Of a DNA stretch of 64,000 bases, positions 1 to 64,000 are shown piece by piece. The DNA is taken from assembly GCA_947074205.1 (NCBI GenBank), contig CAMTOQ010000001.1, positions 62,001-126,000 on the forward strand. Direction: 5' to 3'. Numbering within the stretch: position 1 is the stretch's first letter; every line of letters starts with the position of its first letter. Made by a program: the position numbers and the translations under genes. A model generated the notes under the pieces. The model had not been told where the DNA came from. It ran no database searches and saw nothing but the letters and a program-made list of their open reading frames with translations. The stretch comes from an uncultured Bacteroides sp. (GTDB taxonomy: Bacteria; Bacteroidota; Bacteroidia; Bacteroidales; Bacteroidaceae).

Positions 1-827
1 CAGACAACGGTCTAGTACAAGTCAACGCTAACAGCTTCGAACTTAAAAGACACATCAACTTGAAGGGCAAGCTAAGAAGCTACAATGCAGTACAGCTAGA
101 AGACAATAAGGTATTTGTGGCAGGCGACGAGCTGGACTATACATACAATGCTGTTGTGGGCGACCTTAATGCTGAAACTGACGAGGAGTTTGTTCTCGAA
201 GATATGAGCACAGGTATTGTAGTAAATGCCATGAGACGCGTGGGCGACAATATCTTTATGGCTTCTGCCTCTGCTTCTTCTCCATTGTTGATGATGAATG
301 TAAACAACATCTCAGCAGAAGGCATTCAGACTCTAGCAGAGAACTTCCAATTGACAAATCGTGCTAACCGATTCGTGAAAGATAAGAACAACAACCTTTG
401 GGTAGCTATCAAGCAAAGCCAGCGTGTGAAGCTGATTGCTATTAACGGTGAAACAGGTGCTATCGTTCATGAGGTACCAATGCCTTACAGTGTGAGCACG
501 CTACTCGAAACGATGTACGACATCAGCAACGATGGAGCTACACTCTATGCACGTAGCCACAAAGCTATCTTCAAAATCAATGTAGACAGCCCACAAGAGC
601 TTGACGAAGCTGATTATGAATATCGCGACCACGTGGGTCTACTCAAAGACCTAAAGGTGACAGAAGATGGCACACTTATCTTTATCAACCAAAGACAAGA
701 GTCTTTTATGCCTAGCGAAGTTGTGGAACTTACAATCACCGATGATGCAAACTGGGGAATCAACAAGTATGATGTTGGCTACCAAGGTGTAATTCTATTT
801 GTGCCGAACTATGCAAAAGCTTATTAA
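1..827 (+). CDS. DUF5074/YncE-like beta-propeller surface protein (5' end outside window)
   Basis: Frame is open from the window start (DNGLVQVNANSFELKRHINLKGK...). Repeated propeller-like blades; sits before another DUF5074-like lipoprotein and a BtuB-like receptor. Confidence 0.6.
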   Translation, partial: DNGLVQVNANSFELKRHINLKGKLRSYNAVQLEDNKVFVAGDELDYTYNAVVGDLNAETDEEFVLEDMSTGIVVNAMRRVGDNIFMASASASSPLLMMNVNNISAEGIQTLAENFQLTNRANRFVKDKNNNLWVAIKQSQRVKLIAINGETGAIVHEVPMPYSVSTLLETMYDISNDGATLYARSHKAIFKINVDSPQELDEADYEYRDHVGLLKDLKVTEDGTLIFINQRQESFMPSEVVELTITDDANWGINKYDVGYQGVILFVPNYAKAY

Positions 828-1872
828 TTGTTTCGCATTTTGTGCTCTACTCTGCCTTGGCTGCACGCCGGCGGTAGAGTACAATGCACCTGAAAACCTC
901 GGCGACATAAGGGCTATCGTGGTAAGCGAGGGACAGTTTGGCTACGGCACTTCTTCGCTTACTTCACTTTCGTATGATGGTGAGGTAGAGCAAGACTTGT
1001 TTCGCCGTATCAACAACCGTCCAATGGGCGATGTGGCGCAATCGATGACACGAATTGGCGATTACTTCTATGTGCCGCAAAACAACTCGCGAAAGGTGGA
1101 GGTGATGGATTGCAAGACCTTCGAGTCGATTGAAACAATGCCTATCAATCACGATGTGATTCCAATGTATGTGCAACATCTAGGAGGCGACTCGATAGTG
1201 GTGACCGATCAGAAACCCAACTCTCAAATCATCATCATGGACATTAACCATGGCACAGAGCGCAGCATTGTACGCCGCACAGTTTCTATGGGTGGTTACA
1301 ACCGTTCGTTCCAGATGCAACTCATCAACAACAAACTGTTCATTGGTGCAGACCGTATGTCGGTTTTCGACCTTGGCAACATAACCGAAAAAGGACGACG
1401 CGAACTGAAGAAACAGAGTGGTGAGGATATACAGGTAACAGACTTCTCGAAATTGGTAGTCGATCACAAAGGAAGACTTTGGGTATTGGGCTATTGGCAA
1501 GTGATCTGTATCGACCCTGCAACAGAGAATACTATCTACGAGCTAAATGTAGGCGATTTAAAGATTAACAGTCGCACCTCTAGCATGGATATCTCACCCG
1601 ATGGACGCACTATCTACTTCAATTCGGCTCGCCGAGTATATACTATCGATGTAGACAATCCCGTGGTGCCTACTGCCCCCATCATCTACCCTACTCGTGA
1701 CGATGGCCGTACTGTCTACTTGATGACTATATCGCCCGAAAATACGATCTTCCTAAGCGAAGTTTTGTACGGCTCTTTATCACGTTCGCGTATCTTCGAA
1801 TACGATCAAGACGGTACTGAGCTTCAAACTTTTCGTGCAGGAATCTTCTCACATTTCATCTATTTTAATTGA
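811..1872 (+). CDS. DUF5074/YncE-like beta-propeller lipoprotein (BtuG-like candidate)
   Basis: ATG at 811 gives MQKLINCFAFCALLCLGCTPAVEYN with a lipobox (LGC). The ORF-track start (TTG at 799) is less likely. Overlaps the upstream gene by 17 nt. Confidence 0.65.
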   Translation: MQKLINCFAFCALLCLGCTPAVEYNAPENLGDIRAIVVSEGQFGYGTSSLTSLSYDGEVEQDLFRRINNRPMGDVAQSMTRIGDYFYVPQNNSRKVEVMDCKTFESIETMPINHDVIPMYVQHLGGDSIVVTDQKPNSQIIIMDINHGTERSIVRRTVSMGGYNRSFQMQLINNKLFIGADRMSVFDLGNITEKGRRELKKQSGEDIQVTDFSKLVVDHKGRLWVLGYWQVICIDPATENTIYELNVGDLKINSRTSSMDISPDGRTIYFNSARRVYTIDVDNPVVPTAPIIYPTRDDGRTVYLMTISPENTIFLSEVLYGSLSRSRIFEYDQDGTELQTFRAGIFSHFIYFN

Positions 1873-1881
1873 TAAAGCTGA

Positions 1882-1940
1882 CAAGGGCTACTCACCGTGG
1901 TGACTAGCCCTTGCCAGCACGGTGAGTAGCCCTTGCCACC
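1882..1940. repeat. Intergenic palindromic repeat, copy A
   Basis: 18-bp perfect inverted repeat CAAGGGCTACTCACCGTG (1882-1899) / CACGGTGAGTAGCCCTTG (1918-1935). The segment 1893-1940 matches 11216-11263 at 46/48 positions. Confidence 0.8.
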
Positions 1941-1967
1941 AAACCACCCTTTATACCCTCACAAACC

Positions 1968-3893
1968 ATGGCGCGTTTCCGTATATATTTTCTACTATTA
2001 TCCACAATTGCTATCAATATAGCAGCACAAAACAGCACTACCAATCGTTCGGTAAACCTAGACGAAGTAAACGTCACCGCCAAGAAAAAACAAGCCGAAG
2101 CAGCTATAGGCGCCAAAGTCACTGAAATCACACAAGAAGATATCAAGACCAATCTCACCAAGAGTCTATCAGAGATACTTTGGGAAAGTAGCCCCATACA
2201 AATCAAAAGCATGGGACAGGGCGCCATGGCTACAGCCTCGTTTCGTGGCACCGCCTCCTCGCACACGCAGGTGACATGGAATGGCATCTCCATCAACTCC
2301 ACACAGCTAGGCAGTTTCGACCTCTCCATGGTTCCCATCTATTTTGTAGATAACATCAGCCTTTATCATGGCGGTAGCGCTCAAAAAGGAGGCAGTGGAG
2401 CACTAGGTGGTAGTATCAACTTTGGGAATGAGCTCAACTTTGGCAATAAGCCCAGCGGATCATTGCTCTTCGAAGCGGGTAGCAACGACACCTACACAGG
2501 TGCCGGCAGCTTGCAGGTCTCTAAGAAGCGTTTTACATCGAGCACAAAGTTCTTCTATCAACAGTCGGACAACGACTATAAGTATCTCAATACTGTTTAC
2601 CAAAAAGATCCCTTCAAAGAGCGCCGCAAGAACGCGGACTATCGCCAGGCAGGAGTGCTGCAAGGGTTTGGATATCGACTAAAGAACAACGACATGCTAT
2701 CGGCTACTTGCTGGTGGCAATACGATAAGCGCTCGCTGCCCCAAGGCATCTATATAGACAATATCCCGGAAGAAAAGAATAAAACAAACAATGTGCGTAC
2801 CATGCTGAGCTATGATGGGCAACGCAGCAAATACGACTTTAATGCTACGCTAGCCTACTTTTATAGTGATATGCACTACAGCCGCTATTTCAGCCATCAA
2901 CTCACCAATGAGAGCACTAATATCAACAACAGTGTTGTAGCCAAAGGGGAGTTGAACTACACCGCCCTTAAAAAGATGATGCTAACGGGTATTCTATCCT
3001 ATAGAATGGATCAAGTGCGATCGGAAAACATAGAAGGGAAGACAAAGGTACGCAATACCGTGAATGCTACAGCTGTAGCGGCTTACCGCTTTACTCCTCG
3101 CCTACACGTGGACGCTAGAGTGCCCATTGAGTGGAGCGAAGAGAAACTATTTGCACGCTATAACCTCTCTGCCCGCTACAGGCTAATTGACGAATGGCTC
3201 ACACTGAAAGCCAGCAACGGATACAACTACCGCATCCCTACCCTCAACGATATGTATTGGCAGCCGGGTGGCAATCCCGACTTGAAGCCCGAAAAAGGTT
3301 TTTCGTCCGACATAAGCATTGCCACTCAACCCACTTTTGGCAACATCGGCCTACGCGTAGAGGCCACTTACTTCTATATGAATATCGACGATTGGATTAT
3401 GTGGGTAGTAAAAGATAAAGGTCCTATCTGGGAGCCAGTCAACTTCAACAATGTGATATCGCAAGGATTGGAGGTCAATGCAGACCTTCGACTACAATGG
3501 GGGAAAACTTCCCATACCCTATCGGGCAACTATGCTTACACTAGCTCTGTGGACAACAGCTATCGCGAGGAGGGGACACAAGGAAAGCAGCTCCCCTATA
3601 TCCCTCGAAACAGATGGACAGCTGGATACCGGTTTAATTTCGACGACATCTTCTGGCTGCACTACAATATAGGATATACCGATGCACGTTTCACTAGCGC
3701 CGACGAAGCCTATCAGACCGAAGCCTATACTTTGCACAATGCCGAAGCAGGTTATCGACTAAAACTGAAGGGAGAAATGAATCTAGACTTTACCCTTAAG
3801 GTAGACAATATATTCAATGCCTATCACGAAAGCACACAGTATTATCCCATGCCGCTGCGCATGTTTTGGGGAAGAGTGATTTATTCATTCTAA
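1968..3893 (+). CDS. TonB-dependent receptor, BtuB-like
   Basis: 641 aa, signal peptide, plug domain (SLSEILWESSPIQIKSMGQGAMATASFRG), beta-barrel and terminal aromatic FWGRVIYSF. Confidence 0.8.
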   Translation: MARFRIYFLLLSTIAINIAAQNSTTNRSVNLDEVNVTAKKKQAEAAIGAKVTEITQEDIKTNLTKSLSEILWESSPIQIKSMGQGAMATASFRGTASSHTQVTWNGISINSTQLGSFDLSMVPIYFVDNISLYHGGSAQKGGSGALGGSINFGNELNFGNKPSGSLLFEAGSNDTYTGAGSLQVSKKRFTSSTKFFYQQSDNDYKYLNTVYQKDPFKERRKNADYRQAGVLQGFGYRLKNNDMLSATCWWQYDKRSLPQGIYIDNIPEEKNKTNNVRTMLSYDGQRSKYDFNATLAYFYSDMHYSRYFSHQLTNESTNINNSVVAKGELNYTALKKMMLTGILSYRMDQVRSENIEGKTKVRNTVNATAVAAYRFTPRLHVDARVPIEWSEEKLFARYNLSARYRLIDEWLTLKASNGYNYRIPTLNDMYWQPGGNPDLKPEKGFSSDISIATQPTFGNIGLRVEATYFYMNIDDWIMWVVKDKGPIWEPVNFNNVISQGLEVNADLRLQWGKTSHTLSGNYAYTSSVDNSYREEGTQGKQLPYIPRNRWTAGYRFNFDDIFWLHYNIGYTDARFTSADEAYQTEAYTLHNAEAGYRLKLKGEMNLDFTLKVDNIFNAYHESTQYYPMPLRMFWGRVIYSF

Positions 3894-3977
3894 AAAAAAT
3901 CACCCTAGTTGCAACCTTTATCATATATGGTGCGTCTAACAGTATAAAGAACGAACTATAACAATAAATCGAACGAT

Positions 3978-4952
3978 ATGAAAAGAATTTTAGCACGAGT
4001 AATGACAACATTGTGTCTTGCCACTTTAGTAATGAGCTGTAACTCACAAGAAAAGATTTTTGCAAGTAAAAACATTCTCACCCGTAACATCACTATTGGG
4101 AGTTATGACCAGATTGAGGTAAATGGAGGGCTCAACGTAATATTTTCGCAATCGAGCGAAAACTGCAATACCCTCACCATCGAGGCATCAGACAACATAA
4201 TAGACCTCATCGAATGCAGTGTAAATAATAACAAGCTCACTGTAAAGATGAAAAACAAAATCCGTCTGCAACTTGGAGAAAAGGGGAAGGCAGTTATCAC
4301 TACCTGTAGCCCTACCATAAAGCAGTTGTTGCTAAATGGATCGGGAACGATTAAAGTAGATAACAACATCACCTGCGACAAAATGCAGTTGCAGATCAAC
4401 GGGTCGGGAGATATAAAAGGCAATGATATCAGCAGCTATGGCAATATCAACCTATCTATAAATGGATCGGGAGACATCGATCTCAACGACATGAAGGGTA
4501 CTGAGGTAGCAATTGGAATAAATGGATCGGGAGATATAAAAATCAATTCCATAACGGCGAACAATACTTCAACGCAAGTCAACGGATCGGGAGAGATAGC
4601 AATAGAACAATCGAACAGTAACACACTATCCACATCGCTCAATGGCAGTGGCGACATTGAAGTAAACGAAATCAGCTGTAAAGAAGTAGATAGTAATCTT
4701 CAAGGATCGGGAGAGATTACGCTATCCGGCAATACCCAATCGGCATTCTTTACGTTGAAGTCAAAGGGCAGCATTAATGCCAAAGGACTACAATCACAAG
4801 ATGTAGAAGCCACAGTGTCAGGGTCAGGCAAAATCACCTGCAACGGCACCCTCAAAGTGACCACCAGTATCAATGGTAGTGGAAACATCTCTTACAAAGG
4901 AGAACCACAGAACCTAGTGGTATTGAGCGAAAAGCAACCAGACAAACTCTAA
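3978..4952 (+). CDS. DUF2807 (GIN domain) putative lipoprotein with NGSGDI repeats
   Basis: Lipobox VMSC; about ten (N/Q/S)GSG(D/E/T/K/N)I rungs at 18-21 aa spacing, typical of head-GIN/DUF2807 proteins. Confidence 0.8.
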   Translation: MKRILARVMTTLCLATLVMSCNSQEKIFASKNILTRNITIGSYDQIEVNGGLNVIFSQSSENCNTLTIEASDNIIDLIECSVNNNKLTVKMKNKIRLQLGEKGKAVITTCSPTIKQLLLNGSGTIKVDNNITCDKMQLQINGSGDIKGNDISSYGNINLSINGSGDIDLNDMKGTEVAIGINGSGDIKINSITANNTSTQVNGSGEIAIEQSNSNTLSTSLNGSGDIEVNEISCKEVDSNLQGSGEITLSGNTQSAFFTLKSKGSINAKGLQSQDVEATVSGSGKITCNGTLKVTTSINGSGNISYKGEPQNLVVLSEKQPDKL

Positions 4953-4987
4953 ACATCTATTCTCTCTTTACCTTACTAACTAACAAA

Positions 4988-5021
4988 AAATAAGGCCTTC
5001 CGCAATTGGAAGGCCTTATTT
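4988..5021. terminator. Bidirectional rho-independent terminator
   Basis: AAATAAGGCCTTCC / GGAAGGCCTTATTT hairpin between convergent genes. Confidence 0.85.
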
Positions 5022-5043
5022 AGTTTATGTAGTCTGTAATTGA

Positions 5044-6636
5044 TTACAATTGAGGACCAGAAGCGATCAATGCTTTAGCAGCATCGTTGTCACAATATTG
5101 CTCGAAGTTCTTGATGTACATACCAGCAAGTTTGATAGCTTTTTCTTCCCATTCTGCAACGTTAGCATAAGTATCACGTGGGTCAAGGATACCTTCAGAC
5201 ACGTTGTTCAATGCTTTAGGAGCAGTCAAGTTCATGATAGGAATGTGTACTTGTTCAGCAGATTCGATAGAACCGTCGATGATAGCATCGATGATAGCAC
5301 GAGTATCCTTAATAGAGATACGTTTGCCAGTACCGTTCCAACCTGTGTTCACCAAGTAAGCTTTAGCACCATGTTCGTGCATTTTTTCAACCAATGTCTT
5401 AGCGTACATAGTTGGGTGAAGAGTCAAGAACGCTTCGCCGAATGCAGGAGAGAATGATGGAACTGGTTCAGTGATACCACGTTCAGTACCAGCAAGCTTA
5501 GAAGTAAATCCGCAAAGGAAGTGGTATTGAGCTTGTTTTTCGTCAAGGATAGAAACTGGAGGCAATACACCAAATGCGTCAGCAGACAAGTAAATGATCT
5601 TCTTAGCGTGGCCAGCACGTGAAGGAAGAACGATCTTGTTGATGAAGTAGATTGGGTAAGATACGCGAGTGTTCTCAGTTTTAGAACCATCAGCGAAATC
5701 TACGCTACCGTCTTCACGAACAGTTACGTTTTCAAGAAGTGCATCACGACGGATAGCTCTCCAGATGTCTGGTTCGTTTTCAGCGCATAGGTTGATAACT
5801 TTTGCGTAGCAACCACCTTCGTAGTTGAATACACCGTTTTCGTCCCATCCGTGTTCGTCGTCACCAATCAAGTAACGTTTTGGGTCAGCAGACAAAGTAG
5901 TTTTACCTGTACCAGAAAGACCGAAGAATACAGCTACGTCGCCATCTTCACCTACGTTAGCCGAGCAGTGCATAGAAGCCATGCCTCTCAATGGTAGGTA
6001 GTAGTTTTGCATAGCAAACATACCTTTTTTCATTTCACCACCGTACCAAGTACCGCCGATGATTTGCATTTTTTCAGTCAAGTTGAAGCAAACGAATACT
6101 TCAGAGTTCAAACCTTGTTCTTTCCAGTTAGGGTTAACTGTTTTAGAAGAGTTCAATACTACGAAATCTGGCTCACCATAGTTGTTCAAATCGTAGAATG
6201 AAGGACGCATAAACATGTTAGTCACAAAGTGTGCTTGCCATGCTACTTCCATCACGAAACGTACTTTCAAACGAGTGTTTTCGTTAGCACCACAGAAAGT
6301 ATCTACAACGTAAAGCTTCTTAGAAGAAGAAAGTTGTTTCAAAGACAAAGCTTTCAAATCATCCCATACTTCTGTAGAAACTGGCTTGTTAATAGTGCCA
6401 TCCCACCAGATTGTATCTTCTGATGTAGCATCTTTAACAATATATCTATCTTTAGGAGAACGTCCTGTAAATTTACCTGTATCAACAGCTACAGCACCTG
6501 TGTTAGTCAAAATACCTTTTTCAAAACCTTCGTTAGCAGGGTTTGTTTCGTCCTGGAACAATTGTTCGTAAGAAGGATTGTGTACGATTTCAAAATCACC
6601 AACAATTCCGTACTTGCTTAAATCTAAATTTGCCAT
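5044..6636 (-). CDS. pckA: Phosphoenolpyruvate carboxykinase (ATP)
   Basis: 530 aa; [29 protein letters not shown] and IGDDEHGWD motifs. Confidence 0.97.
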
Positions 6637-6739
6637 TTACGTTTAAATTAAATTAATTGATATTCTAGTTATTATCTCTTTCTTAAGTGTTTCAAGGCAA
6701 ACATGTCATCTCACTGATGTGTTATATAACATAGCCTTG

Positions 6740-6781
6740 TAAATCCGGTACAAAAATAGTATTTTCCAATAAATCCGGTAC
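6740..6781. promoter_or_regulatory. 12-bp direct repeat (TAAATCCGGTAC x2) around the putative pckA promoter
   Basis: TAAATCCGGTAC at 6740-6751 and 6770-6781. Between them, CAAAAATA (6751-6758) is a minus-strand TAnnTTTG -7 box. Confidence 0.45.
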
Positions 6782-6915
6782 TTAATTATGGAAATATTTC
6801 TCCAATCTAAAAACTTTTATAACTCAGTAACAAAAAGTGTAATCTGTATGTTACAATTCAAAAGTTTATATTTTACTTTGTAAAAGACTACCTAAAGAAA
6901 CCAATATAGTTCAAA

Positions 6916-7569
6916 ATGAAAGTTATAGATTTTAGTAAAGAGAACTCCATTCTCAACCAATTTGTATCCGAAATAAGGAACGTTGACGTACAAAACGACA
7001 GTATGCGCTTCCGTCGCAACCTTGAGCGCATCGGAGAGGTGATGGCCTATGAAATGAGCAAAACCTTCCCCTATTCGGTAAAAGACATTCAGACCCCACT
7101 TGGTGTGGCCAAAGTAAGTACGCCAGACTTGTGCCCTGTGGTTTGCACCATTCTTCGCGCAGGACTTCCGTTCCACCAAGGTTTTTTGAGCTATTTTGAC
7201 CGTTGCGAGAATGCTTTCGTATCTGCTTTCCGCAAATACACAGCCGAAGACCATTTCGATATTCATATTGAATATATTGCTTCGCCTCGTATCGATGGAA
7301 AAACTCTTATTATCACCGACCCTATGCTAGCTACCGGCGGCAGCATGGAGCTTAGCTACAAAGCGATGCTAACAAAAGGTGAACCTGCACATATTCATGT
7401 GGCTTCGATCATTGCGAGCCAAGCGGCAGTGGATCATGTTATGAAGACATTCCCAGCCGATCGCACTACTATATGGTGTGCTGCTATCGACCCAGAAATC
7501 AATGCACACTCGTATATTATCCCAGGATTGGGTGATGCAGGCGACTTAGCCTATGGCGATAAAGAGTAA
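6916..7569 (+). CDS. upp: Uracil phosphoribosyltransferase
   Basis: 217 aa; ILRAGLPFHQG and ITDPMLATGGSM PRPP-binding motif. Confidence 0.95.
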   Translation: MKVIDFSKENSILNQFVSEIRNVDVQNDSMRFRRNLERIGEVMAYEMSKTFPYSVKDIQTPLGVAKVSTPDLCPVVCTILRAGLPFHQGFLSYFDRCENAFVSAFRKYTAEDHFDIHIEYIASPRIDGKTLIITDPMLATGGSMELSYKAMLTKGEPAHIHVASIIASQAAVDHVMKTFPADRTTIWCAAIDPEINAHSYIIPGLGDAGDLAYGDKE

Positions 7570-7600
7570 GCTGCTTAGCTATTCATTGTAATACAAACAA

Positions 7601-7643
7601 AAATATCCGTCCTATTGATGTTACATCAGTAGGACGGATATTT
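7601..7643. terminator. Rho-independent terminator
   Basis: AAATATCCGTCCTA...TAGGACGGATATTT hairpin between convergent genes. Confidence 0.8.
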
Positions 7644-7674
7644 ATATATAGGTATCCGTTAGGATTATTCTATC

Positions 7675-8685
7675 TTACTTCACTTCCCAAGTTTCGTTGG
7701 TCATCAACAGCTCTTGGAAGTTGTGGTACTTCTTCATAGCTTTTACTTCTTCAATCTGAGCCATCAACGATGCATCATAAGTAGGAGCTTCTACATCACG
7801 AATCACACCTAAAGCGATAGGGAAATCGGGACCTTGCATCAATGCTAAATGCAGCTGAAGCGTGTTGTCTTGGCAATGTGCGTCGTGTACTAAGATATCT
7901 TTCTCTGTGATACCGTTTTCGCCTAGCTTCACTACTTTCAAGCCAAAGCCTTCTTGTACCAAGCCAAACTCGTTCTCAGCACCAAACAACATAGGTTTAC
8001 CATGTTCTAGATAGATGGCATTCTTTGCACGTAGTTCTTTTGTAGCAACAGATGCATGTGTGCCATCATTAAAGATCACACAGTTTTGCAGAATCTCTAC
8101 TACCGAAGTACCTTTGTGTTTTGCAGATGCTTTCAACACTTCTACTGATGCAGGGCCATCTACTGCTACGCAGCGAGCGAAGAAGCGTCCACGAGCACCA
8201 AACGTCAATTCGGCTGGGAAGAATGGATCTTCTACTGTACCGTATGGAGATGTTTTACTTACGAAGCCACGCTCTGATGTTGGAGAGTATTGTCCTTTAG
8301 TCAAACCATAGATACGGTTGTTCAGCAACAAGATGTTCATATCTATATTACGACGTACTGCATGGATAAAGTGGTTACCACCGATAGCTAGTCCATCGCC
8401 GTCGCCCGAAACTTGCCACACTGTAAGATCGGGGTTAGCCACCTTTACGCCTGTAGCGATAGCAGCCGCACGACCATGAATAGTATGGAAACCGTAAGTA
8501 TTCACATAATAAGGTAGACGCGAAGAGCAGCCGATGCCCGATATCACAGCGATATCGTGAGGGGCTACTTCAAGGTCGGCCATAGCCTTATAGAGTGAGT
8601 TTAGGAAGGCATGGTCACCACACCCCGGACACCAGCGAGGCTGACCATTCTTATAATCTTGTATTGTATATTTCTGTTCGCTCAT
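7675..8685 (-). CDS. 2-oxoacid:ferredoxin oxidoreductase subunit beta
   Basis: 336 aa; WCPGCGDHAFLNSLYKA and SGDGDGLAIGGNHFIHAVRRN TPP-binding motifs. Confidence 0.93.
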   Translation of the reverse strand: MSEQKYTIQDYKNGQPRWCPGCGDHAFLNSLYKAMADLEVAPHDIAVISGIGCSSRLPYYVNTYGFHTIHGRAAAIATGVKVANPDLTVWQVSGDGDGLAIGGNHFIHAVRRNIDMNILLLNNRIYGLTKGQYSPTSERGFVSKTSPYGTVEDPFFPAELTFGARGRFFARCVAVDGPASVEVLKASAKHKGTSVVEILQNCVIFNDGTHASVATKELRAKNAIYLEHGKPMLFGAENEFGLVQEGFGLKVVKLGENGITEKDILVHDAHCQDNTLQLHLALMQGPDFPIALGVIRDVEAPTYDASLMAQIEEVKAMKKYHNFQELLMTNETWEVK

Positions 8686-8688
8686 CGC

Positions 8689-10542
8689 TTAATCCTCCAT
8701 AATTTTAGTAAATGCTTCTACAAGTTCGGCTGTCACAAAAGGTTGACCTTTCACTTCGTTGAACTGGTTTAGTTCCACTCCAGGCACGCTCATGCGCAAG
8801 TAACCCGCAAACTGACCTAAGTTTTGTTCGGCCACTACAATCTTTTTGTACTTCTTCAAGATATCAGCCGTGTTGGTTGGTAGTGGGTTGATGTATTGGA
8901 ATTGCGCCAATGCCACCTTCTTGCCTGCTGCACGAAGATCGTCCATCGCAGCGTGAAGGTTACCATAAGTACCACCCCATCCCACGATCAACAAATCTGC
9001 ATCTTCTACATCACCCACAACTTCTTGTTGAGGAATGTATTGTGCGATGCGGTCCACCTTAGCTTGACGCAAACGAGTCATCAAGTCGTGGTTTTCAGGA
9101 TCGGTAGAGATTGCACCTGTCTTATCATCTTTCTCCAAACCACCTATGCGATGCGTAAAGCCTTCTGTACCTGGTACTGCCCAATAGCGAGCACCGTTTT
9201 CAGGGTTGCGTTGAAATGGAGTCCAACTTCCTTGCATATCGGGAGTCACATAAGGAGGAGTGATAGATGGAGCTTTCTCCAAATTGGGCAAATGCCATGC
9301 AGCCGATCCGTTTGCGATGAAAGCATCTGTAAGCAACACCACAGGAGTCATGTGCTCTACAGCTATCTTACAAGCCATATAGGCCGAATCGAAGCAGTTG
9401 GTTGGCGAAGTAGCAGCAATCACCGGCATAGGGCTTTCGCCATTACGACCATAAAGAGCTTGCAACAAGTCACCTTGTTCCGACTTAGTAGGAAGACCGG
9501 TAGATGGACCACCACGTTGCACGTTCACCACCACCAATGGTAGCTCGGCAATCACAGCAAGGTTCATCGCTTCACTTTTAAGACATACACCAGGGCCCGA
9601 AGTAGTGGTGACAGCCAAATTTCCTGCAAATGCAGCACCTACAGCCGATGCACATCCCGCAATTTCGTCTTCGCACTGCACAGTTTTCACACCAAGCGAT
9701 TTGTGTTTCGCCAATTCGTGTAGAATATCTGTAGCAGGAGTGATAGGGTAAGAACCGAGATAAAGAGGAAGACCTGCTTTCTCGGCAGCAGCTATCATAC
9801 CATAAGCAGTAGCTTTATTGCCATTAATATCTGTATAAAGACCTTTAGCCTTTTGTTCTTTGCTTTCTATGCGATAGGTCGATGTAGAAGCGTGCGTATT
9901 TGCACCATAGTTATAACCATCGTTCAACACCTTAATGTTGGCCTCGGCAATAGCAGGTTTTTTAGCGAATTTCTCGCGAAGCATCTCCTCTGCAATCTTC
10001 ACATCACGGTTGAACAACCAGCACACTAAGCCTAGTGCAAACATATTTTTGCAGCGAAGCATCCCTTTGTTGTCCAATCCAGAGTCTTTCAGACTCTCTT
10101 TACACATCGACGAAATGGGAACTTCAAGCACATCTTGTTTCACACCCAACTCCTCGAAAGGCTGATCGGTTTTGAACAATGCTTTTTCCAAATCTTTGGC
10201 AGTAAACGAGTCCGAATCGGTAATTACCAAACCATCTGCCGCACAAAACTTGATTTGTGTCTTAAGTGCTGCAGGGTTCATCGCTACCAATACGTTGCAA
10301 AGATCGCCCGGTGTATACACTTTATCGGCACCAATATGTACTTGGAAACCCGATACACCTGTCAACGAGCCTTGTGGGGCACGGATATCTGCCGGATAGT
10401 CGGGGAATGTACAAATGTCGTTTCCTACATTTGCCGACACGTTCGAGAAGATGTTACCGGCCAACTGCATACCGTCGCCCGAGTCGCCCGAGAAGCGAAC
10501 TACCACATCATTCAATTCTTTAACCATCATTTCGTCTGCCAT
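8689..10542 (-). CDS. 2-oxoacid:ferredoxin oxidoreductase subunit alpha (gamma-alpha fusion)
   Basis: 617 aa; N-terminal gamma domain (VRFSGDSGDGMQLAGNIFS), then YPITPATDILHELA and TTTSGPGVCLKSEAMNLA. Confidence 0.93.
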   Translation of the reverse strand: MADEMMVKELNDVVVRFSGDSGDGMQLAGNIFSNVSANVGNDICTFPDYPADIRAPQGSLTGVSGFQVHIGADKVYTPGDLCNVLVAMNPAALKTQIKFCAADGLVITDSDSFTAKDLEKALFKTDQPFEELGVKQDVLEVPISSMCKESLKDSGLDNKGMLRCKNMFALGLVCWLFNRDVKIAEEMLREKFAKKPAIAEANIKVLNDGYNYGANTHASTSTYRIESKEQKAKGLYTDINGNKATAYGMIAAAEKAGLPLYLGSYPITPATDILHELAKHKSLGVKTVQCEDEIAGCASAVGAAFAGNLAVTTTSGPGVCLKSEAMNLAVIAELPLVVVNVQRGGPSTGLPTKSEQGDLLQALYGRNGESPMPVIAATSPTNCFDSAYMACKIAVEHMTPVVLLTDAFIANGSAAWHLPNLEKAPSITPPYVTPDMQGSWTPFQRNPENGARYWAVPGTEGFTHRIGGLEKDDKTGAISTDPENHDLMTRLRQAKVDRIAQYIPQQEVVGDVEDADLLIVGWGGTYGNLHAAMDDLRAAGKKVALAQFQYINPLPTNTADILKKYKKIVVAEQNLGQFAGYLRMSVPGVELNQFNEVKGQPFVTAELVEAFTKIMED

Positions 10543-10989
10543 ATTTTCTTTCTATAATTTAATTCAAAAGACAAAATCATACCTATTTTCAAAGGGCTAT
10601 CGCTGGAGGGGTTTTCTAGTGGACCACAGCCGGCAATAGCTGCACTATGAAGAGCGGCAAAGTTCGCAAACTTTAACGAGTTTGCAAAACTTTTATAGTT
10701 ATATCTGATAGAACATAACAAAAAGATAGAAACACATCTATATTATTGAATTGCAGACAGAAAGAATACAGAAAGAGCACCAACAGACACCTTAAATTAT
10801 ACCTTTTTGACAGCACTAGATTCGACTAAAAGTAACTTTATAGAGTCTCAGCATTGAATAAACATTCTATTTTGTTACAATTAGACAGAAATAGAGCTTT
10901 ATCTGTAAGAAATAACATAAATAAAGTAACAAATAGAGAAGAATGTAAACATTCAACTTTTAAATAGGACTCAAATTGTAAAGATTGGG

Positions 10990-11020
10990 TTTGGTGAATA
11001 GATATATTGAAGTATATTTG
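10990..11020 (+). promoter_or_regulatory. Bacteroides-type promoter for tRNA-Arg
   Basis: TTTG (10990-10993) - N19 - TATATTTG (11013-11020), matching the -33/-7 consensus upstream of the tRNA. Confidence 0.75.
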
Positions 11021-11045
11021 CATCACAATCCATCACGGATAATGG

Positions 11046-11117
11046 GGCCTTGTAGTTCAACGGATAGAATAGAAGTTTCCTAAACTTTAGATAGGGGTTC
11101 GATTCCCCTCGGGGCTA
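11046..11117 (+). tRNA. tRNA-Arg (anticodon CCT)
   Basis: Manual fold: acceptor GGCCTTG/CGGGGCT, D-stem GTTC/GAAT, anticodon arm GAAGT-TTCCTAA-ACTTT, T-arm AGGGG-TTCGATT-CCCCT, discriminator A. Confidence 0.9.
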
Positions 11118-11128
11118 CTAAAGCAAGA

Positions 11129-11158
11129 AGTCTGCTTACTTTTAAGCAGGCTTTTTTT
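11129..11158 (+). terminator. Rho-independent terminator after tRNA
   Basis: GTCTGCTTA...TAAGCAGGC followed by TTTTTTT. Confidence 0.8.
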
Positions 11159-11215
11159 GTACACCCATACTCCGTTTGGTAGCCAGCCGTGGTCACCAAC
11201 CTAGCAAGCCCTTGC

Positions 11216-11263
11216 CACCGTGGTGAGTAGCCCTTGCCAGCACGGTGAGTAGCCCTTGCTACC
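11216..11263. repeat. Intergenic palindromic repeat, copy B
   Basis: CACCGTGGTGAGTAGCCCTTGCCAGCACGGTGAGTAGCCCTTGCTACC; 46/48 identical to copy A at 1893-1940. Confidence 0.8.
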
Positions 11264-11361
11264 AGCCCATATATAAACAGCTGATTATCAGATACAGAAA
11301 AGCGAACCTACACAAGTACTCCTTGCCTAGATTCGCTTTATATATTATATATAGGTAGAGA

Positions 11362-12729
11362 TTACACCACTTCGCCCTTCAAGGTAGCCGATGATGCTTC
11401 GGTGATGCGCACATTCACCAAGTCGCCAATACGGTGTGTATCTCTGTCGAACACCACCACACGGTTTTGCTCGGTACGGCCAAAGAGTTGCTCGCGCGAA
11501 CGCTTCGACACACCTTCTACCAATACTTCGTAGGTATGACCGATGCAACGCTGGTTGGCTTCGGCAGACAGACGACCTTGGAGAGCGATAATCTCGTTGA
11601 GGCGGCGCACCTTTACATCTTCCGGAACGTTGTCTTCTAAGTGCTTAGAAGCGTAGGTACCTGGACGCTCGGAGTATTTAAACATGAATGCTGAATCGTA
11701 TCCGCAGATTTCCATCAACGACAAAGATTCTTGGTGATCTTCTTCTGTTTCCGAGTGGAAACCGGCAAAGATGTCGGTAGACAAACCACAATCGGGCACG
11801 ATGCGTTTGATGGCCTCCATACGCTCTAGATACCACTCGCGCGTATATTTGCGGTTCATCAGTTTAAGAATACGCGAACTACCACTTTGCACCGGCAGGT
11901 GGATAAACTTACACACGTTGGGCACATCGGCAATAACATGTAGTGTTTCGTCGCTCATGTCTTTGGGGTGCGATGTAGTGAAACGCACACGCATACTTGG
12001 CACAGCCTCTGCCACAAGGCGAAGGAGTTGAGAGAAGTTTACTGTTGTACCGTCTTCTTTTTCGAAAAGATAAGAGTTTACATTCTGACCTAGCAGAGTT
12101 ACCTCTTTGTAGCCTTTTGCCTGAAGGTCGTTCACCTCGTTAAGGATGCTCTCTACGTCGCGGCTACGCTCGCGGCCACGTGTGTAGGGCACAATACAGT
12201 AGGTACAGAAGTTGTTACATCCACGCATGATAGATACAAAACCTGAGATGCGATTACCGTGCATACGCTTGGGCAACACATCGCGATAGGTTTCTGTAGT
12301 AGACAGATCGACATTGATAGCCTTCTCGCCCGACTCTACGGCAGCCACCAACTCGGGCAGACTAAGGTAGGCATCAGGACCCACAACCAAGTCTACATTG
12401 TGATTGTTGATAAGATCATCTTTCACACGTTCGGCCATACAGCCTAATACACCAATAATCAGCTTACGCCCTTTGCGGCGCATAGCGTGAAATTGTGCCA
12501 AACGGCTTAAAATCTTTTGCTCGGCATTGTCGCGTACTGAGCAGGTATTAAGAAACACTGCATCAGCCTCTTCTAGCGTGTCAGCCATATCGTAGCCTGC
12601 CATTTGCATCACCGAGGCAATCACCTCACTATCTGCCACATTCATCTGGCAGCCATACGTTTCGATAAACAGTTTCTTGTTTTCTCCAGCAGTCGCGGAT
12701 TTAAAGTCCGCTCCCGAAATTTCGTTCAT
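11362..12729 (-). CDS. miaB: tRNA-2-methylthio-N6-dimethylallyladenosine synthase
   Basis: 455 aa; KLFIETYGCQMNVADSE and the radical-SAM motif RGCNNFCTYCIVPYTRGRERSR. Confidence 0.96.
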   Translation of the reverse strand: MNEISGADFKSATAGENKKLFIETYGCQMNVADSEVIASVMQMAGYDMADTLEEADAVFLNTCSVRDNAEQKILSRLAQFHAMRRKGRKLIIGVLGCMAERVKDDLINNHNVDLVVGPDAYLSLPELVAAVESGEKAINVDLSTTETYRDVLPKRMHGNRISGFVSIMRGCNNFCTYCIVPYTRGRERSRDVESILNEVNDLQAKGYKEVTLLGQNVNSYLFEKEDGTTVNFSQLLRLVAEAVPSMRVRFTTSHPKDMSDETLHVIADVPNVCKFIHLPVQSGSSRILKLMNRKYTREWYLERMEAIKRIVPDCGLSTDIFAGFHSETEEDHQESLSLMEICGYDSAFMFKYSERPGTYASKHLEDNVPEDVKVRRLNEIIALQGRLSAEANQRCIGHTYEVLVEGVSKRSREQLFGRTEQNRVVVFDRDTHRIGDLVNVRITEASSATLKGEVV

Positions 12730-13067
12730 AACTATATTATATTAAGCGATTAAAATGGATGCAAAGATAGAGTAAAGCAAGCAAAAGACGAGTTTTAGTA
12801 TAGGAAAATGAGTTAAAAGGAATAGGCCATAAACACCAACCTTAATAATAGTTAATAATTTAATCTTTTTTATATGTATTTTTTGTTAATACAATTTAAA
12901 TAACCACATTTGTGATGTGAAAGAAACATTTGATTTTTTCATAGTTAAGGTTTAGGTTAAAAAATTAAAGGGGAGCTGTGAAGCTGCCCTTTTTTATTTG
13001 TACATATATTTGCACAGTTCCAATTTTATTAATTATCTTTGGGCAAATCATTAAAAAAGATTGGACT

Positions 13068-13433
13068 ATGGACGACTTACTTGGCTATCTCGTGCTCGCT
13101 TTATTCATTGGTTTTTCCGTATTTTCCGAAATTCGCAAAAAAGCCAAAGAGAAGAAAAGTGTACCTCATCCTGATAGTCATCCATCCACTTTCGAATCTT
13201 CATTGGAGACGAAGACCTCAATATCGCCACCACAGAATGAGAAGAGACGCGACCACTATCGCCCTCTTTGCGACAACACTTCCACTATGCCCCAAAAGCC
13301 GCAGCCATCTAAAAACTGTATGGAAGATCGATCTGATGTGAACTCTAGTGGCTCATCTCCCTACACCATTTCATCGGCCGAAGAGGCACGCCGCGCCATC
13401 ATCTGGTCCGAGGTATTTAGACGAAAATATTAA
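13068..13433 (+). CDS. Small membrane-anchored hypothetical protein
   Basis: ATG at 13068 (MDDLLGYLVLALFIGFSVFSEIRKKAKEKK): one TM helix and a charged tail. The track start (12978) is also possible. Confidence 0.5.
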   Translation: MDDLLGYLVLALFIGFSVFSEIRKKAKEKKSVPHPDSHPSTFESSLETKTSISPPQNEKRRDHYRPLCDNTSTMPQKPQPSKNCMEDRSDVNSSGSSPYTISSAEEARRAIIWSEVFRRKY

Positions 13434-13467
13434 CCCTTACTTTTACCGATAAATATATTCCAAACTT

Positions 13468-14964
13468 ATGTCATTCAGAATTATATCGGCAGCCGAAGCT
13501 GCAAGCCTTGTACAACATGGCAACAACATTGGACTAAGCGGGTTTACGCCCGCAGGAACGCCAAAAGCCGTAACAGCAGAAATAGCAAAGATAGCAGAAG
13601 CAGAACACACAAAAGGTAACCCTTACCAAATCAGTATATTTACCGGTGCATCTACCGGCGACTCTTGCGACGGTGTATTGGCACGTGCCAAAGCCATCCG
13701 TTATCGTGCTCCCTACACCACCAACCCCGATTTTCGTAAAGCCGTGAATGGCGGTGAGATTGCTTATAACGACATTCATCTTTCGCAGATGGCACAAGAG
13801 TTGCGCTATGGCTTCTTGGGCAAGATAGACCTTGCTATTATTGAAGCATGCGAGGTAACTGCAGATGGCAAAATCTATCTGACAGCAGCTGGTGGTATTG
13901 CTCCTACCCTCTGCCAAATGGCCGACCGCATCATTATCGAGCTCAACTCGGCTCATAGCAAACAAATGATGGGTCTGCATGATGTATACCAACCACTAGA
14001 CCCTCCTTACCGTCGCGAGATTCCTATTTATAAGGCTAGCGACCGCATTGGTACTCCTTATATTCAGGTTGATCCTCGTAAGATTGTGGGTATAGTCGAA
14101 ACCAACCTACCCGATGAAGCTCGCGACTTCGCCAGCTCAGACCCGGTGACCGATCAGATTGGGCAAAATGTGGCCGACTTCCTATTAAGCGATATGAGAG
14201 CCGGACGTATTCCTTCTAGCTTCTTGCCATTGCAATCGGGTGTGGGAAACATCGCCAACGCTGTGCTAGGTGCACTAGGCCGCGAACAGGCCATCCCCGC
14301 CTTCGAAATGTATACCGAAGTGATTCAAAACTCGGTAATCGACCTGATTCGTGCTGGACGCGTTAAGTTTGGTAGTACTTGCTCATTGACGGTGACTAAC
14401 GACTGTCTACAAGGCATCTATGACGATATGGATTTCTTCCGCGACAAGCTAATGCTTCGTCCTTCCGAGATATCTAACAACCCAGAAGTGGTACGCCGAC
14501 TAGGTGTTATCTCAATGAATACTGCTATCGAGGTTGACCTTTACGGTAATGTCAACTCTACTCATATCACAGGTACCAAGATGATGAACGGTATTGGTGG
14601 TTCGGGCGACTTCACTCGTAATGCTTATATCTCAATCTTCACCTGCCCATCGCTAGCGAAAAATGGAGCTATCAGCTCTATCGTTCCTATGGTGTCGCAC
14701 GAAGATCACAGCGAGCACTCGGTAAAAATCATCATCACCGAGCAAGGTGTAGCCGACCTTCGTGGCAAGAGCCCCAAGGAACGCGCCGCAGCTATCATTG
14801 AAAACTGTGCTCACCCTGCCTACAAGGAGATTCTTTGGGACTATTTGAAGATTGCGGGCAATCGTGCTCAGACTCCACATGCCATTCAGGCAGCCTTGGG
14901 TATGCACGCCGAGCTTGGACGCAGTGGCGATATGCGCAACATCGATTGGGCAGCTTTTAAATAA
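13468..14964 (+). CDS. Acetyl-CoA hydrolase / succinyl-CoA:acetate CoA-transferase family
   Basis: 498 aa; GLSGFTPAGTPKAV and GIGGSGDFTRNAYISIFTCPS; class I CoA transferase signatures. Confidence 0.93.
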   Translation: MSFRIISAAEAASLVQHGNNIGLSGFTPAGTPKAVTAEIAKIAEAEHTKGNPYQISIFTGASTGDSCDGVLARAKAIRYRAPYTTNPDFRKAVNGGEIAYNDIHLSQMAQELRYGFLGKIDLAIIEACEVTADGKIYLTAAGGIAPTLCQMADRIIIELNSAHSKQMMGLHDVYQPLDPPYRREIPIYKASDRIGTPYIQVDPRKIVGIVETNLPDEARDFASSDPVTDQIGQNVADFLLSDMRAGRIPSSFLPLQSGVGNIANAVLGALGREQAIPAFEMYTEVIQNSVIDLIRAGRVKFGSTCSLTVTNDCLQGIYDDMDFFRDKLMLRPSEISNNPEVVRRLGVISMNTAIEVDLYGNVNSTHITGTKMMNGIGGSGDFTRNAYISIFTCPSLAKNGAISSIVPMVSHEDHSEHSVKIIITEQGVADLRGKSPKERAAAIIENCAHPAYKEILWDYLKIAGNRAQTPHAIQAALGMHAELGRSGDMRNIDWAAFK

Positions 14965-14993
14965 GCCTCAACGCTAAAACAGTATACAGTTCA

Positions 14994-15031
14994 ACAGCCC
15001 CGTTTGCGCCCCACGGCATAGACGGGGCTGT
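14994..15031 (+). terminator. Hairpin terminator
   Basis: ACAGCCCCGT...ACGGGGCTGT followed by TT-rich sequence. Confidence 0.7.
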
Positions 15032-15108
15032 TTGCATTTCTATAAATAAGTGCTCTGATAGCAACACTGTTTTTAATAGACTGATAAACATATAACACCT
15101 TAAAGAAT

Positions 15109-15288
15109 ATGGAGAAGAAAGACGATAGGATAGAAGAAGAACAAGCTTTCGACGAAATGGAAACCACACCTCTTACCGAGGAAGAGGAGAAACTGCGCAA
15201 CGCACGCGCGCTAAAAATGCTAGGTATACCTCCCAATATCATTGAAGAGGTTCTAGGTATAAGCAATGAAGATCTAGATATATTTTAA
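15109..15288 (+). CDS. Small acidic conserved-looking protein (59 aa), not in ORF track
   Basis: ATG to TAA: MEKKDDRIEEEQAFDEMETTPLTEEEEKLRNARALKMLGIPPNIIEEVLGISNEDLDIF. Confidence 0.5.
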   Translation: MEKKDDRIEEEQAFDEMETTPLTEEEEKLRNARALKMLGIPPNIIEEVLGISNEDLDIF

Positions 15289-15435
15289 ACTTTCTAAGCA
15301 AACGGGGCTTCCAACTATCATTCTGATAGAATCGAGCTCTCACAGTCTATTTTTCACGACAATTTGTAAGGTTTCAACAGTAGAAATACTATATTTGTGT
15401 ATAACAATAATAGTATTCTAATAACGAGTAGAGTT

Positions 15436-17496
15436 ATGATTACCAAAGAACTACTTCAGCCCAATAGCATTGTGGTGGTGGGTGCCTCCAACAACATACA
15501 AAAGCCCGGAGGCGCCATACTTAGAAACCTTATCCATGGAGGTTACAAGGGGGAGCTACGCGCCGTTAATCCCAAGGAAACCGAAGTGCAGGGCGTACCA
15601 TCGTTTGCCAATGCCAACGATATACCACGCACCGACCTGGCTATTCTTGCTATACCGGCAGCGATGTGTCCCGATGTAGCAGAGACACTGGTCAGCCAAA
15701 AAGGGGTGAAGGCAGTTATCATTCTATCGGCCGGATTTGGCGAAGAAACGCACGAAGGGGCCTTACTCGAAGAACGTATCCTCCAAACCGTGAATCAATA
15801 TGGGGCGGCACTGATTGGTCCCAACTGTATCGGCATGATGAACACCTATCACCACAGTGTGTTCAGTCAGCCCATCCCCAACCTCAATGCAAAGGGAGCA
15901 GACCTAATCTCAAGCTCCGGCGCTACAGCGGTATTTATCATGGAGAGTGCGGTAACTAAAGGGCTTCAGTTCAACTCTGTGTGGTCGGTGGGCAATGCCA
16001 AACAGATTGGTGTGGAAGAAGTGCTGGAGTATATGGACACCAACTTCAACCCCGAAACCGATTCGAAGATCAAACTACTCTACATAGAAAGCATAAGCGA
16101 CCCCGACCGTTTGCTTATCCATGCCTCATCCCTCATAAAGAAAGGATGCAAGATAGCAGCCATTAAAGCAGGGAGCTCGGAGAGTGGTAGCCGCGCTGCT
16201 TCCTCTCATACAGGAGCCATCGCCAGCTCGGACTCCGCTGTCGAGGCCTTATTCCGTAAAGCAGGTATTGTGCGCTGTTTCTCACGCGAGGAGCTTACTA
16301 CCGTGGGGTGTATCTTCACTCTGCCACAGCTGCATGGCAAGAACTTTGCCATTGTAACTCACGCAGGCGGACCGGGTGTGATGCTGACCGATGCGCTTAG
16401 CAAAGGCGGACTCAACGTACCGCCTATTGAAGGCAAAGCGGCCATGGAACTAAAATCAAAACTGTTTCCGGGCGCCTCGGTAGCCAACCCCATCGATATT
16501 CTAGCCACTGGCACACCCGAGCATCTTCGTCTTTGCATTGACTACTGCGAAGAACGATTCGACAATATAGACGCCATCATGGCTATATTTGGCACACCGG
16601 GATTGGTAACCATGTTCGATATGTATGATGTGTTGCACGAGAAGATGCAGACGTGCCACAAACCTATCTTCCCTATTCTCCCCTCAATAAACACTGCAGG
16701 GGCCGAAGTGGCAGAGTTTCTAGCCAAAGGTCACGTCAACTTTGCAGATGAGGTGACATTGGGTACAGCCTTGACACGCATCATCAATTCGCCTCAACCT
16801 GCCGCCAACGAAATTGAACTTTTTGGGGTAGATGTGCCACGCATACGCCGCATCATAGATAGCATTGAAGAAAACGGTTATATAGAGCCTAGCCTTGTCA
16901 ATGCACTGCTCAACGCTGCAGGTATCCCTATGGTGGAGGAGTTTGTATCTGCTAATAAAGAAGATATTATAGGTTTTGCTCACCGTTGCGGCTACCCTGT
17001 AGTGGCAAAAGTAGTGGGCCCTATACATAAGTCGGACGTGGGTGGTGTGGTGCTCAACATCATTAGCGATGAACACTTAGCTTTGGAGTTCGACCGTATG
17101 ATGCAGCTACCGGAGGCACGTGCCATCTTAGTGCAACCCATGCTAAAAGGCACAGAACTATTTATAGGCGCCAAATATGAGGAGAAGTTTGGCCACGTGG
17201 TACTTTGTGGACTGGGCGGCATCTTTGTAGAGGTGCTCAAGGACGTATCTTCGGGGCTTGCGCCGCTCTCTTACGAGGAGGCCTATTCTATGATCCACTC
17301 GCTACGTGCCTATAAGATTATTCAAGGCACACGCGGCCAAGAAGGGGTAAACGAAGCACAGTTTGCCGAGATCATTGTACGCTTATCTACACTGTTGCGT
17401 TTTGCAACAGAGATAAAAGAGATGGATATCAATCCGCTGCTAGCCAACGAGAAGCGAGTAGTAGCAGTAGATGCACGTATCCGTATAGAAAAGTAA
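15436..17496 (+). CDS. Acyl/acetyl-CoA synthetase, ADP(NDP)-forming, alpha-beta fusion
   Basis: ATG at 15436 (MITKELLQPNSIVVVGASNN). CoA-binding domain, SSHTGAIASSDSAVEALFRKAG, and C-terminal ATP-grasp (GYPVVAKVVGPIHKSDVGGVVL). Confidence 0.93.
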   Translation: MITKELLQPNSIVVVGASNNIQKPGGAILRNLIHGGYKGELRAVNPKETEVQGVPSFANANDIPRTDLAILAIPAAMCPDVAETLVSQKGVKAVIILSAGFGEETHEGALLEERILQTVNQYGAALIGPNCIGMMNTYHHSVFSQPIPNLNAKGADLISSSGATAVFIMESAVTKGLQFNSVWSVGNAKQIGVEEVLEYMDTNFNPETDSKIKLLYIESISDPDRLLIHASSLIKKGCKIAAIKAGSSESGSRAASSHTGAIASSDSAVEALFRKAGIVRCFSREELTTVGCIFTLPQLHGKNFAIVTHAGGPGVMLTDALSKGGLNVPPIEGKAAMELKSKLFPGASVANPIDILATGTPEHLRLCIDYCEERFDNIDAIMAIFGTPGLVTMFDMYDVLHEKMQTCHKPIFPILPSINTAGAEVAEFLAKGHVNFADEVTLGTALTRIINSPQPAANEIELFGVDVPRIRRIIDSIEENGYIEPSLVNALLNAAGIPMVEEFVSANKEDIIGFAHRCGYPVVAKVVGPIHKSDVGGVVLNIISDEHLALEFDRMMQLPEARAILVQPMLKGTELFIGAKYEEKFGHVVLCGLGGIFVEVLKDVSSGLAPLSYEEAYSMIHSLRAYKIIQGTRGQEGVNEAQFAEIIVRLSTLLRFATEIKEMDINPLLANEKRVVAVDARIRIEK

Positions 17497-17519
17497 ACGG
17501 TAGTTTTATTAGGGGAGTC

Positions 17520-18449
17520 TTATAAGATGTGCATACTACGCACATCAGCCTCATCACGGTTGAGTTGTTCGGCCAATTGGTCCAACGAATCAAACTTCAC
17601 TTCGGAGCGGATGTAGTAAATGAACTCTACACGCAACGATTTGTTGTAAAGGTCGCCCGAGAAGTCGAGCAGATGCACCTCTATGGTGAGATGAGAGTCA
17701 TTGTCCAATGTAGGGCGGTGACCTATATTGAGCATACCTGCATACTTTTCACCATCTGCTAGGGTAACACGCACCGCATACACACCATCGGCAGGTATCA
17801 GTTTCCGTGGATGATCTACTGCAAGGTTGGCTGTAGGGAAGCCTATTTTGCGTCCTATCTGGTAACCACTTGTCACAGTGCCATCCAAATAATAAGCATA
17901 GCCCAGCGCACAGTTGGCCTCATCAATGCGTCCCGAAAGCAAGGCTTGGCGTACATAAGAGGAACTAACCTGTACCTCATCCAGACTATAAGCCGGAGTT
18001 TGGAGCACCTCCATGCCCATCTCCCTGCCATAGCGACAGTAGTCATCAAACCCTTCGCTACGCCCACAGCCAAAACGGTGATCGTGACCAATAAGCAGAC
18101 TTCGCACACCACATTGGTGGTAGAGCACCTCCTCCATAAACCGTTTAGCGGAAAGTGCCGCCATATCCTTAGTAAAAGGAAGCACCACCACATAGTCCAC
18201 CCCCGTCTGTTCGAGCAGTTCGAGCTTCTCGGCCGTGGTAGTAAGTAGGTGCAGATCGAAGTCAGGGTTCATCACTTGCCTAGGGTGCTGCGCAAAGGTG
18301 ATAAGCATAGACGAAAGTCCGGCAGCGGCAGCCTGACGGCGCACGGTATCGATGAGAAAGCGGTGTCCGCTATGCACCCCATCAAAAAAGCCAATAGTAG
18401 CTATACTAAGTACATCCGGACTGGCAGGCAGGTGATCTATTACTTTCAT
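17520..18449 (-). CDS. ribF: Bifunctional riboflavin kinase / FAD synthetase
   Basis: 309 aa; TIGFFDGVHSGHRFLI, LIGHDHRFGCGR and GRKIGFPTANL. Confidence 0.95.
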   Translation of the reverse strand: MKVIDHLPASPDVLSIATIGFFDGVHSGHRFLIDTVRRQAAAAGLSSMLITFAQHPRQVMNPDFDLHLLTTTAEKLELLEQTGVDYVVVLPFTKDMAALSAKRFMEEVLYHQCGVRSLLIGHDHRFGCGRSEGFDDYCRYGREMGMEVLQTPAYSLDEVQVSSSYVRQALLSGRIDEANCALGYAYYLDGTVTSGYQIGRKIGFPTANLAVDHPRKLIPADGVYAVRVTLADGEKYAGMLNIGHRPTLDNDSHLTIEVHLLDFSGDLYNKSLRVEFIYYIRSEVKFDSLDQLAEQLNRDEADVRSMHIL

Positions 18450-18476
18450 TCGTCTATATTATTGGTAGGGTTGAGA

Positions 18477-19094
18477 CTATTTGAATAGGTGGCTCCAATC
18501 TTCGCCTTGTGCAGGCATATAGGTGGAGATACCCAACTCTTGTGCCATCAAGCAGTTGGCTTCTGAGTCATCAATAAAGAGGGTTTCTTGAGGCACAATA
18601 CCTGCATCTTCTACCACACGTTCAAATATATCACGGTCGGGTTTCGCCGTCTTCATCTCAAACGACAAATATATCTTCTCAAAATAATCTTCTACACGGA
18701 AGGCACGATAAGGAAAGGCTTTTTGGCACGACCAGTCCCAGTGTATCTTGTTGGTGTTGCTCAGCAGATAGACCACATATTTCTCGCGCAGCTTCAACAA
18801 TAGTTCAAGTTTGGCCACCGGAATACCTATTAGAAAGCTGTTCCATGCAGCATCAATCTGCTCATCGGCCACATCTTTGCCTATCATTTCACGAATACCA
18901 TCGCGAAACTGTGCGGGAGTGATGAGTCCCTTCTCTTGTTGCAAGAAGATGCCTTGGTGATGGCTGAGCGACAACATTTGGTCGATTTGATCGAACCCTA
19001 TTTGTTTGAAATTGCCGATACAGCGATCGCGATCGAGGTCGATAAGCACACCTCCGAAGTCTATCAATAGATTCTTTATTCCTTTAATCTCCAT
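18477..19094 (-). CDS. HAD-family hydrolase
   Basis: Likely start MEIKGIKNLLIDFGGVLIDLDRDRC; LLSNTNKIHWDW and ETLFIDDSEANCLMAQELGI motifs. Confidence 0.85.
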   Translation of the reverse strand: MEIKGIKNLLIDFGGVLIDLDRDRCIGNFKQIGFDQIDQMLSLSHHQGIFLQQEKGLITPAQFRDGIREMIGKDVADEQIDAAWNSFLIGIPVAKLELLLKLREKYVVYLLSNTNKIHWDWSCQKAFPYRAFRVEDYFEKIYLSFEMKTAKPDRDIFERVVEDAGIVPQETLFIDDSEANCLMAQELGISTYMPAQGEDWSHLFK

Positions 19095-19253
19095 CTGTGT
19101 GGATTTATAGATTGTAAAGCGGGTTAGTAATTTTTCGGCGCAAAAGTACAATTTAAAAACAAGCGCCGCCGTGGACATTAATCTTTTTTAATGTATGAAC
19201 AAATACGAAAAAGAATTGTTATATCTATAAATCAATTATAAAAGAACAGCCTT

Positions 19254-19418
19254 ATGAAAAAGTTCATCTGCACCGTTTGCGAGTATGTATACGATCCTGA
19301 ACTGGGTGATCCAGCAACAGGCATCGAACCAGGGACAGCTTTCGAAGATTTACCCGATGACTGGACATGTCCGCTATGCGGCGTGGGGAAAGAAGACTTT
19401 GAGCCCTACGAAGGATAA
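19254..19418 (+). CDS. Rubredoxin (54 aa), not in ORF track
   Basis: [54 protein letters not shown] with both CxxC metal-binding pairs. Confidence 0.95.
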
Positions 19419-19421
19419 GAA

Positions 19422-19476
19422 AACAACAATGCCCGAGAACAGTGAACTTCACACTGCATTCGGGCATCGTTGTTTA
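19422..19476. terminator. Bidirectional hairpin terminator
   Basis: AACAACAATGCCCGA...TCGGGCATCGTTGTT between convergent genes. Confidence 0.75.
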
Positions 19477-19505
19477 GAAGGGATCTACTTGATTTTAATC
19501 ATTCA

Positions 19506-21206
19506 TCAAACCGCCATTCTGCGTTCCTTTAAGTCGGAAGCCGATTCGACCACATTGACCACATAGTCGCCTAGCTTTTCGCATTCGGTGATGATATCCA
19601 TATAGAATACACCTACTTGGTAGTTGTATTCTTTGTTGTTAACATCGATAATATTCTGACTCTTCAACTGATTGCGGTAGTTGTTGATCTGATCTTCGAT
19701 ATTAAACGTTTTGTTGAGTTCTACTTTCTGAAGCTCACTCTTCTCAAGCGTCTCAATCATCTGTTTCAAGGCTTCATCGGTGAGTTGCAACATAAAGTGT
19801 ATATGCTCGTACTGCTTCTCTGTAAACTCCATATTCGATTGACGTTTACGGTTGATGGTACGTGCCAAGTTATAGCAGCTATCACCAATACTCTCGATCT
19901 CGGTCACTTCGCGCAACATGCTACGAATGTGTATTTTACTTTCCGAGCTCAATCGGCCTTCCGACACATCATTCAGATAGTTACCAATCTCGAGTTCCAT
20001 ATTGTCACTGATCTTCTCGTACTTCTCAATGCGGCTAAACAGCTTGTTAAAGTCTTCCGTCTTTTCAGTATGAAGCAGTTGATGCACCATGCCAAACATA
20101 CGGTTGATACGCTCTGCATAAAGGTGAATTTCTTTGCGTCCTTGAATGATAGAAAGTTCGGCTGTAGACATCATTCCGCTGGTAATAAACTGCAAACGTG
20201 GCTCGTCATCCTCCTCTTTTGGATGAATGATTAGACAAACCGTACGCTCTATAAGTTTAACAAACCAAATCAACACCAATACGTTGCACACATTAAATAT
20301 AGAGTGAAAAGCAGATAGCTTGTAAGACACCAACACAGCGGGATTAGTGGTATTAAAGAAGGTTTCTACCACCCAGCTCACCATTGTCATAAAAGGGTTG
20401 AACAGCACTAACACCCAGATAACCCCAAAGACATTGAACACCAAGTGGGCCATAGCTGCACGCTTAGCTTGCGTGTTACCGGTGAGTGCAGCCAAGTTGG
20501 CCGTTATCGTAGTACCGATATTCTCACCCAACACCAGTGCCGCTCCTAGCTCCACACTGATCCAGCCGTTGGCACACATAATCAGGGTAATAGCCATAGT
20601 TGCCGCCGATGCTTGTACCACCATGGTGAGCACTGTACCAATAAACAAAAACAACAATACCGAAAGGAAGCCCATATCGGTGTAGTTTTGCACGAAAGCC
20701 AACATATCGGGATTGGCGCCTAGGTCAGGAGCATTCTCTTTTAAGAAGCCTAACCCCATAAAAAGAAAAGAAAACCCAAAGATGAACTCACCTATAGATT
20801 TTCGTTTATTACTTTTCGAGAAAATGAAAGGAAGGGCAATGGCAAGGATAGGGAGAGCCAAAGCAGCCATATTGACTTTGAAGCCAAATACAGAGATAAT
20901 CCATGCGGTGACAGTAGTACCCACATTGGCCCCCATAATCACGGTGATAGATTCTAAAAGTGTGAGCAATCCTGCGTTGACAAAGCTTACTACCATCACA
21001 GTAGTGGCCGAAGAAGACTGAATAAGAGCAGTGATAAGTACACCTGTCAGCATACCCGTCACACGGTTTGTAGTCATCGCAGTGAGAATGTGTCGAAGGC
21101 GATCTCCTGCAATTTTTTGCAGTCCTTCGCTCATAATTTTCATTCCGTAGAGGAACAATCCTAGCCCACCAATGAGTTTTAAAAAATCATAAAAGCCGTA
21201 CTCCAT
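19506..21206 (-). CDS. Na/Pi cotransporter family protein with PhoU-like C-terminus
   Basis: 566 aa; GLGLFLYGMKIMSEGLQ and TALIQSSSATTVMVVSFVNAG repeats. Confidence 0.92.
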   Translation of the reverse strand: MEYGFYDFLKLIGGLGLFLYGMKIMSEGLQKIAGDRLRHILTAMTTNRVTGMLTGVLITALIQSSSATTVMVVSFVNAGLLTLLESITVIMGANVGTTVTAWIISVFGFKVNMAALALPILAIALPFIFSKSNKRKSIGEFIFGFSFLFMGLGFLKENAPDLGANPDMLAFVQNYTDMGFLSVLLFLFIGTVLTMVVQASAATMAITLIMCANGWISVELGAALVLGENIGTTITANLAALTGNTQAKRAAMAHLVFNVFGVIWVLVLFNPFMTMVSWVVETFFNTTNPAVLVSYKLSAFHSIFNVCNVLVLIWFVKLIERTVCLIIHPKEEDDEPRLQFITSGMMSTAELSIIQGRKEIHLYAERINRMFGMVHQLLHTEKTEDFNKLFSRIEKYEKISDNMELEIGNYLNDVSEGRLSSESKIHIRSMLREVTEIESIGDSCYNLARTINRKRQSNMEFTEKQYEHIHFMLQLTDEALKQMIETLEKSELQKVELNKTFNIEDQINNYRNQLKSQNIIDVNNKEYNYQVGVFYMDIITECEKLGDYVVNVVESASDLKERRMAV

Positions 21207-21296
21207 TAATTTTTATTTTAATTATTATTTGTTTAACAGTTTTACATGTTTTATTTTTAGCCAAAAGTATGTTGCTCAATAGTACTAGAAATTCTT

Positions 21297-22970
21297 ATGA
21301 AACAGATGCTACAAATATATTGCAAAAATAACAATAAATACAAAGAGTTCCCAATCGGGAGCACTCTTTTGGAAGTTTATAAAGGTTTTAACCTAGAGTT
21401 TGACTATCAGGTGGTAAGTGCCAAAGTAAACAATCGTTCCGAGGGACTTGGCTACCGCATCTATCATCCGAAGGATGTTGAATTCCTCGACATCCGCGAT
21501 CTATCGGGCATGCGCACCTATGTACGCTCTCTCTGCTTCGTTCTCTACAAGGCCATTACAGAGCTTTACCCTAATGGAAAATTACATGTTGAACACCCCG
21601 TATCAAAAGGGTATTATTGCAATGTAGATCTTGGACATCCACTAACAGAAGAAGACGTAGATGCTGTTCGCCAACGCATGCAGGAGCTCATCAGTGAGAA
21701 CATCAGATTTCACCGTTACGAATGCCGCACCGAAGAAGCTGTAAGTATATTTAGTGAACAAGGGTTAATGGACAAAGTAAAACTTCTCGAAACTTCGGAT
21801 GAGATTTATAGTTTCTTTTACAAACTAGGCGATACAGTAGATTACTACTATGGAAACCTAGTACCCTCCACAGGTTATCTTCATCTGTTTGATATAGTGA
21901 AATACTCTAGCGGCATGCTGCTTCGCATACCTAGTCGTTCTAACCCTAATGAGTTGGAAGAGGTGGTAAAGCAAGAAAAAATGCTCGATGTATTTAAAGA
22001 GTATGTCAACTGGAGCAAGATTATGGGACTAAACAATGCAGGCGACTTCAATGTGGCTTGTAAAGAGGGACACGCCACTAGCTTAATTAACGTAGGCGAA
22101 GCTCTTCAAGAGAAGAAGATTGTAAAGATTGCCGATACGATCTACCAACGTGGAGTGGATGGCGAACCTGTACGATTGGCACTAATATCTGGGCCATCAT
22201 CTTCGGGAAAGACCACCTTTAGCAAACGACTATCGGTACAGCTGATGGCAAATGGTTTGCGTCCCCACCCTATATCGCTCGACAATTACTTTGTAGATCG
22301 CGAAGAGACTCCTCTCGACGAGAATGGCAACTACGACTACGAATCGCTCTATGCGCTCGACCTAAAACTATTCAACGACCAGATGCAAGCATTGATGCGC
22401 GGCGAAGAGGTGGAACTTCCTACTTTCAATTTCATGCTAGGAAAGAAAGAATACAAGGGCGATAAGCTAAAAATCGATGAAAGTACCATTTTGATACTCG
22501 AAGGGATTCATGCACTAAACCCCGAACTATTGCCACATATTCCACAGGACAAGGTATTCAAAATCTATGTTTCTGCACTGACCACTATATCACTAGACGA
22601 TCACAACTGGATACCCACTACCGACAACCGTTTGTTGCGTCGCATCATACGCGACTTTAACTACCGCGGCTATTCGGCTCGCGACACTATATCACGTTGG
22701 GCTAGCGTACGAGCAGGCGAAGACAAATGGATCTTCCCATTTCAAGAGAACGCCGATGCTATGTTCAATTCAGCATTACTCTTCGAGTTGGCTGTACTCC
22801 GCGAACACGTAGAACCTGTATTGCGTAGTGTACCGCAAAACTGTCCGGAGTTTTCCGAAGCACACCGATTGCTAAAGTTCATCAAGTACTTTACCCCGGT
22901 AAAGGACAAAGAATTACCTCCCACCTCACTACTTCGCGAATTCTTGGGTGGAAGCAGTTTCAAATATTAA
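21297..22970 (+). CDS. Nucleoside (uridine) kinase with N-terminal TGS/ThrRS-like domain
   Basis: 557 aa; Walker A SGPSSSGKTTFSKRL and LILEGIHALNPEL. Confidence 0.88.
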   Translation: MKQMLQIYCKNNNKYKEFPIGSTLLEVYKGFNLEFDYQVVSAKVNNRSEGLGYRIYHPKDVEFLDIRDLSGMRTYVRSLCFVLYKAITELYPNGKLHVEHPVSKGYYCNVDLGHPLTEEDVDAVRQRMQELISENIRFHRYECRTEEAVSIFSEQGLMDKVKLLETSDEIYSFFYKLGDTVDYYYGNLVPSTGYLHLFDIVKYSSGMLLRIPSRSNPNELEEVVKQEKMLDVFKEYVNWSKIMGLNNAGDFNVACKEGHATSLINVGEALQEKKIVKIADTIYQRGVDGEPVRLALISGPSSSGKTTFSKRLSVQLMANGLRPHPISLDNYFVDREETPLDENGNYDYESLYALDLKLFNDQMQALMRGEEVELPTFNFMLGKKEYKGDKLKIDESTILILEGIHALNPELLPHIPQDKVFKIYVSALTTISLDDHNWIPTTDNRLLRRIIRDFNYRGYSARDTISRWASVRAGEDKWIFPFQENADAMFNSALLFELAVLREHVEPVLRSVPQNCPEFSEAHRLLKFIKYFTPVKDKELPPTSLLREFLGGSSFKY

Positions 22971-23003
22971 CAACAATAGAACGACAACAGTCTTATAGCA
23001 AGT

Positions 23004-24560
23004 ATGAAAAACAAAATATTAATAGTGTTCATCGTTCTCATAATGGGAGCAGTACACGCAGGCTATTCACAACAGAATGGGGGGTTAGCCACACTAAAAG
23101 CTAATGCAGAGAAGGCATTAAACGACAAACAGCCCAATCGTGCCCGCGAGCTGTATCTACGTCTGTACGAAAGCTATCTAGAGAAAGGCGACTACAAACA
23201 GGCTGTTGAATGTGGATTGAAAGCCAACCAAATCAACATCAACGAACGTGCTTATAAAGAGGCTTTCGACCTATTTAGAAGCATCAACTCTACTATCGTA
23301 AAGTCAGAGGAGAATGGCAAGAATCCTCAGCCGGCATTGTCGTATCAACTAGCTAGCGAACGCCTACAACTCTATCAGGTACTGCGCCGTGACTCCATGG
23401 CCAAATGGCAGCTATCGCGCATGGAGGTGTTTGCTAAGCAGCTCAATAATGATTCAATAGATAAAGAGCTCATCGTACAAAAGATGAGCAATAGCTTCAC
23501 ATTTGGACGTTACACCGAAGGCGAAAAATACTTGCAACAACTCGGAAGTATGCAGGGCGAAGGCGACGTACAACAGATGGAGGGGTACTATAATCAACTG
23601 TTTGGAGTAGCCAGACAGAAAAACAACGCTGCATTCACCACACAAATCTATAAGCAGTATATTGCTTGGAAAGATTCAGTGAATCAAGCCGCCGCCGATG
23701 CTAAGTATCAGACGTTACAACTACAATTTGATGAAACTAAAGATCTTCTTAGCGAAAAAGAAGATAAGCTCCAAGTAAAGCAATGGTTTATCATCTTGTT
23801 GTGCATCATATTGGGGGGAGCTATAGTATTGATCATCGTACTTCTTTTGGCGCGTCTATCTGCTGCCATGAAGATGAAGAAGATGAAACGAATGGTGCAG
23901 GTTAGCGATGAACGCAATCAACGCCATACGCTCTTCATAAAGAATGTAAGTGCCGAAATGACTCCTAGTTTGAAAGAACTAGGTGCTGCAGCTACCAACC
24001 TAGCCGCCACTTCACCAAAAGATGCAGAAGTGATTACAGCTCAAAGCGAAGCATTATCATCATTCTTAACACATATAAAGGAACTTACGGAGCTAGAAAA
24101 TTCTTTGAATGATCTTTACCCTATGGCCAGCATCAACCTCAAAGATTTCTTTGAAGAGTTGGAGACAAAGATGCGCCCTAGTGTGGTTGAAGGTGTAAAT
24201 CTCAACTTCGATACACCTAAGATGCAGGTAACATCTAATCGCGAAGAACTCGAAAAACTGTTGCTACACCTCTTGCACAATGCTGCAATCTACACCACAG
24301 AAGGTAACATACGCCTTGAATTCAAGAAACGTGGAGCACACACCCACCAGTTCATTGTAACAGACAACGGTCCGGGTATCCCACCGGAGCTTCACGAAGA
24401 TCTATTTAAGCCTTTCAGCCAACCTAATTCAGACTTACTGAAAGGAGATAAACTAGGGCTTCCTATCTGCTATATGATGGCTGTGAAGTTAAATGGAACC
24501 TTATCGCTTGACAGCAATTACAAAAGAGGTTGTCGCTTCATTGTAGAGCTGCACAGCTAA
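23004..24560 (+). CDS. TPR-containing histidine-kinase-like protein (degenerate phospho-acceptor site)
   Basis: Signal peptide, TPR-like N-terminus, TM helix (FIILLCIILGGAIVLIIVLLLA), HATPase motifs (LLHNAAIYT, DNGPGIP, GLPICYMMA). Confidence 0.75.
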   Translation: MKNKILIVFIVLIMGAVHAGYSQQNGGLATLKANAEKALNDKQPNRARELYLRLYESYLEKGDYKQAVECGLKANQININERAYKEAFDLFRSINSTIVKSEENGKNPQPALSYQLASERLQLYQVLRRDSMAKWQLSRMEVFAKQLNNDSIDKELIVQKMSNSFTFGRYTEGEKYLQQLGSMQGEGDVQQMEGYYNQLFGVARQKNNAAFTTQIYKQYIAWKDSVNQAAADAKYQTLQLQFDETKDLLSEKEDKLQVKQWFIILLCIILGGAIVLIIVLLLARLSAAMKMKKMKRMVQVSDERNQRHTLFIKNVSAEMTPSLKELGAAATNLAATSPKDAEVITAQSEALSSFLTHIKELTELENSLNDLYPMASINLKDFFEELETKMRPSVVEGVNLNFDTPKMQVTSNREELEKLLLHLLHNAAIYTTEGNIRLEFKKRGAHTHQFIVTDNGPGIPPELHEDLFKPFSQPNSDLLKGDKLGLPICYMMAVKLNGTLSLDSNYKRGCRFIVELHS

Positions 24561-24667
24561 AACAAACAGGCCGAAAAGTTTTAACACAACGAGAGAGAAC
24601 TTTTTGGTAAACAATACGTTAGTATAATATCAACATGGATTATTGTTGATATAAGCCCTATGTCTAT

Positions 24668-25441
24668 ATGAAAAGATTCGCTTACATACTAACCATCTTT
24701 ATTGCCTTCTTGGCTTTCGCAATAGGTTGCGAAGGAGATAGAGGTACAGATGTGCCCAATGGTGTGTGGAGTGCTCTAGATACAAGCAGCCACACATCGT
24801 GCGAGGTACTGATAGGTGGTAGCAACGCGATATCTACTGGAGGCATATATACCAGGGTGACGATTACTCATGGGCCAGGCGACTATGACATCCTTGTAGG
24901 TGGACTTACAATGATCGAGAATGGCGAAAGAGGCATCATTAACTTTAGCGAGTCGATTGATGGATCGCCCAATAGAGCTTTTATCACATTGTTAGGCAGC
25001 AAACGAATGCTTCTCCAATTTGATTCCAACAGTAGCATGGGAAATATTTCCTATGGGCTAGTAGAAAACGAATACCCCATCAGCATGAGTGGTATATGGG
25101 GAGGCGAAAACGAAGTTGATGACAACAACTTTAGTGTTATTGCAGTGACCTACCCTTACGAAACCAATGGCAACTATGGAGTTGTAACAGTGAAATACTC
25201 TACTCTAGGGGTAGCGATGACTCTCAAGATTAAAGAACTTAAATACCTAGACCAAAACGGTACAACTTATTTTGTATTAGAGAATAACGATAGTGACCAA
25301 AGCACTGTGGTCTACGAAGGTACAATGATGTACGATTATGAACGTGATGTGATGGAAGGAGTAGCAACATGTGTCAACACTGGCAAGAATTACAACCTCC
25401 AGCTTTCCCCCGTACTAACAATTGATGCGCTTAATAATTAA
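24668..25441 (+). CDS. Hypothetical lipoprotein
   Basis: Lipobox FAIGC; 257 aa; no recognised domain. Confidence 0.6.
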   Translation: MKRFAYILTIFIAFLAFAIGCEGDRGTDVPNGVWSALDTSSHTSCEVLIGGSNAISTGGIYTRVTITHGPGDYDILVGGLTMIENGERGIINFSESIDGSPNRAFITLLGSKRMLLQFDSNSSMGNISYGLVENEYPISMSGIWGGENEVDDNNFSVIAVTYPYETNGNYGVVTVKYSTLGVAMTLKIKELKYLDQNGTTYFVLENNDSDQSTVVYEGTMMYDYERDVMEGVATCVNTGKNYNLQLSPVLTIDALNN

Positions 25442-25735
25442 GAACCCATCCCTTTAGGCAGTGTGTGCCGGTTAGTACAACTCCAACCTTCAAGCCTTTT
25501 CAAATACCTTTTAGTATAGCATAACTATTTTTAGGTAGGCAGCTATACAACACACTACAAGTCCCGATTGGCAAGCAATTGCCTACTCACAAAGAGCTTT
25601 CCGCAAGCATCTTTCTCCACTTCTCCGCATATCCCCAGCCTTGCAATTAACTATTTATAGCGATTGTTTAGCCTTTTTGCCTAATGTACCTTTGCAGCAA
25701 AAATAATAAGTACATCTCACAGGCTACAATTTGAT

Positions 25736-28138
25736 ATGAAATTCGGACTAGTTATAACATTTATACTTCTTTCCTTAACAAGCTGGGCACAACAGTCAAA
25801 ACTGACAGGTACGCTTCGTTTTCTAGATGGGCGTCCTGCTAGTTATGCAGTTGTTTATATAGACAAAAGCAAAGTATACGCCACTTCGGACGACGACGGC
25901 AATTGGCAGATGGACAAAGTGCCTTATGGCAACCACATGCTAGAGGTAAAGACTATCGAGGCCGAACCGTTTAGCATACCCATCCAAGTCAAGTCACCTT
26001 CACTTACCATCCCAATTACTTTGGAGGAGAGCAAAGACTTTCGTCTGGATGATGTCGTGATTATGGGGAAAACCGAAGAGCGCAAGATGAAAGAGCTGGG
26101 CTTTGCCGTGGGCATGGTAGAAACCAATAAAGCTAGCATTCAATCTCTACAGACCACCGACCTACTAGATCGTACAGCTGGTATCCGTATCCGCCAATCG
26201 GGTGGAATGGGCTCAGATACTCAGTTCAACATCAATGGCCTTACTGGTAACTCGGTTCGTATCTTTATCGATGGAGTACCTATTCGCAACTTCGGTAACT
26301 CTTTTTCATTGAGCAGCATCCCGCCTGCACTGATTGAGCGCATCGAGGTGTACAAAGGCGTAGTCCCTACTCACTTAGCCGAGGATGCTTTGGGTGGAGC
26401 TATCAACGTGGTCATGAAGAAGTCGGCAAGCAACAACCTTTCCGCATCTTACTCCTTCGGGTCGTTCAACACCCACCAAGCCAATGTCAACGGGCATTAC
26501 CGCAACAACAAAACAGGTTTCACTGTAGGTGGTGGAGCATTCTATAACTATACCGATAACGATTATAATGTCTGGGGCGACCAAGTGTACGTGGTGGAAG
26601 ATCCTACCACATCGGGCCGCATGAAGTATGTTACTGCTCGTCGTTTTCACGACAGCTTTCAGTCGATGGGTGTAAATGCCGATATCGGTTTCACCGGACT
26701 GAAGTGGGCCGATCGTTTGACAGCCGGAGTGGTAGTATCCGACATGGATAAAGATATCCAACATGGAGCTACGATGGAGGTAGTCTATGGCAATCGCCGA
26801 TCGGAAACAGTATCGCAAATGGTGAATCTGAAATATGAGAAGTTCAACATCCTAGAGCGTCTTTCCGTGAACCTTTACGCCTCCTACGCACACGCCAACC
26901 GTACAGTGATCGATACTATTGCCGATATCTACAACTGGAACGGCGTGGTGCTGACCGACCGCAATGGTAATCCCTACCAATGGAACAAAGGCGGTGGCGA
27001 AGCTGGCGACGCTACACATGCCAAAAACATCGAGAAGATGATTGCCGGTCGCGGTAGCTTGGACTATAAGATCAACAACACCAATAGATTGGCTGTGAAC
27101 TATCTTTTCAACCATTTCACTCGCGATGTAGACGATCCTTATTTGACAGAGCTAGAGCGTGAACTAAGCGACACACGCTACCTTACCAAAGGCATTTTAG
27201 GTGTGAGCTATAACAACTCCCTCTTCAACGAACGTTTAAAGTCGTCTTTCTTCTATAAGTATTACACACAGAAGGTAGAACTAAAAGATTTCTATATCGA
27301 AAACAATGAGACGCTTTCGGAGGTAGTCAACCGCACTACTCGCGAGTCGGGCTATGGAGCCGCTTTCTCTTTAGAGATTGTACCACGTGTGATGCTGATG
27401 CTTTCTGGCGAAAAGGCCCTGCGCATGCCCGAGAGTACAGAGATACTGGGCAACACCAGCCAAAACATCGAATCGTCATACGACTTGCGTCCCGAAGAGA
27501 GCATCAACCTAAATATCGGTTTAAACCTAGGCACATTTAAGATGAAAGACCATTGGCTGGGTTTTGATATCAACTTCTTCTACCGCGATATCAGCAACAT
27601 GATCACCCGCAAGGTAAGCAATAATACTGCCACCGACATGACCTCTTATGAGAACTTAGGCAAGGTATTGAGCAAAGGTGTGGATGTAGAGTTGAAATAT
27701 GGCTATAAAGATATGATAAGCTTCATCACAAACTTATCGAACTTCAATGCTCGTTTCAACCAGCGCTTTGATGAGAATGGCAACGAGTACAGCTACTATC
27801 GCAACCGCTTGCGCAATGCACCCTACTTCACTTGGAACAACGCATTGGAGGTGAGTTTCGACAATGTATTACTGAAAGGATCGCGCCTCACGTTGAGCTA
27901 TTATTTCAACTATGTGCATCAGTTCTTCCGCAACTGGGAGACCTTTGGCGGAGCTGGCAAGGCCATCATACCTACACAGGCGGTACACGATTGTGGGGTG
28001 AGTTATAGTTTCCCCGGGCGTAAACTCACGCTGAGCTTTGATGGTCGCAACATCACCAACGAGCAGGTGTTCGACAACTGGGCACTGCAAAAGCCCGGAC
28101 GTGCCTTCTACGGCAAGGTGAGCTACCGTATCTTCTAA
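25736..28138 (+). CDS. TonB-dependent receptor with N-terminal carboxypeptidase-regulatory-like domain
   Basis: 800 aa; plug motif TAGIRIRQSGGMGSDTQFNINGLTGNSVRIFIDGVPI; C-terminal GRAFYGKVSYRIF. Confidence 0.9.
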   Translation: MKFGLVITFILLSLTSWAQQSKLTGTLRFLDGRPASYAVVYIDKSKVYATSDDDGNWQMDKVPYGNHMLEVKTIEAEPFSIPIQVKSPSLTIPITLEESKDFRLDDVVIMGKTEERKMKELGFAVGMVETNKASIQSLQTTDLLDRTAGIRIRQSGGMGSDTQFNINGLTGNSVRIFIDGVPIRNFGNSFSLSSIPPALIERIEVYKGVVPTHLAEDALGGAINVVMKKSASNNLSASYSFGSFNTHQANVNGHYRNNKTGFTVGGGAFYNYTDNDYNVWGDQVYVVEDPTTSGRMKYVTARRFHDSFQSMGVNADIGFTGLKWADRLTAGVVVSDMDKDIQHGATMEVVYGNRRSETVSQMVNLKYEKFNILERLSVNLYASYAHANRTVIDTIADIYNWNGVVLTDRNGNPYQWNKGGGEAGDATHAKNIEKMIAGRGSLDYKINNTNRLAVNYLFNHFTRDVDDPYLTELERELSDTRYLTKGILGVSYNNSLFNERLKSSFFYKYYTQKVELKDFYIENNETLSEVVNRTTRESGYGAAFSLEIVPRVMLMLSGEKALRMPESTEILGNTSQNIESSYDLRPEESINLNIGLNLGTFKMKDHWLGFDINFFYRDISNMITRKVSNNTATDMTSYENLGKVLSKGVDVELKYGYKDMISFITNLSNFNARFNQRFDENGNEYSYYRNRLRNAPYFTWNNALEVSFDNVLLKGSRLTLSYYFNYVHQFFRNWETFGGAGKAIIPTQAVHDCGVSYSFPGRKLTLSFDGRNITNEQVFDNWALQKPGRAFYGKVSYRIF

Positions 28139-28165
28139 ATAAAGAAAAAGATTATCAACAATAAA

Positions 28166-29470
28166 ATGAAAACTAAAATGAAAAGAAATCTACTTAAAGG
28201 CTTAGGCTTATTAGCTATGTCGGCTGCAATGGTCGGTATCAGCAGCTGCGAAAGTGTTGAGTTGAACAGTCACACCAACGGAGGTAATGAGGATGTTACT
28301 ACACGTGCTTGGTTTAATATTGCTATGGGTACAGACGTGAGTGGCAGCACAGGTGCCACTTATGTACAAGCGTTGAGCGATGTTACTTCGGGAACAGTAT
28401 CTTTCAAAGGACATGGATTTGAAGTACCTTGCACACGCACAGCAAGAATCTTTGCTTCGGAAGATGGCAAGATACTCTATAGCCTCGATTACGGTGGCGG
28501 TACTATCAGCAAGTATGATGTAAACGGTGGACAGTCGTACACACTAGATACGCGTATCAATGTGTCGTATGCCATCGGTACCGAAAACCCTCGTTGGACA
28601 AAGTTGACCGATCAGTATGCAATGGTACAACACGCCACTACCTCTCATCAGATGAATGCGGACAATACGTACAACTACACTAAAGCATTGATCTACCTCG
28701 TTTCATTGGATCTTGGCGAGATGAGTATGAACTCTATCGAACAGTTTGACATGCCTCGCTCGGCCGAAGATGACGAAAAGAGTCTGCACGTATGGCGCAT
28801 CGACGCACCTGTGGTGCAAGGTGGTAAAGCCTATGTGGGCCTCAACAAGCGCTCTTATGACCCTACAACAGCATCTAACGTGAGTACCTCTGACTATAGC
28901 GCTTCTACATTGGTAGTAGACTATCCATCGTTGACCAATCCAAAAATAATCAGCTCAACCAACGGCAAAGGCTCTACACAAGGCTATCGCACACCCGTGG
29001 CACATGCCGATGAAAAAGGCGATATCTATCAGATCACTGCTGCACCATCGAAAATGTTGAAGATCAGCAATGGCGACTATGACAACAGTTATGTAATGGA
29101 TCTATCGGCTCTTCTTGGTGTAGAGATTGGATCTAATGGCTGGTTCTATGTAGGCAACGGCATTGGCTACTTGCCATATTACGATAAAGCATTGGGCAAC
29201 AGCGCAGCTGCCGGTGCATGGAGTGTGGCTCGTATCGACCTATACAACAAGTCGGTTGTAAAACTTAACGTACCTCAAAACCTTTGGTTGCAACAGTATC
29301 AGTACAGCATCACTGGCGAAGATGGCAAATTCTATATGGCACTTGCTCCTGTAACCGGCGAAGGTCATATCTATATGTTCGACCCTACATCGACTTCGGC
29401 CGATGGTTTCGAGAAAGGCGCTACACTGCCTGCACTTGATTCGGACTGCACTTATATCGGCATCTTCTAA
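28166..29470 (+). CDS. DUF4374-like surface lipoprotein (XusB-like candidate)
   Basis: Lipobox GISSC; propeller-like blades (VQALSDVTSGTVSFKGHGFEV); directly follows the TonB receptor. Confidence 0.65.
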   Translation: MKTKMKRNLLKGLGLLAMSAAMVGISSCESVELNSHTNGGNEDVTTRAWFNIAMGTDVSGSTGATYVQALSDVTSGTVSFKGHGFEVPCTRTARIFASEDGKILYSLDYGGGTISKYDVNGGQSYTLDTRINVSYAIGTENPRWTKLTDQYAMVQHATTSHQMNADNTYNYTKALIYLVSLDLGEMSMNSIEQFDMPRSAEDDEKSLHVWRIDAPVVQGGKAYVGLNKRSYDPTTASNVSTSDYSASTLVVDYPSLTNPKIISSTNGKGSTQGYRTPVAHADEKGDIYQITAAPSKMLKISNGDYDNSYVMDLSALLGVEIGSNGWFYVGNGIGYLPYYDKALGNSAAAGAWSVARIDLYNKSVVKLNVPQNLWLQQYQYSITGEDGKFYMALAPVTGEGHIYMFDPTSTSADGFEKGATLPALDSDCTYIGIF

Positions 29471-29517
29471 CAAATGGCTTTACATAATTGCTTAATTAAT
29501 TGATTGATTGAAAGACA

Positions 29518-29560
29518 ACGCCTCGCATCTCCTTATGGAAGAATGCGAGGCGTTTCTTTT
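29518..29560 (+). terminator. Rho-independent terminator
   Basis: ACGCCTCGCAT...ATGCGAGGCGT followed by TTTCTTTTTTT. Confidence 0.85.
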
Positions 29561-29909
29561 TTTCTTTCTAGCCGACCACAATGGCCAAGCTTCTTTCTTT
29601 GTCCTAATGAAGCATTTGGTGAGGTATTTGCGCACCGTAATATCGTAGAGTCGGAGGTAGAGATAAGGATAGTGTACCATTTAGAACGGATAAGATATAT
29701 CGCCTAAACATGATAGCGACTACACCGCGCAGTCCATCGAGTACGTTGTAGTGGGGATTGGTATTGGGAAACACCAAATGAACATATCAATATTTTTCCA
29801 AACCCACTAGAAAGTTGCACCACCTCACTCCCCCATATCACAAAGAGGTAAAGAGGGTTCCATCGGCACCTGTAACCATCTATAAATCTGTAATTTGCAA
29901 AAGAGCTTT

Positions 29910-30003
29910 ACTCAACATATTGAGTAGCCCTACTCACCGCACTGAATAGCCCTACTCACCGAGGTAGCAAGGGCTAGCCACCAAGCAGAGTAGCCCTAGT
30001 CAG
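29910..30003. repeat. Diverged member of the intergenic TAGCCCT/GGTGAGTAG repeat family, copy C
   Basis: GAGTAGCCCTACTCACCGCACTGAATAGCCCTACTCACCGAGGTAGCAAGGGCTAGCCACC shares word content and order with copies A and B. Confidence 0.6.
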
Positions 30004-30019
30004 CAAATCGAATAAAAAA

Positions 30020-30057
30020 GCGTGCCATTCTGAGTATCTCTATTCAGAATGGCACGC
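30020..30057 (-). terminator. Rho-independent terminator of the M24 peptidase gene
   Basis: GCGTGCCATTCTGA / TCAGAATGGCACGC with a minus-strand T-run. Confidence 0.8.
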
Positions 30058-30087
30058 CTCTATTTGTTGTCTATTTTTACTCCAAAC

Positions 30088-31461
30088 TTATCGCAAAGCT
30101 TCCACCTCTTCTGGAGTCAAAGGAATCTGCTTGCCTAGACGGCGTGTGCCCGATGGGGTAATTAGATAATCTTCTTCGTTGCGTATACCGCCAAAGTCCT
30201 TATAGGTTTGCACCTTGTCGTAGTTGATAAAATCGGCAAATTTGCCTTCGGCTTGCCATTGGTCTATCAACTCAGGGATGAAGTAGATGCCTGGTTCAAC
30301 AGTCAGTACAAAGCCGGGTTGAAGTGGCAATGCCAAACGTTGCGAGCGGCGACCAAACTGCGTGCTCTTTGGTTGGCCATCGTAGCCTACCCACACTTCG
30401 CCAAGGTTCTCCATATCGTGTACATCAAGTCCCATCATGTGGCCCAAACCGTGAGGGAAGAACAGTGCATGTGCACCTTCGCGTACAGCAGCCTCAGCAT
30501 CCCCCTTCATCAAACCAAGGTTTTTCATACCATCGACAAGCACTAGAGAAGCGTAGTCATATACATCCATATAGTTGATGCCGGGGCGAAGAGCTGCCAC
30601 AGAAGCGTTGTGCATAGCGTTCTGTATCTCGTACACCTCGCGTTGACGAGTAGTAAATGTTTTCGAAGCAGGTATGGTGCTCGACATATCGCCGGCATAG
30701 CCCATAGCCGTTTCGGCACCTGCATCAATCAAGAACAGGTCGCCTTCGTTTACCTTGTTGCCATGATAGTGGTTGTGCAAGGTTTGACCATTGATTGTAG
30801 CAATCGTAGCAAATGAAGTTTCGCAACCATTGCGCATGGCTACAGCCTCCATAGCTGCCACTACTTCGTACTCCATCATACCCGGACGCAACACACGCAT
30901 CGCCTCGATGTGCATATCGGCAGTAACATTACAAGCACGTTCAATCTCTACTATCTCTTCTTCGGTCTTAAAGTTACGTTGACTCACCACCGCGCGGATA
31001 AAGGGCACCGATCCGGGTTGCTCATAAGGAGGCAATCCTAACCAGTCCATCAATTTCAAACGATGTTCAGCACGATAGGGCGGCAAGTAGTTCACTGCAC
31101 GTTTATCTACCCCACATTTATCGATAAATTCCATTATTTTACAAGCAGGGCGCACCTCTGTGATACCTACACGCTCGGCTTTATCACGCAAAGTAGGCTG
31201 TACACCCATCCAAATAATATCGTCAATAGTCAGCTCATCGCCAAAAATGATGGTGCGAGCATTGTCTACGTCAATAATAGCCGAAAGGCCAGCTTGAGCG
31301 ATACCAAAGTAATAAAGGAAAGTAGAATCTTGGCGATAGCGGAACGTATTTCCTGCATAATGAAGACCCTGTTCTTCGTTGCCCAAAAAGAGGCAGACTC
31401 CCGAACCCATGCGCTCCATAAGGGTAGCGCGACGTGCCATATAAGTTTCTTTGCTGAACAT
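30088..31461 (-). CDS. Xaa-Pro aminopeptidase (M24 family)
   Basis: 457 aa; FLIDAGAETAMGYAGDMSSTIP and FFPHGLGHMMGLDVHD motifs. Confidence 0.93.
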   Translation of the reverse strand: MFSKETYMARRATLMERMGSGVCLFLGNEEQGLHYAGNTFRYRQDSTFLYYFGIAQAGLSAIIDVDNARTIIFGDELTIDDIIWMGVQPTLRDKAERVGITEVRPACKIMEFIDKCGVDKRAVNYLPPYRAEHRLKLMDWLGLPPYEQPGSVPFIRAVVSQRNFKTEEEIVEIERACNVTADMHIEAMRVLRPGMMEYEVVAAMEAVAMRNGCETSFATIATINGQTLHNHYHGNKVNEGDLFLIDAGAETAMGYAGDMSSTIPASKTFTTRQREVYEIQNAMHNASVAALRPGINYMDVYDYASLVLVDGMKNLGLMKGDAEAAVREGAHALFFPHGLGHMMGLDVHDMENLGEVWVGYDGQPKSTQFGRRSQRLALPLQPGFVLTVEPGIYFIPELIDQWQAEGKFADFINYDKVQTYKDFGGIRNEEDYLITPSGTRRLGKQIPLTPEEVEALR

Positions 31462-31597
31462 AGTACAATTACGTTAATAGTGAATTCAACAAAGATATTG
31501 GTTTTGCTGTTATACTAAAAAAAAGAAGCTGCCAATCTCTGCTTTTTGTACTAAAAAGCTATTTTTGCAACGGATATTAGCATCCTAAATCAGAGTT

Positions 31598-33067
31598 ATG
31601 TCGCAAAATCGTCAGATACAATCCCAAAGTCAACAGCAGGTACAAACCCTCTCGCCCCAACAGATATTGGCGGTAAAGCTTCTAGAGCTCCCCACAATGG
31701 AGTTCGAAGACCGCATTCATGCCGAACTACTTGAAAACCCGGCGCTGGACGAAGGAAAGGAAGAGGAGTCTACTACCGATGTGCTGACCCCTGAAAATGA
31801 CGGGGAGACTGAGAGTATGGAATATGACGCGATGGACGACTATCTGCGCGATGATGACATACCGGATTATAAGTTACAAGACAACAACAGATCTCGTGGA
31901 GAGGTGCAAGAGGAGATTCCTTTGGCCGGTGAGATATCGTTCTACGAAGTGTTGAACGAGCAGCTCAACGAGCGCGACCTCAACGAGCATCAACGACAGT
32001 TGGCCGAGTATCTTATCGGCTCACTAGACGATGATGGGTTGCTACGTAAATCTTTAGAATCCATATGCGATGAACTAGCCATCTATATCGGCATCATGAC
32101 CGATGAGAAAGAGCTGGAAGAGGTGTTGCACATCATCCAAGACTTCGACCCTGCCGGTATCGGTGCACGAGACCTGCGCGAATGTCTTTTGATTCAGCTC
32201 CACCGCAAGCGCGAAGACGATCCGCACAATGAGTTGTTGATTCTTGAACAGCGCATCATAAAAGATTGCTACGAAGAGTTTATCAAGAAGCATTGGGAGA
32301 AGATGCAAAGAAAACTCGACATCACCGAAGAGAAGTTGCAGGAGGCATTAGCCGACATCACTCGCCTCAACCCTCGCCCTGGCGCATCGCTTGGCGAAAC
32401 TGTGGGGCGAAATATGCAACATATCATCCCCGATTTTATCATCGAGAGCTTCGACGATGGCACTATCACAGTGACCCTAAACAGCCGCAATACACCCGAG
32501 TTGCGCATGAGCCGCGACTTCACCGATATGGCGAAAACCTACACCGACAGTCCTAATTCGATGAGCAAAGAGTCGAAAGAGGCTTTTCTCTTCTTGAAGC
32601 AGAAGATGGATGCGGCGCAGGGTTTCATCAATGCCGTGAAGCAGCGTCAACACACCATGATGAGCACTATGGAGGCCATCGTGGCCTTTCAGCGTCCCTT
32701 CTTTGCCGATGGCGACGAATCGCTTCTCCGACCTATGATTCTGAAAGACATTGCCGAGCGCACAGGTCTCGACATATCTACCATATCGCGTGTGAGCAAT
32801 AGCAAATACGCACAAACTAACTTTGGTATCTATCCACTAAAGTATTTCTTTAGCGATGGTTATACCACCGAAGATGGAGAAGAGCTATCGGTACGCGAGA
32901 TTAAACGCATCTTGAAAGAGTGTATCGACAACGAAGATAAAAAGAAGCCTCTAACCGATGATGAATTGGCCGAGATACTTAAAGAGAAGGGTTATCCTAT
33001 AGCCCGCCGCACAGTGGCCAAGTATCGCCAACAGCTCAATATCCCTGTGGCTAGACTCCGAAAATAA
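31598..33067 (+). CDS. rpoN: RNA polymerase sigma-54 factor
   Basis: 489 aa; Q-rich N-terminus and RpoN box IARRTVAKYRQQLNIPVARLRK. Confidence 0.97.
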   Translation: MSQNRQIQSQSQQQVQTLSPQQILAVKLLELPTMEFEDRIHAELLENPALDEGKEEESTTDVLTPENDGETESMEYDAMDDYLRDDDIPDYKLQDNNRSRGEVQEEIPLAGEISFYEVLNEQLNERDLNEHQRQLAEYLIGSLDDDGLLRKSLESICDELAIYIGIMTDEKELEEVLHIIQDFDPAGIGARDLRECLLIQLHRKREDDPHNELLILEQRIIKDCYEEFIKKHWEKMQRKLDITEEKLQEALADITRLNPRPGASLGETVGRNMQHIIPDFIIESFDDGTITVTLNSRNTPELRMSRDFTDMAKTYTDSPNSMSKESKEAFLFLKQKMDAAQGFINAVKQRQHTMMSTMEAIVAFQRPFFADGDESLLRPMILKDIAERTGLDISTISRVSNSKYAQTNFGIYPLKYFFSDGYTTEDGEELSVREIKRILKECIDNEDKKKPLTDDELAEILKEKGYPIARRTVAKYRQQLNIPVARLRK

Positions 33068-33089
33068 ACCCCTTAATACACAAAAGGTA

Positions 33090-33821
33090 ATGAATACCTC
33101 AACAGAGATAGATTATAGTTGCGAGATGGACAACACAGTGACTACCACTCCCGAGACAAAGGGCAGAGAAAGAGGGCTACGTCGAGCAGCTAGAATCATG
33201 TCATGGCTACTTCACCCCGCTATAATACCGTTATTGGTGTTCACCGTCCTGTTTGTGTTTACCTATCTGCGCATCTTGCCCAATGCCTATAAACTAATAG
33301 TGCTCGGCATCATCGCCTGTTTCACCATTGTGACCCCTGCCATAGCTATCTATGTGTACCGCCGTCTACATAAAATCAGTATTACCGACATCAGCAATCT
33401 GCGCCATCGCCGCTTCATTCCTTTCTTGATGACCGCTATGTGCTACTTTGTCTGCCTACAACTGATGTACAAGTTAATGCTACCTTGGTATATGACAGGC
33501 GTAATTGTGGCTGCCCTTATCATTCAAATCATCTGCATGATTGCTAATTTCTGGTGGAAGCTTAGCGAGCACATGGCAGGTATGGGCGCTATAATTGGTG
33601 GACTAGTGGCTTTTGGTACTCTATTTGGCTACAACCCCTTAATGTGTCTTTCTTTTGCCATCCTCATATCGGGTGCAATGGGTAGCTCTCGCATGATTCT
33701 GCGCTTTCACTCTTTGGGACAAGTACTTGCCAGCTTCGTTGTTGGCTTCGTCTCTACCATCTTTGTATTGAACCCACAGTACAATAGTGTGCTAAGATTC
33801 TTGTTGGAAGCGGGATTGTAA
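33090..33821 (+). CDS. Polytopic membrane protein, PAP2-superfamily-like
   Basis: Several TM helices; SSRMILRFHSLGQ resembles the PAP2 C3 motif SRx5Hx3D. Confidence 0.5.
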   Translation: MNTSTEIDYSCEMDNTVTTTPETKGRERGLRRAARIMSWLLHPAIIPLLVFTVLFVFTYLRILPNAYKLIVLGIIACFTIVTPAIAIYVYRRLHKISITDISNLRHRRFIPFLMTAMCYFVCLQLMYKLMLPWYMTGVIVAALIIQIICMIANFWWKLSEHMAGMGAIIGGLVAFGTLFGYNPLMCLSFAILISGAMGSSRMILRFHSLGQVLASFVVGFVSTIFVLNPQYNSVLRFLLEAGL

Positions 33822-33918
33822 TAGAAAAAGAACTAGATGTTCGCATCTCTTCAGAAATCGCATATCAACAAAATGACATATGAGTTTGTTAGTCTTTAAA
33901 CTCTAATCAATTATTGAT

Positions 33919-34914
33919 ATGAAGCATTTAAAATATCTTTTAGCAATAATGTTTTTTGGCTTTGCTTGCTCTTCCGATCATTCCTCAAACGAACCTGACA
34001 ACCCTGAACCTGATGTTACAAAAACTTTTTTAGTTAGCTCTTATTTAAGAGGTAATTTCTATAATAGGGGACTTATATCATCTTTGCAGCTAAATGCCTG
34101 CACTGACATAATTTGTATCGGAGCTACTCCTAACGTAGATGGCACTCTAGTATTTGATAGTTTTGACTTATTCAATGGGGAAGGTGCGGCAACTTATGAA
34201 GATCTAATTGCTTCAATTAAAAATGAGTTGACGGGAAAAACAACTCTAAGACTTGGTATTTCGGGTGGAGACTATTGGAAACAAATGGTCACTAATCAGA
34301 CAGCAATTAATAATTTTGCGCAAAACGTGAAATCGTCATTGACAACATTGCAGCTCGATGGAGTAGACCTAGATTTTGAATGGGCCGAAAACGATACTGA
34401 ATATTCAAACTATAGCTTAGCTATTGTTGCTTTATCAGATGCACTGTCAGAAGATCAAATATTCTCTATTACCCTAGACCCTGATTCATATAAGATTTCG
34501 GATGATGCAATTCAAGCTGTAACATATATCTCATTGCAGTGCTACGGCCCTTCACCTACCCGATTTAGTTATGACAATTATGTATCAAGCATAAATGATC
34601 TTATTAGCTATGGTATTCCGGCAGATAAATTAGTTCCGGGAATACCATTTTACGGTGTAACAGCTGATGATTCGAAACAAACCGTTTCCTATAGTGAATT
34701 TGTAAACTCTAACCTCATAACATCTCCGGCTATCAACGAAGTAAGTTATAATAATGTTAGCTATGTATTCAATGGAGTCGATATGGTTATGAAAAAAACA
34801 TCCTACGCGTATTCTGAAGGATATTATGGCGTCATGAGTTGGAGTCTTGGTACTGACACTGATTATTCTAGTAAATGGTCATTGCTCAAGGCAATAAATA
34901 CAAGCTTAAACTAA
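33919..34914 (+). CDS. GH18-family glycoside hydrolase lipoprotein
   Basis: Lipobox GFAC; catalytic motif LDGVDLDFEW (DxxDxDxE). Confidence 0.8.
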   Translation: MKHLKYLLAIMFFGFACSSDHSSNEPDNPEPDVTKTFLVSSYLRGNFYNRGLISSLQLNACTDIICIGATPNVDGTLVFDSFDLFNGEGAATYEDLIASIKNELTGKTTLRLGISGGDYWKQMVTNQTAINNFAQNVKSSLTTLQLDGVDLDFEWAENDTEYSNYSLAIVALSDALSEDQIFSITLDPDSYKISDDAIQAVTYISLQCYGPSPTRFSYDNYVSSINDLISYGIPADKLVPGIPFYGVTADDSKQTVSYSEFVNSNLITSPAINEVSYNNVSYVFNGVDMVMKKTSYAYSEGYYGVMSWSLGTDTDYSSKWSLLKAINTSLN

Positions 34915-35128
34915 TCATCTTTTAGGATATACAATGCTTCTTAAAAAAAATATTTTCCTCTGCTTTTTGAAAGACAGAGGTTTTTTCTTATCCTGTCTTG
35001 TTGGATGATTGACAGTTCTCTTCTACCCAAAATATATGCATATAATATGAATTGATATGTAGTAATTTTCTATATCTTTGCCCAACATAAGTTTAACTCT
35101 AATAGCTAATTAAAAAAACATTGCGATT

Positions 35129-35515
35129 ATGGAATTTCCTACTAACGTAAAATATAGTGCGGACCACGAGTGGGTGCGTATTGAAGGCGAAGTAGCTTAC
35201 GTGGGTATCACAGACTATGCACAAGAGCAACTAGGCGACATCGTTTTTGTAGACATCCCAACAGTGGGTGAACATCTAGACACAGAAGAAGTATTTGGTA
35301 CCATCGAAGTGGTGAAGACGATCTCAGACTTGATGTTACCATTGGCAGGCGAAATCTTGGAGCAAAACGAAGCGCTCGAGAACAACCCTGAGTTGGTGAA
35401 CAACGACCCTTACGGCGAAGGCTGGATTGTAAAGGTGAAGTTCGATACCATCGAAGACTATTACAACCTGATGGATGCCGATGCCTACAAAGTAGTGGTG
35501 AACAGCCAAGGTTAA
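35129..35515 (+). CDS. gcvH: Glycine cleavage system H protein
   Basis: 128 aa; lipoyl motif TEEVFGTIEVVKTISDLMLPLAGEI. Confidence 0.95.
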   Translation: MEFPTNVKYSADHEWVRIEGEVAYVGITDYAQEQLGDIVFVDIPTVGEHLDTEEVFGTIEVVKTISDLMLPLAGEILEQNEALENNPELVNNDPYGEGWIVKVKFDTIEDYYNLMDADAYKVVVNSQG

Positions 35516-35609
35516 TCGCAGCAACAACAAAAACCTATGCCTCACCTTGCAAAAGATGGGGCATCGATTATAAATTAACTAACGCTTTAACAAGTTTATT
35601 TTTACCATT

Positions 35610-36119
35610 ATGACTCCAGTTGTAAGTATCATTATGGGCAGCACCTCCGACCTTCCGGTTATGGAAAAGGCCGCCGACCTGCTGAATGAAATGCAGATTC
35701 CTTTCGAGATCAACGCACTTTCGGCGCACCGCACACCTAAAGAGGTGGAAGACTTTGCACACGGCGCACAAGCTCGTGGATTGAAAGTGATTATCGCCGC
35801 TGCCGGTATGGCTGCCGCTCTTCCGGGAGTGATTGCTGCCAATACTACATTGCCGGTTATTGGCGTACCCATCAAGGGTTCTGTACTCGATGGCGTAGAT
35901 GCACTCTACTCTATCGTACAAATGCCTCCAGGTATCCCTGTAGCTACTGTAGCCATCAATGGCGCGATGAACGCAGCTATCCTTGCTGTACAGATGTTGG
36001 CGCTTGGCAATGCTGAGATTGCAGAACGCTTGACAGCTTACAAAGAGGGATTGAAACAAAAGATCGTGAAGGCTAATGCCGAGCTAGAAGGTATTAAATA
36101 TCCATTTAAGACTAACTAA
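35610..36119 (+). CDS. purE: 5-(carboxyamino)imidazole ribonucleotide mutase
   Basis: 169 aa; SIIMGSTSDLPVM and SAHRTP motifs. Confidence 0.96.
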   Translation: MTPVVSIIMGSTSDLPVMEKAADLLNEMQIPFEINALSAHRTPKEVEDFAHGAQARGLKVIIAAAGMAAALPGVIAANTTLPVIGVPIKGSVLDGVDALYSIVQMPPGIPVATVAINGAMNAAILAVQMLALGNAEIAERLTAYKEGLKQKIVKANAELEGIKYPFKTN

Positions 36120-36147
36120 GCGGTCGAACAACTAAAAGATTACAACG

Positions 36148-37995
36148 ATGGACTTGTTTAACTATCAACGCAGAAAGTCGTCGGAAGTGAATATAGGGGC
36201 TGCTCCAATGGGCAGCCTTTATCCTATCCGCATACAGTCGATGACCAACACATCGACAATGGACACAGAGGCGAGTGCCGCACAAGCTCAACGCATTGCC
36301 GAAGCTGGCGGTGAGTATGTACGCCTCACCACGCAAGGGGTACGCGAAGCCGAAAACATGCGCCTCATCAATGGTGCTCTTCGCCGCGAGAAGCAGATGG
36401 TTCCTTTGGTGGCCGACGTGCATTTCAACCCAAAGGTGGCCGAAGTAGCTGCCCTCTATGCCGAGAAGGTGCGCATCAATCCGGGCAACTATGTAGACCC
36501 TGTTCGCACGTTCAAGGAGATGACTTACACCGACGAGGAGTATGCTCAAGAGGTAGAGAAGATTCGCGAACGCTTTATCCCCTTCTTGGAGATCTGCAAA
36601 ACCAACCATACGGCTATCCGCATCGGTGTGAACCACGGTTCGCTGTCCGATCGCATCATGTCGCGCTATGGCGATACCCCCGAGGGCATCGTGGAGTCGT
36701 GCATGGAATTCTTGCGCATCTGTGTAGCTGAAGGGTTTACCGATGTGGTGGTATCTATCAAAGCCTCTAACACGGTGGTGATGGTGCGTGCAGTACGTCT
36801 GCTAGCGCAAGTGATGGAGCAAGAAGGTATGAGTTTTCCTCTTCACCTAGGTGTGACCGAGGCAGGTGACGGCGAAGATGGCCGCATCAAATCGGCATTG
36901 GGTATCGGTGCATTGTTAGCCGATGGTTTGGGAGATACCATCCGTGTATCGCTTAGCGAAGAGCCGGAAGCAGAGATTCCTGTGGCACGCCGCATTGTGG
37001 ACTACATTGGCGAACGTGCCGAGCATCCTTTTATCTATGGTGAGGCGGCCGAGGAGTTCAACTACTTACAACCCGAACGTCGCAAGACGCAAGCCATCCG
37101 CAACATTGGTGGTGGTCAGCCACCGGTAGTAATTGCCGAACGCATGAGTGGCAGCTTGGAATACGATCCGAACTTCAAACCCGACTATATCTATTGTGGC
37201 CGCACGCTGCACGAACATCGCATCGAAGATACCGACTATATTGTCGATATCGAGAAGTGGGCAGGTCAACCGGGTACGTTCCCTGTATTCAAATACAACC
37301 AGGTTCGCTTAATCGATCAGTTCCCCGAAGGCTTAAAGTTCCTCTTTATGCCGTTGCAAGGCTTCACCGAAGAGGTAGCCGATGTGTTGCGTCGCAATCC
37401 CGATGTGGTATTGATCTCACAAAGTGGTCACGCCAACCGTCTAGGCGAACAACGCGCACTGGCTCATCTTTTGATGAAAGGCGAACTGCTCAACCCTATC
37501 GTCTACTTCCAACTTTATCGTGAGGAGGATGCAGAGATCTTCCAAACCAAAGCTGCGATTGATATGGGTGCATTGCTATTCGATGGCCTATGTGATGGTA
37601 TCTTCTTGATCAATATGGGCAAGGTGAGCCACGAGGTACAAGATGCTACGGCTTTCAATATCTTGCAAGGCAGCCGCACACGTATCTCTAAGACGGAGTA
37701 TATCTCTTGCCCCGGATGTGGACGTACGTTGTTCAGCTTGCAACCTACGATTGCACGTGTAAAGGCCGCTACATCGCACCTCAAAGGTCTGAAGATTGGC
37801 ATCATGGGCTGCATCGTAAACGGTCCCGGCGAGATGGCCGATGCCGACTACGGCTATGTAGGTGCAGGTCGTGGCAAGATTAGTCTATACAAACAGAAGG
37901 AGTGTGTAGCTCGCAATATCCCCGAAGAAGAAGCTGTGGAACGCCTCATCGAATTGATGAAGGAGCATGGCGACTATAGGGAGATTGAAGAGTAA
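36148..37995 (+). CDS. ispG: 4-hydroxy-3-methylbut-2-enyl diphosphate synthase (long form)
   Basis: 615 aa; RIQSMTNTSTMD and C-terminal SCPGCGRT...IGIMGCIVNGPGEMADADYG. Confidence 0.95.
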   Translation: MDLFNYQRRKSSEVNIGAAPMGSLYPIRIQSMTNTSTMDTEASAAQAQRIAEAGGEYVRLTTQGVREAENMRLINGALRREKQMVPLVADVHFNPKVAEVAALYAEKVRINPGNYVDPVRTFKEMTYTDEEYAQEVEKIRERFIPFLEICKTNHTAIRIGVNHGSLSDRIMSRYGDTPEGIVESCMEFLRICVAEGFTDVVVSIKASNTVVMVRAVRLLAQVMEQEGMSFPLHLGVTEAGDGEDGRIKSALGIGALLADGLGDTIRVSLSEEPEAEIPVARRIVDYIGERAEHPFIYGEAAEEFNYLQPERRKTQAIRNIGGGQPPVVIAERMSGSLEYDPNFKPDYIYCGRTLHEHRIEDTDYIVDIEKWAGQPGTFPVFKYNQVRLIDQFPEGLKFLFMPLQGFTEEVADVLRRNPDVVLISQSGHANRLGEQRALAHLLMKGELLNPIVYFQLYREEDAEIFQTKAAIDMGALLFDGLCDGIFLINMGKVSHEVQDATAFNILQGSRTRISKTEYISCPGCGRTLFSLQPTIARVKAATSHLKGLKIGIMGCIVNGPGEMADADYGYVGAGRGKISLYKQKECVARNIPEEEAVERLIELMKEHGDYREIEE

Positions 37996-38089
37996 TACAG
38001 GTTTTGTATGTATTAGACATTGTATTTCTCCCGCGGTATGTGGGCACAGCAGGCTGTGCCGCTACAATAATGCAATTGATGAAACAAAT

Positions 38090-38125
38090 AAAGAGGGTGT
38101 GTCAACATAGGCACATCCTCTTTTA
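38090..38125. terminator. Hairpin terminator between convergent genes
   Basis: AAGAGGGTGTG...CACATCCTCTT followed by TT. Confidence 0.7.
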
Positions 38126-38134
38126 TATTGGACA

Positions 38135-38671
38135 CTACTTGATTTTCAACACCGGAATATTCTCCGCACAAGCTTCCCGAAACGTCATCACCTCATCGGC
38201 CTCAGTATCAACCATTCGCAATTCGGCTATGGTGCCACCCTCTTGGGTATCGTTCATTTCGAAAGTCACTAGATAGGTGCCTTTATCGCTATCAAAGCTA
38301 TTCTGGAAATCCCACTCAAAAGTATAGAGTTGCGTGGGTATAGGATCTTGCAACTGTGTGGAATACTTCACATCGTAGATTGGTCCATAGGTCAAGGTTT
38401 GTTGACTGTTACTAACATTAGCCATCCCATATTTGCCAGTAACTGTATCTTTATAGAACAGTGTGTAGACACCTGCATCTAGCACTTCATCGGAAATATT
38501 TTGATCACCTCGTTTGGCATGAACCACCGTGAACTTTGCTATCGGCTCGTAAGACCCTATAACCTTAAGGTAGCTTTCGGACTCATATTGAGAGATTGGA
38601 ATCGACCCTTGTGCCAGCAGAGCCGATAGCATTCCACACAATGAAAAGAGAAGGAGTAACAGCTTTTTCAT
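38135..38671 (-). CDS. Secreted hypothetical protein
   Basis: Clear signal peptide MKKLLLLLFSLCGMLSALLAQ; 178 aa. Confidence 0.55.
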   Translation of the reverse strand: MKKLLLLLFSLCGMLSALLAQGSIPISQYESESYLKVIGSYEPIAKFTVVHAKRGDQNISDEVLDAGVYTLFYKDTVTGKYGMANVSNSQQTLTYGPIYDVKYSTQLQDPIPTQLYTFEWDFQNSFDSDKGTYLVTFEMNDTQEGGTIAELRMVDTEADEVMTFREACAENIPVLKIK

Positions 38672-38820
38672 ATCGATGTAAGAATAAGAGTTCTATATAG
38701 AAGGATAACAAAAAGATTGGGAAGGTTGTTGAGCCGACAATCTGCATATTTTTGACAATTTGCGTGGGTAGAGGGGACAAAGTATTTATCTTTGCGTAAA
38801 AGATATAGTAAAGACAAGAT

Positions 38821-39678
38821 ATGGCATTGGAAGACAAAATAGTCAAGGGCTTGACAGATATGTGGCAAACGCTACTCAGCGTGGTGAAGATAGTTCTCCA
38901 ATCTAAAGGCAAGAGCTCACTACCAACCACGTTCAGCAACCCTGACGAACTGCTTATTTTGGCCAACGGCCCTTCGCTCAACGAGACAGTGACTCAGCAC
39001 CCCGAGTTTGTACGCAGCAAGACCTTGTTGGCGGTGAACTTTGCGGTGAATTCACCTATGTTCGAGGAGCTAAAACCCGAAATCTACTTGATAGCCGACC
39101 CCTTGTTTTGGATTGTGCCCGAGAAGCGCGAACAGCTATTTGGTACGATGGCTCAGAAGACCACTTGGCCAATGAACTTCTTTGTACCTGCCCGTGCACT
39201 GAAAGATAAAGAGTGGAAACCGTTGATAGCCGGCAATCCCAACATACATCTGTACATCTACAACACCACTCCCATCGAAGGATATCAGGGCTTCTGCGAC
39301 CGCGTGTTCCGCTCGGGGTTGGGCGTACCTCGCCCACACAATGTGCTAATACCCTCTATCGCTGTGGGACTGCGTATGCCGTTCAAGAAGATCTATCTGG
39401 CCGGAGCCGACCACTCGTGGTTACCCGAGATCAGCGTTACCGATGACAATGTAGTGTTGATGCACCAGAAGCATTTCTATGACCAGAACCAGTCGAAAGC
39501 CGCTACAGTGAGTCAAGAGAACTTGAAGAGCGCACGCCTCTACACCATATTGCACCATATGTCGGTAGCTTTTAAATCGTACTTCGTGCTGGAAGCTTTT
39601 GCCGAGAAGATGCACAAAGAGGTGATCAACATCACCCCCAACTCCTATATCGACGCGTTTAAACGTTTGAAATTATGA
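38821..39678 (+). CDS. DUF115/GT42-like putative nonulosonate glycosyltransferase
   Basis: LLILANGPSLNE near the N-terminus and IPSIAVGLRMPFKKIYLAGADHSW, resembling the CST-I/DUF115 layout GNGPSL...A.A.GY..IYLCG.D. Confidence 0.5.
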   Translation: MALEDKIVKGLTDMWQTLLSVVKIVLQSKGKSSLPTTFSNPDELLILANGPSLNETVTQHPEFVRSKTLLAVNFAVNSPMFEELKPEIYLIADPLFWIVPEKREQLFGTMAQKTTWPMNFFVPARALKDKEWKPLIAGNPNIHLYIYNTTPIEGYQGFCDRVFRSGLGVPRPHNVLIPSIAVGLRMPFKKIYLAGADHSWLPEISVTDDNVVLMHQKHFYDQNQSKAATVSQENLKSARLYTILHHMSVAFKSYFVLEAFAEKMHKEVINITPNSYIDAFKRLKL

Positions 39679-40427
39679 AAGACGGAATCATCATACAGGC
39701 TCGCACCGGCTCTACTAGGTTGCACAACAAGATATTGCTCCCCTTCTATGGCGAGCAACGCATCATTGACATCTTGATAGAGAATGTGAAACGTAGCTGC
39801 CCCGATACCACTATCGTGTTAGCCACTACCGACCGCCCACAAGATGAGGTGTTGGCCCAAGTAGCTGCAAAGCACGGCATTGGCTGTTTCCGTGGTTCGG
39901 AAGATGATGTATTGAAGCGTTTCATTGGCGCTGCTGAAGCTTACAACATCGACCGCATTGTGCGTGTCTGCTCGGACAATCCTTTCTTGCAAACCGATAC
40001 GTTCCCGTTTTTCTTTTCCGAAGATACTAAGGCCCCTGCCGACTATCTGTCGTATGCCTTTGCCGATGGTCGTCCCACCATTAAGTCGCACCTCGGACTA
40101 TTTGCCGAACTAACCACTACCGACGCTCTTCGCTGCATCGCTGCATCGACTACAGAGAAGCTCTATGTAGAGCACGTCACCATCTACCTCTACACCCATC
40201 CCGAGGAGTTCAAGGTGCATCTGCTACCTCTCCCTGCCGAGTTGGAAGGCAGATTTGACTTGCGCTTCACCCTCGATACAGCCGAAGACTTTGCCCTGCT
40301 GCAAAAGCTCTACAAAGAGTGGATAGAAGAGACGCCCCATACCCTAGACAGCTTGCTGCAATTGGTAGAGGCGCATCCCGACTACCGCAGCCGAATGCTG
40401 GAGAACATTGCCCATAACGAGAAATAA
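39675..40427 (+). CDS. Cytidylyltransferase (SpsF/CMP-nonulosonate synthetase-like)
   Basis: IIIQARTGSTRLHNKILLPFYGEQRIIDILI; ATGA overlap with the upstream gene. Confidence 0.8.
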   Translation: MKDGIIIQARTGSTRLHNKILLPFYGEQRIIDILIENVKRSCPDTTIVLATTDRPQDEVLAQVAAKHGIGCFRGSEDDVLKRFIGAAEAYNIDRIVRVCSDNPFLQTDTFPFFFSEDTKAPADYLSYAFADGRPTIKSHLGLFAELTTTDALRCIAASTTEKLYVEHVTIYLYTHPEEFKVHLLPLPAELEGRFDLRFTLDTAEDFALLQKLYKEWIEETPHTLDSLLQLVEAHPDYRSRMLENIAHNEK

Positions 40428-40437
40428 CCACTAAGAT

Positions 40438-41475
40438 ATGAGTACCTATATCATCGGAGAAATTGGCCAAAACCACAATGGATCGGTGGACATAGCCAAA
40501 CTAATTGTCGAACTTGTTTCGCGCCCCGTTCGCGAGGAGGTTTTCAACATCGATCTGCGTCCAATGGATGCGGTGAAGATGACAAAACGCGACCTTCGCG
40601 AAGAGCTGGCACAGTCGCAGATGAATCGTCCCTACGATTCGCCTCACTCGTTTGGTGCCACCTATGGTGAACACCGCGACTACCTGGAGTTAAGCGACGA
40701 AGGACACCACGAGGTGTATCGTTATGCCAAATCGCTAGGACTCGACTTTGTGGAGACCCTCTGCTCGGTGGGCTGCCTGTCGTTACTGCGACTATTCACC
40801 CCCGACCGTTTGAAAGTGGCTAGCCGAGACCTCACCAATCTACCCCTACTGGAAGCATTGGCAGAGACACGCATCCCCATTATTCTCTCCACAGGTATGG
40901 CGGGCAAGAAGGAGTTGGACGAAGCTTTGGACATCATCACACGTCACCACAACGATATCTCTATCTTGCACTGTGTGTCGCAATATCCCACACACCCCGA
41001 CAACCTCAATCTGCGTACCATCAACTACCTGAAAGAGCATTACGGACAATATAAGATTGGCTTTTCCGATCACACCATCGGTATTGCAGCGCCGGTAGTT
41101 GCTGTAGGCATGGGTGCGGAGATCATCGAGAAACATATCACCATCGACCGCCGTATGAAGGGCACTGACCAACAAGGCTCATTAGGTCCCGACGGTGTGA
41201 ATCGTATGATTCGCGACATTCGCATTGCCGAACGTTGGCTAGGCCGCGACGAACTCTATATCGATCCCTCTGTTGAGGCCGCTAAGCATAAGCTAGAACG
41301 CTCTATAGCAACTCGCCATGCACTGCCCCAAGGACATATCATCAGCGAAACAGACCTACATTTGCTAAGTCCCGGTGATGGTTACAAATGGAGTCAACGC
41401 GATGCTTTAATAGGCAGACGTATTATAAAAGCAGTTGCCGAGAACGAAATCATCTATCCCGACGTTATAGAATAA
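40438..41475 (+). CDS. NeuB-family nonulosonate (KDN/sialic-type) synthase with SAF domain
   Basis: IIGEIGQNHNGS, KVASRDLTNLPLLEA, LSTGMA, GFSDHTIGIAAPVVAVGMGAEIIEKHITIDR; C-terminal antifreeze-like domain. Confidence 0.88.
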   Translation: MSTYIIGEIGQNHNGSVDIAKLIVELVSRPVREEVFNIDLRPMDAVKMTKRDLREELAQSQMNRPYDSPHSFGATYGEHRDYLELSDEGHHEVYRYAKSLGLDFVETLCSVGCLSLLRLFTPDRLKVASRDLTNLPLLEALAETRIPIILSTGMAGKKELDEALDIITRHHNDISILHCVSQYPTHPDNLNLRTINYLKEHYGQYKIGFSDHTIGIAAPVVAVGMGAEIIEKHITIDRRMKGTDQQGSLGPDGVNRMIRDIRIAERWLGRDELYIDPSVEAAKHKLERSIATRHALPQGHIISETDLHLLSPGDGYKWSQRDALIGRRIIKAVAENEIIYPDVIE

Positions 41476-41499
41476 ACCTACCTAAAAACCAATAAAGCT

Positions 41500-42045
41500 A
41501 TGTTACCCAAACTAGTGATTACCGATATAGATGGCGTGTGGACCGATGGCGGAATGTACTACACCCAAGAGGGCGATGTGATGAAACGTTTCTCTGTGAA
41601 AGATGGCTGGGGCGTTCTGTTCCTGCGCGAGCTAGGTATTCCGCTAGCCATTATGACAGGCGAAAACAGTCCCATCGTGCAGAAGCGTGCGGAAAAGCTG
41701 AAAGTAGATCGCTGCTATCTTGGTGTGCAAGACAAAGCGCGACTAGCCTTAGAGATCTGCCGCGAAATGAATATCAGCATGAGCGATGTGGCCTTTATTG
41801 GCGACGACCTCAACGACCTGCCCCTACTCCGTTTAGTGGGTCACAGTGCTTGTCCGCCCAACACTCCCGATTATGTGAAACGCGATGTGCGTTATGTCAC
41901 CATAGCCCATGGCGGCAACGGTGCGTTCCGCGAGTTTGTCGAACATCTGCTACAAGAGGAGAATATGCTAGAAGATAGCATAAAACGAATCTTGCTAAAG
42001 CATATCAACGACTTGCCTAAAGCGGAAGAGGAGTTTAAATTGTAA
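41500..42045 (+). CDS. KdsC-like HAD phosphatase (putative nonulosonate 9-phosphate phosphatase)
   Basis: TDIDGVWTDGGMYY, MTGENSPIVQKRAEKL and FIGDDLNDLPLLRLVG. Confidence 0.85.
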   Translation: MLPKLVITDIDGVWTDGGMYYTQEGDVMKRFSVKDGWGVLFLRELGIPLAIMTGENSPIVQKRAEKLKVDRCYLGVQDKARLALEICREMNISMSDVAFIGDDLNDLPLLRLVGHSACPPNTPDYVKRDVRYVTIAHGGNGAFREFVEHLLQEENMLEDSIKRILLKHINDLPKAEEEFKL

Positions 42046-42070
42046 AGAGGCTAATATTAAAACGACATAC

Positions 42071-42116
42071 AAAAAAGATGGCATTGAGCTTGTGAGTCAA
42101 TGCCATCTTCTTTTTT
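42071..42116. terminator. Bidirectional terminator
   Basis: AAAAAAGATGGCATTGA / TCAATGCCATCTTCTTTTTT. Confidence 0.85.
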
Positions 42117-42133
42117 ATAGTAGTCAACTAGTA

Positions 42134-43924
42134 TTAGCTGATATAAATCTTAAATGATTCACCAGTGTCAATACGGACAATATAAACACCTTGTGGCAAC
42201 GAATATTCTACTACTCTATCGGTTTTTGCAGACTCTATCTGGAAACCATTCAAATCATACAGTGAGATAGAGTGTAAACTGGGGTTTTGTATCTGTAATA
42301 CATTTCCAACAACAGTAATCTCGACAGAAGCAATTGTGCCGGCAGGAGACTGGATACCTGTAGAAAGCATATAGTCGAACGTTATCACACCATCATTTCC
42401 TTCTTTAATCTGCAGGATAGGTCTTTTTACTCGTTCACCATTATTCCACAGTGCAGCAGGAAGGCTAAAATCTGTAAAACTCATATTATTGGTTGAACCG
42501 GGGAAGGTGTCACCATCTTCATCCTCAAGCTCTTTGCTATTATCGGCTGCAATTAGTCTTACATGTTCGTATACCGCAGTAGTTGTGTTTACTCTATTGC
42601 TTCCCCATATAGCCGGCTTATAATGTATTTGTGAGATTAATAACCCATGGCCTGGAAGAGATGCATCCCACTTCACCGGTTGACGGTTTTCCATAACGAA
42701 ATACTCATTCTCATCATGATCGGACACCATGAAATAAGCCTTATTAGACTCTTCTATTGAGGTCAAGCTATGACTACCAGCCACATCAAGCACATCGGGC
42801 TGAAGCCAGCCTAGTGTATATCTTTCCATGGCTCCTAATGCAGGAGGTGTACGTGAGCCGTTGTTGTAAGAGCCAACATCCATCAAAGCCCAACGCCCCA
42901 TGCCATAAAATCCGGAATAAGTGGTATCATAAAGATCGGGTAAACCTAAAATATGACCGTACTCATGACAAAAGGTTCCAATACCATCGAGCTTAGTACC
43001 ACTGCCACCGCTTAGCTCGCATGAGCAAGCATAGTTACCAAGATATTTGCCACTGAGCTTCTTGAAGTAGACATATTCTAATGAAGCCGATTGTGGCCAA
43101 ACAGTCTCGGCTACTCCACCCTGTGCCTCGCCATGACCCGCATAAATCACATAGATAAAATCTACGGTCCCATCATTATTCATATCATATTGCGAGAAAT
43201 CGACACCCCATTCGCTATGAGCTAATAAGCAGGCATCAATAATCATTTGCGATACGTTCTCGCCTTGCGCAGTAGAAGTACCATAAAACTTTCTATTTTG
43301 TGGAAGCGTAACGGGGCCAACAACATCAAATTCCGGAATGAATTTACCACCAGACTGATCGACATAGTAGTCGCGAACACTTCCTGTAGAGTATTCTCCA
43401 GAATAGTTTTCGGCATTGATCATCTCTTTATACACGTCAAGAGTTTCGTAGTCACTGCAGAATTTCACATCTTGATATTCGGCTAGAATGACGATACCCT
43501 TTACTTTACCAACTGTAGGAAAAGATATATTGATAGCACCCGGCATGTTACTCCGAGTTGTTGCAGATAGAACATTTTCTTTCAGAAAAGCCTCCTTCAA
43601 GTCGTGAGTCTTAATACCTAAGATATAGTTATTCTCGTCTGCAGTTCTATTTTCTTTATCGGAAGCTATATATTTACCGGGTATTGCCTTACCCAACTGA
43701 TCGAGCACAGCATAATGCAGCGCTCCATTATCAGCAGCTTTCAGCAAAAGTCCATCGGCAGTTTCATAGAAATGAAAAGATTCATCTCCCTTAACACGGA
43801 CTGTAATTTCAGTACCATCGGGCTGACGATATTTACGCAAACCCGGTTTGGCAGGTATGGCATGTATAAATGAAGTTCCACATAAAAGTAGGAACAAGAG
43901 AGAAAGGATAGTAAGTTTTCTCAT
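42134..43924 (-). CDS. Secreted M6-family metalloprotease with T9SS-like C-terminal tail
   Basis: Signal peptide; zinc motif GTFCHEYGHILGLPDLYD; C-terminal ISLYDLNGFQIESAKTDRVVEYSLPQGVYIVRIDTGESFKIYI. Confidence 0.85.
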   Translation of the reverse strand: MRKLTILSLLFLLLCGTSFIHAIPAKPGLRKYRQPDGTEITVRVKGDESFHFYETADGLLLKAADNGALHYAVLDQLGKAIPGKYIASDKENRTADENNYILGIKTHDLKEAFLKENVLSATTRSNMPGAINISFPTVGKVKGIVILAEYQDVKFCSDYETLDVYKEMINAENYSGEYSTGSVRDYYVDQSGGKFIPEFDVVGPVTLPQNRKFYGTSTAQGENVSQMIIDACLLAHSEWGVDFSQYDMNNDGTVDFIYVIYAGHGEAQGGVAETVWPQSASLEYVYFKKLSGKYLGNYACSCELSGGSGTKLDGIGTFCHEYGHILGLPDLYDTTYSGFYGMGRWALMDVGSYNNGSRTPPALGAMERYTLGWLQPDVLDVAGSHSLTSIEESNKAYFMVSDHDENEYFVMENRQPVKWDASLPGHGLLISQIHYKPAIWGSNRVNTTTAVYEHVRLIAADNSKELEDEDGDTFPGSTNNMSFTDFSLPAALWNNGERVKRPILQIKEGNDGVITFDYMLSTGIQSPAGTIASVEITVVGNVLQIQNPSLHSISLYDLNGFQIESAKTDRVVEYSLPQGVYIVRIDTGESFKIYIS

Positions 43925-44006
43925 ATTGCTTATTTTGAGTTAGTAAATTTAAAGGCATCTTCTGGGTTTCCCCCGAAAATGCCTTTATTATTCACTATAT
44001 CACTGA

Positions 44007-45085
44007 TTATTTAAAAACAACCTTGCTTGTTTTGGCAATGCCATTGCTTACTACAGTTACGAAGTAGATGCCAGAACCATATTGACCCACAGGGATAGTA
44101 GATGCAGTAGTATCAAACAGTGCAACACCACGTAAATCAGAAAGTACTACAAAGTCGAATTCGCCCGAAACATGCAATGCACCTTCGCTCATCCAAACTT
44201 GGTTAGCAAAATCGTTTTGTGACATGATGCTTGTGCCCGTTGCGTCAACCACAGATACAGATCTAATTTGCAAATGGCTACCAAACATATAGTTTTCGGC
44301 AGGGAAAGGAGTTGTCAAGTGGAAACCAATAGTTTTTACTCCGGCTCCTTCTGGAAGTTCAATTTCTTTAGAGTGATACTCTTTATCAGTGCTATCATAA
44401 TCGGTAGTACCGTTATAACCACTGTTATGAATAGTCATAGTTTCTAGTTCCAATTGTGTTTCTACAGTATTGTTGCTACCGCAAGTCACAGTCAAAACAT
44501 CATCTGTCAACGAACGGTATTCGAACTTTAGAACATACTTCTTACCATCTTCAACAGTAAATGGAGGAGAGATAAGCCATTCGTCAGCATCATTCTTAAT
44601 TGACTCGTCGACAAGGAAATAGTTGATAAAATATTCTACACCGATGTAGTTAGTATCAAAGAAAGTGGAGCGCGAAGCGTCAGTGTTTATCATCCATGAG
44701 TGTCCATCATTGTTACCATCAACTCCAGTCCACTGGTTGTTCACCTTGTTTATATCAAAGAAGTCTTCAGCATAAGGTAAGTTCAACGCTGGGCCCATCA
44801 CAATATATGAAGAGTTTGAGCTTGAAGCACCCACCTCATTAGAAGCAGTAATCTCGTAGTAATAAGAAGCAATACGATCGGCACCCATATCTATAAACAT
44901 AGTACGAGACCAATCTTCGGCCAATACTTCTTCATCAGGGAAACGTACAATCTTATAGGTCGTGTTTGCGTAGAAGAAACTAATTCCGAATTTTGTGTTG
45001 TGTACGCTGTTGCGGTTGCAACTGATGCCCCTTGAAGTAGAACAGAGGCTGTTAATGTGAGTAGTAGTTTTCCAATAAATTTAAT
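44007..45085 (-). pseudogene. Decayed secreted protein: signal peptide and Fn3-like/C-terminal tail in different frames
   Basis: The 44007-44924 frame extends upstream as ...GISFFYANTTYKIVRFPDEEVLAEDW without an ATG. A signal-peptide-like (ATT)KFIGKLLLTLTASVLLQGASVATA lies in another frame from 45085. Confidence 0.65.
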
Positions 45086-45311
45086 TTAAATTAGTGTATT
45101 TATACCCAAAGTTAGGTGCTGCAAAAATAGGCACCCTAAAGGGAAAAACAACTGAACATAGATTCATTTAAACCGCAAAAACGGCCTGAACACTATAATT
45201 TATCACATATTTATCTACTATTCTTTCATTTTTTCGCAATTTCTTCAGGTATAGAAACAATTCCTTACAAAACAGCAGACACCCTCATGATGTATTATGT
45301 TAGTAAAAAAG

Positions 45312-48032
45312 TTACTTCACCTCCTCAGCATACAACGAATCGAAAAAATATTCTCCCGAACCAACTTTGAGAACAACATAACCATCTTCTTGTCCCACTA
45401 TTTCAATATCAGATGAGGCATCCAATTTTTTATTTCCCTCTTTTATCGAAGAATACTCAGAAGTAGGGAGATAGACTAAAGCAGTGGTATTGGCAGGAAC
45501 AGTTATTTGTTGTAGGCATCTATCTTCCAGCAGGCCCCAGGTAGATGAAGCTTCGCCATAAGACGTCTGCTGTGTGGCACTGGCAAAAGTCAACCCCTCA
45601 GCAATCCGTGGCCTAATGATGATATTCTTAAATCCGGGGCTTGCCTCCTTGAGCCCTGCCACCTCACGATAAAGCCAATCACCAATCGCCCCATAGGCAT
45701 AGTGGTTGAAGGAGTTCATCTCATCTGTTTGGAAGGCTCCGTTGGGTTTTCGCCCATCCCAGCGCTCCCATATAGTTGTAGCACCCGCTTTCACCGGATA
45801 GAGCCAAGAGGGGTAATCTTCGCGCAATAGTAGTTGGTAAGCCATATCGCTACGGCCATTGTCGGACAAGACATGACAGATATAGGGTGTCCCCAAGAAA
45901 CCTGTAGTGATGTGTCCGTAGCTATTAATATTATCTACTAAGCGGTCTACCGTTTGCCCTCTTAACTCAGCAGGTAGCATATCAAAATGGAGAGCTAGTA
46001 CATAGGCTGTCTGAGTATCGGAAAGAAGTTTCCCGTCTTTGCCTACATAGGCTTTTACAAAAGCATCTTTTACGTTGCCTAATAGGTCGGCGTAATAATC
46101 CACATCTGCTTGCTTGCCTAAAACTTGCGCTGCATTGATAAGTAGCTGGGTGGAGTGGGCAAAGAAGCATTGAGCTATCAGGTGAATGTCGGTAATGGCT
46201 GCTACACCTTCCTCGCCTCCTTGAGGAGCATAAGAGAGCCAGTCGCCAAAATGATATTCCCGCGTATTCCAAAGGTAGCTTGGCGCGTTGTTCGCCATAA
46301 AGTCGACCCACCGCTTCATGCTGTCGTACTGATCGACAAGGATGCTCTCGTCACCATAGGCCATATAGAGTTGCCAAGGAATAATGGTAGCTACATCGGC
46401 CCAACCTGTTGCCGCAGCCGAACCTTCATCGAAAGTATTGGGTACCACATGAGTTATCTTACCATCAGGATATTGTTCTGAGGCAACATCCTTCATCCAC
46501 TTCTTGAAGAAGTTGCGTACATCCCTATTGTAAGCAGCAGTTCTAAAGAATGCTTGTGCATCGCCTGTCCAACCTAGGCGCTCGTCGCGCTGTGGGCAGT
46601 CGGTAGGCACGTCTAGGAAGTTGCTCTTCTGCCCCCACTCTATATTCTTTTGCAGCTGATTGACCAACGGGTGCGAACAGTAGAAGTCACCAGCGTGCGG
46701 CATATCAGAATAGAGAGCTATCACCTCCACATCTTCTGGGTTGATATCTTCGATCCCATCAAATTTAAGGTATCTAAAGCCATAGAAAGTAAAGTGCGGT
46801 TCAAAGAGGTCTTCCCCACCCGAAAGTATATAGGTACTTGTGGCTTTGGCCCCACGCAAGTTGGCTGTATAGAAGTTTCCATCTTTATCCAACACCTCAG
46901 CGTGGTAAATACGTACCGTATCACCTTTGTTACCTTTGAGACGAATCCTCTCCCAGCCTACTAGGTTTTGTCCAAAGTCGAGTACCATCTCTCCTTTTGG
47001 AGTAGTGATGACAGAGTCGGTGGTAAACACCTCATGTTGCTTCACAGGCTGATTATAGGTGGCTATCAGATTATCAAAACTGTAATTGGCCTGCTTCACC
47101 GATAGCCAGTTGGTTGTATCGTAGTCCACACCAAGCCACCCTTGCAATACTTTACAGGCATCATAGGTTTCGCCATCGTAGATTTCCGATAACATTATCG
47201 GCCCAAAAGAGCTTTTCCAGTCCGATTCCGTAATAACAATATCTTTAGAACCATCTTCGTAAAGGATCTCTAGCTGACAAAGCAAGCCCAATCGATCGCC
47301 ATATATATTTTTCCCCTTCACGGAAGCTAATCTGCCCTTATACCATCCATTCCCTACTACAGCGCCGATAATATTGGGGCCGTCTTGAAGAAGATTAGTC
47401 ACATCGTAGGCCTGATATTGAAGACGTTTATTGTAGTTGGTCCACCCGGGTGTGAAGTAGGCATCGCCTATCCTGTTATCATTCAGATATGCCTCGTACA
47501 CCCCTCTCGAGGTGAGGTAAGCTGTAGCCGATTTAATCGCCTTACCCACTTCGAACTCACTTCTAAAGTAGGGGCAGCGTGTTTCATCGGGATTATTGTC
47601 AGAGGTTTCTATCCACTGCGCCTTCCAGTTGGCAGGATTCATTAACCCCGTTTGCCAAAGTGTCACTTCACTTGTAGCTGATTGGTGCTTATTGTCCCAC
47701 ACCTTGACCCGCCAGTAGTAGCGAGAAGAAGGCTGAAGCGATGGTCCTCCATAGGGCACACTGATAGATTGATCACTTACTACCTTTCCCGACATCCATA
47801 ACGGACTACCTGAACATTCTGCATTCTCGAACACTTCTATTTCATAGGCGCTCTGCATCACTCCCCGTTTATCGGAGTGTAATATCCAGCTAAAAAGAGG
47901 ATTCGTATTATCCAAGCCGATAGGGTCTGTCATCCCCTCGACTTTCAAATCGGTCACTACGAGTTTTGCACTCAATACACAGCAAAACAGTAGAAGGAAT
48001 AGAGTTGATAGAGTAAAGCGTTTCATAGGCAT
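45312..48032 (-). CDS. GH78 alpha-L-rhamnosidase
   Basis: 906 aa; FLDVPTDCPQRDERLGWTGDAQAFFRTAAYN and TTIWERWDG motifs; signal peptide. Confidence 0.92.
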   Translation of the reverse strand: MPMKRFTLSTLFLLLFCCVLSAKLVVTDLKVEGMTDPIGLDNTNPLFSWILHSDKRGVMQSAYEIEVFENAECSGSPLWMSGKVVSDQSISVPYGGPSLQPSSRYYWRVKVWDNKHQSATSEVTLWQTGLMNPANWKAQWIETSDNNPDETRCPYFRSEFEVGKAIKSATAYLTSRGVYEAYLNDNRIGDAYFTPGWTNYNKRLQYQAYDVTNLLQDGPNIIGAVVGNGWYKGRLASVKGKNIYGDRLGLLCQLEILYEDGSKDIVITESDWKSSFGPIMLSEIYDGETYDACKVLQGWLGVDYDTTNWLSVKQANYSFDNLIATYNQPVKQHEVFTTDSVITTPKGEMVLDFGQNLVGWERIRLKGNKGDTVRIYHAEVLDKDGNFYTANLRGAKATSTYILSGGEDLFEPHFTFYGFRYLKFDGIEDINPEDVEVIALYSDMPHAGDFYCSHPLVNQLQKNIEWGQKSNFLDVPTDCPQRDERLGWTGDAQAFFRTAAYNRDVRNFFKKWMKDVASEQYPDGKITHVVPNTFDEGSAAATGWADVATIIPWQLYMAYGDESILVDQYDSMKRWVDFMANNAPSYLWNTREYHFGDWLSYAPQGGEEGVAAITDIHLIAQCFFAHSTQLLINAAQVLGKQADVDYYADLLGNVKDAFVKAYVGKDGKLLSDTQTAYVLALHFDMLPAELRGQTVDRLVDNINSYGHITTGFLGTPYICHVLSDNGRSDMAYQLLLREDYPSWLYPVKAGATTIWERWDGRKPNGAFQTDEMNSFNHYAYGAIGDWLYREVAGLKEASPGFKNIIIRPRIAEGLTFASATQQTSYGEASSTWGLLEDRCLQQITVPANTTALVYLPTSEYSSIKEGNKKLDASSDIEIVGQEDGYVVLKVGSGEYFFDSLYAEEVK

Positions 48033-48115
48033 AGATGCATTAGTTAGAAGGCTTACTCAAAGATAGTCAATATTCCAATAAGTACCTGATATTAAGACTG
48101 TTTTTTGTATTACCA

Positions 48116-48493
48116 TTAACTCTGCAGATACAAACATTTCCTCCCATTAACCACATAAATCTTGCCGGCTTCTGGGGTCACTATCCTCCGCCCTTGCAGA
48201 TCATAATCACTGTTTCAGCCGATTCATCTTCTAGTATGGCATTGGGAAGAATGGTGTATATGCGGATATCACATCACCCTCTTTAGCTACTTTGCACAAC
48301 TCAGCATAAGTCTCATGATTAGCACACACAGCACACACAGTGACTCCGGCAGGTAGCTGTAGGGTATCAGCACTGTAGATGCTAGCAAAATGATAAGTAG
48401 CAAACTCCGCTATGGGTTCGGCTGCCAATGCCGCAAGTGTAGCGCCGCAAATACCATATACCGAACTATAGGCTTGCACCTGTTCAGCGGAGT
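48116..48493 (-). pseudogene. Remnant of the C-terminus of a secreted protein (YDLQGRR-type tail), frameshifted
   Basis: Frame 1: NSAEQVQAYSSVYGICGATLAALAAEPIAEFATYHFASIYSADTLQLPAGVTVCAV...*. Frame 2, downstream: YDLQGRRIVTPEAGKIYVVNGRKCLYLQS*. Confidence 0.65.
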
Positions 48494-48603
48494 TCTAGCC
48501 AAATTGAATTGAGAAAAGACAAAAATAAAATAGGCACTTATCTTGCCCATCTAATGATGGAAAAAGATAAATGCCTATTATAACTATTATTTTTTACTAG
48601 ATC

Positions 48604-49188
48604 TTAGAAGCGAGCTCTAACACCGACAATGGCAACACCCAATTGGCCAACACCAAGTTCTGCAAAACCTGCAATAGATTTACCTACTTCAAAGCCGAGC
48701 GCAGATACCTGCCAACCAAATCTAACTGAAGAGTCTGATTGATTGCCTACCTTATCTTTATAAAGAGTAACACCTAGAGCTACTGCCGAATAAAGAGTAA
48801 ATATATCACTGTGTACCCATTCACCTTTCACACGAGGCATCACTGTAATATAATCAAATTTCTGCTTCGTTGCATCATTGCCTTTGTCACCACTAACCCA
48901 GTCTTTTGAGCGATGTGAATAAGAAAGGACACCACCAATACCAAACGTCTTGTTTAGTCGATAGTTATACATAAGACTTATTGCACCCATAGATTTATCG
49001 TTCTTATCTCTTAGACCAGACAAGCCTGAAACAAAAGCATCAGAGAACGAATCAATATAATCGGATGCAGGTAGAACACCGTAACCAAGTGAAATTTCGT
49101 GTCTCTGGAGGTCATTCTGCGAGAATGCAGTTGCTGATAGCGCCAACATTAGGAGGGACAAGCACCACTTTTTACCTTTTTTAATCAT
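48604..49188 (-). CDS. Outer-membrane beta-barrel family protein
   Basis: Signal peptide MIKKGKKWCLSLLMLALSATAFSQ; alternating beta-strands; C-terminal VGVRARF. Confidence 0.65.
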   Translation of the reverse strand: MIKKGKKWCLSLLMLALSATAFSQNDLQRHEISLGYGVLPASDYIDSFSDAFVSGLSGLRDKNDKSMGAISLMYNYRLNKTFGIGGVLSYSHRSKDWVSGDKGNDATKQKFDYITVMPRVKGEWVHSDIFTLYSAVALGVTLYKDKVGNQSDSSVRFGWQVSALGFEVGKSIAGFAELGVGQLGVAIVGVRARF

Positions 49189-49493
49189 AATAAATGTGTT
49201 ATTGTTAATATTCGCTACAAATATACTGTTTTTACTAAAAAAACAGCATTTAAAACGACTTATATTAAATTATATTTAAAGAAATCACCACGTAGATACA
49301 GTAATCCTATCAGAGAAAGCTATAAAGATGCAACAACAATTCCCATCAAGAAAGTCCGCAAATAGGCGGTATAATCGCAATTATAAGAAAATAATTTTAC
49401 TACAAACACGCTCCATCTATTTGCATTTTAGCAAACTCGATAGACAAGAAAAAAAATAGTTAAATTTATAGGAAAAATACAACTGAATTAACG

Positions 49494-49501
49494 TATATTT
49501 G
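49494..49501 (+). promoter_or_regulatory. Putative -7 box (TATATTTG) upstream of the fimbrillin array
   Basis: TAnnTTTG match about 78 nt before the first array start codon; no clear -33 TTTG seen. Confidence 0.45.
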
Positions 49502-49579
49502 CCGTCCCATAAATAAACACGACAGGTTTTGGGATCATAAAACACAATTTTACAGCACTGAAAAACATACGACAGTCTA

Positions 49580-50677
49580 ATGTTTAGTATATTCAAAAAT
49601 TCTGTGACAAGCTTATGCTTGCTGCCACTCTTTTTTTTGTCTAGTTGTACTGGCGAGGAAGTGATAGGACAAAGTTCGGCCAAGCAAATATCATTTGAGA
49701 CCTATCTAGCGAAAGGCAAAACTAGAGCTGCCGCGAAGGGCACTTTTGCTGTGGGCGACGAGATGGCCATCTATGGCTATTCGCATGGGAGCACCCGATG
49801 GAGCGACCTCGCCTCTATAGAGAGTGGTGTGGAAAAAAAGATGCACAACAACGCCGTGGTAAAACAAGATAATAACGTTTGGACATACGCCCCCATACAA
49901 TATTGGGACGGTGATGATTTCCATTCATTCCTAGCATATTACCCCTACAACAAAAGTTTTGATAGCAAGTTCTACAATGGAGTGATTGTCGAATATACTA
50001 CTCCTAAAGAAGCTAAAGATCAGCACGATTTCCTTTATACTACCCCTGTATCCGATCAGCAATGGGCTGAAAACAAAAAAATCAGTTTCACCTTTCGCCA
50101 TGCGCTATCTCAGGTTTGGTTTACGATAAAAACCAATGACGATTACTCAAGGTATTACAACATCAAGGTAAAGCAGGTGCAGATTGCTGGCATCAAAGAT
50201 CAAGCCGACTTGAACTTAAAGGTGAGCGATGCAGCCATGAACCCTTGGAACAACCTAGTTTATAGTAACTCTACCTCTTTCACAACATCAGCCATCTGCA
50301 ACAAAGAGCTTAGTACTGAAGAGAAAGCACTTACCGAGGGGGAAGAAATATTTATGCTTCTACCCCAAACAATTGAAACCGATCAAGCGACCGCTTCTCT
50401 TACTCTAGAAATCGAGGCTCAAGAACTGGGATCGCCTTCGTACAACAATGACAACAAGGTGATATCATTCAAAATTCCTGCTACTACGTGGTCGAAGAAT
50501 AATATCTATCATTATAAGATTACGCTCAATGTGGAGCAGGCATTAGGACTTGTACCCATTATCATTGACGATTCCGAGATTGTAGATTGGGAGACAGATG
50601 GTGAAGCAACACTCCCGAAAGATGTCTTACAACAAGGCGATTTTACCATTGAAGACGACTGGAAAGATGAAGAATAA
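49580..50677 (+). CDS. Fimbrillin-family lipoprotein 1
   Basis: Lipobox LSSC; KGKTRAAAKGTFAVGDEMAIYG; FHSFLAYYPYN; FTFRHALSQVWF. Confidence 0.8.
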   Translation: MFSIFKNSVTSLCLLPLFFLSSCTGEEVIGQSSAKQISFETYLAKGKTRAAAKGTFAVGDEMAIYGYSHGSTRWSDLASIESGVEKKMHNNAVVKQDNNVWTYAPIQYWDGDDFHSFLAYYPYNKSFDSKFYNGVIVEYTTPKEAKDQHDFLYTTPVSDQQWAENKKISFTFRHALSQVWFTIKTNDDYSRYYNIKVKQVQIAGIKDQADLNLKVSDAAMNPWNNLVYSNSTSFTTSAICNKELSTEEKALTEGEEIFMLLPQTIETDQATASLTLEIEAQELGSPSYNNDNKVISFKIPATTWSKNNIYHYKITLNVEQALGLVPIIIDDSEIVDWETDGEATLPKDVLQQGDFTIEDDWKDEE

Positions 50678-51725
50678 AACGACTATACTACACAGAGCTT
50701 GCTTCGTACTTACCGCGGCACTCTGCTTTGCTTGCTCCGAAAGCTATGTGGAGACTCCAGTAGAGGAGGTTCCAAACCTACAAGAGTTGCGCATGAGCGG
50801 AAAGCTGGAGGAAGCAGCCAAAACACGCGCTTTGGATAAGTTTCCTCATGATGAGAAGATTGCTGTAGTAGCTACGGCTACACCTAGTGGCAGTACTATT
50901 GCAGGTGTATCTTGGGAACATCGACTAATCGATCATGTGACGGCGAAAGTGACTTCGACTACCTCTACAAAATATAATTTCGACTGGGTGGATGCCACTC
51001 AGGCCAACTACCTATGGCCCGAACAGAGCGATTTGCTATTCATGGCTTACGCTCCTGCCGATCTACCTACTACCGAGGCTACTCTTATCTGGAGAGACGG
51101 AGTAAGTCTGCACCTACAGCACAATGCCGATAACACTAAAATGCCGGATGTGATTTATGCCGATGGTACAATAGTAGATAAAGCCAATAAGTCGGTAGAC
51201 TTCGGAACTTTCCGCCATGTGTTTAGCCAAGTATCCATCAAACTAAAAGGCAAAGAGGTGAACCCTCATATATCGTTGGCACGCCTTGCATTGATCACCT
51301 CTAAAAAGGGGGTATATCACTTGCCTACTCGCTTGCTCACCCCAGAAGATGAAAACCTTATAACGTATGAATTGACTAGCGGACTACCTGCTTCACTAGG
51401 TAGCAATGAGTTTAAGCTAGAGGCGGGCGAGGACATTCCTTTCTATGTGTTCCCCGATACCGATACGCAAAGTTATACGCAGATTGCTGTGACCCTGAGC
51501 GATGCATCGCTAGGTGGCGAACCGATTATTATAACTCGTATATACGATATTGCAGAATTTAGCACCGCCAGTGGCGGGCATGCCAAGTTAGAGCGAGCAA
51601 CAAAAACCACGCTGGTTATCAGCATCAACGGTACCATCATTGGTACAGGAGTAGAATCGGCTCAACTCACCGCAGAGTCGGAACAGTGGAGCAACAATGG
51701 TGATTACGGAATAAATATAAACTAA
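50667..51725 (+). CDS. Fimbrillin-family lipoprotein 2
   Basis: Start ATG at 50667 (11-nt overlap with previous gene); lipobox CFAC; KTRALDKFPHDEKIAV; FGTFRHVFSQVSIKL. Confidence 0.8.
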   Translation: MKNKTTILHRACFVLTAALCFACSESYVETPVEEVPNLQELRMSGKLEEAAKTRALDKFPHDEKIAVVATATPSGSTIAGVSWEHRLIDHVTAKVTSTTSTKYNFDWVDATQANYLWPEQSDLLFMAYAPADLPTTEATLIWRDGVSLHLQHNADNTKMPDVIYADGTIVDKANKSVDFGTFRHVFSQVSIKLKGKEVNPHISLARLALITSKKGVYHLPTRLLTPEDENLITYELTSGLPASLGSNEFKLEAGEDIPFYVFPDTDTQSYTQIAVTLSDASLGGEPIIITRIYDIAEFSTASGGHAKLERATKTTLVISINGTIIGTGVESAQLTAESEQWSNNGDYGININ

Positions 51726-51738
51726 AATACTAAAGATT

Positions 51739-52896
51739 ATGAAATTCAAATTTTTCATGCCTTTCGCCTGCCTTTGCGGCCTTATGACCGTTGCAACAGG
51801 TTGCAACAACAACGACGAAGTTGATCTACTAAGTACCCCCATCCGCCTGTCTGCATTTACTGAAGATGAAGGTGGTGCAAAAACACGTGCTGTATCAGAC
51901 TTCCCCAATAGCCAAAAGATTTATATCAAAGGAGCCTTTGCACCTGCTGAAAATAATTGGACTGCAGCAGATAGAGTTAAAGTAGACTGGACTAACGATA
52001 AAGATCATTTGTATATTATGGATGCTGAAGCTACAGCTACCGGAGAAGTTAGTGGTACTTTTAGCTTTACCTGGACTACTCCACAATATTGGCCATTGCC
52101 TGGTACAAAGGTGAAAGATAATGTTGATTATAAATTCCTTTCATTCTTTGCCTATAGTCCAGAAGTAGATGAAACCAATTTTACACTAACTACTGAAGCT
52201 GATACAGATAAGCTAAAGTTCAACTTGACTTTAACTGAACTAAATGGAACTAGCAATGTGCAAACCATGCCAGATGTACTTTATACTTATCAAGGGGCAA
52301 CAGCTGATCGTGCACGTAACACCGTAAATCTTGGAAAGTTCTGTCATGCATTGAGTCAAGTCCAAGTGGTTTTAAATACCACAAATGTAAGTCCTAATGT
52401 ATTTATCAAAGAATTATCAATTAGATTGAGTAAGTCGGGTAGTTTTATTCACGATGGTTGGTTGTCGGAAGACACAGAAGTAAACACTACAACTTTTGAC
52501 CCTATATATACTCATAGCGATAAAAATAATACAATCACATATTATAAATACAACGATGCCGATGAGACGTTAGGTGGTGCAACCAAAGCAATCTTCTTAA
52601 ACTCTGGTATGGCTAGTACTGGTACACCTTTCTTGGTGCTTCCTAATGACCCAAACGCTCTTGTAACATTGACATATGTAGATAAAACAATGGGTGGGGA
52701 AGGTGTTACCAAAACTAATACTTGGACTGTAGATAATTTCTTGCAAAGGGTAGGAGATACGACTATTCCTGCAAGCCTAGATCGTGGAAAGAAAACAACC
52801 CTAGAACTAACCATTACCGGTAATGAGATTACTACTCTAACAGGTAAACTAGAAGCGTGGGGCGCGGAAACCATATACGAAACTACAATCGATTAA
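51739..52896 (+). CDS. Fimbrillin-family lipoprotein 3
   Basis: Lipobox ATGC; KTRAVSDFPNSQKIYI; PQYWPL; MPDVLY; LGKFCHALSQVQVVL. Confidence 0.82.
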   Translation: MKFKFFMPFACLCGLMTVATGCNNNDEVDLLSTPIRLSAFTEDEGGAKTRAVSDFPNSQKIYIKGAFAPAENNWTAADRVKVDWTNDKDHLYIMDAEATATGEVSGTFSFTWTTPQYWPLPGTKVKDNVDYKFLSFFAYSPEVDETNFTLTTEADTDKLKFNLTLTELNGTSNVQTMPDVLYTYQGATADRARNTVNLGKFCHALSQVQVVLNTTNVSPNVFIKELSIRLSKSGSFIHDGWLSEDTEVNTTTFDPIYTHSDKNNTITYYKYNDADETLGGATKAIFLNSGMASTGTPFLVLPNDPNALVTLTYVDKTMGGEGVTKTNTWTVDNFLQRVGDTTIPASLDRGKKTTLELTITGNEITTLTGKLEAWGAETIYETTID

Positions 52897-52934
52897 TCAG
52901 AAACAATACTCAATAGAATAAACAAATATAAGAT

Positions 52935-54089
52935 ATGAAAACGACTCACATCTATTTACTTGCCGGTGCATTGGCTATGGCAAGTTGCAGCAACGATATA
53001 GAAGAGTACACTACTTCTTCGAATGAAGAAATTAAACTATCTATCTCTGGCGTAGAGAATATGGTGGCAACAAGAGCAGCAGTTGCGTTCCCTAACAATG
53101 GAGAAATTGGGGTTACTGCTGTATTGACAAAAGAGGCTAACGCTTTTAGTTCAGCAGACTGGAATAATAATATATACATTAATAACCAAGAAGCTTCAAC
53201 TACTGAGCAAAAAGAAACAGGTCTAGATTATAGCTTTACTTGGGGCACTCGTCAATATTGGCCGCTTAAAAACATACATACAAATTCTGAACTAACTTTT
53301 ATCGCGTATAGTCCCAAAGTAGTTGATTCAAGATTTACAATCGCAGCTGCAGACCAAGGTGATGATAAAGACAAAATGAAGTTCACAATGAATCTTCCTC
53401 CTATAAGCGAAGATGAAGTGACACAAGATATGCCGGACGTACTTTATAGCACTCAATCCATAGGAACACGTGGAAACAGAGGCTTTCTTGATATGGGAAC
53501 ATTCAACCATGCGCTGAGCCAAATGTCGGTGGTAATTAGCTATAAGGACATGAACCCTAGAATGTATCTCACTAGATTCCAAGTTACAGTACCAAATAGT
53601 GGTTCATTTATACACCCAGGTTCATTTGTGAAAGAAGATTTGACAATCACAGAACCAACCTATACACGTGAAAGCAGTACAATCACTTATGCTTATAATA
53701 TAGAAAAGTATCAATTCGTTGCAAACCCTGATGATCAGAAAGACAAACTAACCTATTTGTATCTCAACTCGGGTATGTCTGGCACGCAAGAAGGTGTTAC
53801 TACAGGCACTCCATTCTTCGTTCTGCCAGGTAGCGACGTAAAAATTGAACTTGAGTTTAAAGACTATACTAACGGATTGGGTGATGGTTCTGAATCAAGC
53901 CATACTCCTGGCTACACTGTAACAAAAGAATTCACGCTAGCAGACTTCCTAAACGGAGGGGATACCGCTACTCTTGGCCGCGCGAAAAACACACGCCTCC
54001 AAATTAACTTGGTAGGTCATAGCGTAGGCATCACTGCAACACTAGAGCCATGGGTTGACAAAGGTAACTTTGTAATCGGACTAGACTAA
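52935..54089 (+). CDS. Fimbrillin-family lipoprotein 4
   Basis: Lipobox MASC; ATRAAVAFPNNGEIGV; RQYWPL; MPDVLY; MGTFNHALSQMSVVI. Confidence 0.82.
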   Translation: MKTTHIYLLAGALAMASCSNDIEEYTTSSNEEIKLSISGVENMVATRAAVAFPNNGEIGVTAVLTKEANAFSSADWNNNIYINNQEASTTEQKETGLDYSFTWGTRQYWPLKNIHTNSELTFIAYSPKVVDSRFTIAAADQGDDKDKMKFTMNLPPISEDEVTQDMPDVLYSTQSIGTRGNRGFLDMGTFNHALSQMSVVISYKDMNPRMYLTRFQVTVPNSGSFIHPGSFVKEDLTITEPTYTRESSTITYAYNIEKYQFVANPDDQKDKLTYLYLNSGMSGTQEGVTTGTPFFVLPGSDVKIELEFKDYTNGLGDGSESSHTPGYTVTKEFTLADFLNGGDTATLGRAKNTRLQINLVGHSVGITATLEPWVDKGNFVIGLD

Positions 54090-54117
54090 TAAAAACTCTT
54101 TGCATCAATAGACAAAC

Positions 54118-56250
54118 ATGAAACGATACGGAATACTCGCTGCATTAGGTATTTGCATCATTGGGCTGATGGGCTGCAATGATGCAATGGATACGTATGA
54201 ATCGGCAGAAGCAACTCCCATTAATCTCTCTGGAACCATCAGCAACGGCTACTCTACAAGGGCAGACGAAGAAGTTGAGGACGGGGATAATAGCGACGCT
54301 TCGACCGACCTACCTATGACCTTTACTTCATTGATGAGGGATGTAGATGGTAATCCTATCTTTCATTTTGCGCAATATGCCCGACTAGCCACCACGGTAC
54401 TAGCAGACAACGGGATAGGGAAAGTAAGCTTTGTGCAAGATAAAGACTTTCCAAGCTACCCCATGGCAGGCCAGTTTGTCCGCATGATTCTACATACACG
54501 TACGTCGGCCAATCCGCGTGAGGACTATGCGGAAGACAATCGCAAACTTCTTAATTTGAAGGCGGGCCGCGACTATTTGCTGGGCAACAATGCAACAGGT
54601 AATAAAGATACAGAGTCTGCTAACATCCGGCTACACCACATTATGACACGTATTGTGGTACAGTTTACTAAAGCTGATGATTTTGTAAAGCTGCCCGAAT
54701 CGGCTTCGTTTACATTGAAAGATAAAAAAGTATTGAAAGAGGGAACTTTCCCTATTGATATCGTTATTGGCGATAAAATTAGTGAAGCCGACGAAGCCAT
54801 CAAAGCTACTGCTAAAATGAATAGTGGCGACCACGTGCTAGGCGCGGGAGAGAACTTTGTACTAGCTACGGGGGAGAACCTTACCGGTACAGGTTTTAGC
54901 TCGATCACCATAGACGACTATACCCTGAACGCTACAGACTTGGCCAAACTATTTGTTCCTAAGGGAGAGAATAAAGAGACAGAAATGATACTCAATCCTG
55001 GCCTATCTTATACGCTCACCTTCCATGTAAACATATTGGGATTAGCAGGACTGAGCATCCATGTGGCTCCATGGGATGTGATAGATGTCACTACCCCGGA
55101 AGCCGACCATACTGCTCAGCGAATTCATCTATCACTAGGCGACTATGAAAAAGAGGACCTTGAGAAAATCGTTGTCTTCGACGAAGAGAATAATAAGTAC
55201 ACTGCCGAGATTGACAAGGAATACCCGTCTCCGGAAGCAAGTTCTAATAGAACCACCAATAGTGTGCAGTTGCCTAATAATATTGTAAAAGCAGAATTAT
55301 ACACCTCGAAGGGTATGATTATCAGCACTACTAACATCACTTATACTGAGAGTGTGTTGACGATTGGACTTTCTAAATCGGGTATGCTTCCAGTCGATCC
55401 CTCGGCAGCTTATGATGCAACAAACAATCCCTATGCAGTAACCACTCCTATCCAGCTCTTTAAGATAGAAGATCTGCCAGATGCATCTTTTAGGCAAACA
55501 GCCGACTTGGACTTATGCAGCACTGCAAACAATTCAATTGGTGGGGCTTTCACCGGACGATTTGATGGAAATTCAAAATACATCAGCAACCTGCTACTCA
55601 ACGACAACGGCTTGTTTGAACACAATATAGGAGTTATTGAAAATGTACACTTGAAATCAGGACTGATTAATGTGCAACCTGGAGCTACCCATGCAGGCAG
55701 TATTGCTGCTATTAACAGCGGAAAGATTATTGCTTGCAACAATAATGCCCGTATCAAGAGTACCTCTGTATCGCCGACCTATATTGGAGGCATCTGTGGG
55801 AAGCTAAGCGGCGAACTAAAAAAACAAGGTTTAGTCATTGGCTGTTTGCAGAGCGCTACCATCACCGCTGCCAATGGAGTGGCTGCAGGTATCGTTGGCC
55901 AGCAAATCGACAACAAATCGCTTACCACTGCATGTATAAATGTAGGCAAGATGTCGGCCCCAAAGATCGCCGGTATTTGCGGCAGTATAGAGAGTTACAG
56001 TTTAAGCAATATTGAATATTGCTATTGGCTGGCCGGAACAGCTACAGCTCCAAACTCCGATGAAGAAGTAGCCGTAATAGGCTATGAGGAATCTGTTTCA
56101 AACGAGAAGGACATTTGTGCACTTAGCACCTACCGACTACGCGAAACTGAAACTATTGATAGACTGAATGACGTGCTTCTAAATAATGAAATATCAACCT
56201 ATACTTTTAAGTTGAGCGTTTGGCCAACAGCAGTCGTTCTTATAGACTAA
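54118..56250 (+). CDS. Fimbrillin-family lipoprotein 5 with C-terminal GLUG-like solenoid (candidate tip adhesin)
   Basis: Lipobox LMGC; YSTRADEE; RLHHIMTRIVVQF; C-terminal GAFTGRFDGNSKYISNLLLNDNGLFEHNIGVIENVHLKSG. Confidence 0.75.
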   Translation: MKRYGILAALGICIIGLMGCNDAMDTYESAEATPINLSGTISNGYSTRADEEVEDGDNSDASTDLPMTFTSLMRDVDGNPIFHFAQYARLATTVLADNGIGKVSFVQDKDFPSYPMAGQFVRMILHTRTSANPREDYAEDNRKLLNLKAGRDYLLGNNATGNKDTESANIRLHHIMTRIVVQFTKADDFVKLPESASFTLKDKKVLKEGTFPIDIVIGDKISEADEAIKATAKMNSGDHVLGAGENFVLATGENLTGTGFSSITIDDYTLNATDLAKLFVPKGENKETEMILNPGLSYTLTFHVNILGLAGLSIHVAPWDVIDVTTPEADHTAQRIHLSLGDYEKEDLEKIVVFDEENNKYTAEIDKEYPSPEASSNRTTNSVQLPNNIVKAELYTSKGMIISTTNITYTESVLTIGLSKSGMLPVDPSAAYDATNNPYAVTTPIQLFKIEDLPDASFRQTADLDLCSTANNSIGGAFTGRFDGNSKYISNLLLNDNGLFEHNIGVIENVHLKSGLINVQPGATHAGSIAAINSGKIIACNNNARIKSTSVSPTYIGGICGKLSGELKKQGLVIGCLQSATITAANGVAAGIVGQQIDNKSLTTACINVGKMSAPKIAGICGSIESYSLSNIEYCYWLAGTATAPNSDEEVAVIGYEESVSNEKDICALSTYRLRETETIDRLNDVLLNNEISTYTFKLSVWPTAVVLID

Positions 56251-56265
56251 AATAACATTATATCA

Positions 56266-58248
56266 ATGAAGAAAATATATCTGTACATCACTCTACTTTC
56301 TGTCATCTTCTTCAACTTCTCACTAGTAGGTTGTAAAGATGATGAGCTTTTGAGTAGGCCACACGGAGAGGGAGTGCCACTGACGTTTGGAGAGGTTAGC
56401 TTCGATTATGAAAGCAATCAGCCCAACACACGTTTGGCAGAACTGAATCCGGATAGTATCAATGGAAACTCTGTAGACCAATTCAAGCATATCGGGGTAT
56501 ACGTATTCTACAAATCAGATTATAATAAGGGAGATTACTCTAAACCTTATGTAAAGAATCTCGAATACAAATATGAGAACAATACAATTGTTCCGGTTCA
56601 GGATTCGGGCGAGAAAATCTATATCTACGATGAGATGGTAGTAGTTGCGCTATATCCATATAATGATTATTACAACACTAATCCTTTGACAGACTTCAAC
56701 CTCTATCCAAGAACAAAAAGTGATTATAGCGAACAGAAATACATCCCTTACCGAGCGACGAGTCAAATCTACCCTAGTACTGCCTATAAGACCCATCTTT
56801 ATTTCAGTCCTATGCACACCATTAAGATTGAGATTGTGGTAGTGGGCAGCTTTACCGCTTATGCTGATTTAGGAGACGAAAAGAATATCAAAATAGCCCC
56901 AAATGTGGATCCTGTCGATGCAGAAGAAGGAGATAAACGCGAGAAGTGGGTAGATAATATTGTGAACTATGACAACGATGGTTCGGGTAGATTCACTCGT
57001 AAATATAGCGCTTATATATGGAAGAACTGGGTAGACTTTGAAGGCACAACACACAGCGACAATAAGCTCCAAAAAGGAGATATTATCTTCCAAAGCGATA
57101 AACTTACGCTTTCGGCCATAGAAGATGTGGACTTTGTGAGCGGAGTAGGATATCGCTATGGATACAACATCGAAACGGGCGAATATTTCGTCCTCAGTTC
57201 TTCGTCCATTGTGAACTGTGCGAAACGCATTCATGGTGGTGGCTTTCAAGTGTGCGACATCGACCTATCTAAAGTGAGTTGGACACCAAAAGACTTTACG
57301 TCTTCATTCTATGATGGGGGTGGACATAAAATTTATGGATTGACTATAGATCAAGACTTTTCGAGCCAACCCGATAAGATTCACTATACAGGTTTGTTTA
57401 CACGCACTATAAACTGGACTACAATGGTCAACATGTGTTTGGAAAGTCCCGTTATCAATGTAAAAACCTCTCCGGATGCTACCGAACCTACCTACGTAGG
57501 AGGCTTTCTGGGGTATGCTATGCAGAGCGACAGTTTGACAACACTACACCGACGATTGAGTATAAGGGGCTGTAAAGTAAACAACCCTATCATCAACGTA
57601 ACTGGAGCTAATATCTATGTGGGAGGGTTTGCCGGACGATATGGTCACACCACAAATCGAGATTATCTGAGAGATAGCTACGTGTTAGGAGGTAGCATTA
57701 CTACCAATCCTTTACCTCTCGACTCTATCAGCCCGGACACCATCAATGCCAGCTGCTTTGTAGGTGGTATGATCGGTGCCAATATGGGAAACTTACAAAA
57801 TTGCTTCACCACAACTTCGGTGACTAGTGCAAGACGCGATTCAACATGGACCATCACCGTTCAAAGAGATACAATAGAGATAGAGAATGAGTGGGGAGGC
57901 ATAGATGAAGAATATATCATCACACGTGATACGATAGTCAATTGGTTTGAAGCAGATTTGGCTTATGGTTTTGGCACAAACCGCCAAAATCACTGTCGCG
58001 AAAAAGCTCCCGGTGTGGCTAGCGGCTGCTATTCACGTCAAGAGGTCACTGCAGAGTACGACACTGTAGACTCAGAAAAGAACGAGAGCGTCATTGGCAC
58101 CACCATGAGTGAATCGGATGGGAGCACCGAATGGGCAACCTATAGCGGTGTATGGCCTGTGATATATTCTAAGTTGGGAGGCAGTTATTGGCGTACCAAT
58201 TCCTATCAACCACAAAATAGTAGTTTCCCCATCTTAGCTTGGGAGTAA
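56266..58248 (+). CDS. Fimbrillin-like lipoprotein 6 with GLUG-like solenoid (candidate tip adhesin)
   Basis: Lipobox LVGC; PNTRLAELN; FYDGGGHKIYGLTI...YTGLFTR and YVGGFLGYA/YVGGFAGRY/FVGGMIGAN rungs. Confidence 0.7.
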   Translation: MKKIYLYITLLSVIFFNFSLVGCKDDELLSRPHGEGVPLTFGEVSFDYESNQPNTRLAELNPDSINGNSVDQFKHIGVYVFYKSDYNKGDYSKPYVKNLEYKYENNTIVPVQDSGEKIYIYDEMVVVALYPYNDYYNTNPLTDFNLYPRTKSDYSEQKYIPYRATSQIYPSTAYKTHLYFSPMHTIKIEIVVVGSFTAYADLGDEKNIKIAPNVDPVDAEEGDKREKWVDNIVNYDNDGSGRFTRKYSAYIWKNWVDFEGTTHSDNKLQKGDIIFQSDKLTLSAIEDVDFVSGVGYRYGYNIETGEYFVLSSSSIVNCAKRIHGGGFQVCDIDLSKVSWTPKDFTSSFYDGGGHKIYGLTIDQDFSSQPDKIHYTGLFTRTINWTTMVNMCLESPVINVKTSPDATEPTYVGGFLGYAMQSDSLTTLHRRLSIRGCKVNNPIINVTGANIYVGGFAGRYGHTTNRDYLRDSYVLGGSITTNPLPLDSISPDTINASCFVGGMIGANMGNLQNCFTTTSVTSARRDSTWTITVQRDTIEIENEWGGIDEEYIITRDTIVNWFEADLAYGFGTNRQNHCREKAPGVASGCYSRQEVTAEYDTVDSEKNESVIGTTMSESDGSTEWATYSGVWPVIYSKLGGSYWRTNSYQPQNSSFPILAWE

Positions 58249-58271
58249 GTACAATAGAACTTAAAATACGA

Positions 58272-59321
58272 ATGGATAGAATGACCTATAGAATATGGAT
58301 GCTGCTGGCAACACTATTTATGGTGAGTTGTCAAAGCAATTTAAACGAGCATGGGATTGCCGAGGAGAGAGAAGAATTGATCATCCTTGCAAAGGTAGCC
58401 AATCTAGGCTCGCACATCTCTACCCGAAATGACAACTATGGTTTTGCCTTTGCCGAAGGCGACACAGTGGATCTATGGATAGATAATGACATCATCATAC
58501 GCAACTATGTTTATGAGGGCGGCATACTGCATGGAGCCACCGATGATGATGTATACTACTTCCGTGTGGACAATCGCCCCATTGCAAAGTTGTATTCGCA
58601 ATGGCCCACTGCCTATGGCCGCGAAGAGTTTCCTACCTTTCAAGGTTCTGAGGAGGAGTACAAGCGTGCCGACTGGTTGCGTGCCGAGATGACCAATGTG
58701 CAAGCCAGCGGTACAGGAGTACCTGTGCACTACGAACATCAAAACAGCCGTCTGGTTTTTGAACTACCCGACTATGCCGGACAGCTTACAGCTCTATCGC
58801 TACAAATTGGGGCTGACACCTACGAGGGATTCATCCCCGATGGAGGCAACAGAGGCGAACTCATTCTAAAGCCCGGACCACTCAACATAGCCGCTAGCCA
58901 CATCAACAACTATATTCAGGTGAATGATGTGCAGATGCCATTGGTGTTTACGGAGAACATCCAATTAAATATGGCAAGTGGATATTCTTATGTCATCACC
59001 TTGACTCGCAAGGGGGATGATCTAGTCTTCATCATCCACATTTATGGGTTTGGTACTACCGACAATAACATTGCAGTGCCTTTCACACAAGACGAAGATG
59101 GCTATTATCTGATTGGAGCCGAGCACCAACTTAGGGCAGCCCGCTCTTTGGTGATGCAGTATCAATGGAGAGATAAGAATTTCCGTCTGACAGAAGATAT
59201 AGAGTTAACCTCTTCGTGGGACCCAGTTAAAGAGGGATTGTATAGCGGTATATTTGATATGAATGGAAAGACAGTAAGCCTAGCCGAAGGTGAAGAGGGC
59301 AGTTTTGTATTCAAATTGTAA
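58272..59321 (+). CDS. Fimbrillin-like lipoprotein 7 with partial GLUG-like C-terminus
   Basis: Lipobox MVSC; HISTRNDNYGFAFAEGDTVDLWID; C-terminal FRLTEDIELTSSWDPVKEGLYSGIFDMNGKTVSL. Confidence 0.7.
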   Translation: MDRMTYRIWMLLATLFMVSCQSNLNEHGIAEEREELIILAKVANLGSHISTRNDNYGFAFAEGDTVDLWIDNDIIIRNYVYEGGILHGATDDDVYYFRVDNRPIAKLYSQWPTAYGREEFPTFQGSEEEYKRADWLRAEMTNVQASGTGVPVHYEHQNSRLVFELPDYAGQLTALSLQIGADTYEGFIPDGGNRGELILKPGPLNIAASHINNYIQVNDVQMPLVFTENIQLNMASGYSYVITLTRKGDDLVFIIHIYGFGTTDNNIAVPFTQDEDGYYLIGAEHQLRAARSLVMQYQWRDKNFRLTEDIELTSSWDPVKEGLYSGIFDMNGKTVSLAEGEEGSFVFKL

Positions 59322-59344
59322 TTAGAATAAGTGATAAAAGAAAT

Positions 59345-60535
59345 ATGAGAAAATCTCTATATATACTTGGATGGATGGTTGCGTTACTAGTCACCTCTTG
59401 CACGGAATCGTCGTATGATGTAGCAGAGTTGCCGGAAGACGATGGCCGCATTGCCATCGAAAGCGTGACGGCGCAGATTGATGGCGACATATCTACTCGC
59501 TCCACCGATACAGATAGCAATGAGGTGCTTTATGTGATCAATGACCCTACAACCGATGCACCCGCAACAAGAAGCGGTAACTGGAACCTATTCTTCGATA
59601 TGAAAACGATTGATGCAGAAGGCAATTATACCAAAACACTTAGTACAGAAGAAACTGGGTATTATATTAAAGGAGGAGATGGTAGCTGGGTACCCCAAGA
59701 TCCAGATCAACCGCTTTACTTTTACAGTTATATGCGTGGAATTAATGCACACTTCTTGTTATCGCAGAAGACGGAGTTCGATATATCTCTTGAAACTCAA
59801 TCTATAGAAACCGATCAAAGCACTAAAGATAATCTATTGAACCAAGATGCACTCTACAGTGAGTTTAGTCGTTTCAATCCCGGTAAAACACTATCGGTGA
59901 CGCTTAAGCATCTTCATGCCATGCTCGATTTCTCGTTTGACTATGAGCCCGACGAAGAGAATGAAATTAGTGTGGTGGTAGGCGATAAGACTTATATGCC
60001 TTATTGCCATCCTAAAGAGGTGACTACCGATGGTAAATCACACTATCTACTGATATTGCCCTATTCATTGGATGCAAACCCTACCATCATGGTGACTTAT
60101 AGAGGTACGGAGTACTTTACAGAAGTTCCTATATTCCCATCAGCTAGCCGCACACAGTTGGGTAAAAACACACGCTACCTCTTTACGGTACACGGTAAGG
60201 AGCTAAAAATTGAATCGATCACCATTGCCGAATGGAAGGTGGGACAAGCCTTCACAGGCGAATATATCAGTCCGGTGGCCTACCCCGTTTTTCGAGGGGA
60301 CCCGAATACCAGCTATACCCTAACCTACTCCAACGATCTATGGCAAACAGTGACGATGAATCTTCGTGGCGAGAAGTTGGCAAAGCCGGTGGGAAGTAAA
60401 ATCGTAAAGATAGAAAAAGGAGAGGAAGAAGCAGTGGATGTAAATGTGCCACTAAGTAATTATGGACAATTGGTCGATTTGGAGGATATCCTAACCAAAG
60501 CGAGTACCCCCTCTGAACCTCCTACAAATGAATAG
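59345..60535 (+). CDS. Fimbrillin-like lipoprotein 8
   Basis: Lipobox VTSC; DISTRSTDTDSNE; LKHLHAMLDFSFDY (fimbrillin mid-domain H..A.L.F). Confidence 0.7.
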   Translation: MRKSLYILGWMVALLVTSCTESSYDVAELPEDDGRIAIESVTAQIDGDISTRSTDTDSNEVLYVINDPTTDAPATRSGNWNLFFDMKTIDAEGNYTKTLSTEETGYYIKGGDGSWVPQDPDQPLYFYSYMRGINAHFLLSQKTEFDISLETQSIETDQSTKDNLLNQDALYSEFSRFNPGKTLSVTLKHLHAMLDFSFDYEPDEENEISVVVGDKTYMPYCHPKEVTTDGKSHYLLILPYSLDANPTIMVTYRGTEYFTEVPIFPSASRTQLGKNTRYLFTVHGKELKIESITIAEWKVGQAFTGEYISPVAYPVFRGDPNTSYTLTYSNDLWQTVTMNLRGEKLAKPVGSKIVKIEKGEEEAVDVNVPLSNYGQLVDLEDILTKASTPSEPPTNE

Positions 60536-60539
60536 AACA

Positions 60540-61442
60540 ATGAAATTGAATCAACTATATATCGTAGCTATCAGCTTACTGCTAGGCTTCTCTTCGTGTA
60601 GCGACGAGTTTCAGCAAGAGAGCAACGTGCAACAAGCGGTGGAAATCACCGGTGCTGTAGGCGATGCGAGCACTCGCGTGAGTGGTACTGCATGGGAAGA
60701 TGGAGATAAGATTGGAGTGACTTTGTTCAACTACAACTCTTCCAACCTGAACTTACCTTCTTCGTACAATCGCCAATACACCACGAAGAGCGGAGAATTG
60801 GGCCATTTCAAACCGACAACGCTCAACGAAACACTATTCTATCCACTAGGGCAAGAGGTGTCGTTAGCGGCCTACTATCCTTACCAAGCAGGGATAGACA
60901 GAACTCTGAAAGTACCTATTAATGTGGCCGATCAGAGCAATTTGGGCAAACTAGATTTTATCGTAGGCTACTCGGCAGGACCTTATAGCTTGAATAATAC
61001 AACAATCAGCATGAGCTTTAAACGTAAGATGTCGATGTTGCGTTTTCGTTTTGCGGTGACGTCCGATTCTGATAAAGCTAAATTAACTGGTGCTACTATC
61101 ACAATGACAGGAATGTATACTGCCGGGAACTACAATATCACTAATTCTGATGCTGACAATATGAGTGAGCTTTCAACTATAAGTGATATCACACTGAACA
61201 TCGACGGGACAACGTTGCAAGCCGAAGCTATCGTATTTCCACGCGCAGCGGGAGATGGGATAACCTTCACCATTACCTTTAACGATAATAGTACACAACT
61301 CTTCTATATGCCCTCCGACCACGCGTTACGCTCCGGCTACCGCCGCACCTATACGTTTAGTGGCAGTGAGAACATCACAATGGTAGGAAGTGCATTAGAA
61401 CCTTGGACAGACAAGGGTGATTTTGGAAATACATGGGAATAA
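60540..61442 (+). CDS. Fimbrillin-family lipoprotein 9
   Basis: Lipobox FSSC; ASTRVSGTAWEDGDKIGVTLFNY; VSLAAYYPYQ; FKRKMSMLRFRF. An ATG at 60528 is an alternative start. Confidence 0.8.
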   Translation: MKLNQLYIVAISLLLGFSSCSDEFQQESNVQQAVEITGAVGDASTRVSGTAWEDGDKIGVTLFNYNSSNLNLPSSYNRQYTTKSGELGHFKPTTLNETLFYPLGQEVSLAAYYPYQAGIDRTLKVPINVADQSNLGKLDFIVGYSAGPYSLNNTTISMSFKRKMSMLRFRFAVTSDSDKAKLTGATITMTGMYTAGNYNITNSDADNMSELSTISDITLNIDGTTLQAEAIVFPRAAGDGITFTITFNDNSTQLFYMPSDHALRSGYRRTYTFSGSENITMVGSALEPWTDKGDFGNTWE

Positions 61443-61468
61443 TTTTCTTAAACAAATAAATAAACATT

Positions 61469-62587
61469 ATGAAACAGAAACTAGGATTCGCAGCCATTGC
61501 TCTCGGATTGTTGGCAAGCTGCTCGGAAGCTGAGATTATCGAACGCTCAGATTCAAAAATTATCTCTTTTGATACTTACATCGGTAAGGGTAGCGAAACT
61601 CGTGGGGTGCCGGTAGCCGATTTTGTTGATGGTAATGCAATGCAGGTTTTCGGGGTGACAACCGATACTAAATTGGGCGCTGGTTGGGCTGGCACAGGCA
61701 TTCCCGGTATGATTCCTGAAGATGGTGGCTCTATCTATACAAAAACATCATCTAATTGGAGCGGTAACAGCATATCTTACTGGGAAGAGAATAAATTCCA
61801 CTCTTTCTTTGCTTACGCACCAGCAACAACTTCGAATACATCACTGTTCAACAATGGTATTGTTACCTATACAGTGGCAGACGAGTTGGCTAATCAGATA
61901 GACTTTATGGTGGCTGATCCTGTTAAACAAGATCTTTATACGACAGGTACTCCAAGTGCAGTTACATTTACATTCCGCCACATGCTATCTCAAGTTCGCT
62001 TCAAAGTAATCTACAAAGAGAACTATGCTAACAACACCTTCAAATTGGAAGATAATGTAATAGCAAATAGTGTAGTGATTTCATTGAATAATGGAATAAA
62101 CAACACTTTTGTAAAAACCGGTAGTGTGAATGTTATTGGTAAAACTGATACAGAAGCATGGAATGTAATTAATAATACTACAGGTGCTGTAGCAAGCTAC
62201 ACAGTAACCCCTGACAATAGTATTTCTATACCATTCACTTATTATAAGAAAGGAGTTAATCAAGAGGAATCAATTACTTTTAATGGCGGTGCTAATGACC
62301 ACATTTTAATGCTAATGCCTCAAACTACCGATGGTAAATTAAAGATTGATTTAGAACTTAGCTATAGATATACATACACCACTCCTGAAGATAAAAAAGA
62401 AAACATAATTGCTAACTTCATTACATCAGGACCTCAAACTTGGGAAGCCAATAAGATCTATACTTATGTGCTAGTCCTAGATATGGTAAATGTTCTAGAT
62501 AGAAAACCTATTGTGATTGCTAACCCTACAATCGTAGGATGGGACGAGGATAACATTGTAGAACAAGAGTTTCCAGCACAACCATAA
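61469..62587 (+). CDS. Fimbrillin-family lipoprotein 10
   Basis: Lipobox LASC; KGSETRGVPVADFVDGNAMQVFG; FHSFFAYAP; FTFRHMLSQVRFKV. Confidence 0.82.
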   Translation: MKQKLGFAAIALGLLASCSEAEIIERSDSKIISFDTYIGKGSETRGVPVADFVDGNAMQVFGVTTDTKLGAGWAGTGIPGMIPEDGGSIYTKTSSNWSGNSISYWEENKFHSFFAYAPATTSNTSLFNNGIVTYTVADELANQIDFMVADPVKQDLYTTGTPSAVTFTFRHMLSQVRFKVIYKENYANNTFKLEDNVIANSVVISLNNGINNTFVKTGSVNVIGKTDTEAWNVINNTTGAVASYTVTPDNSISIPFTYYKKGVNQEESITFNGGANDHILMLMPQTTDGKLKIDLELSYRYTYTTPEDKKENIIANFITSGPQTWEANKIYTYVLVLDMVNVLDRKPIVIANPTIVGWDEDNIVEQEFPAQP

Positions 62588-62621
62588 TCTCTTAAAAGAT
62601 AAAAACTCCAATTAGAATAAT

Positions 62622-62671
62622 ATAGTTTGGTTCTTAAGGGGAAAAGGAATTACCCTTAAGAACCAAACTAT
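62622..62671. other. 19-bp perfect inverted repeat (hairpin) between fimbrillin 10 and the DUF5119 gene
   Basis: ATAGTTTGGTTCTTAAGGG (62622-62640) / CCCTTAAGAACCAAACTAT (62653-62671), 12-nt loop, no clean U-tract. Confidence 0.8.
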
Positions 62672-62706
62672 CTATTTAGCGTTTCAACATCATTCACAAT
62701 CTATTC

Positions 62707-63744
62707 ATGACAATCAAGAACTGTAAACTTATCGCATTCCTATTGCTATTGCTGCCCCTTGTTACAAGCTGCGAACGCAATGAACTTTGTTATAGTCATC
62801 CACATGGCAATCTGTATGTCAATGTCGTATGGGATGATGTTCCACCGCTAATTCAAAACACCCTACCCGAAGGGATGGCCATTCGCTTCTTTCACAAAGA
62901 CGAAGCAGCCGGTTACCCCTATGCCAATCACTTCTATCGTGGCCCCTATGGCGGCCTTACCAACGTACCCAATGGCGATTACAAACTGATGGTGTACAAC
63001 AGTGACACCGAGCGAATCAACCTAAAAGGGCTCGACAAGCACAATGACGTGTGCGCTTTCCTATCGCAACGCACCCGCAACAACTACCTAAGCGGCATTG
63101 TATCTTCTAGCAATGTCTATCGCATCGAATACCTCGACGATACACGCGCCAATACCCGCACACGTAGCGAAATTCTAATCGGTCAGACCGACCGTGTATT
63201 TACCACCATGAGCCAAGACGCAAGAAGTACGGCCATTGGCGGGATCGACAATGCAGAAACAGATACCATTTACACTCACCCACAAAGTAGAGTGATGTGG
63301 ACAAAAATCACCGTCAAGGCAAATGGACTGAAAGGTGCCCTCTCGTGCGCCGGTTCCATCAGCGGTGTCAACCATACCTTGCAACTCCATGACAGCAACA
63401 CTACCGACGAGACTGGTACCATCATCTTTGATATGTTCCAAACTGATGACACCACCCTCTCGCAAACCCTCTACATATTTGGATTTGAACAGTCGCCTGC
63501 CGGCACTCCACGCGATGAATCCATTCAGCAAATTCTTCGCCTAGAGTTCTTGATGACCGACAATAAAGTCTATGCCTACGAATTCGATGTAGCCAACCAG
63601 ATTGACTTTGCCAATCTTAAACCCGAAACAGAAGTTCCTATATATATCACCGAGATAGATCTACCCACCATGACCGACCAAAGTGGTGGACTTTTTGATG
63701 CCGATATCTCAAACTGGGGTGATGAAATCATCACCGAATTATAA
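62707..63744 (+). CDS. DUF5119-like lipoprotein (fimbrial-locus associated)
   Basis: Lipobox VTSC; CERNELCYSHPHGNLYVNVVWD motif typical of the family. Confidence 0.75.
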   Translation: MTIKNCKLIAFLLLLLPLVTSCERNELCYSHPHGNLYVNVVWDDVPPLIQNTLPEGMAIRFFHKDEAAGYPYANHFYRGPYGGLTNVPNGDYKLMVYNSDTERINLKGLDKHNDVCAFLSQRTRNNYLSGIVSSSNVYRIEYLDDTRANTRTRSEILIGQTDRVFTTMSQDARSTAIGGIDNAETDTIYTHPQSRVMWTKITVKANGLKGALSCAGSISGVNHTLQLHDSNTTDETGTIIFDMFQTDDTTLSQTLYIFGFEQSPAGTPRDESIQQILRLEFLMTDNKVYAYEFDVANQIDFANLKPETEVPIYITEIDLPTMTDQSGGLFDADISNWGDEIITEL

Positions 63745-63751
63745 CATAGAC

Positions 63752-64000
63752 ATGAAAAGACTACTCTACCCTATATTACTATTTGCTCTTCTATTGACGG
63801 CCAACTGCTTCAGCGGCTTGCAGGCGCAAGGAGTGCATAAAAAAGCTCAAATCAAGCTTCTTTTCAAGCAAGGCAACTCACACATCGACCGCGAGCTACT
63901 AGCCAATGCCGACTCTATCAACAAGTTTATACGTATGGTAGAAGAGGTAAAGCAAGACACAGCCTTTACACTAGTGGCAGCCCGAATCAACAGTTCGTGT
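63752..64000 (+). CDS. OmpA-like / DUF3575-DUF3868-type fimbrial-locus protein (3' end outside window)
   Basis: MKRLLYPILLFALLLTANCFSGLQAQ signal peptide, then IKLLFKQGNSHIDRELLANADSINKFIRMVEEVKQDTAFTLVAARINSSC. Not in ORF track. Confidence 0.6.
   Translation, partial: MKRLLYPILLFALLLTANCFSGLQAQGVHKKAQIKLLFKQGNSHIDRELLANADSINKFIRMVEEVKQDTAFTLVAARINSSC

Follow-up and report, generated by a model that had tools for sequence, protein, structure and literature searches.

A single heteropolymeric type V (FimA/Mfa1-type) pilus, built from ten subunits and a DUF5119 anchor, is the probable product of a locus that begins at position 49580 of the window, by which is meant the whole 64,000-nucleotide stretch of uncultured Bacteroides sp. 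DNA analysed here. Type V pili are a major pilus class in Bacteroidales, and their mechanism is known mostly from two systems, each of five genes, in a single oral species. The locus is a large example of the type V pilus kind whose accessory core is conserved in gene order, and the arrangement points to a fibre on the cell surface that is ordered and unusually complex, and not to an accumulation of spare genes. Taken with its relatives in other genomes, the locus would represent a pilus with several distinct accessory subunits whose order has been maintained.

Ten consecutive plus-strand ORFs encoding lipoproteins, each with a lipobox signal peptide, span positions 49580–62587. All nine junctions among them are tight (in order, −11, 13, 38, 28, 15, 23, 23, −8 and 26 nt), and two are overlaps. 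An initial annotation of the sequence had called ten same-strand lipoprotein genes with gaps of −11 to +38 nt, and the ORFs and their spacing agree with it exactly. Downstream on the same strand lie a gene for a DUF5119 protein and one for a DUF3575 outer-membrane protein. The presence of a lipobox in 10/10 array proteins and in the DUF5119 protein marks all of these as lipoprotein precursors, as expected of type V pilus components.

All ten array proteins are assignable to the fimbrillin superfamily, some by Pfam, others by BLAST, by comparing profiles or by fold search. PF13149 (Mfa_like_1) scored above cut-off in gene 1 (49580–50677, lipobox LSSC; E=7.6e-31), gene 2 (50667–51725, from the preferred start; E=1.5e-15), gene 5 (54118–56250, 710 aa), gene 9 (60528–61442, 304 aa; E=7.2e-40) and gene 10 (61469–62587; E=6.3e-23), and just under it in gene 7 (58272–59321, again from the preferred start; 6.9e-6) and gene 8 (59345–60535; 3.5e-5). 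The Pfam search found no PF13149 in gene 3 (51739–52896), gene 4 (52935–54089) or gene 6 (56266–58248, 660 aa), and an NCBIfam search of the ten proteins gave no meaningful match. Genes 3 and 4 are counted as fimbrillins because BLAST ties both to gene 2 (gene 3 matched gene 4 at 1e-46 and gene 2 at 3e-21). The earlier description of the array as fimbrillin-like was thus confirmed by Pfam for five genes, and for the others by BLAST, hhalign and fold search.

Family profiles gave the same answer, those of 2/3/4, 5, 7 and 8 matching fimbrillins with hhalign probabilities in the range 93–99.6% (2/3/4 family, 98.8–99.6%; gene 7, 98.1%; gene 8, 97%). The 2/3/4 profile also matched PDB structures 4qb7 and 4k4k, the latter being matched by gene 9 too (2.7e-17), and PF13149 was present in 12/12 members of the gene 5 family. 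For gene 6 the hhalign link was weaker (90.7–94.8%). PDB sequence searches gave no match for the gene 6 and 7 families and nothing significant for those of genes 5 and 8, and the fold of gene 6 is therefore taken from an AlphaFold model of moderate confidence (17 sequences, mean pLDDT 65). This model matched fimbrillin structures, namely 3t2l (7.5e-6), 3ufi (1.3e-5) and Mfa4, with modest TM-scores of at most about 0.4. The two-domain fimbrillin fold is accordingly found across the subunits, genes 6–8 being the weakest cases, as judged from sequence and models.

Some of the ten are duplicates of one another. Genes 2, 3 and 4 grouped together, apart from the single-copy genes found in other species (98/98 support for the clade, gene 2 on a long branch), and are therefore the outcome of a triplication in the window's lineage, while genes 1 and 10 are paralogues with 28% identity by BLAST. 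The second halves of the two largest proteins are of another kind. That of gene 6 is GLUG-like (GLUG matches in 6/17 family members) and has weak pectate-lyase-type helix matches, giving an N-terminal fimbrillin-like fold followed by a GLUG/right-handed beta-helix-like part. In gene 5 a fimbrillin domain precedes a long C-terminal half whose likeness to GLUG was judged by eye and from local similarity to relatives of gene 6.

In Porphyromonas gingivalis, Mfa1, Mfa3 and Mfa4 are cut at Arg49, Arg43 and Arg54, respectively, the anchor Mfa2 has no site and is not cut, and shaft proteins have a conserved Trp where the C-terminal stretch begins (PMC5789003). Each of the ten array proteins has a Thr-Arg dipeptide 26–33 residues past the lipidated Cys (26, 31, 28, 29, 28, 33, 32, 33, 26 and 27 in genes 1 to 10); it is absent from the DUF5119 protein. 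This is the position at which Mfa/Fim pilins are cut, and it recurs in genes 6, 7 and 8, which otherwise share little with the other seven. Across diverged relatives the Arg never varies: R56, along with C23, in 17 gene 6 family sequences, R47 and C18 in 16 sequences of the 2/3/4 family, and R48 in 12 of the gene 5 family. Over all loci fetched, Thr-Arg fell in the interval in 148/184 fimbrillin lipoproteins compared with 3/37 DUF5119 proteins. It was also seen in 12/56 members of a remaining ‘other’ class, but pilus proteins and false ORFs still seem to be mixed into that class, which makes the comparison with DUF5119 the cleaner of the two. All ten subunits, then, have a basic residue where a maturation cut would be predicted.

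The C-termini divide the ten proteins. A shaft-type Trp followed by a tail occurs in genes 2, 3, 4 and 9 (11 residues), 10 (14 residues) and 1 (28 residues), and such tails may act as strand donors. In genes 5, 6, 7 and 8 the C-terminal parts extend past the fimbrillin region, by about 90 aa in gene 8. The locus would therefore look like six shaft-type subunits (1–4, 9 and 10; gene 2 is shaft- or adaptor-like), four tip or accessory subunits (5–8) and one anchor; among the four, gene 6 is a candidate tip adhesin, gene 8 an accessory candidate, and genes 5 and 7 candidates for either position.

The DUF5119 lipoprotein (62707–63744, plus strand; PF17145, E=1.9e-23) is hardly linked to fimbrillins by sequence. 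Its AlphaFold model, again of moderate confidence (mean pLDDT 63), matched BACOVA_02677 (5cag, E 2.7e-18), Mfa3 and Mfa2, with modest TM-scores of at most about 0.6. A fimbrillin-like fold, as modelled, and no cut site, a property shared with all but three of its 37 relatives, are what is expected of an anchor, and the protein is a candidate for the FimB/Mfa2 role. DUF5119 is present in 29/41 sampled genomes of the genus; no description of it as an anchor was found in a literature search that did not take in the founding type V pilus paper (Xu et al. 2016). The following gene starts, by preference, at the ATG at 63752, occupies 63752–64000 of the window and continues past its end to 65017 when counted in window positions (contig position 127017, plus strand). 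Its sole Pfam match was DUF3575 (E=7.5e-31). The initial annotation had this pair as DUF5119-like and OmpA-like; the former assignment stands, whereas the latter does not, PF00691 giving no match and only the N-terminal part looking OmpA-like by eye.

A scan of a genome collection with the gene 6 family yielded 16 loci, annotated with models built in this analysis, from Bacteroides, Tannerellaceae, Alistipes/Rikenellaceae, Dysgonomonas and Proteiniphilum. As far as each contig extends, these read DUF5119, one or two fimbrillin genes, a 2/3/4-type gene, 5, 6, 7 and 8, and the order is invariable. The core of 2/3/4-type, 5, 6, 7 and 8 is thus kept across Bacteroidaceae, Tannerellaceae, Rikenellaceae and Dysgonomonadaceae, which argues that its genes encode parts of one structure, and genes 4-5-6-7-8 of the window follow the same order. 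Elsewhere there is a single 2/3/4 family gene, directly before gene 5; the window adds gene 1 and the triplication, and its 3′ end is where the anchor and the shaft-type pair 9 and 10 are found, so that the anchor genes lie downstream here and upstream in relatives. Full gene 6 relatives are rare, since in an order-wide search other genomes matched only the GLUG part; within the genus, 4/120 other genomes have one.

These features are consistent with a pilus that would assemble as follows. The ten subunits would reach the outer surface as lipoproteins and be cut after the conserved Thr-Arg, each losing its first beta strand, and the C-terminal tail of one would insert into the open groove of the next. 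DUF5119, with no site, would stay lipidated as the anchor, and the DUF3575 barrel may play an accessory part in the outer membrane. The shaft would most likely be supplied by genes 9, 10 and 1, genes 2–4 might adjoin a tip complex or extend the shaft, and genes 5–8, with their extended or beta-helix C-termini, could form an ordered tip/accessory complex, with a possible part in adhesion. The initial proposal of a multi-subunit type V pilus is upheld by family or fold and cleavage motif in all ten proteins, by the site-less anchor candidate and by gene order conserved elsewhere. Counted against the one-pilus reading are a hairpin in a 119-nt gap before the anchor gene, an anchor side that differs from that of relatives, the failure to find a gingipain, and the moderate confidence of the two models.

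The initial annotation had offered, as an alternative, a bank of alternative stalk/tip subunits. On such a reading one shaft system would be capped or extended by different members to give several pilus types from one locus. The clade of genes 2, 3 and 4 and the paralogy of 1 and 10 suit such a bank, as does the precedent of P. gingivalis strains, which vary in the tip gene mfa5 and in some cases have it as a tandem pair (PMC8313007). The proposal fits these duplicates only, however: genes 5, 6, 7 and 8 are single-copy, unrelated beyond their common fold, and retained together in order across four families, and no recombination repeats were seen around alternative genes or promoters in the array. 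A bank is therefore an unlikely explanation for the locus as a whole.

Even less probable is that two units have become neighbours by chance, a tip/adhesin operon (genes 1–8) and, as a distinct small operon for a pilus, genes 9 and 10 with DUF5119 and DUF3575. Blocks of this kind can evidently move, the DUF5119/shaft block of relatives lying 5′ of the core and not 3′, and the hairpin falls inside the second block; yet the same two blocks adjoin in relatives too, and genes 8 and 9, which overlap by 8 nt, are very likely cotranscribed for that reason. The slightest chance of the three belongs to the reading in which the proteins have fimbrillin folds but act separately as surface lipoproteins, with no polymerisation. 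It would fit with the fact that searches for C25 and C11 peptidases turned up no dedicated maturation protease in an assembly that is 89% complete, but it leaves unexplained a Thr-Arg found in nearly all pilins and, apart from the three relatives above, absent from the anchor family, as well as the shaft-type Trp and tail in 6/10 subunits. The single heteropolymeric pilus is thus the preferred reading in what follows.

Expression of the locus as a single operon, also put forward at first, is plausible for the ten genes with their nine tight gaps, but the 119-nt gap between gene 10 and DUF5119 contains an 18-bp perfect hairpin (62622–62671, plus strand; minimum free energy of the gap −31.3 kcal/mol, z = −6.1). 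With so strong a hairpin standing between the array and the anchor pair, a uniform single transcript remains putative. The hairpin lacks a U-run and so is not supported as an intrinsic terminator; nor is it a mobile or repeated element, its own two arms being the only exact matches in the genome, and an Rfam search of the region gave no RNA family. It could be an expression divider, and one guess is that it sets a different dose of anchor and DUF3575 protein. Upstream of gene 1, TATATTTG (49494–49501, plus strand) matches the Bacteroides −7 element (TAnnTTTG); a promoter scan requiring a −33 element found nothing there, and for want of a good −33 element the match is called a candidate promoter.

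The Arg-specific maturation protease of P. gingivalis is Rgp. No gingipain was found in the window's genome (assembly 89% complete), where the only C25 peptidase proved to be the type IX sortase PorU and was rejected as a gingipain. One C11 peptidase in the same assembly is a candidate Arg protease. With PorU present, at least some of the type IX secretion machinery is encoded in the genome. A full-length PorU was seen at L131 (G000:C21:14522-15652), in a Bacteroides-group genome, and an M6 peptidase in the window (42134–43924) has a weak match to a Por secretion tail.

Compared with Mfa1 fimbriae (mfa1-5 of P. gingivalis), the locus has in common lipoprotein precursors, the two-domain fimbrillin fold, an uncut anchor, an Arg cut site between strands one and two, and tip subunits in the same cluster (PMC5789003). 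It differs in having ten subunits predicted to be cut rather than five genes in all, a DUF5119 rather than an Mfa2-type anchor, and GLUG/beta-helix-like parts where the Mfa5 tip has a VWF domain in most genotypes. FimA fimbriae (fimA-E of P. gingivalis) likewise come from one cluster, which encodes the shaft and anchor as well as several tip/accessory subunits, although their shaft is of the P_gingi_FimA family and not Mfa_like_1, and their subunits are half as many.

Bacteroides Mfa_like_1 loci with DUF5119 and DUF3575 have the same gene content. In the nine high-quality genomes of the genus that were sampled, the longest tandem Mfa_like_1 runs were ~3–5, compared with ten here. Longer runs were seen in just two genomes, both chosen for high Mfa_like_1 counts: one of ten at G006:C38, one of eleven at G014:C2 and one of nine at G014:C3. 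Ten subunits is therefore at the upper end for the genus and not unique to the window. The statement in the initial annotation that described loci generally have a few subunits is true of the best-studied ones, at five genes each, but arrays of 9–11 do occur in other genomes of the genus. These long arrays (L048, L049 and L050, respectively) have DUF3575 and no gene 6 core, and DUF5119 is also present in L048. The window's own genome has 25 Mfa_like_1 matches, in several further clusters. At L047:2632-5978 (G000:C4:88000-104000), two lipoproteins with Thr-Arg at the pilin position and a DUF3575-type gene nearby gave no fimbrillin match with the model built in this analysis, and may belong to another divergent pilus locus.

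The more surprising observation lies outside the window, whose array contains no such fusion. In nearly all relatives the gene before the 2/3/4-type gene encodes a single chain of 3–10 fimbrillin domains. There were 22 distinct, Pfam-confirmed proteins with at least three such domains, the largest having 10 domains in 2415 aa, and no description of these poly-fimbrillins was found in the same literature search, outside which Xu et al. (2016) lay. The loci concerned (in Bacteroides reticulotermitis, Proteiniphilum acetatigenes and Dysgonomonas, for example) share the ordered core of 2/3/4-type, 5, 6, 7 and 8 with the window, where, by contrast, the subunits are separate, 2/3/4 is triplicated and the anchor is at the opposite end. 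Gene 9 is clearly, by sequence, the single-domain counterpart of poly-fimbrillin domain 1: it matched the first-domain profile at E=8e-61, the next best window gene reaching 2e-11.

In internal poly-fimbrillin domains roughly the first 20–48 model positions are missing, and with them the cut site as well as the signal peptide and first strand; 67/75 inter-domain stretches have no Thr-Arg. The Trp of each domain is followed, ahead of the second strand of its successor, by a short stretch that looks like a strand and is most simply read as donor tail and replacement first strand at once. It is tentatively proposed, with a chance of being right a little short of even, that the same ordered pilus exists in two fusion states, as separate protease-matured subunits in the window and as poly-fimbrillins in relatives, the post-Trp strand replacing the lost first strand of the next domain. 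If so, the fusions would amount to a polymer frozen by nature, with part of the fibre length gene-encoded, and the polarity of strand exchange would be directly visible, each unit's C-terminus entering the groove of the unit after it; such natural counterparts of the shaft could reveal the donated strand, its direction and how length is set. Examples of poly-fimbrillins include those at L106:3931-11178 (G130:C32), L120:2223-6788, L113:3-3104 and L117:2950-6750, among others.
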